A stretch of DNA of 29,248 bases, taken from positions 1 to 29,248 of IMG/VR virus record IMGVR_UViG_3300030106_003261; one strand, given 5' to 3'. Positions within the stretch are counted from its first letter, which is position 1, and each line of letters opens with the position of its first letter. The notes under the pieces are model-generated. The model saw nothing but the letters and a program-made list of their open reading frames with translations, did not search any database and was not told the origin of the DNA. The translations under genes were made by a program, and so were the position numbers. The DNA is from a virus. Positions 1-29,248 of the stretch are shown here, one piece after another.

Positions 1-28
1 CTCCACAACCGAGGTGGCGCGGTCATGA
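1..28 (+). CDS. C-terminal end of an upstream gene, truncated by the window
   Basis: Reading from position 2, the frame gives a short tail (STTEVARS) that ends in TGA at 26-28. That stop overlaps the ATG of the next gene at 25 in an ATGA junction, the arrangement seen repeatedly in this genome. Only eight codons are visible, so nothing can be said about function. The frame of the following gene is also open to the window edge, so this short tail could be chance. Confidence 0.35.
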
Positions 29-240
29 GCAGCGACTGGACGAATGGAGCCGGTCGGTTCACGACAAGCAAGGCCATCCCACCGTTCTGCAAAAAAATTG
101 ATCGGTCGGAACTACGCTGGAACGAATTTCCTCAACGGATCACGAAAGTGTTCGAGCGACATCCACGGTGCCAATCGGTGGTTGCTATCATCGACATGCG
201 AGCGGCTAGGAAAGTTTTGAGGGAAGAAACGCATGGCTAG
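25..240 (+). CDS. Small hypothetical protein, 71 aa
   Basis: This is the first complete gene of the plus-strand small-gene run. A Shine-Dalgarno-like GAGGTGG lies at 11-17, about seven bases before the ATG, which supports this start. The product is basic, with several Arg/Lys residues and aromatic positions, and I see no membrane segment or known motif. Its stop overlaps the next start by eight bases (ATGGCTAG), so the two are probably translationally coupled. The frame stays open to the left edge of the window, so a longer N-terminus cannot be excluded. I do not recognise a family. Confidence 0.55.
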   Translation: MSSDWTNGAGRFTTSKAIPPFCKKIDRSELRWNEFPQRITKVFERHPRCQSVVAIIDMRAARKVLREETHG

Positions 241-463
241 ATGGCTTATGAATTTGTCAGTGACCAAGGATGGGACAGAAAATATCGTCCCAGTGCGTGC
301 GGATTCTTTTGTTGATCTGTTGAAGGAATACACGCAAATTTTGCGCAATAATTGCATTCACGAGGATGACGTGATCGGCGCAAATCTTACACCCCCGGCT
401 CCGTTGTTCGAGCGCGGAATGGTCCACTTGAGAGACGAAAAATATCCGGGGGCAGACGCATGA
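233..463 (+). CDS. Small hypothetical protein, 76 aa
   Basis: This gene starts inside the last codons of the preceding gene and ends with an ATGA overlap on the next, so it sits in the middle of a compact plus-strand operon. A purine-rich GAGGGAAG stretch a few bases before the ATG can act as ribosome binding site. The product is mixed alpha/beta in character, with a central leucine-containing helix around residues 28-40 (DLLKEYTQILRNN). There is no signal peptide, membrane span or metal site. I do not recognise the family. The position suggests an early or accessory phage function, which is inference only. Confidence 0.62.
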   Translation: MARWLMNLSVTKDGTENIVPVRADSFVDLLKEYTQILRNNCIHEDDVIGANLTPPAPLFERGMVHLRDEKYPGADA

Positions 464-663
464 AAATTTATATCGCCCGTGTGGGGAACGATTTCCATAG
501 TATGGTGACGGCTTTTGCCTCGAAACGAGAGATGGAAAAGCACGTTGCCCTTGCTCGAGGGGACGAAGATGCGGAGGAGATCGATACGTTCGTGACGCAT
601 GTCCAGCCACGCAAAAAAGATGTCATCGCATGGTTCAACACGCACGCTTGGCACCGTCAGTAG
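460..663 (+). CDS. Small hypothetical protein, 67 aa
   Basis: The ATGA overlap with the upstream stop, and a GGGGGC stretch just before the start, support the start chosen here. The N-terminus (MKIYIARVGNDFHSM) reads as a beta strand and turn, followed by a helix with ASKREMEKHVALA and an acidic loop (RGDEDAEEID). This pattern resembles many small phage proteins in which a strand precedes an 'F-x-S-K-x-x-A' helix and which have no known role. No catalytic residues are evident. It is followed after 14 bases by a very short membrane-protein gene. Confidence 0.66.
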   Translation: MKIYIARVGNDFHSMVTAFASKREMEKHVALARGDEDAEEIDTFVTHVQPRKKDVIAWFNTHAWHRQ

Positions 664-677
664 AGGGTAATTAAATT

Positions 678-800
678 ATGAATAGGGAGAAAGATGATGA
701 GGAAGGCTGGTTGCCAGACAATGAATACAAACTATCGGAGGCCATCATATTGGCCTCCATCTTATTGGCGCTCGCTGCCATTCTAGGGTCGGTTGCATGA
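678..800 (+). CDS. Tiny single-pass membrane protein, 40 aa
   Basis: The ATG at 678 opens a 40-residue frame ending in TGA at 798-800. An AGAGGG stretch at 662-667 gives a good ribosome binding site, and the stop overlaps the next gene's ATG as ATGA. The first half is charged and acidic (MNREKDDEEGW...). The second half is one hydrophobic helix (AIILASILLALAAILGSVA) that runs to the C-terminus. The likely topology is a short cytoplasmic acidic head with a C-terminal membrane anchor. Small single-span phage proteins include holin accessories, superinfection-exclusion proteins and host-envelope effectors, and the sequence does not discriminate among these. Confidence 0.66.
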   Translation: MNREKDDEEGWLPDNEYKLSEAIILASILLALAAILGSVA

Positions 801-1009
801 CCCTGATCGAGCAGTTGAAACCGTTGCCTGGTCAGCTCCTCCAGCTCAATGAAGAAGTCCGGGTGACAAAAACTTTGGTGGGTTCATGCGAGCGAGAGCA
901 TATCACGCAGTTCATTCATCAGTCGGAACAGTTGGTTGCGGACATTGAAAACGCCACCTCGGTTCTGTCTGAGCATTTAAGACTGCTGAGAGAGGAGCTG
1001 GACATTTAA
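797..1009 (+). CDS. Small coiled-coil-like helical protein, 70 aa
   Basis: Coupled by ATGA to the tiny membrane-protein gene upstream. The whole sequence is predicted by eye to be helical, with leucine or isoleucine spaced in heptad fashion (LIEQLKPLPGQLLQLNEEV, and a C-terminal SVLSEHLRLLREEL). There is one cysteine near residue 31 and no membrane segment. It is the last gene of the left plus-strand run and ends eight bases before the convergent dioxygenase gene. A partner role with the adjacent membrane protein is possible, but that is inferred only from the overlap. Confidence 0.72.
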   Translation: MTLIEQLKPLPGQLLQLNEEVRVTKTLVGSCEREHITQFIHQSEQLVADIENATSVLSEHLRLLREELDI

Positions 1010-1017
1010 CCCCCTGC

Positions 1018-1731
1018 CTATTGCAGTGCTGCGTATCGCTCAATCAATCGTTTCTTGTCCATCAGCCAAAAGACCAGCAGATATCGGTCCCCGCTATCGA
1101 CAACGAGGCCGCGATGCAGGTTGGTGAAGCTGGGGAAGATCAAGGCGTGGCCGCTAGGCAGCGGACTCAACACTCCGTGGTTGTGAAACTCTGTGCCGCC
1201 GCCCTTGTATTCGTCGGTGTTGAGCGGCACTACAACGCTGATGTCTGAGCTTTCATCGTGATGCCAAGCGCCTTGCTGCTTGTCCTTGGGGTTATAGTTC
1301 GCGATTTGGATTGACGAAACATCTTTGCAATCTCTTTGATACAGCATATTGAATACTGGGTTCAAAATGTTTTGAACGACAAACCACATATTGCGGTACA
1401 GCTCAGGGACGTGCTCCTGCAAAACAATCTCTGGGATCTGTCTTAGCTCGTCCTCATTGTCATTAGGCACAAAAGGTATTTCTTTCTCCATATGCTTAAT
1501 CTCATCGACCAGCATCTTGCAGAACTGTCTGCGGAAAAGCGGCACCCGATACACGTCGGGAAAGATTTTTTTGCAGAGCTGAGACACTGGCGTTCTCGCC
1601 AAGCGATCCACCCCTTCCCTTGCTCGATACTCCGCAATCATCGGCACACTTTCTTGCACCGCCTTGTACAACGGCTGGTTGACGAACCAATGCGATTGCA
1701 TCGATAGCATGTAGTTTTTTAATTGGTACAT
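1018..1731 (-). CDS. 2-oxoglutarate/Fe(II)-dependent dioxygenase-like protein
   Basis: The C-terminal half carries the double-stranded beta-helix signature of 2OG-Fe(II) oxygenases. With the ATG at 1731 as residue 1 (237 aa), the iron ligands are H157-x-D159 in GAWHHDES and H206 in NLHRG. R216, ten residues on in GDRYLLVFW, is the expected 2-oxoglutarate anchor. The GGGTEF and GHALIFP segments are the usual strands between them, as in prolyl-4-hydroxylase-like or PKHD-type enzymes. The N-terminal 120 residues are helical. The family oxidises protein, nucleic-acid or small-molecule substrates; the substrate here is unknown. Start choice is uncertain: the frame extends to a TTG at 1767, which would place the inverted repeat inside the gene, and no start has a clear ribosome binding site. 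The gene is transcribed opposite to the RHH-like gene. Confidence 0.85.
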   Translation of the reverse strand: MYQLKNYMLSMQSHWFVNQPLYKAVQESVPMIAEYRAREGVDRLARTPVSQLCKKIFPDVYRVPLFRRQFCKMLVDEIKHMEKEIPFVPNDNEDELRQIPEIVLQEHVPELYRNMWFVVQNILNPVFNMLYQRDCKDVSSIQIANYNPKDKQQGAWHHDESSDISVVVPLNTDEYKGGGTEFHNHGVLSPLPSGHALIFPSFTNLHRGLVVDSGDRYLLVFWLMDKKRLIERYAALQ

Positions 1732-1759
1732 TTGTGCTATTCTGCACAAAATAGCACAA
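1732..1759. promoter_or_regulatory. Perfect inverted repeat in the divergent intergenic region, probable operator
   Basis: TTGTGCTATT at 1732-1741 and AATAGCACAA at 1750-1759 are exact reverse complements, ten bases each, around an 8-base centre that holds another GCACAA. This gives three copies of the GCACAA half-site. The element lies between the minus-strand dioxygenase and the plus-strand ribbon-helix-helix-like gene at 1786. A weak plus-strand promoter reading (TTGTGC, 17 bases, CACAAT) would be covered by it. RHH proteins typically bind short repeated half-sites and repress their own promoters, so autoregulation is a reasonable inference. It is not a terminator, because no T-run follows on either strand. 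Confidence 0.55.
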
Positions 1760-1785
1760 TTGCTCAACGCTTTTGAGGATTTACC

Positions 1786-1956
1786 ATGTCAACAGATGAA
1801 GTCATTGAGACTAAGCGCAAGTCGTTAGCCATCGATGGCGACACGTACTGGAAGCTGCGCGAGATATGCGCCAAAGAGCGGCGCACGCTGATCATGCAGT
1901 TGCAGCTCTTGATCGAGAATCGGTACGACGAGTTGTTTGAGGATGAGCAGTTTTGA
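1786..1956 (+). CDS. Ribbon-helix-helix-like small DNA-binding protein, 56 aa
   Basis: The ATG at 1786 is preceded by GAGGA at 1775-1779 with six-base spacing. The frame ends in TGA at 1954-1956, overlapping the next gene's ATG as TGATG. The 56-residue product fits the CopG/Arc/MetJ ribbon-helix-helix plan: a short strand (RKSLAIDGD), a first helix (TYWKLREICAKER), a turn (RT), and a second helix (LIMQLQLLIENRYDELF). Length and pattern match phage and antitoxin regulators of this fold. The inverted repeat directly upstream is the natural candidate target. No toxin-like partner is obvious. The call rests on pattern only; a generic small helical protein is the alternative. Confidence 0.65.
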   Translation: MSTDEVIETKRKSLAIDGDTYWKLREICAKERRTLIMQLQLLIENRYDELFEDEQF

Positions 1957-2225
1957 TGAATCTTTTCAACAAAAAGCCAGCGCAAGTCCCGCAATCATAT
2001 CGCCCAATCGCTGAGGCTGGAGAGGTGATTGATCTGTTCGGGCGCATGACCCTGCACCAGCAGGCGGCTTTGTTGCGGTTGTGCAGCCGCAACCTCATGA
2101 TTCAGGTCGATGGTGAGCTGCACATGGGGTACGACTTTGATTGGAACGTCGATGCCGCCATGATTGTCGCGACACCAGCAGAGAGTATGGACTTTCTGTT
2201 AGGCGAGGGAGGCGATCCCTCCTAA
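1956..2225 (+). CDS. Hypothetical protein, 89 aa, coupled to the RHH-like gene
   Basis: The ATG at 1956 shares its A with the upstream TGA stop, so translation is probably coupled. A TTG three bases earlier is the only longer start and is less likely. A helical region around residues 20-50 (GEVIDLFGRMTLHQQAALLRLC) is followed by a strand-rich part (MIQVDGELHMGYDFDW) and an acidic C-terminus. I see no catalytic motif or membrane span. The last 27 bases overlap the end of the convergent minus-strand gene that stops at 2199, with no terminator hairpin between them. It may work with the regulator upstream; no family is recognised. Confidence 0.64.
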   Translation: MNLFNKKPAQVPQSYRPIAEAGEVIDLFGRMTLHQQAALLRLCSRNLMIQVDGELHMGYDFDWNVDAAMIVATPAESMDFLLGEGGDPS

Positions 2226-4676
2226 CGGCCCTCTGAGACGCATAGCAAGCTCTCTGTCGTCCGCTCTCGGCAAAACAATAGCTGACGTAGCAGGATCGAA
2301 ATCACCCATCACAGGCGCTCTGGAGGCGTTTGGCAGGGGGTCAAACATAGAAACGTCTTGCCGCTGAGGCTCTGGCAAAACTTGGGCAGCAGGCGGTGCG
2401 ATTGTTGACACAGGCTCAGGGTCCGGCTGTGCTTCTCGCGCCCTAAGCGAGTCAATAACTTTAAGCATTTCCATCCTTTCTTCGTCTTTGGATGGCTCAG
2501 CTTCTGCCTCTTTTTCTGGCGATATTCCTGTGCGTATGGCCCCTTGGGCGGTAGCAGAAAACATAGGCGTTTGCATTCTTTGCAAAGTTTGACTTACAGC
2601 GTTCATGGCATCATCGCGAGCCTTAACACCCTCTGCGATATCAGCGGCTTTAGCCAAACCTGCTCTACCCAAAAAGTTCGGCGTAACAAGCATCCCTGCG
2701 CGTATAGCAGCACTCATCAGAGTGTAACCACTTGCGGACGGGTTCATTTTTATTTCAGCCCACAGGGTCGGCAAGACATTGGCTCGAAACTCTTTGATGC
2801 GAGCTATCTCTTCAGGACTAAAAACCTTTTCAATAATCCTTCGGTTTTCTGAAAATACATCGTTGTAGTTCTCTACAATCGACTTGCGGGTAATCTCGCC
2901 GCCTTTACCGGCAAAGGCTTTGGTCATAATTCCGTCTTTGAGAAGAGCGAGGAATTGTTGGTAATCATCTGGATCTAAAGACTTTTGTAATTTGTCTAAA
3001 ACAACAGAAACAGCTTGCTTCGGTGCAAATTTGTTTTGCCCGAATAGTTTATTGGCAACTTGAACAGGAGTGTATTGCTCGGTGGAAAGCTGCTCCAGAA
3101 TTGTGTTGGCTGCTCTTTCTTGAGTATTTCTACCGGACCCACGGCCAACAGTAGCCATGTAATCAGCATACAATCCAGTCGCTTGTTTTAACTGATCGAG
3201 AACCTCTTGGTCTCCCGTGATGAACCCTTGCTCAATACCGTTATAAACAGCGTCATCGAGCCTCTCTTTCATCTTTATCAAAGCAAGCTCCTCTGGAGAC
3301 GGGGCGTCTCCAGACGCCCGTTTCGTTCTGGCTTGACCGATAGCTGCTCGCAATCTTTTTTGGTAACCGTGGACGTTTTTCAGCGCCTGATCTTTGAATC
3401 TAGGGTTCTGAGCAATTTTCTTTAATCTGCGAAGTTGTGTTATTTCACGAAACAGCGGCCCATCAACTATTTGGTTTGGAGCAAGAATTGTAGGAACAAT
3501 GTCTAACAGCTCTTGAACTACCTTTTGAACGCCCTCTGCCGTCATCACTGGTGGAGTATCAACGCCCTTAATCACTTCATATAGCGTTGAAGATTCTTCC
3601 TTCAGGCGCTCGGCAGCGCCTGCAATAAGCGATTGTGCTTCTTCAGCAGCAGCACTGGGAATGTTTCCGTAAATCCCAGAAGAATCAATTGTGCCAGCAC
3701 CAAACTCTTCTTGAAGTCGTAAGGCGTCGTTACGGATTTCGGTAAGCTGAGCGTCATCAAAACCGCGAATCATCAGTGTCGCTGGTTCCGATGAGGGCAT
3801 TTGACGAAGTTGATCTTCACGGCCTAGCTGCTCAGTTTGGCGCGGTCCTACACCTTGAGGTGGCGGGGCGGTTTTTTGTCCCACAGTCAAGGGGTACTTA
3901 GATTTAGAAATTACATCGAAAGAAAATCTTGGAAACGCCTCATCGAAAGCTGAACCCCGCCCTATTGCTTGCGTGCCTGCCCGAATGCCTTTGCCCAGTA
4001 ATTTTGCAACGGGAGGTGAGAGCATATCTGCACCAACGCCGATAGCCGTTGATGTGGCTACTTGCTCCCCTATGTCATCTGCCGTTCTTTTTTTCAGCGC
4101 AGTTGCTTCTGGAGTAATGTACGCCTCGCCAGCAATGGCGGCTAACTCTGTTGCAGAGTAAGCAGCCGTGCCTCTTGCGGCGGTTTCTAAAGCGGTTTTG
4201 CCTGCACCTGTAAACTTTGATGCTGGGGCAAATTTAGCAATCTCTCCTACCATGGTATTAAGGTCCATGAAAGTTAGGCCCGGTTTATTGATGTAGTAAG
4301 GAATGTTGTTCCAAACAATAATTGGCAAGCCAAACTCATCGCGGTACTTACCGCCGTACCGAGGATCACCGTCAAAGGCATTGTGAATGATTTCGGCTTT
4401 ACCATAATCATCTCTTGCCAACATCACTTTTAATTTTGTTGAAAGACCCTCGAAAAAACCCGGCGCATCAGCGCCCATGTCTGTCAGCTCTGGAAGAAAA
4501 GGAAACTCGATTGGCGCACCCTCGCCAGTAATAGCTTGGCTGACGGCTGATGGCGCGTTCACGATCATATCAATGACGCTAGGATCTGGCTCAAACTGTT
4601 GTCTTGCAACGTCAGCAGGTGGATCAGACTTTTCCTTTGTGCCCGCATAGCCTTCTGGTAATTTTTCAAGCGGCAT
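2199..4676 (-). CDS. Large hypothetical virion protein, candidate internal/ejection protein, 825 aa
   Basis: This is the last and longest gene of the minus-strand tail block. The N-terminal 150 residues are mixed and contain an aromatic-rich patch (GLPIIVWNNIPYYINKPG). Residues about 150-240 are Ala/Gly-rich helices (TALETAARGTAAYSATELAA) that could interact with membranes. The middle is long amphipathic helix, and the C-terminus is Pro/Glu-rich and disordered. There is no signal peptide and no lysozyme or peptidase motif that I can recognise. In podovirus genomes, very large helical genes distal to the tail nozzle usually encode internal or ejection proteins, so that role is inferred from size and position. 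A tail-fibre role is less likely because beta-repeat structure is lacking. Confidence 0.82.
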   Translation of the reverse strand: MPLEKLPEGYAGTKEKSDPPADVARQQFEPDPSVIDMIVNAPSAVSQAITGEGAPIEFPFLPELTDMGADAPGFFEGLSTKLKVMLARDDYGKAEIIHNAFDGDPRYGGKYRDEFGLPIIVWNNIPYYINKPGLTFMDLNTMVGEIAKFAPASKFTGAGKTALETAARGTAAYSATELAAIAGEAYITPEATALKKRTADDIGEQVATSTAIGVGADMLSPPVAKLLGKGIRAGTQAIGRGSAFDEAFPRFSFDVISKSKYPLTVGQKTAPPPQGVGPRQTEQLGREDQLRQMPSSEPATLMIRGFDDAQLTEIRNDALRLQEEFGAGTIDSSGIYGNIPSAAAEEAQSLIAGAAERLKEESSTLYEVIKGVDTPPVMTAEGVQKVVQELLDIVPTILAPNQIVDGPLFREITQLRRLKKIAQNPRFKDQALKNVHGYQKRLRAAIGQARTKRASGDAPSPEELALIKMKERLDDAVYNGIEQGFITGDQEVLDQLKQATGLYADYMATVGRGSGRNTQERAANTILEQLSTEQYTPVQVANKLFGQNKFAPKQAVSVVLDKLQKSLDPDDYQQFLALLKDGIMTKAFAGKGGEITRKSIVENYNDVFSENRRIIEKVFSPEEIARIKEFRANVLPTLWAEIKMNPSASGYTLMSAAIRAGMLVTPNFLGRAGLAKAADIAEGVKARDDAMNAVSQTLQRMQTPMFSATAQGAIRTGISPEKEAEAEPSKDEERMEMLKVIDSLRAREAQPDPEPVSTIAPPAAQVLPEPQRQDVSMFDPLPNASRAPVMGDFDPATSAIVLPRADDRELAMRLRGPLGGIASLA

Positions 4677-4679
4677 AAA

Positions 4680-6263
4680 TTATTTTTTCTCCTCTGGCCA
4701 TCCTTTTATTATGAACGGCCCTTCACCTTTAACAATCTCCACGCCATCGGGGTCTTTGTTCGTAATTACTCCTCCATTGGGCACTGTATCCAGAAATGCT
4801 TTGATTGCTTCCTCATCATTGCCATCGCCCTCATATGTGTAAAATACACCCGGATCAATCTCATTAAGTTTGTCGTTCACCTGCTCTGCTTTTATGTAAT
4901 CTCCAGAGGTCAACAACTCTTGCTCTTTTCGATTATACGCTATCGCGTTTTCAGTCATTTTTTTGTAAACGTAAAGCGCAATATAGTTGGCTTTTGAAGT
5001 GTTGCCTAAATCCAGTATTGCTAGTTTATAGGCTCTAAACTCATAATCTGAGGTGGCACCAGATCCCTGGGGGCGCATTTTTGTAGCCAACACGTTAGAT
5101 ATTGCAACTAAAGTATCCAGACTAGTCGTTTCGTCATCGTCTAGGCCGAAAATGTCTACAAAAGCCTTCTTAAATGGGAACAGTTTTGCTTCGAGCGCAC
5201 CCGTCTTAACGCCCTCTAGAAGTATTCGCATGGCGCGATCCACTTGGGGTAACACCATCAATGACTTATCAGCAAACTCCGCAGTGCTTTTGGCAATAAG
5301 TTTCAAACGATCAGTAGTGTAATCCTTAAAGTCTGTGGTCTCGCCTTGAGCTGTATTTAACAGGATATTAAAGACTTCATCGCCTATGATGTATGGGCGC
5401 AGCTCAACGTACCTGCCGCCACTAATCATTCGATTGCCTACCAAAGAAGGATCGAACTCGCCTGTCTCAGGATCTTTGGGAATCAATTGTTCGACGGCCC
5501 TTTTAAAATTAGGGTTGTCTCTTTTCATTCCCAGACCCAAAATAATTTTTTCTGCATCTTCTCTGGTTGAATAAATAGCAACCGCTCCAGCATCTGGAAC
5601 TTTCACACCACCAACAGGTGATGCAACTGGAGTAACCGAGTTTCGGTTTTTGTATATTTCACTTTCGGTAAGCAGCGGTTGTGTTCCCTTCGGGTAAAAT
5701 ACTCCACCAACAGTAATTCCACTTTCATTGGTGACAAGCACTTCGGTTACTTTATTGTCGGGATCTGTCTTCGCTTGCAGAAGCCTGTATTCGTTAAGGA
5801 AATTATTTGCAGAATCAACGTCTGCTTTTGCCAGCTCAAAGGCTTTCAAACCAATGGCGCGGTCTTCTTGTCGCTTTTGTTCGCGTAATGCCATTTGTTC
5901 TTTGTTGAATTGCGCCAAACCAATTCCAGCCGAGCGAAATGCGCCAGTGGTAGGGTCAGCCGCCAACATAGCGCCGCCTACAGTGGATGCTAAATCGTAA
6001 ATTGTTGGGCGAGGTCTTCGCCCATATATTTCACTTAACTGTTCTTTATACTTAGCAAAACTTTTATCAAGGCTTGGAATGGCTAAGCCTTGCGTAGACC
6101 CAGCGGGTCCACCGCTAGGTTGATTGATGCCCATCATGGCACGCAACATTGCTTTTGCTTCATCAATTTTATCTTGAGAAACACCCGAATCACCATCTTG
6201 AGAAACGCCCGAATTATCATCGAACATAGCGTCAAGAACATCGTCTTCGTAATCAAGTGACAT
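4680..6263 (-). CDS. Hypothetical virion-associated protein, 527 aa
   Basis: Three bases separate this gene from the next one downstream, and it starts one base after the upstream TAG with an AGGA ribosome site. The first 40 residues are Asp/Ser-rich with an exact-style octad repeat (SGVSQDGD, SGVSQDK). Residues about 60-160 contain a conserved-looking helical block (AKYKEQLSEIYGRRPRPTIY, then GGAMLAADPTTG and KEQMALREQKRQEDR). The rest is mixed alpha/beta with acidic loops. No enzyme motif or membrane segment is visible. The context between two large candidate internal proteins suggests a structural or ejected component. I do not recognise the family. Confidence 0.8.
   Translation of the reverse strand: MSLDYEDDVLDAMFDDNSGVSQDGDSGVSQDKIDEAKAMLRAMMGINQPSGGPAGSTQGLAIPSLDKSFAKYKEQLSEIYGRRPRPTIYDLASTVGGAMLAADPTTGAFRSAGIGLAQFNKEQMALREQKRQEDRAIGLKAFELAKADVDSANNFLNEYRLLQAKTDPDNKVTEVLVTNESGITVGGVFYPKGTQPLLTESEIYKNRNSVTPVASPVGGVKVPDAGAVAIYSTREDAEKIILGLGMKRDNPNFKRAVEQLIPKDPETGEFDPSLVGNRMISGGRYVELRPYIIGDEVFNILLNTAQGETTDFKDYTTDRLKLIAKSTAEFADKSLMVLPQVDRAMRILLEGVKTGALEAKLFPFKKAFVDIFGLDDDETTSLDTLVAISNVLATKMRPQGSGATSDYEFRAYKLAILDLGNTSKANYIALYVYKKMTENAIAYNRKEQELLTSGDYIKAEQVNDKLNEIDPGVFYTYEGDGNDEEAIKAFLDTVPNGGVITNKDPDGVEIVKGEGPFIIKGWPEEKK
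6171..6214. repeat. 24-bp direct repeat inside the 527-aa protein gene
   Basis: Two copies of ATCTTGAGAAACRCCCGAAT occur 24 bases apart with one mismatch. They encode SGVSQD twice near the N-terminus of the minus-strand gene. The period is a multiple of three, so the frame is kept. It looks like a simple in-frame duplication in a disordered acidic segment. Confidence 0.75.
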
Positions 6264-6264
6264 A

Positions 6265-7932
6265 CTATCCTGCGCTCCCCGACATCCCGGCAGAAGGATT
6301 GTAGTAGTTGCCTATCGTGCCAAACGCTGAAAGCCCCGTGCCTAAACCAGCTTGCATCGCATTGGGCGGAGGTGTGAACTGCGTTTGAAATTGAGTTGTG
6401 CCTTGAGGAGCCATCTGCACAAATGGCATCAAGGCTTGATATTGCGCCAACGGCGCTGCCCGTGCCTCCATAAGCCCCGCACGCTGTGCATCCAACTCAC
6501 GCTGCCTCAGTTCCTGAGCCATGCCTCCAATGCCCATCAGCCCTGCTGCGTCTGCTCTGCCAGCCTGTTGAGCTTGATCGCCAAGCCCAGCCATGAATCT
6601 GCCGTAGCCCATTTGGGCGCCACTCAGCGCCTGACCACCAGCAGCGGCATCGGCACCAATGCGACCATACTGGTCAGCAAGCTGCCCTGCGACACCCATG
6701 CCGGTTTGTCCCGCTCTTGCTCTGGCGGCAGCATCCTGCTGACCAAGTGACGCAAGGGTTGAACCCAAGCCGGTACCAGCGGCATAGCGTTGTTGTGCCG
6801 CATCACCAAGCTGTGAACCAAGCCGGGTCTGAGCACCAAGTTGGTCTCGGGCAGTTGACTGAATCAAGCTCCCGACATCGGTACCCGCAGTGTAATCTTG
6901 GGCGCCCAGGCTCGCCAATCCAGAGGCGGCAGCTCGCGCTGCTTCACGCTCCCGCTCATCCTCTGAAATTGCCGTCTGTTGTGCGCGTTGAAAGCCTGCT
7001 GAGCGCAGTCCGCCGACGCTCTTCGCCAAACCACGGCCCAGCGCCTCTGCTCGTTCTCCGGCGCTCAAACGCGCTCTGGAGCCGAAGGCAGATTCACCGC
7101 CAGTGGCGACATCTCTCGCAAACTGCGCCATGTCTTGTTTGGCCAGTCCCGCAGTTGCGTCCTCGATCATCTGCTGAACAACTTGATTTTCAAAGGGATC
7201 TTGCAGATCTTGTGTGGCCGCTCCAAGGTCAAAATCATCTGTCGTGCCGCGCAGCAATTGTTGTGCCTCGCCAAGCCCCTGCCTGCGTCGTTGCGCCTCT
7301 GCCACGCCCACATCTCTTGCTCGCGCCAGGTCCATTCCAAAACGCTGAGTGTCGCGAACGCCCTTTTTCGACAAATCGCTGAGGTCGCCGCGCAACCGCT
7401 CTTCAGCCGCAATCGCTCGGCCACGGCCTTCCTGCGTACCGCCCAGCGCATCCATCAAAGCACGATCTCTTTGATCAAGCGCGAACTGACTACCCTGACG
7501 AATTTCGTCTAAGGCTCGCTGCGAGGCAATGTTTTGATCTTCCAGCCCAGTTTGCAGGGCGCCAATGCCAAGTTGCCCTCGCCGCATCGCTTCATCAATA
7601 AATGGTTGCTGCACGCCGACGTTTTTGCGAGCCAGTTCCATGGCCCGAATTTGGTCAGGACTAAAACCTGCAATCTCTTGAGGAATGACAATTGGGCGCC
7701 CTTCCTCGTCAAAGAAAGTGCGCTCGGCTGCGCGGAAAGCACCGGGTATGAAGCCGCCTTCTCCGTCCAATCCAAACAGCAATTGCTGCGTGATCGGGTC
7801 CATCCGGGTTTCAATCTTGTCAACCCTTGAGACGTATGGATTGACAACTTCTTCCGTTGCCACTTCTTCCGTTGCCCCGCCCTCTTGAAAGCGACGCACC
7901 CTAGCGAGCTGCGCTGGTGTCAAAATACTCAT
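6265..7932 (-). CDS. Ala/Gly/Gln-rich helical virion protein, 555 aa
   Basis: The start overlaps the stop of the upstream gene (ATGA at 7929-7932). After an N-terminal MSILTPAQLARVRRFQEGG, the protein is dominated by Ala, Gln, Arg and Gly in long helices (for example AIAAEERLRGDLSDLSKKG and AQLGSQLGDAAQQRYAAGTG). Short tandem motifs of the form GLGSxLAxLGQQ and AGQAxxG recur in residues 350-460. The C-terminus is Pro/Gln-rich (TTQFQTQFTPPPNAMQAG). This composition is typical of phage internal or tape-measure-like proteins that extend or are ejected. The opening (LARVRRFQEGG) resembles the FQQGGEV near the start of the neighbouring gene. No catalytic motif is seen. Confidence 0.83.
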   Translation of the reverse strand: MSILTPAQLARVRRFQEGGATEEVATEEVVNPYVSRVDKIETRMDPITQQLLFGLDGEGGFIPGAFRAAERTFFDEEGRPIVIPQEIAGFSPDQIRAMELARKNVGVQQPFIDEAMRRGQLGIGALQTGLEDQNIASQRALDEIRQGSQFALDQRDRALMDALGGTQEGRGRAIAAEERLRGDLSDLSKKGVRDTQRFGMDLARARDVGVAEAQRRRQGLGEAQQLLRGTTDDFDLGAATQDLQDPFENQVVQQMIEDATAGLAKQDMAQFARDVATGGESAFGSRARLSAGERAEALGRGLAKSVGGLRSAGFQRAQQTAISEDEREREAARAAASGLASLGAQDYTAGTDVGSLIQSTARDQLGAQTRLGSQLGDAAQQRYAAGTGLGSTLASLGQQDAAARARAGQTGMGVAGQLADQYGRIGADAAAGGQALSGAQMGYGRFMAGLGDQAQQAGRADAAGLMGIGGMAQELRQRELDAQRAGLMEARAAPLAQYQALMPFVQMAPQGTTQFQTQFTPPPNAMQAGLGTGLSAFGTIGNYYNPSAGMSGSAG

Positions 7933-9566
7933 GCTGCCGCCCTCTCAGATTTCGGTTTGTCGGCAAATTCAGAAAATAAATCCATCATCTCGTACATCAG
8001 GTTCGTGCCTTTGTCACGGCTTTCGGAACCGTTTGGCGTCAGGGTGATGATACCGCCATCGCCTGTCGCCAAATCAAAAGCCCCCGCACCACGAACAGCC
8101 TGCCCCGTCATGACGAACTCGCCATCTGATAGCATGGCAGGTATATCATCACTAACTTCGGTGCCCGGCCCGTTGATCTTGCCGTCCATCTCGACAAAAT
8201 CTTTTTTCGCGACGTTGCCGCCTGCGGCAAAAGCCATGACAGGACCGCCGTAACGGGCGGTCATAACGGCCTCTTCCTCTTCCTCTACAGGCGTTGGCCG
8301 TCCACCACTCAAGGTGGGAAGCGTTCCTGTCGGCAGCAAACCAAACTCAACGGGGTTGGGTGCTGGCTGACCAGTGCGCCGAGCAATCTCGGCCTCAATG
8401 TTGTATCGACCTGTGGCGCCCTCTTGAGTGAGCGGCGTCAACGGTACGCCCTGGCGGTTCTTGGCCTCATCGTAAGCTAATTTACCTAAGGCGCCAGAAA
8501 GCCCCAAGATGCCAAGGTTTCCGAGCATCCCTAGACCGGAGCCTCCTGCCCCGTAGCTGGATGCTAATTTTTCTATTATGTAATCTATTTTGTCTTGCCC
8601 CTCAAGACCTTTCTCTTCCGCTTCTTTTTGGAATTGTGTTGCCGCATTATCTACATCTTGGGATCCGGTGCTCCCAGTCGTAAAAAAAGTATCCATGGCC
8701 TTGCGAAAAAAATCGGAACCCGCTTTTGTGCCTCCATATTTAGAGCTTCTTGCTCCAAAAATTCCACCAGAAAAAGGGTTCTTAACTGCGCCTGAAAACA
8801 CATCCATAAAAGAACCGGGTCTCTTGCCTACTTGTAAAGCGGCTTCAGCCATAGGTGACAATCCGGGTATCCCAAGGCTTCCTATCCCGCTCAGCCCTCC
8901 CTTGATTAGCCCCCCAATTTGCCCCATGCCGGGAATAGTTCCAAGCACACCTCCTGCCAAACCCCCAATACCACCAAGCGCAGCTCCTATTGCCGAGCCA
9001 ACACCGGGAATAAACATGGCGAGGGGCGCAACTTTTTTGGCAACCTTTTTGATGCTCTTGAAAGTTTTTTTGAACCAACCAAACTCCTCTAACCCAGTAA
9101 TAGGGTTGAGACTAGCAATACCTGCACCAACGACATAAGCCTCTGGGTCCAGATCTAATTCTTCAAATTTTCTTTCAACCGCCGATTCAAATTGAGCATC
9201 GTCAAACGCTTCTGGCGGCAGCACTACCTCGCCGACCCGAAGATGGGCGAGCCTTGTATCGCCACCTCTTCCTTGCTCGGCAAGCATCATCGCTTGCTCT
9301 GACATAGGAGCTTGGCTTGCTACCTCCATGTTTTCGGTCACGCTTTCAAGCAATGCTCGTTCTGCGGGGTCGTCAGACATATCCCGCTCGCGCATAAGGG
9401 CGCCGATGGCTTGCTCTAAACCGGCGCTGGGATCTTCTGGCATTGTTTCTGCTGGCAAATCGGGCATCACCATTTCTGGTGAATCAACTTCGCCGCCCTG
9501 CTGAAATTCCATCGGAAGGTCTTCACCAATCAGGGCTGATATTCTGCTACGCAGCAATGGGTCCAT
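7929..9566 (-). CDS. Virion protein with Gly-rich membrane-active segment and DGEFVM motif, 545 aa
   Basis: The start shares TGATG with the upstream gene at 9566. Residues 1-100 are acidic and Met-rich. Residues 165-180 are strongly basic and amphipathic (FKKTFKSIKKVAKKVAP) and lead straight into a long Gly/Ala/Ile-rich hydrophobic tract to about 236 (PGVGSAIGAALGGIGG and similar). That layout resembles membrane-penetrating segments of phage ejection proteins. Near the C-terminus, residues about 470-495 carry IPAMLSDGEFVMTGQAVRG, a motif I associate with phage tail or internal virion proteins. A related version, LRVGEVVLPPEAF, occurs near residue 109. Most likely it is a component delivered through or across the host envelope; a tape-measure-like role is the alternative. 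Confidence 0.84.
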   Translation of the reverse strand: MDPLLRSRISALIGEDLPMEFQQGGEVDSPEMVMPDLPAETMPEDPSAGLEQAIGALMRERDMSDDPAERALLESVTENMEVASQAPMSEQAMMLAEQGRGGDTRLAHLRVGEVVLPPEAFDDAQFESAVERKFEELDLDPEAYVVGAGIASLNPITGLEEFGWFKKTFKSIKKVAKKVAPLAMFIPGVGSAIGAALGGIGGLAGGVLGTIPGMGQIGGLIKGGLSGIGSLGIPGLSPMAEAALQVGKRPGSFMDVFSGAVKNPFSGGIFGARSSKYGGTKAGSDFFRKAMDTFFTTGSTGSQDVDNAATQFQKEAEEKGLEGQDKIDYIIEKLASSYGAGGSGLGMLGNLGILGLSGALGKLAYDEAKNRQGVPLTPLTQEGATGRYNIEAEIARRTGQPAPNPVEFGLLPTGTLPTLSGGRPTPVEEEEEAVMTARYGGPVMAFAAGGNVAKKDFVEMDGKINGPGTEVSDDIPAMLSDGEFVMTGQAVRGAGAFDLATGDGGIITLTPNGSESRDKGTNLMYEMMDLFSEFADKPKSERAAA

Positions 9567-9877
9567 CAGGAAGTGCTCACGGTGACCGCCCCGACGCCAG
9601 CGGTAATTGCCAGCCCCGTGGGGTAGGTTTGATGGCTATATAAGTCACGGAATTGAGTCCCATCAAACGCTTGGTGTATTTCATTCGTAGTATTGAAGAT
9701 TATAGAGCCTGTTGCAAATTGAAGCTCGGCAATTTCAGTCGCAGAAAAATGCGGCGAAATGGTGAAATCAACGGTTCCAAGGTTCAATTCCAAGACCCTG
9801 ACCAGTCGATTGAACGTGGACGAATCGACAGTGACGCCCTGAGCTGTCGGCAGCCGAGTCTCAAGCAGGCGGCTCAT
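9566..9877 (-). CDS. Small tail-module structural protein, 103 aa
   Basis: Sits directly after the propeller tail protein, whose stop is at 9878, and is joined to the next gene by TGATG. The sequence is beta-rich with a central ISPHFSATEIAELQFATGS and an acidic, aromatic later part. It ends in AITAGVGAVTVSTS. The same kind of ending (AITASVGTVEVTTS) closes the 107-aa gene at 13862-14185, which may mark a shared docking strand or a common fold. No enzyme motif or membrane segment is seen. The role is inferred as a minor tail or connector component. Confidence 0.74.
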   Translation of the reverse strand: MSRLLETRLPTAQGVTVDSSTFNRLVRVLELNLGTVDFTISPHFSATEIAELQFATGSIIFNTTNEIHQAFDGTQFRDLYSHQTYPTGLAITAGVGAVTVSTS

Positions 9878-11770
9878 TTAGCGCCTGCCGCTGGGTTGCA
9901 AATCCAATCTGGTAGAGCCTAAGCGCCACTTGTAACCGAGCTGATCGGCGGTCGTGGCGTCGTCGTCGCTTTCAAAGCGCAAAACGACTTGCCTGGCTCG
10001 GCTACGCACATTGCTCAGCGTGCTACTTTCTGTCACCTGCGTCGTGGAGTCCGTCGTCAATGTTTGGTTCGGAAAGTCTCTTCGCTTGAGGACAATATTC
10101 ATTGCTGGCGTGTTTGACACACCCGTTTCTTTGATAAAAGCAACATCAGGGATGATGCGCTTAACAAACGTAAAGTTCTCGCCGTCAGTGATGTCAACAT
10201 CGGCCGATTCGATAAATACGTTCGACATAGGGTCTTCGTAATCATCAAAACCAACCTCATGGTTGAACAGGCATTGCGTGCTGCTCGTTGTCACACCTGC
10301 GATGGGTTGATCCTCGATGCCAGCATCGATCCACGAATAGCGCACAAGATTGCCAATCGACCAATGGTTCTCCTCGTAGTTGTAGATGACGTAACGACTG
10401 ATCTCGCCCGTGCCATCCGTAATACTCGGATAGAAGAACCACATCTCGCTGAACTCACTGTTCAGGCCCATGAAGCACTTGAACGCTTGTCCCAAGTCCA
10501 GATCATCAAACACGTATTCCTGAACCGAGCAGGGCAGCTTTTGCACGGCGCCGCTGTAAAAATAAAACCCAGTTTTACTGGCAAAATAAACGCCGTTTGG
10601 CGCATTCACGGCGGCTTTTGGACCAATCAATCCAGTGCCCTCGTTGATGAGGTTGACCGCAAAAATCAACGGTGGCCCGATAAAATTCATCGAGTACAGG
10701 CTAGTGTCTGTCCAAATCAAAATTTCTTGTCGCGACTTCAAGCCGCCAACAATGAATGATCCTGACGACAACCTTACGTCACCCGCGCTGTTTGTGGTGA
10801 GCGGCTCAAAGACGAGATCTTGCTCAGACGAGCTGAAAGCGACCAACATCGGATCAATCACTCCCGTGCGTGAGCTGCCAGAAATAGGATCAGCACCAAG
10901 AACAATCAGATGGCGGTCGGTTTCTGACGTGATCACCTGCAACGCAACAGTCGGGACAAGGTTTGCGCCAGTCACGCCCGATAGTTCAACGGCACGAACG
11001 CTGGTGCCGCTGTTTTCAACCCAGCGGTAGATGCCACCGCCCCTCACGTTGATAATCAGGTTTTCGCCAAAGTTGTCGTGCGTCCAAACCCGCAACTGGT
11101 TGATAGCGGAAATCGCACTAGCCGACCCCCAAGTGCCAGAACCCCAAGTACCAGAACCCCAGCCTGTGCCTTGAACGTAGGTGTCGAGACCTACGTTGAT
11201 TTGATAAACACCGTCAACGCCAGAGCCGCCATTGCCTGAGTCACTGCTGTTAGCGGTTACCGTAGCGCCAGAGGTGTCTTTGGCAGTTATCGTGTAGGTA
11301 TTTATCCCGGTGACCAGATCAATTTGATATTCCTGATTTAACACATCGGCGGTAACCAAGCCGCCAAGACTCACGGCTCCTGAAATGGTCACAAAATCGT
11401 TGTTGACGGCGCCATGGCTTGAGTCCGTCACGGTCACGGTCGAGGAACCATCCGTTGCCGAAAATGTAATTGAGTTGGTGGACGTTTTTCGGATCGGCGT
11501 TACGTCGTAATAATTTTCACCCTCAGCCACGTAGTATTTAAGCGTGGTGCCGACACCGATGTAGCGAGTGGCTCCGAGAGAGATCCAAGAATGTAAAGCG
11601 CGGCCAATGCCTAGAAAAGTGTTGATGCCGCGCTTGGCCCACCCGCCAACTTTTTCTGCGCGGCCTTTTCGAAACCGAATAAGATTGCCATCGACCCAGC
11701 CACCGCTGTTGGCGTAGTCAGTTTCTTCCTTATTGATTCCAGCTCGGAAATCGACCTTTGATAGCGGCAT
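9878..11770 (-). CDS. P22 gp10-like packaged-DNA stabilisation / beta-propeller tail protein, 630 aa
   Basis: The opening (LSKVDFRAGINKEETDYA, then GGWVDGNLIRFRKGRAEKVGGW) is the characteristic N-terminus of phage stabilisation proteins of the P22 gp10 type. These are tail hub or nozzle beta-propellers that close the portal after DNA packaging. Length suits the family (P22 gp10 is near 470 aa) once an insertion is allowed for. Residues about 99-190 form a separate beta module (TVTVTDSSHGAVNNDFVTIS... NTYTITAKD), seen in other phage tail proteins. After it come Trp-Gly repeats (GWGSGTWGSGTWGSA). Blade-like segments then repeat (VWTHDNFGENLIINVRGGG; ILGADP; ILIWTDTSLYSMNF). It is followed by the 103-aa gene without a gap. 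Confidence 0.86.
   Translation of the reverse strand: MPLSKVDFRAGINKEETDYANSGGWVDGNLIRFRKGRAEKVGGWAKRGINTFLGIGRALHSWISLGATRYIGVGTTLKYYVAEGENYYDVTPIRKTSTNSITFSATDGSSTVTVTDSSHGAVNNDFVTISGAVSLGGLVTADVLNQEYQIDLVTGINTYTITAKDTSGATVTANSSDSGNGGSGVDGVYQINVGLDTYVQGTGWGSGTWGSGTWGSASAISAINQLRVWTHDNFGENLIINVRGGGIYRWVENSGTSVRAVELSGVTGANLVPTVALQVITSETDRHLIVLGADPISGSSRTGVIDPMLVAFSSSEQDLVFEPLTTNSAGDVRLSSGSFIVGGLKSRQEILIWTDTSLYSMNFIGPPLIFAVNLINEGTGLIGPKAAVNAPNGVYFASKTGFYFYSGAVQKLPCSVQEYVFDDLDLGQAFKCFMGLNSEFSEMWFFYPSITDGTGEISRYVIYNYEENHWSIGNLVRYSWIDAGIEDQPIAGVTTSSTQCLFNHEVGFDDYEDPMSNVFIESADVDITDGENFTFVKRIIPDVAFIKETGVSNTPAMNIVLKRRDFPNQTLTTDSTTQVTESSTLSNVRSRARQVVLRFESDDDATTADQLGYKWRLGSTRLDLQPSGRR
11127..11162. 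repeat. 15-bp tandem repeat encoding Trp-Gly units
   Basis: CCCCAAGTRCCAGAA occurs twice in tandem and is followed by a partial third copy. It lies in the propeller tail gene and encodes GSGTW units on the minus strand. The period is a multiple of three, so it varies unit number without breaking the frame. Confidence 0.7.
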
Positions 11771-11776
11771 CTGACA

Positions 11777-12205
11777 TTACGCCAGTCTGATAATCGCGCC
11801 GGTCGCTGTCGGGCTAGGGAAGACGACCGTGAAATCACCAGCGGTAGATGTTTTGTCGCCGCCAAAATCTATGATGGCGCACGCTTTATCTGACTGAGTA
11901 TCGTTGTAGATCATGCAGCCTCTGGCCGTAACAGTTGCCGTGCTGAACGTCAAATCAGCAAAGTCGCAGACGGCTGTTGTACCAGACGTGGTTGGCGTCA
12001 CCGACGTGACGGTAGCGCCGCCAGAGGTATAGTTGGTGCCACTTGCCTGCCCTGTCGTTGTGAATGCCGTCGTTGCAGCACCAAGCGTGGCGCTCGACGT
12101 ATATAGAGCCAGCTTGAAAGCGTTGCCGCTCGTAGCTGTAAAATTGTGCGTGCCAACCAACAGCTCTTGTTTGAACGAAGTTGGGATTGCCGAGGTGATC
12201 GCCAT
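11777..12205 (-). CDS. Beta-rich small tail or decoration protein, 142 aa
   Basis: The frame is open further upstream, but the ATG at 12205 has an AGGGAG ribosome site seven bases before it and follows the upstream TAG by one base, so I start it there. The N-terminus is MAITSAIPTSFKQELLVG with a following HNFTATSGNAFKLALYTSSA, a pattern found in many podovirus genomes as a small beta-sandwich structural protein. Thr, Ser, Ala and Gly dominate, as in extracellular beta proteins. The C-terminus (DFTVVFPSPTATGAIIRLA) is strand-like. It lies directly before the propeller tail gene, so a tail-tip or adhesin-like role is possible. The exact function is unknown. Confidence 0.79.
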   Translation of the reverse strand: MAITSAIPTSFKQELLVGTHNFTATSGNAFKLALYTSSATLGAATTAFTTTGQASGTNYTSGGATVTSVTPTTSGTTAVCDFADLTFSTATVTARGCMIYNDTQSDKACAIIDFGGDKTSTAGDFTVVFPSPTATGAIIRLA

Positions 12206-12206
12206 G

Positions 12207-12491
12207 CTATAGCTCCCTAATGATTTTCGCCATGTCATCGTGGCCTTGACTTGCAAGCAACCCACGCAGGGTGACTCGATCAGAGGCGATGGCACTCTTC
12301 ATGCCCATCAATATTAGAGTATAAACTTGGTTTCTGAAAGCCTCCGCTTGCATACGAATGTGGGGGTCAGCCTCCTCGCTAATGCCAACAATTTTGCGGG
12401 TAGTTTCTTTCGCCCAAAACTCTACGTCGTGGCCACGGTTTTCTGTTGTAGAAACCAGCACCTGGCCCAGTTCAAATTGACCCTGTGACAT
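12207..12491 (-). CDS. Small helical hypothetical protein, 94 aa
   Basis: I chose the ATG at 12491, which follows the upstream stop by one base and has an AGGGGG stretch four bases before it. The longer frame from 12539 would run into the preceding gene. The product begins MSQGQFELGQVLVSTTENRG and then forms a helical body (EFWAKETTRKIVGISEEADP, then AEAFRNQVYTLILMGMKSAI). There is no transmembrane helix and no Cys/His cluster. It is the first of a small pair preceding the propeller tail gene. The function is unknown; a chaperone or minor connector is only a positional guess. Confidence 0.77.
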   Translation of the reverse strand: MSQGQFELGQVLVSTTENRGHDVEFWAKETTRKIVGISEEADPHIRMQAEAFRNQVYTLILMGMKSAIASDRVTLRGLLASQGHDDMAKIIREL

Positions 12492-12492
12492 A

Positions 12493-13215
12493 TTACCCCC
12501 TATATGGTTCTGGACTGGTGATAGCTTCGACCGTTTCAAGGTTGTGTTTTTTTACCATGCGTGCCAAATCGGAGCGGTCGCACACCACCCACTCACCCTC
12601 TGGATTCGGCATAGCCACCTTCGGATTAGCTAAGCGGTGATAGCCATACAGGCGCTCCTCCAGCTCTACGTTTTGATCGAGCAGTGAGCTGCGTGGGCTG
12701 ACGCCTACGGTGATGCCCATGGCGATCAGCTTACAGAGCCAAAACTCTACGCAAGCGCGACCGGCCTCAGCAAAATGCAGGTTTTTGCGATACGAAAAAT
12801 CCATGCCAAAAAGATCGACGTGGCCAACCTTATGGTAAGCCGCAAACGCAAGTGAGTAGGCGACAGTCGTGTTCATGTACGCGCACCGCTGGTCCTTGAT
12901 CACCTCCTCTAGCGGATACTCAACAAGGCTCGGCACCCGCTCATCTAGCTGACAGGTGTAAATCGGTTTGTCGTAAGTCGGCAGCAGCCGGCGCATGACT
13001 TCGGTTTGGTTGCCTGCGTCGTCGCTATCAAGAAACCGACTGGCCGGGTCGAGCATGAACACCCTGTCGCAATCAAACACGGACAAAGCCGAGTTGATCG
13101 TCCAGACCTCATCCCACGTCCTGCTGTTTTCAACGCCAATGACATAATCAATCTGAGAGGCACCCAGACCGATAATCGCTACTTTTTTGCCTGCTAACTC
13201 TGCAAGTTTGTCCAC
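12493..13215 (-). CDS. Rossmann-fold protein of DUF115/glycosyltransferase-like type, 240 aa
   Basis: Starts with GTG at 13215, overlapping the upstream TAG as TAGTG. An N-terminal strand and glycine loop (KKVAIIGLGASQIDYV) is the classic Rossmann nucleotide-binding start. A second strand and acidic end (CDRVFMLDP) and a later GHVDLFGMDFSY follow the plan of the DUF115/MptE-like and sialyltransferase-like Rossmann families, where such segments bind a nucleotide or nucleotide-sugar. No NAD-type GxGxxG is complete. The rest includes a helical AYMNTTVAYSLAFAAYH and a basic C-terminus. It is an enzyme-like gene inside the tail-adaptor cluster, so it could modify a virion protein or glycan. Substrate and activity are not evident. 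Confidence 0.78.
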   Translation of the reverse strand: MDKLAELAGKKVAIIGLGASQIDYVIGVENSRTWDEVWTINSALSVFDCDRVFMLDPASRFLDSDDAGNQTEVMRRLLPTYDKPIYTCQLDERVPSLVEYPLEEVIKDQRCAYMNTTVAYSLAFAAYHKVGHVDLFGMDFSYRKNLHFAEAGRACVEFWLCKLIAMGITVGVSPRSSLLDQNVELEERLYGYHRLANPKVAMPNPEGEWVVCDRSDLARMVKKHNLETVEAITSPEPYRG

Positions 13216-13865
13216 TAACTAACGCCTGTACGCAATAGGTCATATCTGAACTCGTCGCGGGTATTGCGACCTTCGCTCAGATTCTTCATTCGAGAGACGG
13301 CTTCTTTGAACCGTGCCTCGAAATTAGCTATCACGTCAGGAGTTTCTTTCAGGAACGTAGCGCCCTCCACCAGCGTGCCATACAGCAGCGCATCGGGATG
13401 GTCGGTTGACAAAATGGTTGTGCCACTTGTCGCGCCAGCGGTCAACGACGCTGGTTTATGCAGATAATGTAGCTCAACGGTAAAATTGCTGTTTGGCACT
13501 GGCGACAGCTCAAACGCCGAATCATCAAACAAACTGTAATACTTTGGCGTCCCAGTCGTTGTAGACGTAGGACTATATTCTTTCAAGAACGATGGGTGCT
13601 TGAAATCCAAATAAATGTATTTGCTGCTGCTGTTGATAATAGCCAGTGAAAACGGGGCAAAAAAATCAGACGGCGTAGCGAGAAATCTGTTGCCAGATGT
13701 CGTAGTGCCTTGCACGTTTTTGCGCTGCTCAGGTAGCTGAACCATCTTGAAGATTCTGCTCTCGGCCTCTTTGATAAAGGTATCGAGCTGCGTCGTAAAG
13801 GTGGTTTCAGAGACTTGCAGATAATCCTGCACAGCCGTTTTCAAAGTCGCTTGGGTGAAACTCAT
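13215..13865 (-). CDS. Head-tail or tail adaptor protein (SU10-adaptor-like), 216 aa
   Basis: The N-terminal helix (MSFTQATLKTAVQDYLQVSE, then FIKEAESRIFKMVQLPEQRK) and the following strand block (TSGNRFLATPSDFFAPFSLA) match the layout of phage adaptor or tail-tubular proteins that sit under the portal. A middle beta section with proline turns (YSLFDDSAFELSPVPNSNF) and a C-terminal helical ending (ANFEARFKEAVSRMKNLSEG) complete the typical architecture. The start overlaps the preceding stop as ATGA. The gene lies two genes after the P22 gp4-like factor, as expected for a series of stacked ring proteins. The exact family assignment is uncertain because no profile search was run. Confidence 0.76.
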   Translation of the reverse strand: MSFTQATLKTAVQDYLQVSETTFTTQLDTFIKEAESRIFKMVQLPEQRKNVQGTTTSGNRFLATPSDFFAPFSLAIINSSSKYIYLDFKHPSFLKEYSPTSTTTGTPKYYSLFDDSAFELSPVPNSNFTVELHYLHKPASLTAGATSGTTILSTDHPDALLYGTLVEGATFLKETPDVIANFEARFKEAVSRMKNLSEGRNTRDEFRYDLLRTGVS

Positions 13866-14185
13866 GACGTGGTAACCTCCACAGTGCCCACACTAGCAGT
13901 GATTGCAAAAGTTTGCAAAATTGTGCCGAGTTTGCCATCGCCCACGTTTGTATACACTGTGAACGCGGTACTATCATTGCCGTCAGCAGCTTGATCAGGG
14001 CGGGTAATTTGAAGTGCCTGCGGATCTACAGGCGTTGGTGTCGGCATGAGCTGCGGGTGCTTGGGTGACCACTGATCTGGTCCGACCAACAAGCCGTCCC
14101 ACGTCATCTTCATGTCGCGCAGGCGGTAGCGGAACCCTGTGATGTCACAGATCCCGTAGGCTTTTTTGTTCGATGCGTAGGCCAT
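13862..14185 (-). CDS. Conserved small phage structural protein, 107 aa
   Basis: The ATG at 14185 overlaps the upstream TAA as TAATG. The N-terminal part (YGICDITGFRYRLRDMKMTW, then DGLLVGPDQWSPKHPQ) resembles a short family I associate with podovirus tail modules. In that family a Cys-containing 'G-x-C-D-x-x-G' turn is followed by an Arg-rich strand and a W-P-x-H-P motif. Residues 45-75 are Pro/Asp-rich linker. The C-terminus is strand-like and ends AITASVGTVEVTTS, nearly the same ending as the 103-aa gene at 9566-9877. There is a single cysteine only, so a zinc site is unlikely. It is probably a minor tail component. Confidence 0.76.
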   Translation of the reverse strand: MAYASNKKAYGICDITGFRYRLRDMKMTWDGLLVGPDQWSPKHPQLMPTPTPVDPQALQITRPDQAADGNDSTAFTVYTNVGDGKLGTILQTFAITASVGTVEVTTS

Positions 14186-14880
14186 TACGCGATGTTGTAA
14201 CCGCGCAAGTCGGGAGCAACGCGAAACGATGCTCGATCCTCGTCTTGGCTCAACGCTCTGTCAAACTCTTCTTCGTACACCGCCTTCAGCATCTGCACTT
14301 TTTCAGGCGCTTTCTTCAGTGCGATGTAGTACGCCAACCCTGCGGACAGGCAGGGATAAAACCGAAATGGTATTTGCATGGTGTTGGCGCCAACGTCTGC
14401 ATCATCGATACGGCTGAGCACGTTCAAATACAAATCATACTTGCTGTTTTGATCGGGTGCAGGCCACACGGTAATTGTTGGACTGATTTGTTTGTCGATC
14501 AAATATTGGTTCGGCTTGCCGGTGCTACTTTTTGTCGATATGTTTGCGTACTCGGATCTCGACATACGAGTGATTGGTACATCAGTTGCCACACCGCCGA
14601 GCGTCTCCCGAATAAATACGTCGAGCACATCAATAGTTGCAGTTGGCGTGGTCGCGTCGATGGTGTAAACCGTTGTGTCCTGCACCATCGTCAACACTTT
14701 TTGATTGATAGTCCACTGATTCAAGCCACGGTTTGCCCACTCAGCGAGCAAGAGGTTGAGTGATCGAGTTGCCGTTTTGAGATCATAGCCCGTGCGTAGC
14801 TCTAAGCCGCAACGCTCAAACGCTTCTTCGACGTAATCAGCTACGTCAAGCTCAAAATCTTTACTTCCGCTTACGGCCAT
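14185..14880 (-). CDS. P22 gp4-like tail accessory factor / head-completion protein, 231 aa
   Basis: The N-terminal helices (DVADYVEEAFERCGLELRTG, TATRSLNLLLAEWANRGLNQ) are the signature of the P22 gp4 family, ring proteins that bind below the portal and extend the DNA conduit. The family is near 166 aa in P22, and longer versions are common. A central beta section (KVLTMVQDTTVYTIDATTPT) and the SEYANIS-x-KSSTGKPNQY segment fit the usual order. The gene overlaps the end of the upstream gene by 20 bases, with GAGAAG just before the ATG. It is followed by two small adaptors and the propeller tail gene, giving the expected connector-to-nozzle order. Confidence 0.86.
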   Translation of the reverse strand: MAVSGSKDFELDVADYVEEAFERCGLELRTGYDLKTATRSLNLLLAEWANRGLNQWTINQKVLTMVQDTTVYTIDATTPTATIDVLDVFIRETLGGVATDVPITRMSRSEYANISTKSSTGKPNQYLIDKQISPTITVWPAPDQNSKYDLYLNVLSRIDDADVGANTMQIPFRFYPCLSAGLAYYIALKKAPEKVQMLKAVYEEEFDRALSQDEDRASFRVAPDLRGYNIA

Positions 14881-15556
14881 TTGTCTTCTCGGGGGCGTAC
14901 AGGTTGTCGAATACTTTATTCACGTCGAGAGTGTAGTCTAAATCGGATTTGCTGTAATGGATATGCTGCGACGGCTTAAAATCTGGCGCCCCTTCGCCTA
15001 CCGCAAACCAAGCCGGATGAGTGACCCTGACTCTGTTGTTGGGCAGCGCCACAATGTTGCCTGTCCAGTTCCCTGCCTCAAGCAACTGCATGACGTGGCT
15101 CTGTTTGTGCTGAGCCGGGTCGTCACCAATCTCGCTTTCCGCATAGTCCACGGTGAACAGGTATTTTGCTGGGTAAAACTCGCCATCGATTTTTGCAATC
15201 CATGGGCAAGGCGTGCATCGATCTAACACATATACTGAGTGGTGATGCGAAGAACAATCCCACGGTTGAGCAGCCCAGACAGGCATTGGATCAGGCCAAC
15301 CTTCGTAGTCTGCATCACCTGCCAAAGCAGTGATTGGCATTCTTGCCCACATGGCTCCGCCATGCACATTCGGCTCATCATCCACACACTCTGCGCCCGT
15401 GAATATGACCTGAAACGACAAACACCTTGTCGGCATGGTTGTAACAGCAATAACCATGGCGTGGAGAAATTCGCCATGGTAACGCTCATGGTTGACAGTG
15501 TATTCGCGCCGCACCCACGCTTTGAAGTGTGGGATGTTGCTTTGCAGATACGCCAT
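14861..15556 (-). CDS. Hypothetical phage protein, aromatic and His-rich, 231 aa
   Basis: The start at 15556 overlaps the upstream TAA as TAATG. The sequence opens AYLQSNIPHFKAWVRREYTV and has many aromatic and histidine residues, including SSHHHSVYVLDRCTPCPW with a CTPC pair. The middle is strand-like with WDCSS and IDGEFYPAKYLF. The C-terminus is highly basic (TNGRKRK). The pattern resembles a protein found next to gp4-like genes in marine podoviruses, but the function is unknown. The C-x-x-C could be redox or metal binding, without supporting residues to decide. It is probably virion-associated given its position. Confidence 0.77.
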   Translation of the reverse strand: MAYLQSNIPHFKAWVRREYTVNHERYHGEFLHAMVIAVTTMPTRCLSFQVIFTGAECVDDEPNVHGGAMWARMPITALAGDADYEGWPDPMPVWAAQPWDCSSHHHSVYVLDRCTPCPWIAKIDGEFYPAKYLFTVDYAESEIGDDPAQHKQSHVMQLLEAGNWTGNIVALPNNRVRVTHPAWFAVGEGAPDFKPSQHIHYSKSDLDYTLDVNKVFDNLYAPEKTNGRKRK

Positions 15557-15792
15557 TAGCGCCCGTAAAGGCCACTATTTTTAGACGAGGGTTTCGTAAA
15601 ACCGACGTTACCACCTTTTTTCATGCCCATGGGTTTTTTGATGGTGCCGCCTTTCGTCATACCCATGGGCTTTTTGATCGTGCCACCCTTGGTCATGCCG
15701 GTTGGCATCTTCATTTTTTTCATGGTGCCACCCTTGGTCATGCCACGCTTTTTCACGGGCATACCTTTCGTCATCATTTTATGTCCAGCCAT
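15556..15792 (-). CDS. Lys/Met/Gly tandem-repeat protein, 78 aa
   Basis: I start it at the ATG at 15792, which has GAGGA seven bases upstream; the frame is open further but unsupported. The product is almost wholly made of units of the form GMTKGGTIKKPM: two near-perfect 12-residue copies, one longer variant (GMTKGGTMKKMKMPT) and partial units at each end (MTKGMPVKKR and GMKKGGNV). It is extremely basic, with no acidic residues in the repeat and no hydrophobic core, so it is probably disordered. Such proteins occur in small basic gene clusters of marine phages. Binding to DNA, RNA or an acidic scaffold is inferred from charge only. Confidence 0.78.
   Translation of the reverse strand: MAGHKMMTKGMPVKKRGMTKGGTMKKMKMPTGMTKGGTIKKPMGMTKGGTIKKPMGMKKGGNVGFTKPSSKNSGLYGR
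15612..15778. repeat. Coding tandem repeats of about 36 bp in the Lys/Met/Gly protein gene
   Basis: Units read on the plus strand as CCCATGGGYTTTTTGATSG followed by TGCCRCCYTTBGTCAT, repeated about twice in full with further diverged copies. The unit is a multiple of three, so copy number can change in frame. It is a coding repeat and not an origin or CRISPR array. Confidence 0.7.
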
Positions 15793-15803
15793 GACAGTTT
15801 CCT

Positions 15804-16163
15804 CTAGGCGCGAGGGACTCGCGTTTTCTTTTGCCTGCTCGGCATGATGGCGCCGCACCCACGACTTTGCACCATCGTGATGGCGCCACCGTTACGAGCA
15901 AATGTTGCAACATTTGTGGGCTTACCGCCCACCCCTTGTTTTTTGGATCTTTTGCGACGAACGGCTGAGGCAATTTGTTTTTTGCTCATGCGGCTGGCTT
16001 GGTCAGCGGGAACACATTTTGGATAACCACGCCTCGAATCTTTCGCGCTTTTTCTCCCACACGGCTCGAAGCCGCCGCCTTCTTTGGGAGCCGAGATGTC
16101 AACCCAGTTGCCACCCTTGCCCTTGCCAAACCACTTTTTTAGTCCGCCTTGTGGCTTAGCCAC
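15804..16163 (-). CDS. Small basic phage protein, DUF5872-like, 119 aa
   Basis: I use the GTG at 16163, which overlaps the upstream stop by eight bases and gives the N-terminus VAKPQGGLKKWFGKG. An upstream GTG at 16214 would add a sequence that looks unlike the family. The order KPQGGLKKWF, NWVDISAPK, EPCGRKSAK, YPKCVPADQASRMSKKQ, QGVGGKPTN is a family I associate with marine phages and algal viruses (probably DUF5872; not searched). It has four cysteines and an extreme positive charge. The last 23 residues repeat the end of the upstream neighbour (RGCGAIMPS, QKKTRVPR). Function is unknown; a nucleic-acid-binding or virion role is likely from charge. Confidence 0.75.
   Translation of the reverse strand: MAKPQGGLKKWFGKGKGGNWVDISAPKEGGGFEPCGRKSAKDSRRGYPKCVPADQASRMSKKQIASAVRRKRSKKQGVGGKPTNVATFARNGGAITMVQSRGCGAIMPSRQKKTRVPRA
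15807..15875. repeat. Copy 2 of a shared C-terminal tag (partner at 16159-16227)
   Basis: Encodes the last 23 residues of the 119-aa protein. Compared with the copy at the end of the neighbouring 120-aa gene, 20 of 23 residues agree (RGCGAIMPS and QKKTRVPR are common). The DNA copies have diverged visibly, mostly at third positions, so the duplication is not recent or is under protein-level selection. Confidence 0.75.
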
Positions 16164-16518
16164 GGGGAACTCGCGTCTTCTTCTGCTTGCTCGGCATGAT
16201 TGCCCCGCAGCCACGGCCTTGCACCATTACGCTGCCGCCAATATTTAATCGCTTGGCCATACTCTTGGCGATGGCTGTTCCGCGCTTTCGCTCGTAGCCG
16301 CTGAGCTTTCCGTCTTTGTTCAAATCACTTTTTTGCGGGTCAAGTGTGACCCCGCCGCCGATTCTGCCTGAATACGTTCCGCCCATTCGCTTGTACTCCT
16401 GAACCATCCAGCCGTTTGCGTAGGCCGATGGGTACACATCGAATTTTGCCTTCGCCTTCGCCTTCGCTTTTTTATAAAGACTGGGATTTGCTACGTTGTC
16501 TGGAATGTCTGAAGCCAT
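16156..16518 (-). CDS. Small basic protein with an EF-hand-type loop, 120 aa
   Basis: The ATG at 16518 overlaps the upstream TAA as TAATG. Residues 13-48 form a Lys/Ala-rich helix and a conserved-looking SAYANGWMVQEYKRMGG. Residues 65-76 read DLNKDGKLSGYE, which fits the canonical calcium-binding EF-hand loop (ligand positions D65, N67, D69, S73, E76, with the Gly at position six). Only one such loop is present, so the site could pair between monomers or be degenerate. Residues 98-120 are the RGCGAIMPS...QKKTRVPR tag also present at the end of the next gene. The protein is strongly basic outside the loop. Function is unknown. Confidence 0.78.
   Translation of the reverse strand: MASDIPDNVANPSLYKKAKAKAKAKFDVYPSAYANGWMVQEYKRMGGTYSGRIGGGVTLDPQKSDLNKDGKLSGYERKRGTAIAKSMAKRLNIGGSVMVQGRGCGAIMPSKQKKTRVPRG
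16159..16227. repeat. Copy 1 of a shared C-terminal tag (partner at 15807-15875)
   Basis: Encodes the last 23 residues of the EF-hand-containing protein, from MVQ to the final RG. Its sister copy lies 352 bases downstream on the transcribed strand, at the end of the next gene. In this copy the tag overlaps the GTG start of the neighbouring gene, so the overlap region is read in two frames for its last eight bases. Confidence 0.75.
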
Positions 16519-17840
16519 TAGGAATATTGCTCCGGTACTGATCCGGTTGTTGTAAACGGATCGGTTGATTCGGCGTTATAAGGATCACCATACATTTGCT
16601 CCTCGTACTCTTGAGGGCTAATGTTGCCGGAAGGCACATCAGGGCTGAACGATTGCTCTGGATTCGTCACCGATTCCGGGGCAGTTCCGGTCTGGGTTGG
16701 CGGCGTTGCCGATTGCAAGCTGCTTTTAACCTCATCCACAATTTGTTTCCGCAGCGCCTCCACGTCAATATTTTGCGGAATCTCTTGGCGCAATGCAGCG
16801 ATTTGTTGTTGAATGGGATCGACCGCAGCAGAGATGGCTTCTTGACGCTGTTGAGAAATGGGGTCGACCGCAGCAGAAATGGCTTCTTGATACTGTTGAG
16901 AAATGGGGTTGATAGCTGCCGTCAAATCATCTTGCGTCAATCCTGACGCTTGCAAAGCCGCGACTCGCGAAGCTATCTCTTCACGCTCGCTTGTGGCTAC
17001 GTCCATGGATTGTTGAAATTGAGCAGCTTGGTTGGTGACAGCAGCCAATTCTGACTGGATAGACTCAATCGGCAAAGATCCTAAATTGTCGGATACGGCA
17101 CCAATTTTGTCTTCCAAACTTGCAATCAAATTTGCCGTATCGCTTCTAATGGCATCAGATTGAGCCGCGTTGCCCGACTGGACATCTGTGTACAGGCTCT
17201 CTAGCTCTTGATTGAGGGCGTCAATTTCTGCTTGTGTTGCGTCAGCGGCAGCTTTTTGAGATTCGTTAAATTCGTTGTAATTTTGGTCGATTGCATCATT
17301 GATGCCTGACAAATCCTCGGACATCGAACCAAGTCGGGCCTCTAAGGATTCGATAGAAGCATCTTGTGCCTCACGTACTATCCGGTCGCCCTCTTCAATT
17401 TGTCGAGCAAGGGCAGCTCTTTCGTCCAAGCCCGCCGTTCGTAAGTCAATGGTCTCGGCATCGATACCTCGCCGCAGGTCTTCAATTCGACCCTCCAGCG
17501 CAGCGGTAATGTCGGATCGCTGAGCGGATGCGGCATCCTCTGAGCTGGCAAGTTCTTCCCGCAACAATTCACGAAGCGCATCAATCTCGGTTTGACGAGA
17601 AGCCGCCGCCGCCTCGTCGGCTGTTCGTTGTTCCTGAATAATTTTGTCGTACTGCTCCGCAAGCAGTTGATCGGTATCAGGCGTCAGCGCCTCTAATGTC
17701 CGCATCGTCGGGGCTTCTGGAGCCTCTCTTTCGCCACGGTCGTATACGGGCCGCTGCAAGAGGTAGTCCTGCAAAGATGCATAAGGCGATTCGGGGTTGC
17801 GATATTCGTCTATCGCTGCTTGTAGGTCGTTGGAAGCCAT
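16518..17840 (-). CDS. Long coiled-coil protein, 440 aa
   Basis: Residues about 60-380 are almost continuous helix with acidic and glutamine-rich heptads (for example EIDALRELLREELASSEDAA and ALEGRIEDLRRGIDAETIDL). A three-unit 15-residue repeat near residues 308-350 (AAINPISQQYQEAIS and two AAVDPISQQ-type units) is encoded by a 45-bp DNA repeat. The ends are Pro/Ser/Glu-rich and probably disordered. No membrane span or enzymatic motif is seen. Coiled-coil proteins of this size in phage late regions may be fibre shafts, tape-measure-like or scaffold-type proteins. Fibre shaft or virion spacer is the favoured guess, not supported by homology. Confidence 0.81.
   Translation of the reverse strand: MASNDLQAAIDEYRNPESPYASLQDYLLQRPVYDRGEREAPEAPTMRTLEALTPDTDQLLAEQYDKIIQEQRTADEAAAASRQTEIDALRELLREELASSEDAASAQRSDITAALEGRIEDLRRGIDAETIDLRTAGLDERAALARQIEEGDRIVREAQDASIESLEARLGSMSEDLSGINDAIDQNYNEFNESQKAAADATQAEIDALNQELESLYTDVQSGNAAQSDAIRSDTANLIASLEDKIGAVSDNLGSLPIESIQSELAAVTNQAAQFQQSMDVATSEREEIASRVAALQASGLTQDDLTAAINPISQQYQEAISAAVDPISQQRQEAISAAVDPIQQQIAALRQEIPQNIDVEALRKQIVDEVKSSLQSATPPTQTGTAPESVTNPEQSFSPDVPSGNISPQEYEEQMYGDPYNAESTDPFTTTGSVPEQYS
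16814..16918. repeat. 45-bp tandem repeat, about 2.3 copies
   Basis: Copies begin at 16814, 16859 and 16904 with the core TGGGRTCGACCGCAGCAGAR. The first two units are about 90 percent alike by eye and the third is partial. They encode the SQQxQEAISAAVDPI units of the coiled-coil protein. The 45-bp period equals 15 residues and preserves the frame. Confidence 0.78.
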
Positions 17841-17845
17841 CTATG

Positions 17846-18139
17846 TCACCAGTTTTTACACGACCAGTAACTTGCCGCGAAAACATCTTTCTTCTTCTCT
17901 ACCGCATCACAGTTGTGTCTGGCACGAAAGTTGCGCCGTCGACCTGGGTTGTCACGCCGAATTTCCATTTTCGGATCTCCGAAACGCACAATTTTTATTT
18001 GATCGCCTTTTTTCGCTAGGACCGCAAACTTCTTTTTCTCGCCGGGCGTTCTTTTTTGTTGGTTGTAGCCAGGAAACGACTCGCCCCGATAGACAAGTCT
18101 TCCCGCCGGCGTTCTTCTCACATCAGAGGTATCAGCCAT
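17846..18139 (-). CDS. Small basic phage protein with FRARH...WSCK signature, 97 aa
   Basis: The start lies in an eight-base overlap with the upstream gene (ATGGCTGA). The sequence has an N-terminal RRTPAGRLVYRGESFPGY, a KKFAVLAKKGDQIKIVRFGD strand region, and a C-terminal RRNFRARHNCD...YWSCKNW. This is a recurring family in marine phages and large algal viruses that I recognise by its FGDPxM and FRARHxC..WSCKxW elements, though I cannot give its number with certainty. Two cysteines and a histidine near the end could bind metal. High Arg/Lys content suggests a nucleic-acid-associated role. No activity is known to me. Confidence 0.8.
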   Translation of the reverse strand: MADTSDVRRTPAGRLVYRGESFPGYNQQKRTPGEKKKFAVLAKKGDQIKIVRFGDPKMEIRRDNPGRRRNFRARHNCDAVEKKKDVFAASYWSCKNW

Positions 18140-18536
18140 ACGATTTGATCAGCTCCAACACAATCATGTACGTGTCACCACTTGAATGACCAACGGTGGT
18201 GAAATCAAGATCGCCAGTTTTCCCGCTACCCGCATTGTTCGGTATGCCCGAAAAATCTGAGTAATCGTGATAGCCGTTTGAATCTTCGCTTAAACCAATC
18301 GCCAACACGTTTGAGGTGGCATCGAACTCGATCTTGACGCTGAGGCCCGTACACTGCCACCAAATTTTATTTATGGTGACAGCCGAGCACGACAATCCTG
18401 CCGAGTTGCTGGTCAGTGCTGAAACGTCTACTTTTTTGACTGCCGATTCACCCGTGCCATCACTAGCATTGGTGAACTTCAGGACGGCTTTGCGCTCGCC
18501 GTCCTGAATGGTTTGGCTTGTGACTGCATCAGCCAT
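18132..18536 (-). CDS. Beta-rich structural protein, 134 aa
   Basis: The ATG at 18536 has GGGAG about six bases upstream, and the gene starts 12 bases after the preceding stop. The sequence opens MADAVTSQTIQDGERKAVLK and continues as Ser/Thr/Gly-rich strands with a KIWWQCTGLSVKIEFDA core. It fits a small conserved phage structural protein often found near the capsid or decoration genes, in which the 'IQDG-x-R-K-A-V-L-K-F-T' start is typical. The C-terminus (DTYMIVLELIKSYG) is hydrophobic and strand-like. A capsid-decoration or head-completion role is inferred from position and composition. Confidence 0.78.
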   Translation of the reverse strand: MADAVTSQTIQDGERKAVLKFTNASDGTGESAVKKVDVSALTSNSAGLSCSAVTINKIWWQCTGLSVKIEFDATSNVLAIGLSEDSNGYHDYSDFSGIPNNAGSGKTGDLDFTTVGHSSGDTYMIVLELIKSYG

Positions 18537-18548
18537 AGTTCACTCCCG

Positions 18549-19259
18549 TTAGAGTTCAGTGGTGGCTGTTCTTTCTTTCATTGCAGAAATGTAGTCAACG
18601 GTGAGCACTTTAGCTGCGGCGGCGCCATTCTGGATGCCAAAGCTCACCGTCAGCTCTTCGTCATCGGGCGCGTTGGTGCTGACTACTGTGCCAACTTCGC
18701 TGTTGTTTTGGTAGACGTGGAACAGTTGATCCTTGGGATCAAACACGAATCCGACCGTCATGAACGTGTCGTCAGCCACGGCTGTCGGCAGGTCCAGAGT
18801 GCTCTGCGTGCCGTCTTTCTCAACGATAAATTGCAACGTGGTTGAACCATCGGTCAGCAAAAAGAAAATGCCGTCTGTCACATCGAGCGGTGACGTATCG
18901 GTGAGCTGAAGGCCCATGACTACATCAGAGGCATCTGCATCACTGGTTTTCAAGCGAGAAGCGAACGCAAGCTGCTTGCTTGATTCAAACTTGAAGCCTT
19001 CTTTGACCAGTTGCAGGAAATCATTGTCGTTGTCGGCATCGTCGTTGGTGATAACCAACAGGCCGCCGTCGCCATCACCCAGTGCCTCAGACGCATTGCC
19101 TGAACCGCCTTCGGTCGTGGTGATTGTCCAATCTGACGCCAAATAGGTGTCAAAGTCGTTGAAATAAGAGTGGTATTTTTGCGGCGCAGGCGTCTTGAGC
19201 AGTCCAGACGTACCTGTGGCAGAGACGTTGGTCACGCCGCTTGTAAAATGAGTCGTCAT
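18549..19259 (-). CDS. LamG/concanavalin-like structural or decoration protein, 236 aa
   Basis: The ATG at 19259 has AAGGGGA six bases upstream; longer frames are unsupported. The first 35 residues are a Thr/Ser/Gly-rich head (HFTSGVTNVSATGTSG). The rest follows a concanavalin-like jelly-roll pattern: YHSYFNDFDTYLASDWT, GGLLVITNDD, QLAFASRLKTSD, GIFFLLTDGSTTLQFIVEKD, FMTVGFVFDPKDQLFHVYQN. Such LamG-type domains on phage proteins bind glycans and are often capsid decorations or adhesins. It is the first gene of the minus-strand block distal to the plus-strand island, so its promoter may lie in the 170-base region upstream, where I see no clear minus-strand promoter. Confidence 0.82.
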   Translation of the reverse strand: MTTHFTSGVTNVSATGTSGLLKTPAPQKYHSYFNDFDTYLASDWTITTTEGGSGNASEALGDGDGGLLVITNDDADNDNDFLQLVKEGFKFESSKQLAFASRLKTSDADASDVVMGLQLTDTSPLDVTDGIFFLLTDGSTTLQFIVEKDGTQSTLDLPTAVADDTFMTVGFVFDPKDQLFHVYQNNSEVGTVVSTNAPDDEELTVSFGIQNGAAAAKVLTVDYISAMKERTATTEL

Positions 19260-19350
19260 GAAAGTTCCCCTTGTGAACCAGTGACCGGCCCATCCGGCCA
19301 CCATCTGACCTTCTCAGTGTAAGCCAACGACCCCTCAAAAAAAAGTTCAA

Positions 19351-19370
19351 TTATGTGTGCTTTTATGTGT
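19351..19370. repeat. Direct TTATGTGT repeats in the divergent intergenic region
   Basis: TTATGTGT occurs at 19351-19358 and 19363-19370, exactly 12 bases apart. A third partial copy (ATGTGT) lies at 19396-19401, touching the plus-strand -10 box. This spacing would allow a regulator to bind one face of the DNA upstream of the island promoter. It is a weak signal, seen by eye only. Confidence 0.35.
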
Positions 19371-19378
19371 CTACATTG

Positions 19379-19406
19379 TTGCACATCGACACGGAATGTG
19401 TATAAT
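19379..19406 (+). promoter_or_regulatory. Sigma70-type promoter for the plus-strand island
   Basis: A perfect TATAAT lies at 19401-19406, with a poor -35 candidate TTGCAC at 19379-19384 and a 16-base spacer. Transcription would start near 19413, and the ATG at 19430 follows with a GAGGGAG ribosome site at 19419-19425. This is the only near-consensus promoter I could pick out by eye in the window. It fits separate transcription of the two plus-strand genes by host RNA polymerase. Confidence 0.6.
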
Positions 19407-19429
19407 TACTTTGTCATTGAGGGAGCGTG

Positions 19430-19858
19430 ATGGAAAAAGAAATTGAAAAAATGATCGAGGCTGTAGTTGAGGACTACAGAGATCATGTCACCCGTGTAGG
19501 AAGTGAGCTGATGGAAGACGTGCCCAGACCTTGGATGTTGAGAAGCAAAATCAAATTTTTGATTCGACAATTCGAGCGTGATTTTGAAATTAAGACTGGA
19601 CGCGAGTACATCGAAGTGATGTACGGACACGCGCCATGGACTTTTGTAGTCAACACCGATGACGACGATATGTTCGATAAAGGCGACATCCTGATGTCTA
19701 AGGTTGTACCCGTTCCTCGTAAAAGTTTTGCTCGACCTTGGACAACTGATCGGAGCCAAGCCATGGGTAACGTGTTAAAGGGCGACCTTTCTTGGATCAA
19801 AGGGCGACCTTTCTTGGATCAAGTGGAACGGCCCGGAATACTTGAGCTAATCAATTAA
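19430..19858 (+). CDS. Hypothetical plus-strand island protein 1, C-terminus altered by a 22-bp duplication, 142 aa
   Basis: The ATG at 19430 has a GAGGGAG site; a GTG three bases earlier is less likely. The protein begins with an acidic helix (MEKEIEKMIEAVVEDYRD), followed by a mixed middle (IKFLIRQFERDFEIKTGREY) and a strand-and-acid loop (WTFVVNTDDDDMFDKGD). Near the end, a 22-bp tandem duplication makes the same bases read first as KGDLSWIK and then, one frame over, as GRPFLDQ. Without the second copy the protein would end ...GDLSWIKWNGPEYLS at a TAA at 19848-19850. The protein carries no known motif. It is the first gene after a good promoter and is probably expressed independently of the flanking late genes. 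Confidence 0.72.
   Translation: MEKEIEKMIEAVVEDYRDHVTRVGSELMEDVPRPWMLRSKIKFLIRQFERDFEIKTGREYIEVMYGHAPWTFVVNTDDDDMFDKGDILMSKVVPVPRKSFARPWTTDRSQAMGNVLKGDLSWIKGRPFLDQVERPGILELIN
19778..19821. repeat. 22-bp tandem duplication, out of frame
   Basis: AAGGGCGACCTTTCTTGGAT plus CA occurs twice back to back (19778-19799 and 19800-19821) with no mismatch. Because 22 is not a multiple of three, the second copy shifts the reading frame of the gene it lies in and changes its C-terminus. The exact identity suggests a recent slippage event or an assembly error. Confidence 0.9.
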
Positions 19859-19870
19859 CAGGAGAACGTG

Positions 19871-20251
19871 ATGATTGACGTATTTGCTAGAGAAGATGTG
19901 CGAGAGACCGCTTATCGGGACGAGGACGGTGAATTTTTTATCACCACTGTTTTTGAAGTTGTTATTGAGCTGGCAAACGGTCGTCGTTTTGCTGATCGAT
20001 CATTTGGTGGTGGTTTGGATTGGGGCACCGCTGCAAAGCGTGACGCTGAACGTCGGGTTTCTATCCTTCGCCAACGTATCGATCAGCTCGGGGCTGCCGC
20101 TGAGGACGCCATCGTGAATTCGACCAAGCTGCAAGAAATAAGCCCAGCTTATGGTTCTGATTATCACGGCGAAATCGGGGATTTTCAGGCTGGCTTTTTT
20201 GACGACGACGATGTTGCGGCGGCACAAGAAAGAGGTTTGGCGCTAAATTAG
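19871..20251 (+). CDS. Hypothetical plus-strand island protein 2, acidic, 126 aa
   Basis: The ATG at 19871 has AGGAGA at 19860-19865 with five-base spacing, the best ribosome site in the island; a GTG at 19868 is a poorer start. The first half is beta-like (FFITTVFEVVIELANGRRFA). The second half is helical (AAKRDAERRVSILRQRIDQL) and ends in an acidic tail (GFFDDDDVAAAQERG). Overall it is acidic. No enzyme motif or membrane span is visible. It follows the first island gene after 12 bases and is closed by a strong terminator, so the two form a discrete transcription unit. The function is unknown. Confidence 0.77.
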   Translation: MIDVFAREDVRETAYRDEDGEFFITTVFEVVIELANGRRFADRSFGGGLDWGTAAKRDAERRVSILRQRIDQLGAAAEDAIVNSTKLQEISPAYGSDYHGEIGDFQAGFFDDDDVAAAQERGLALN

Positions 20252-20267
20252 TATACTTTGGTCATGT

Positions 20268-20298
20268 CAAAACAGGGGGCTAGAAGCCCCCCATTTTG
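20268..20298. terminator. Bidirectional intrinsic terminator between convergent genes
   Basis: GGGGGCT (20275-20281), AGA loop, AGCCCCC (20285-20291) form a perfect 7-bp GC-rich stem. It is flanked by CAAAA on the left and TTTTG on the right, which pair further across a two-base mismatch. On the plus strand a T-run follows, and on the minus strand the A-run becomes a T-run, so it can stop transcription both ways. It lies between the plus-strand island and the end of the major capsid gene on the minus strand. Confidence 0.85.
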
Positions 20299-20310
20299 TC
20301 TCTAAGAGGC

Positions 20311-21228
20311 TTACGCCCCTTGCGAACCATAAATGCCACGCCAGTCCGAGAAACCGAAAGAGTACCTTTCTCTCGCTTTGTACCGGATGTTGCCTGTCGT
20401 AAAGTCAGGCTCCATTGACGTTTCCATTGCAGTGCGCTGGAACATCTTCAAGCCTTCACCTGCGTCAGTGACGCTGGTCAGCAGGAAGAAGGCATCAGGG
20501 TCAGCCAAGTAATGGTTGACCGTATAGCCACCAGGCAACACGCCAGTGTTACGGATCGCGTTGATGTCGTTGTCAGCGGTGCCTGAACGCAGTGTGGAGT
20601 TCAGGATACGATCTGCAACGAATACCAACTGAGGCGGAACAACCAACTTGGTTGCCTGCACTGAGATGGTCAGACCCTTGTCGTCAGTGAACGTGCTGAT
20701 GTCGATCAGCGCATCTTCTAACGAGGTTTCGTTCAGGTCAGCCATTGATGTTGCACGGTTTGCAGCAGTGCCGCCACCCGCCAGGGGGTGAGCCGTGTTG
20801 ATCAACGATACGCCGTCACCACCTGTAAAAGATGAGCTGAATGCGTTGTTCAATACATCAGCACCTTTCACTTCTTTGGTGTTCGCCATAGATCGGGCCA
20901 AAGCCTTCACATATCGCTTGCCCAGTGAGTCGTAGAGGTTGTCCTCTACTGCCTCATCGGTCAGCGCGAACGCTAACGCCACAGTGTCGTGAGTGTAACG
21001 AGCAGTGAATGATTCACTAGCATTGTCAAACGCAACACCTTGGCCTTCAGTCTTCGTAGGCGCACCACCAAATCCGGTGATGAGCACCTCTTCTTCGAAG
21101 GCTCTTTGAGAGTCTTCGACAGCGAAGATTTCTTCGTACTCGCGGTCATATGAGTCATAACTCATGCCGAAAAGCGAGTTCAGACCCGGCTCAAGCTCTT
21201 TTGCGAGCTGTGCTCTTGAAATAGCCAT
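20311..21228 (-). CDS. Major capsid protein, HK97-fold (Mu gpT-like), 305 aa
   Basis: Length and pattern suit a compact HK97-type coat protein of the Mu gpT-related class. An N-terminal helix (RAQLAKELEPGLNSLFG) precedes the E-loop-like strands. The ITGFGGAPTKTEGQGVAFDN and SFTARYTHDTVALAFALT segments form the beta core. A helical spine (YVKALARSMANTKEVKGADV) then leads to the recognisable LINTAHPLAGGG, LVVPPQLVFVADRIL and GYTVNHYLADPDAFFLLT stretches. The C-terminal YKARERYSFGFSDWRGIYG is characteristic. The ribosome site GGAG overlaps the upstream TAA. The gene is the last of the proximal late block and is closed by a strong terminator, a usual place for the most abundant virion protein. 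No separate protease gene is seen, and no cleaved N-terminus is evident. Confidence 0.9.
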   Translation of the reverse strand: MAISRAQLAKELEPGLNSLFGMSYDSYDREYEEIFAVEDSQRAFEEEVLITGFGGAPTKTEGQGVAFDNASESFTARYTHDTVALAFALTDEAVEDNLYDSLGKRYVKALARSMANTKEVKGADVLNNAFSSSFTGGDGVSLINTAHPLAGGGTAANRATSMADLNETSLEDALIDISTFTDDKGLTISVQATKLVVPPQLVFVADRILNSTLRSGTADNDINAIRNTGVLPGGYTVNHYLADPDAFFLLTSVTDAGEGLKMFQRTAMETSMEPDFTTGNIRYKARERYSFGFSDWRGIYGSQGA

Positions 21229-21240
21229 TGATTAAACTCC

Positions 21241-21825
21241 TTATGCTAAGCCAGCGCCTTTGACGCCGAAAATTGAGTTTTGAATGACCACAAGCACGTT
21301 AGTGTTTGCCGAGGCAACGTCGTCGTTGTTCGGATCTTGCGAGATGTCAATCGCCTTAATTGGGAGAGTCGTATTCGTCGCTCCCGTGGTCACGTCAAGC
21401 TCGGCACCAGAAATGCCGGTTAGCGTGCTGCCACTGCTGGTGTACACAATATCGAAATTGCCAAACAGATCGGCAACAGGAAAAGTGTCATCAGCTTGAA
21501 CCTCATACACAACATTCGGATCATCGATGATGAAAGCAATGATGTCTGAAGCGTTTGTGCTCGCAGGGTAGTAATTTTGAAATACCTGCTCGCCGCTAGT
21601 GGGGTCAGTATATTGACACCCGTTAAATACACCAACTACGGGCACTGTGCCTCCGTCGGCGTGAACCTCCACCGTTCCTCCGGTGACTTGCGCTACCATG
21701 TCGCCCTGAAATATGGATGTTCCATAGTTCGCAGCAATACGATATCGCGAAGTTCCGCCGGAATAGGGTGCCCCGCCAATCATACGGACGGGCTTCATGC
21801 CAAATGCAGCGTCTTTGTTCGCCAT
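21241..21825 (-). CDS. Head or capsid-decoration-type protein, 194 aa
   Basis: Precedes the capsid gene by 12 bases and has an AGAGG ribosome site eight bases before its ATG, with a leader similar to that of the capsid gene. The opening MANKDAAFGMKPVRMIGGAP is a pattern often seen directly upstream of phage major capsid genes. The rest is beta-rich (YRIAANYGTSIFQGDMVAQV; VVGVFNGCQYTDPTSGE; VLVVIQNSIFG). No signal or enzyme motif is seen. Likely a decoration, head-stabilising or vertex protein produced in large amount with the coat protein. The exact family is not established here. Confidence 0.83.
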   Translation of the reverse strand: MANKDAAFGMKPVRMIGGAPYSGGTSRYRIAANYGTSIFQGDMVAQVTGGTVEVHADGGTVPVVGVFNGCQYTDPTSGEQVFQNYYPASTNASDIIAFIIDDPNVVYEVQADDTFPVADLFGNFDIVYTSSGSTLTGISGAELDVTTGATNTTLPIKAIDISQDPNNDDVASANTNVLVVIQNSIFGVKGAGLA

Positions 21826-21836
21826 TTGTTAAACCT

Positions 21837-22310
21837 CTATCTACGACCAAAAGTTACGTTGCTGTCTCGCTGCGGATCGTATTTGACGTAACGGCTGTCG
21901 CCACGAGTTTCATTGAACATCGTGTTGTCCAAGGCGTCTGTGGCTTCTTGAGATTTGCCAGCGTAATATTCACGCCGCTCCTCTACCGTCTCGTTAGGGA
22001 TCTTTGCAAGTAGCAACCCTTCGTTGTACACCACGCCTTCGTGTCGCCCACTGTCCATTGTTGGCAAAGATCGCCATTCTGGCGGCAGCTCAGTCCCTCT
22101 TACGAGTTCCCAACCTTCACGCAAACGTCTTGACACGTTGGCGCGATCTTCTTGACCCAACATCGACTCCCTAATCCACCGATAGGTGTAACCCTCGGGT
22201 GGGGGAGGAGTTTCCAGTGACCTGACAGGACGCCATGGCTTCCTGCGCGTCTTATTATCGTGTGACTGCGATTCACGGGATGAACGTGCGTTTGCTTTTG
22301 CTTCTGCCAT
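21837..22310 (-). CDS. Small basic head-module protein, 157 aa
   Basis: I use the ATG at 22310, which lies one base after the upstream stop with GAGAGG about nine bases before it; the longer frame from 22334 would overlap the preceding gene. The N-terminal 35 residues are basic (KANARSSRESQSHDNKTRRK). The middle has YTYRWIRESMLGQEDRANVS and RRLREGWELVRGTELPPEW, a recurring head-gene pattern in marine phages. The later part contains GVVYNEGLLLAKIPNETVEE. The order scaffold, this gene, decoration, capsid suggests a head-assembly or minor head role. No catalytic residues are visible. Confidence 0.79.
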   Translation of the reverse strand: MAEAKANARSSRESQSHDNKTRRKPWRPVRSLETPPPPEGYTYRWIRESMLGQEDRANVSRRLREGWELVRGTELPPEWRSLPTMDSGRHEGVVYNEGLLLAKIPNETVEERREYYAGKSQEATDALDNTMFNETRGDSRYVKYDPQRDSNVTFGRR

Positions 22311-22311
22311 C

Positions 22312-23274
22312 TTAGCTTGCCTCTCTTGCTGCAATTTTTTGCTTCTCTTTCGCTACCCGCTGCAACCATGCCTCTTCAGACATATTATGCGGCTTCAAGC
22401 CTTTGAGTCGCTCTAGTTCCGACTTAGAAAAACTAACGCCATTCTTTTTGCCTTGTGTTTTTGACCGGCCCGATTGTGGGGCTGAAGCGACTCTTTGCAC
22501 AGCGGGTCGCGATTCACTTGAAACGGTCGAACCCCCGGTTTCCGAGGATCTGGTGTGAGGATAAACCGTACCGACACGGCTGTCCAATTCTTCGTAGTAT
22601 TCGTCGGAGCCAACGTCGTAGCCTTCATTCGCGAGGTTGTAGTGAACATAGTAGGCGTACTGCGTTGCCTTCATGTCCTCTTCGTCGTCTTTGTTGGCGT
22701 ACCAAGGATTTCGTTCGTGCCAAGCGAGTGCATCCTCGGTCGGCTGAATCTCTTGCTGTTGAATGGGCTGTTCAGGCTGTTGATAAACCGCCTGCTCGTT
22801 GCCTTGCGAAACGTATTCCTGCTCAGGCGTGGCAACCTGTTGCCTAGCCTTAGCAACTTTTAATTTTTCTTTCTGGATGGCAATGTCGTTTTGGAGCTTT
22901 GACGCTTTGGTGATCAAATCAGCATCGCCAGACTCCACCGCCTTGCGGTATACGTCATCGATCTGAGCCTCTTTGCTAGTGATCGCCTCCTCTTCTTTTG
23001 CCAGCACCTGATTAGATTGCTGCTGAGAGTAATGGCGATACTGCTGAAGCTCGGCGTCCTTTTGCAGAGCAATTTGTTCGAGTTGTTGCGCTCGTTGCTC
23101 CGCCTCTCGGGCCTTGGCGTTCAATTTATTGATCCGCTTCGAAACCGACTTGGTGTACGTCTCAAGCTCGTCGTCGCCACCTTGCGCCTGCGGTTCAACA
23201 GGGTCTTCCGTCACCTCTATTTGGAGCTGATCCTCGACCGCCTCTTGTTGTTCCTCTGCCTGATTTTCAATCAT
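22312..23274 (-). CDS. Scaffolding-like protein, acidic and coiled-coil rich, 320 aa
   Basis: The start shares ATGA with the upstream co-chaperonin gene. The N-terminus is acidic (MIENQAEEQQEAVEDQLQIE). Residues about 40-160 are a long coiled coil with Lys/Glu/Gln heptads (ETYTKSVSKRINKLNAKARE onward), and residues about 160-190 are Gln-rich. The C-terminus is basic (KNGVSFSKSELERLKGLKPH) and helical, the usual capsid-binding end of phage scaffolds. Position between co-chaperonin and head genes fits a scaffold acting during procapsid assembly. No protease motif is present. Assignment is by composition and position. Confidence 0.84.
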   Translation of the reverse strand: MIENQAEEQQEAVEDQLQIEVTEDPVEPQAQGGDDELETYTKSVSKRINKLNAKAREAEQRAQQLEQIALQKDAELQQYRHYSQQQSNQVLAKEEEAITSKEAQIDDVYRKAVESGDADLITKASKLQNDIAIQKEKLKVAKARQQVATPEQEYVSQGNEQAVYQQPEQPIQQQEIQPTEDALAWHERNPWYANKDDEEDMKATQYAYYVHYNLANEGYDVGSDEYYEELDSRVGTVYPHTRSSETGGSTVSSESRPAVQRVASAPQSGRSKTQGKKNGVSFSKSELERLKGLKPHNMSEEAWLQRVAKEKQKIAAREAS

Positions 23275-23690
23275 GTGAAACTCACTATGTCGTCTGGATG
23301 AAGGATGGTGCCGATAACTTCATCGTCGTTGATGATTCGTACTTCGCCGCCATCTTCTAGCTTGAAACGCGAACCAGCGTAACGACCGATAAGCACCCAT
23401 TGTTTTTCATGACACCAAGGAGTGTCGCCAAATTTTTCGACATCGCCATAACATAGCGGCCCCATTTTGACGACGTAGGCAACGACCGTCGCCAACGCTT
23501 CTCGGTCTACGGTTTCTTTGAGCAAATGAATGCCGCCATCGGATTGCTTTTTGCCCTTGTAAGGCAAAACAAGCATCCGCCAGCCGCTAGGGTCTGGCAT
23601 CCTCTCTAGTGCGGATTTATCAAGCAGGGTGGGATCGAGAACAACCTCATCGGGCGGCACATAAGCCGCCTCAGTCGTTGGCGTATTCAA
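23271..23690 (-). CDS. GroES-like co-chaperonin (Cpn10-like), 139 aa
   Basis: After a 35-residue acidic lead, residues 36-60 (GWRMLVLPYKGKKQSDGGIH) match the first strand and mobile loop of GroES, where a short loop with GGI contacts GroEL. Later segments fit the Cpn10 barrel: ALATVVAYVVKMGP, KQWVLIGRYAGSRFKLEDGG and EVRIINDDEVIGTIL, including the GKYAG-like turn and the closing DDEVIG strand. The start is a TTG at 23690 with AAGGA spaced about eight bases, just after the upstream stop. A start at M31 is the only alternative. The family docks on host GroEL and helps fold substrates. Placement next to the scaffold and close to the capsid gene points to capsid folding. Confidence 0.85.
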   Translation of the reverse strand: MNTPTTEAAYVPPDEVVLDPTLLDKSALERMPDPSGWRMLVLPYKGKKQSDGGIHLLKETVDREALATVVAYVVKMGPLCYGDVEKFGDTPWCHEKQWVLIGRYAGSRFKLEDGGEVRIINDDEVIGTILHPDDIVSFT

Positions 23691-23692
23691 AC

Positions 23693-23875
23693 TTAGATTT
23701 CCTTATAAAAATCACGAATTGTGTCTTCCACTAAGTTTATAATAGTTAGCTCTCCCTGCAAACTTTTGTAGTGATCCATATCTTTGAGCATACCGTCCAT
23801 TAGCACCTCGCTGATCAGCTCGCGCCGCTCTTCTAACATGCGCTTGAGGCGTGAGCCAAGATCAATATCGTCCAT
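23693..23875 (-). CDS. Small helical head-module protein, 60 aa
   Basis: The ATG at 23875 overlaps the upstream TGA as TGATG, so it is coupled. The whole product is amphipathic helix (LGSRLKRMLEERRELISEVL, then YKSLQGELTIINLVEDTIRD). This pattern occurs in small podovirus proteins between the portal and scaffold genes. No membrane span, cysteine or motif is seen. It may be a small adaptor or portal-associated protein, which is positional inference only. Confidence 0.74.
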   Translation of the reverse strand: MDDIDLGSRLKRMLEERRELISEVLMDGMLKDMDHYKSLQGELTIINLVEDTIRDFYKEI

Positions 23876-24045
23876 CAGTCGCGCTCATGAAAATCATATC
23901 CGCGAGTGGCCGCGCCAAACCCGCGAGCCTTGATGGTCCGATATTTGCCACCCATCGTGCGGCGCACGGCAGCGGGAGCTGTCGGAGTGGTTTTGATTTT
24001 TTTTACCGGCGTCTCAACCTTTTCAACTTTGCTCATGTCTTTCAT
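23875..24045 (-). CDS. Small basic protein with RGFGAATRG motif, 56 aa
   Basis: An open frame of 56 residues fits exactly between neighbours: its ATG at 24045 shares a base with the upstream TAA (TAATG), and its TGA at 23875-23877 shares a base with the next ATG. The product is basic at its N-terminal half (MKDMSKVEKVETPVKKIKTT). It ends with a glycine-rich motif, GGKYRTIKARGFGAATRGYD. The RG-x-GAATRG element is typical of short basic proteins I associate with marine phage head modules, sometimes repeated several times in a genome. Function is unknown; a role in DNA or capsid binding is possible from charge. Confidence 0.72.
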   Translation of the reverse strand: MKDMSKVEKVETPVKKIKTTPTAPAAVRRTMGGKYRTIKARGFGAATRGYDFHERD

Positions 24046-24380
24046 TAGCTGTCCTTCTTACGTTTCGGTGATTTTTTCAAGATTTTCCTTTTGGCCTTCG
24101 CCTTCGGTGCGGTTTTTGGCTCCGCCACAACAGCAGGCTCAGGCTCAGGCTCCGGTTTCGGTGCCTCAACAGGCGCGAGAGGCGGTGGAGGCTCGGTGCC
24201 AGCAATCAACGCCAGTTTCGTTGCAATACGATGATCGCTCAGCGTTTTTTTCTTCGCCGCATTCTCTTCGGTTTGGGCAGCTATTTTTGCCTCGATATCT
24301 CGAACAAGCCTTTTTTGCTTTTTAAGTTCAGCAATTTGTTCCCGCGCCGTTGAACTTGACGCTGTGTACTTTGCGGCCAT
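24045..24380 (-). CDS. Hypothetical helical protein with Pro/Lys tail, 111 aa
   Basis: The ATG at 24380 overlaps the portal stop as TGATG; a TTG three bases earlier is less likely. The first 55 residues are a helical coiled-coil-like segment (AREQIAELKKQKRLVRDIEA). The remainder is a long Pro/Glu/Ala linker (EPPPPLAPVEAPKPEPEPEP) ending in a lysine cluster (KAKAKRKILKKSPKRKKDS). This acidic-proline to basic-tail plan suggests a disordered tether with a nucleic-acid- or partner-binding tip. It follows the portal directly and is coupled to the 56-residue gene. I do not recognise a family. Confidence 0.77.
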   Translation of the reverse strand: MAAKYTASSSTAREQIAELKKQKRLVRDIEAKIAAQTEENAAKKKTLSDHRIATKLALIAGTEPPPPLAPVEAPKPEPEPEPAVVAEPKTAPKAKAKRKILKKSPKRKKDS

Positions 24381-26881
24381 CAACGACCTCCTCTATTTTG
24401 CATATCTAGCATTTTCAAATCTGCCTGTTGCTCAAGCCGACGTATCGCAACGTCCAGCTTGTCATCGGCCACGTCTTTTTGCACGGAAAGACGTTGCTTG
24501 GCAATTTCGTTTTCAAGCAACTTTTCTTGAACACGCTGCTGTTGCTTTGCCTCAAATTGATCGTTCTCAACATCGATGGCCTTTTCACGTAGCTCAAGCT
24601 CTTGCTGGCGAATCTGCACCAAAGGATCGGTTTCATCACCCTGACCAATTGACTCAAGCAGCTCTTGCGTAAGCTGCGCGAGCACAGGAGCCGAGACTTG
24701 CTCCATTTGCATTTGGATCTGTCCCTGCATTTGTTGAAGCTGATCCGGCGGTATTTGCCCTGATTGTGACGCCGCCTGCATTTCCTGCATCTGTTGATTG
24801 AGTTCCGGCGGGATCTGATCCTGCACCATCTGGCTCGCCATGAATTGTAGATGCTGCATCATGTGGCCAATGATCATGCCTTGAAGCTGCGGATTTTGTT
24901 TGACGACCTCGGTCAAAAACAAAGACCGATGAGCATCAATGTGCGCCTGATGATTCTGGGGTTCAAACGCCTGTGCCGGTTGCCCCATCAAAAACGCATT
25001 ATTCTCAATACCTGCTTCCATGGGCATTGGTTGCGGCGGCGGCGGCGGCGGTTGAATGAGGCTGTCCACGTCATCAACGCCTAGCGCAGAATACATGCGC
25101 CTGTACGCTTCGTAAGTGCCTGTCGGTCCATGAATTTCAGGATTGGATTGAACCATCGTCAGCAGCTCTTGCGCCATCGTAATACGCTGAGACTGACTAA
25201 AAATGTTTGGATCTGAGACGGGTATTACGTCCACCCGGCCATCGAAATCTTGGCCCATAATTTCTTGTGGACCGTTTCGCGAAACATACGGATAGCTTGG
25301 CGGCAGGTATTCAGCAAACACCCTTGCCAGCAACTGAAACTCTAGTTTTTGGCTGTAATGCAGGCGCTTATGGATCGCGCTCATAACCTTGGTGCCGCGC
25401 TCTAATAACGCAACAGTGGTTCCAACGGGCATCGCTTGATTCATGTCGCCAACATTCATGTCGGCAATCGAGGCAAACCGCTTGCCAGACTCAACGAGAA
25501 GGCTAAGCAGCGACATCAAAACATTGCTCGGCTCTTTGATCGGCAGCGGAATCAGGTTTTCGCGCAGAGACGCGCCTGTCGTATCAATGTCTCGGAACTC
25601 GCCAGGTTGCAGTGGGCTGTCTTCGTCGCGAATACGCATACCTCGGGCCTTGAATCCTGCTGGCAGGTTAGCCAACGTACCAGCATCAATGAGCTGGCGT
25701 AGGATAGACGTAGCTGACTTTGAGATGCCGCCAATCATGTGCGACAGACCCAACCCGTAAAATCCTAGTCCGGGCAAAAACTTGTATTGCACGAAGAAGT
25801 TGATCTTTGATTTGCGCGGATCTTGCTCAAGATAATTGCGCCTAATCGACAGCACTTTTTGGCTTTGCTCGTCTATCGTCACGATATAAGGCAATTTCAA
25901 GCCAGTCGGCTCACCGTCCGCACCAATATCCTCAAATCCGGGTATGTCGAGGATCGTGTGAGTCTCAAACACCACACGATCACGCTCCTCTTGATAAGAA
26001 GGCTCCATGCCCTCTATTTCATCAATCTGCTCTTCAATGTCGCTACGTTGCAAATTGACCGAACCGCCTTTCAGATCAATATCTGCGTAAAAACCGCTGA
26101 GTTGTTGCTTTTTGATTTCGTTGCGGCTCATGTTTAGAACATGCGTCACGCGCTCTGCGGTGAACAGGTCGGCAGACTCGTAGGGCACAATCAAGTCTTG
26201 CGGCTCGATGAATTTGCTCATCGCCTTGTTCATGCTTGTGTCGTAGTACACCTTCTTGAACGCGGACCCAGCCAGCGGCAAATAAAAGAGCAGCATGTCA
26301 AGCTCGGGGTCGTACTCCTCCATCACATTCATGATGTAGTAGTTCATGAAGTCCTGAACGCGACCCGCCTGCATTTCGACCTCTGGCGTGCGGACGCCAA
26401 CAATTTCAGTCTTGACCGGGCCTTTGGCCGGTAATAATTCTTTGTATGCTTGCGCCTGAAACTGCGTAACAGACTCAGCGAGGATCGGGTGAATAACGCC
26501 AGTTGAACCCTCGAAAGGTTGGCTGCGAGAATCATCGAACTTCATGCCGAGGTATTTCAAGCCATCGGTATACGTTTTTTCCCATTCGCTGCGGCTTTCT
26601 TTGTCGGCTTTGATAGACGACAACACGTCGTCCGCTAGTTTGGAAAGATCGTCATCATCAATCATCTCAACGAGATTGGCGTTAAAGTCGGCCACAATCG
26701 GCTCTTCTTCAATGGCATCGATTTCGTCATCAATCAGGATGCCCTCTTCGGCCACCAATATTTGTGCGGCGTTACGAATTTCTTCGTTGCGCGTCATCTC
26801 AGGCTCGATTTCCATCGCGTTGCCCATCGGCATCACGTCGGGATCATTCTCTGTGCCAAGCCCCGCCTTCTCAATAGCCAT
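24380..26881 (-). CDS. Portal protein (P22-like), 833 aa
   Basis: Sits directly after TerL and joined to it by TGATG, the normal order of packaging genes. The N-terminal core contains the portal-type EWEKTYTDGLKYLGMKFDDS, SQPFEGSTGVIHPILAESVT and FQAQAYKELLPAKGPVKTEI stretches. The middle has the expected wing and stem segments (SKSATSILRQLIDAGTLANL; GFKARGMRIRD; MNQAMPVGTTVALLERGTKV). After a proline-rich linker, the last 200 residues are Gln/Met-rich helix (PPELNQQMQEMQAASQSGQI onward), comparable in composition to the extended barrel of P22-type portals. The length is well above P22 gp1 (725 aa). The dodecamer role and the head-vertex location follow from the family. Confidence 0.9.
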   Translation of the reverse strand: MAIEKAGLGTENDPDVMPMGNAMEIEPEMTRNEEIRNAAQILVAEEGILIDDEIDAIEEEPIVADFNANLVEMIDDDDLSKLADDVLSSIKADKESRSEWEKTYTDGLKYLGMKFDDSRSQPFEGSTGVIHPILAESVTQFQAQAYKELLPAKGPVKTEIVGVRTPEVEMQAGRVQDFMNYYIMNVMEEYDPELDMLLFYLPLAGSAFKKVYYDTSMNKAMSKFIEPQDLIVPYESADLFTAERVTHVLNMSRNEIKKQQLSGFYADIDLKGGSVNLQRSDIEEQIDEIEGMEPSYQEERDRVVFETHTILDIPGFEDIGADGEPTGLKLPYIVTIDEQSQKVLSIRRNYLEQDPRKSKINFFVQYKFLPGLGFYGLGLSHMIGGISKSATSILRQLIDAGTLANLPAGFKARGMRIRDEDSPLQPGEFRDIDTTGASLRENLIPLPIKEPSNVLMSLLSLLVESGKRFASIADMNVGDMNQAMPVGTTVALLERGTKVMSAIHKRLHYSQKLEFQLLARVFAEYLPPSYPYVSRNGPQEIMGQDFDGRVDVIPVSDPNIFSQSQRITMAQELLTMVQSNPEIHGPTGTYEAYRRMYSALGVDDVDSLIQPPPPPPQPMPMEAGIENNAFLMGQPAQAFEPQNHQAHIDAHRSLFLTEVVKQNPQLQGMIIGHMMQHLQFMASQMVQDQIPPELNQQMQEMQAASQSGQIPPDQLQQMQGQIQMQMEQVSAPVLAQLTQELLESIGQGDETDPLVQIRQQELELREKAIDVENDQFEAKQQQRVQEKLLENEIAKQRLSVQKDVADDKLDVAIRRLEQQADLKMLDMQNRGGR

Positions 26882-28365
26882 CAGTAGTACACCTGCCTAT
26901 TTGGTCGCAGCAGCTCTACCTCTTCGGGGTAGTCATCCTGCAAATTCAAAAAACCGCCTTGTCGAAACCGCATTAAAGCCATGGTGGAGCTGTCGCAGAA
27001 GTCGTCATTGTCGCCAAATGGGAAACTTGCCATCTCTTCAATGACCTCTTCTGCAAATGTTTCGTCGGGTGCCCATACCATGCCGCTTTCAAAAATTGGC
27101 GCGACAGAGTTCATCCTTGCGATCTTATCCTGCCCCCTCGACGGAGTATAGCTTGTCACGGGGATGCCCATGCGCCGCAGCTCCTGCGTCAACGGCGTAC
27201 CGCTGGCTTTTGCCTCGATCAGTATGCAATCCGGCTCCCAATATTTGTATTCCTCGTAAGCCAGTCGTTTTAGCTCTGGAAAGTCCATCCGCACGCGCTT
27301 TGCGTCGAGCAGAATGATTGCCTCAATGTCTTCGTCGGGGGACTGGAAAATTGCCCATGTGGTGATTGCAGAATAGTCAGCGGTCTCTTTTTTACTAAAA
27401 GCGGTGTCATACGACTGAATGACATAGTTGTAGGCAGGTACCCAGTCTGGCTCCCACTTGCGCCACCACTCACGTTTGACGATAGAACCGGCTTCGGCGG
27501 TGGGATTTTGCATCCACTGGCTGTTCCATTTACTGATCGGCAATGATGCCTTGACGGACAGCAGTTCCTCCTTCTTCCAAAATTCAGGCCACAGCGGAGT
27601 GTCTGATTCAGGCATGATTGCAGGGAACTCGATAACCTCCCACTGATCGGCGTGATCGTCGCCTTGTTTTTTGAGCACCTTGCCAACGAGGTCTTTCGTG
27701 CTCCAGCGGGTCATCACGATGATAATAATGCCACCCGGCTGCAACCGTTGCCGGGGTCCAGATGTATACCACTCGTAAGCCGCCTCCATCGCCGTTGGCG
27801 ACAGTGCGTCTTGTTCTGAGTGCGGGTCATCGATAATGAGAAGGTCGGCACCACGACCCGTAATCGCTCCGCCCACACCTGCGTAAAATGATTCTCCGTC
27901 TTGATTTGTTGTCCAGCGGCCAGCCGACTTGTTGTCAGCCTCAAGTTTTAGTTCTGGAAAAATCTGCGAGTAGTCGTCAGAGTCGATAAGGTTTCGCACC
28001 TTTCTACCAAACCTCACCGCCAACTCTGCGGTGTGCGTAGTTTGGATAATTTTCAAATCGCCACGACGGCCCATCATCCAAGCAGGAAAGAATGTGGATG
28101 CAAATTCTGATTTGGAGTGACGAGGGGGCAGGCAGACAATTAAACGCTTCAGCTTGCCTTGCGCTATTCGGTTGAATTTGTCACCAATAATTTTATGGTG
28201 ACGGCCAAGAATACATTCAGGCCACATATGTTTGACGAACTCGATAAAATCGCCCTGACACTTGTCCTGCACTTCCATCTGATCATATCGAGATAGCAGT
28301 GCGAGGGCTTCGTTCTGATCCTGTTCGCTAAGGATCTCAAAGTCTTTGAGCGACAGCTCAGACAT
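26881..28365 (-). CDS. Terminase large subunit (TerL), 494 aa
   Basis: The packaging motor ATPase-nuclease. Residues 79-86 hold the Walker A-like LPPRHSKS, residues 175-180 the Walker B LLIIDD, and residues 218-222 the coupling element MTRWS. The C-terminal RNase H-like nuclease carries acidic residues at D320 (QSYDTAF), E384 (LIEAKASGT) and near D455 (GDNDDFCD). Length and motif order match terminases of phages such as P22 and its podovirus relatives. It follows the endolysin by one base and is coupled to the portal by TGATG. No small terminase gene is visible in the window, so it probably lies upstream beyond the right edge or elsewhere. It acts on replicated DNA at the procapsid portal. 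Confidence 0.94.
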   Translation of the reverse strand: MSELSLKDFEILSEQDQNEALALLSRYDQMEVQDKCQGDFIEFVKHMWPECILGRHHKIIGDKFNRIAQGKLKRLIVCLPPRHSKSEFASTFFPAWMMGRRGDLKIIQTTHTAELAVRFGRKVRNLIDSDDYSQIFPELKLEADNKSAGRWTTNQDGESFYAGVGGAITGRGADLLIIDDPHSEQDALSPTAMEAAYEWYTSGPRQRLQPGGIIIIVMTRWSTKDLVGKVLKKQGDDHADQWEVIEFPAIMPESDTPLWPEFWKKEELLSVKASLPISKWNSQWMQNPTAEAGSIVKREWWRKWEPDWVPAYNYVIQSYDTAFSKKETADYSAITTWAIFQSPDEDIEAIILLDAKRVRMDFPELKRLAYEEYKYWEPDCILIEAKASGTPLTQELRRMGIPVTSYTPSRGQDKIARMNSVAPIFESGMVWAPDETFAEEVIEEMASFPFGDNDDFCDSSTMALMRFRQGGFLNLQDDYPEEVELLRPNRQVYY

Positions 28366-28366
28366 T

Positions 28367-28786
28367 TTATTGATATTCGCCCGTGCGAATCATCTCGGTG
28401 ACTTCGACTGCCCTGTTACCAACCTGTTGGCTCCACCGACTGTCCATGAACTCATTGGCAGCAACGTCGTATTGTCCGTGGGCCATCGCCTCTAGGGCGT
28501 TTACGAAACTACGCAGCCTGGTCAGACCAAGGTTGAATGCAATATCAATCATCGCATCACGTCGGGCTTCATCAAGATCTGCAAACCAAGGGAAGCTGCG
28601 GCCTAGCTCGTTTTGCACTCGCTCAATGTCATTGATCAAAAGAAAATCTACTTCATCTTTTGACAGTCCAAGGCCACCCTCGGAAATGTTCCGACCAACG
28701 CCAATCGTCTCGTAACCCTCGCTACACATATAGACTTTGTAGCGCACGCCTTCATGTAACCTCAACATTTCGATCAGTTTACTCAT
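28367..28786 (-). CDS. Endolysin, GH24 lysozyme (E-C-T triad variant), 139 aa
   Basis: Belongs to the T4-like/GH24 lysozymes that cut the MurNAc-GlcNAc bond in peptidoglycan. The active site reads E12 in LHEG, C21 in YMCSEG and T27 in YETIGVG. This spacing, E-8aa-C-5aa-T, is the known variant of the E-8aa-D-5aa-T triad, with cysteine replacing the T4 Asp20. The helical domain follows (ARRDAMIDIAFNLG, then SFVNALEAMAHGQYD). At 139 aa it is shorter than T4 lysozyme (164 aa). No signal peptide or SAR anchor is seen, so export needs the adjacent holin. Its start overlaps the holin stop by four bases (ATGA). Confidence 0.92.
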   Translation of the reverse strand: MSKLIEMLRLHEGVRYKVYMCSEGYETIGVGRNISEGGLGLSKDEVDFLLINDIERVQNELGRSFPWFADLDEARRDAMIDIAFNLGLTRLRSFVNALEAMAHGQYDVAANEFMDSRWSQQVGNRAVEVTEMIRTGEYQ

Positions 28787-29163
28787 GACTTACCCACACC
28801 TTTGACGCGCTCGTAAGATCGGGCACCACCCAACCCAAGCATTCCAAGCAGTAGCGGCATCATCACACCGGCATCCGCTTGAGGGATGACAACGCCAAAA
28901 CCTGCCGCAATGGGTGCTACCAGAAAGTTCACCATAAGCCCCAGCACACACGTATAACCGGCTAGGGGACGCCAACTTGACTGAAACCAATTGCCTTTGG
29001 CATCGAGCTTTAACACTTCGATTTGTTGCAAAGCGATCTGCTGACCATGCTTTTCTGACATGGTGGCGATTTCGTGGGCCAATTGGTTCTTAGTGTCAGC
29101 ATCAGGAATAAACTTATCCAGCAAGCCTGTAACTGGGCCGATTAACTGTCCGACTAGACTCAT
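28783..29163 (-). CDS. Holin of the GTA-type three-TM family, 126 aa
   Basis: The N-terminal segment (MSLVGQLIGPVTGLLDKFIP) and a charged helical middle (KNQLAHEIATMSEKHGQQIA) precede a W-x-RPLAGY-type motif (SSWRPLAGYTC) and two hydrophobic helices (VLGLMVNFLVAPIAAGFGV; VMMPLLLGMLGLGG), ending in a basic tail (RSYERVKGVGKS). This arrangement is that of the GTA holin 3TM family (Pfam GTA_holin_3TM), which releases phage or gene-transfer-agent particles by permeabilising the inner membrane. It sits directly before the endolysin with an ATGA overlap, giving a normal lysis cassette. Assigned from pattern and context. Confidence 0.86.
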   Translation of the reverse strand: MSLVGQLIGPVTGLLDKFIPDADTKNQLAHEIATMSEKHGQQIALQQIEVLKLDAKGNWFQSSWRPLAGYTCVLGLMVNFLVAPIAAGFGVVIPQADAGVMMPLLLGMLGLGGARSYERVKGVGKS

Positions 29164-29248
29164 TTACCGTTACCTCTATTTGACCATGCTTGCGCCCCGA
29201 AGAACGCCGCCAAAATACCAGCGACACTTACAAAGTAGACTGATGCCA
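29160..29248 (-). CDS. C-terminal part of a small membrane protein, truncated by the window
   Basis: The minus-strand frame runs open from the right edge to a TGA at 29160-29162 that overlaps the holin ATG as ATGA. The visible 28 residues include a hydrophobic helix (SVYFVSVAGILAAFFGAQA) followed by a short basic tail (WSNRGNGK). This suits a small second holin, antiholin or spanin-type lysis accessory, but the N-terminus is missing, so no assignment is possible. Confidence 0.6.
   Translation of the reverse strand, partial: ASVYFVSVAGILAAFFGAQAWSNRGNGK

What the first reader, a model, noticed from the sequence alone, without database searches (positions are those of the whole stretch)
1018..2225. 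Compact cassette: RHH-like regulator, perfect operator-like palindrome, divergent 2OG-Fe(II) dioxygenase
Seen: a 10-bp-arm perfect inverted repeat (1732-1759) with a third half-site lies between a 56-residue RHH-like gene (1786-1956) and a minus-strand dioxygenase gene with the H-x-D...H...R site. Known: RHH proteins bind short repeats and often repress divergent genes. Inference: the phage regulates a modifying oxygenase through this operator, separately from the late genes. A self-regulated dioxygenase cassette at the early/late boundary could be a nucleobase- or host-protein-modifying switch.
Basis: partly seen in the sequence, partly recalled or inferred. Interest (0 to 1): 0.62.

Follow-up and report, generated by a model that had tools for sequence, protein, structure and literature searches.

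The report
Regulator–hydroxylase gene module in marine phages
A small gene module, conserved across a group of uncultured phages, pairs a likely DNA-binding repressor (with a small partner protein) with a divergently transcribed enzyme of the lysine-hydroxylase type; the striking DNA palindrome between them is peculiar to this one phage, while a 10-base-phased repeat recurs in many of its relatives.

Summary
The anatomy is real: palindrome TTGTGCTATT-N8-AATAGCACAA at 1732-1759 lies between a 56-aa Arc/CopG-like protein (1786-1956 +) and a minus-strand 2OG-Fe(II) oxygenase (1018-1731). The perfect palindrome is private: no exact match in 2.9 million viral contigs. Inference: the RHH protein binds these repeats and represses its own operon and the oxygenase. 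The oxygenase matches collagen lysyl hydroxylases (mimivirus L230, human LH3) with all five Fe/2OG residues conserved, so protein lysyl hydroxylation is favoured over nucleobase modification. The RHH fold rests on weak transitive profile evidence; AlphaFold of the single sequence did not show it. Binding, repression and substrate are untested.

The parts
1018..1731 (-). 2OG-Fe(II) dioxygenase, procollagen-lysyl-hydroxylase-like; 237 aa counting the Met of the ATG at 1731-1729; Fe ligands H157, D159, H206 and 2OG residues Y146, R216 (numbering with Met)
   Evidence: phrog_61 E 1.6e-29; profile hits mimivirus L230 9.5e-14 and human LH3 7e-12; Foldseek L230/LH3 E about 8e-10; catalytic residues invariant in 20 relatives with spacing as in L230 except D-to-H (47 vs 50)
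1732..1759 (.). perfect 28-bp inverted repeat TTGTGCTATT-N8-AATAGCACAA (private to this phage)
   Evidence: no exact match elsewhere
1744..1759 (+). 10-bp-phased direct repeat GCACAA-AATA-GCACAA, the copy here of the recurrent operator-like signature YACAA-N5-YACAA; the only such pair in the window
1732..1760 (+). putative sigma70-type promoter of the regulator: -35 TTGTGC (1732-1737), 17 bp, -10 CACAAT (1755-1760); poor match here, better in relatives
   Evidence: not found by the stricter scan
1739..1767 (-). putative sigma70-type promoter of the dioxygenase: -35 TTGAGC (1767-1762), 17 bp, -10 CAGAAT (1744-1739), 7 nt from the ATG, so a leaderless transcript if real
   Evidence: not found by the stricter scan
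1786..1956 (+). 56-aa Arc/CopG-like (RHH-like) putative regulator
   Evidence: PHROG 3180 'Arc-like repressor' matched by 13 of 17 family members, best E 2.4e-5; same PHROG matched by CopG 1.8e-4; core R-K-S-L-A-[IV]-D...C...Q-L...I conserved in 65 aligned sequences
1956..2225 (+). 89-aa partner protein of unknown fold (PQSY...LHQQAALLRL.SRN...MGY), start codon overlapping the regulator stop by 1 nt
   Evidence: downstream of the regulator on the same strand in 74 of 75 distinct cases; no Pfam, PHROG or PDB match

Best explanation
A conserved three-gene module of an uncultured phage clade related to HTVC023P-type podoviruses. The RHH-like protein, made with its coupled partner, binds 10-bp-phased YACAA/TTGTR half-sites in the shared gap. 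The sites overlap promoter elements in both directions (in the window the second half-site covers the putative regulator -10, the first the spacer and the edge of the putative oxygenase -10), so binding would repress its own operon and the oxygenase. When repression is lifted or outcompeted, the oxygenase is made, here probably from a leaderless mRNA, and hydroxylates a protein, most likely on lysine. Shown: gene conservation and order, half-site enrichment and phasing, oxygenase family and catalytic residues. Inferred: RHH fold, DNA binding, repression, promoter use, lysine substrate.
For: Divergent pairing in 83 of 95 distinct viral oxygenase loci with enough flank, regulator nearby in 11 more; coupled partner in 74/75. 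Half-site enrichment 58 vs 17.3 (sd 3.5); 10-bp direct phasing in 10/25 representatives vs 0.08 expected, at several different offsets from the oxygenase start. Interlocked 17-bp-spaced sigma70-like elements in the nearer relatives, with the oxygenase -10 6-7 nt from its ATG in most. Arc/CopG-like PHROG match. Lysyl hydroxylase profile and fold matches, Fe/2OG residues invariant.
Against: AF2 of the single regulator sequence gave no beta strand and its Foldseek search found nothing significant; direct profile comparison with CopG or Arc was not significant. 15 of 25 representatives have no exact 10-bp pair. In the window the two promoters score no better than shuffles (p 0.60 and 0.18) and the strict scan finds none. 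In 11 loci other genes separate regulator and oxygenase, so shared control is not obligatory. Several more distant relatives lack an oxygenase promoter near the ATG. The representatives are related sequences, so the shuffle-based significance is overstated.
Confidence: 0.55

Rival explanations
1. The regulator and its partner form an autoregulated toxin-antitoxin-like pair; the divergent oxygenase is merely a long-term neighbour with its own promoter.
For: RHH antitoxins are commonly encoded just upstream of a coupled small gene (general knowledge); partner coupling 74/75, start/stop overlap. In 11 loci the oxygenase is separated from the regulator by other genes; in L050 it has a hairpin with a T run just upstream.
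Against: The partner matches no toxin family or any other; divergent adjacency with the oxygenase persists in 83/95 loci; half-sites lie in the shared gap.
Confidence: 0.2
2. The conserved TTGTR/YACAA blocks are mainly promoter hexamers (TTGnnn -35, TACAAT -10) of overlapping divergent promoters, and the 56-aa protein acts elsewhere.
For: Many blocks coincide with -35/-10 positions at 17-bp spacing.
Against: One copy of each 10-bp pair usually lies in the spacer, which sigma70 does not read; the 10-bp phasing recurs at several offsets and exceeds shuffles about a hundredfold; in most of 14 loci examined the only YACAA-N5-YACAA pair is in this gap.
Confidence: 0.2
3. The oxygenase hydroxylates nucleobases or a free metabolite rather than a protein.
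For: Distant lysine halogenases HalA/HalB, which act on free amino acids, appear among the fold matches.
Against: Much stronger matches to lysyl hydroxylases L230/LH3, then prolyl hydroxylases; no nucleic-acid oxygenase family hit in Pfam; best PHROG is the general phage 2OG-Fe(II) oxygenase family 61.
Confidence: 0.15
4. The perfect palindrome 1732-1759 itself is the functional operator in this phage, a recent optimisation of the ancestral sites.
For: Contains both 10-bp-phased copies plus an inverted TTGTGC on the putative regulator -35; short divergent gap.
Against: No relative has it; one such repeat per window is expected by chance.
Confidence: 0.25

Closest known systems
Arc/CopG-type ribbon-helix-helix repressors (P22 Arc, pMV158 CopG; PHROG 3180)
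   Same: Size (56 aa), a short basic-polar N-terminal segment followed by predicted helix, short phased half-sites in its own control region
   Different: Only weak profile similarity; invariant Cys28 and RKSLA core; coupled to a unique partner; direct profile comparison with Arc or CopG not significant
Procollagen lysyl hydroxylase domain (mimivirus L230, human LH3/PLOD3)
   Same: Jelly-roll fold match, Y-(11)-H-x-D...H-(10)-R Fe/2OG residues conserved with the same spacing within each segment
   Different: 24-28% identity; no glycosyltransferase domain; the position of the L230 dimer leucine L873 is Phe (or Ala); own N-terminal ~60 aa; substrate unknown
2OG-Fe(II) oxygenases of T7-like Pseudomonas phages (phi-2, SVOphi44) and PHROG 61
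   Same: Same catalytic domain, 34-39% identity, in the early or replication region in the two records viewed
   Different: No RHH gene or partner found; there a co-oriented gene among early genes, not divergent
HTVC023P-type pelagiphages (HTVC023P, HTVC027P, 023Pt_psg01)
   Same: Related terminase (57-62% identity) and several 2OG-Fe(II) oxygenases reported as auxiliary metabolic genes (PMC9599517)
   Different: Their oxygenases match this one only weakly (E about 1e-4) and no RHH/partner homologue was found

Membership tests
Ribbon-helix-helix (Arc/CopG) repressor | Significant sequence-profile match to an RHH family | tested here: inconclusive
   PHROG 3180 best 2.4e-5 among members, 0.024 for the window protein; CopG hits the same PHROG; no Pfam RHH hit; Arc/CopG direct comparison not significant
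Ribbon-helix-helix (Arc/CopG) repressor | beta-strand plus two helices, intertwined dimer | tested here: inconclusive
   AF2 monomer without alignment: helices 3-13 and 18-50, no strand; the strand of an RHH forms in the dimer, which could not be modelled
Ribbon-helix-helix (Arc/CopG) repressor | Phased short half-sites in its own control region | tested here: met
   10-bp-phased YACAA, 10/25 representatives vs 0.08 expected
Ribbon-helix-helix (Arc/CopG) repressor | Sequence-specific DNA binding and repression | not testable with these tools
   needs EMSA, footprinting or reporter assay
2OG-Fe(II) dioxygenase superfamily | HxD...H Fe triad and Arg for 2OG in a jelly-roll fold | tested here: met
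Collagen lysyl hydroxylase (PLOD/L230) | Fe/2OG residues H825, D827, H877, R887, Y814 of L230 | tested here: met
   equivalents invariant in 20 sequences with matching spacing
Collagen lysyl hydroxylase (PLOD/L230) | Dimer-locking leucine (L230 L873), four residues before the distal His | tested here: not met
   Phe (or Ala in L047) at that position (alignment compared)
Collagen lysyl hydroxylase (PLOD/L230) | Hydroxylates X-Lys-Gly in collagen-like sequence | not testable with these tools
   no assay; a Lys-rich X-Lys-Gly repeat protein at 15556-15792 is only a lead
Type II toxin-antitoxin module with RHH antitoxin | Downstream partner belongs to a known toxin family | tested here: not met
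   no Pfam, PHROG or PDB match for the partner; a new toxin family is not excluded

The most novel reading that the evidence does not exclude
A dedicated phage circuit in which an RHH protein plus a coupled partner of a new family acts as a convergence-zone switch: early rightward transcription makes the repressor pair and antisense to the oxygenase, late leftward transcription makes antisense to the repressor pair and sense for the oxygenase, which then hydroxylates lysines of a virion protein (for instance the X-Lys-Gly repeat protein): a phage-encoded protein lysyl hydroxylase with its own control.
Probability: 0.12. Interest if true: 0.75.

Novelty: new variant of a known kind. Interest (0 to 1): 0.42.

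Why it matters
2OG-Fe(II) oxygenases are among the common unexplained 'auxiliary' genes of marine phages. A conserved module that ties one to a dedicated regulator, with a defined candidate operator and a clear lysyl-hydroxylase kinship, turns the question of what they modify into specific experiments (EMSA, hydroxylysine mass spectrometry). The partner protein is a new, highly conserved family with no match in 50,697 phage records.

Tried and rejected
Perfect palindrome as a conserved operator: rejected, private to this phage. A conserved perfect 5-bp-arm dyad (TTGTR-N8-YACAA): looked good by eye but not above shuffles (4 vs 1.9 expected). Terminator reading of the palindrome: no T run and not reported by the scan. 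hhalign with single Arc or CopG sequences: no signal. Literature search for RHH with phage dioxygenase: nothing. Lys-rich repeat protein as substrate: present in 14 of 22 contigs of this phage group and 0 of 4 distant isolates, but low-complexity and confounded by relatedness; kept as a lead only.

Full report
WHAT IS THERE. The window is a linear 29,248-base viral fragment. Its terminase is 57-62% identical to those of HTVC023P, HTVC027P, 023Pt_psg01 and DSL-LC04, with portal, major head protein and endolysin recognised. Small + strand genes end at 1009; the structural and packaging genes run leftwards from about 29163 to 2199. Between them lie the minus-strand oxygenase (1018-1731), the 54-bp gap, the 56-aa regulator (1786-1956) and an 89-aa partner (1956-2225). 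The oxygenase is tail-to-tail with the early genes (8-bp gap) and the partner overlaps the last structural gene tail-to-tail by 27 bp. In relatives the module likewise sits between the structural operon and a region with a PDDEXK-like protein and, in L050, a Toprim/VapE-type replication protein, so 'early/late boundary' is a fair description.

THE PALINDROME. TTGTGCTATT-CTGCACAA-AATAGCACAA at 1732-1759 is exact and abuts the oxygenase ATG (1731-1729). Repeats of this quality occur about once per window by chance (Markov mean 0.97; 4 counted at 3 distinct places). It is absent from 2.9 million viral contigs as an exact pattern, and the first ~50 relatives show no dyad of arm 7 or more at that place.

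WHAT IS CONSERVED: GENES. Oxygenase-based and regulator-based scans of viral contigs gave several hundred candidate stretches. Scored by profile HMMs on distinct sequences with enough flank, 83 of 95 uncultured-virus oxygenase loci in which regulator or partner was seen have the regulator adjacent and divergent, 11 have it elsewhere in the locus (in L050 a run of small genes intervenes) and one (L204) shows the partner but no regulator hit. Seven further loci show neither: L044 (short flank), two Pseudomonas phages and four cellular-genome contigs. The partner follows the regulator on the same strand in 74 of 75, usually with start/stop overlap. No homologue of regulator or partner was found in 50,697 phage records, while the oxygenase domain has distant relatives in 192, mostly Pseudomonas phages. 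Ascertainment caveat: many loci were recruited by the regulator itself; the oxygenase-recruited loci show the same arrangement.

WHAT IS CONSERVED: DNA. In 25 intergenic regions chosen to be under 80% identical to each other, YACAA/TTGTR half-sites number 58 against 17.3 (sd 3.5) in dinucleotide shuffles. Direct pairs 10 bp apart occur in 10 of 25 regions against 0.08 expected; no other spacing from 5 to 15 exceeds 1. The pairs lie at different offsets from the oxygenase start (13/23, 2/12, 19/29, 15/25, 27/37, 5/15/25), which argues for repeated maintenance of the phasing rather than one inherited sequence. The window pair is GCACAAAATAGCACAA (1744-1759), the only YACAA-N5-YACAA in the window. 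In the nearer relatives the gap can be read as two interlocked sigma70-like promoters with 17-bp spacers on both strands, the oxygenase -10 ending 6-7 nt before its ATG with no clear Shine-Dalgarno. These promoters are weak in the window itself (shuffle p 0.60 and 0.18; combined over representatives 5e-6 and 0.006), the strict scan finds none in the window, and several distant relatives do not show the oxygenase promoter. Because the representatives share ancestry, these p-values are optimistic.

THE REGULATOR. R11-K12-S13-L14-A15-[IV]16-D17, C28, R33, I36, Q38-L39 and I43 are invariant or nearly so. It matches PHROG 3180 (Arc-like repressor): 0.024 for the window protein, 13 of 17 members match, best 2.4e-5, and the solved RHH protein CopG matches the same PHROG at 1.8e-4. 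Against: no Pfam RHH hit, no PDB profile hit, no direct profile match to Arc or CopG, and a single-sequence AF2 model without a strand. RHH membership is therefore likely but not shown.

THE OXYGENASE. The profile of 20 relatives finds mimivirus L230 (9.5e-14) and human LH3 (7e-12) in the PDB; the AF2 model (mean pLDDT 63, catalytic core better, N-terminal 61 residues poor) finds the same by Foldseek (E about 8e-10, TM 0.65 on L230), ahead of prolyl hydroxylases at about 1e-5. L230 uses H825, D827, H877 for Fe and Y814, R887 for 2OG (PMC5802723); the phage family has Y145, H156, D158, H205, R215 (alignment numbering, Met not counted) invariant, with the 11-, 2- and 10-residue spacings kept and 47 instead of 50 between D and H. 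The collagen-type dimer leucine L873 corresponds to Phe or Ala, so it should not be called a collagen lysyl hydroxylase, though it probably works like one chemically.

MECHANISM. Best reading: autorepression plus repression of the oxygenase through phased half-sites overlapping both promoters. The tail-to-tail layout, with no spacer for terminators, also means early read-through would be antisense to the oxygenase and late read-through sense for it; this is inference from orientation only. Substrate unknown; a Lys-rich X-Lys-Gly repeat protein (15556-15792) is a lead.

NOVELTY. Autoregulated divergent RHH units are an old idea, and 2OG oxygenases in HTVC023P-type phages are known (PMC9599517). 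The specific three-gene module, the partner family and the lysyl-hydroxylase kinship of the phage enzyme were not found described in the papers searched.

Noticed in passing
window 15556-15792 (-) and neighbours 15804-16518 (-): Cluster of small Lys-rich proteins; one with repeats GMTKGGTIKKP (several X-Lys-Gly sites), found in 14 of 22 contigs of this phage group and 0 of 4 distant isolates.
   Followed up: partly
window 1956-2225: 89-aa partner of a new, highly conserved family (LHQQAALLRL.SRN...MGY), absent from Pfam, PHROGs, the PDB and 50,697 phage records.
   Followed up: yes
window 1009-1018 and 2199-2225: Both junctions of the module with its neighbours are tail-to-tail with no room for terminators, so convergent transcripts should overlap.
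   Followed up: partly
L050 3890-3965: In an AT-rich sister clade a hairpin with T run, after small genes between regulator and oxygenase, precedes the oxygenase promoter region.
   Followed up: no
window 18478-18508 and 3292-3314: Two other perfect inverted repeats with arms of 10 bp or more (18478-18508 has 11-bp arms with a 9-bp loop, near the start of gene 18132-18536).
   Followed up: no
window 12493-13215 (-): 240-aa protein (AIIGLGASQIDYVIGVENSRTWDEVWTINSA...) of uncertain function among structural genes, no PHROG match.
   Followed up: no
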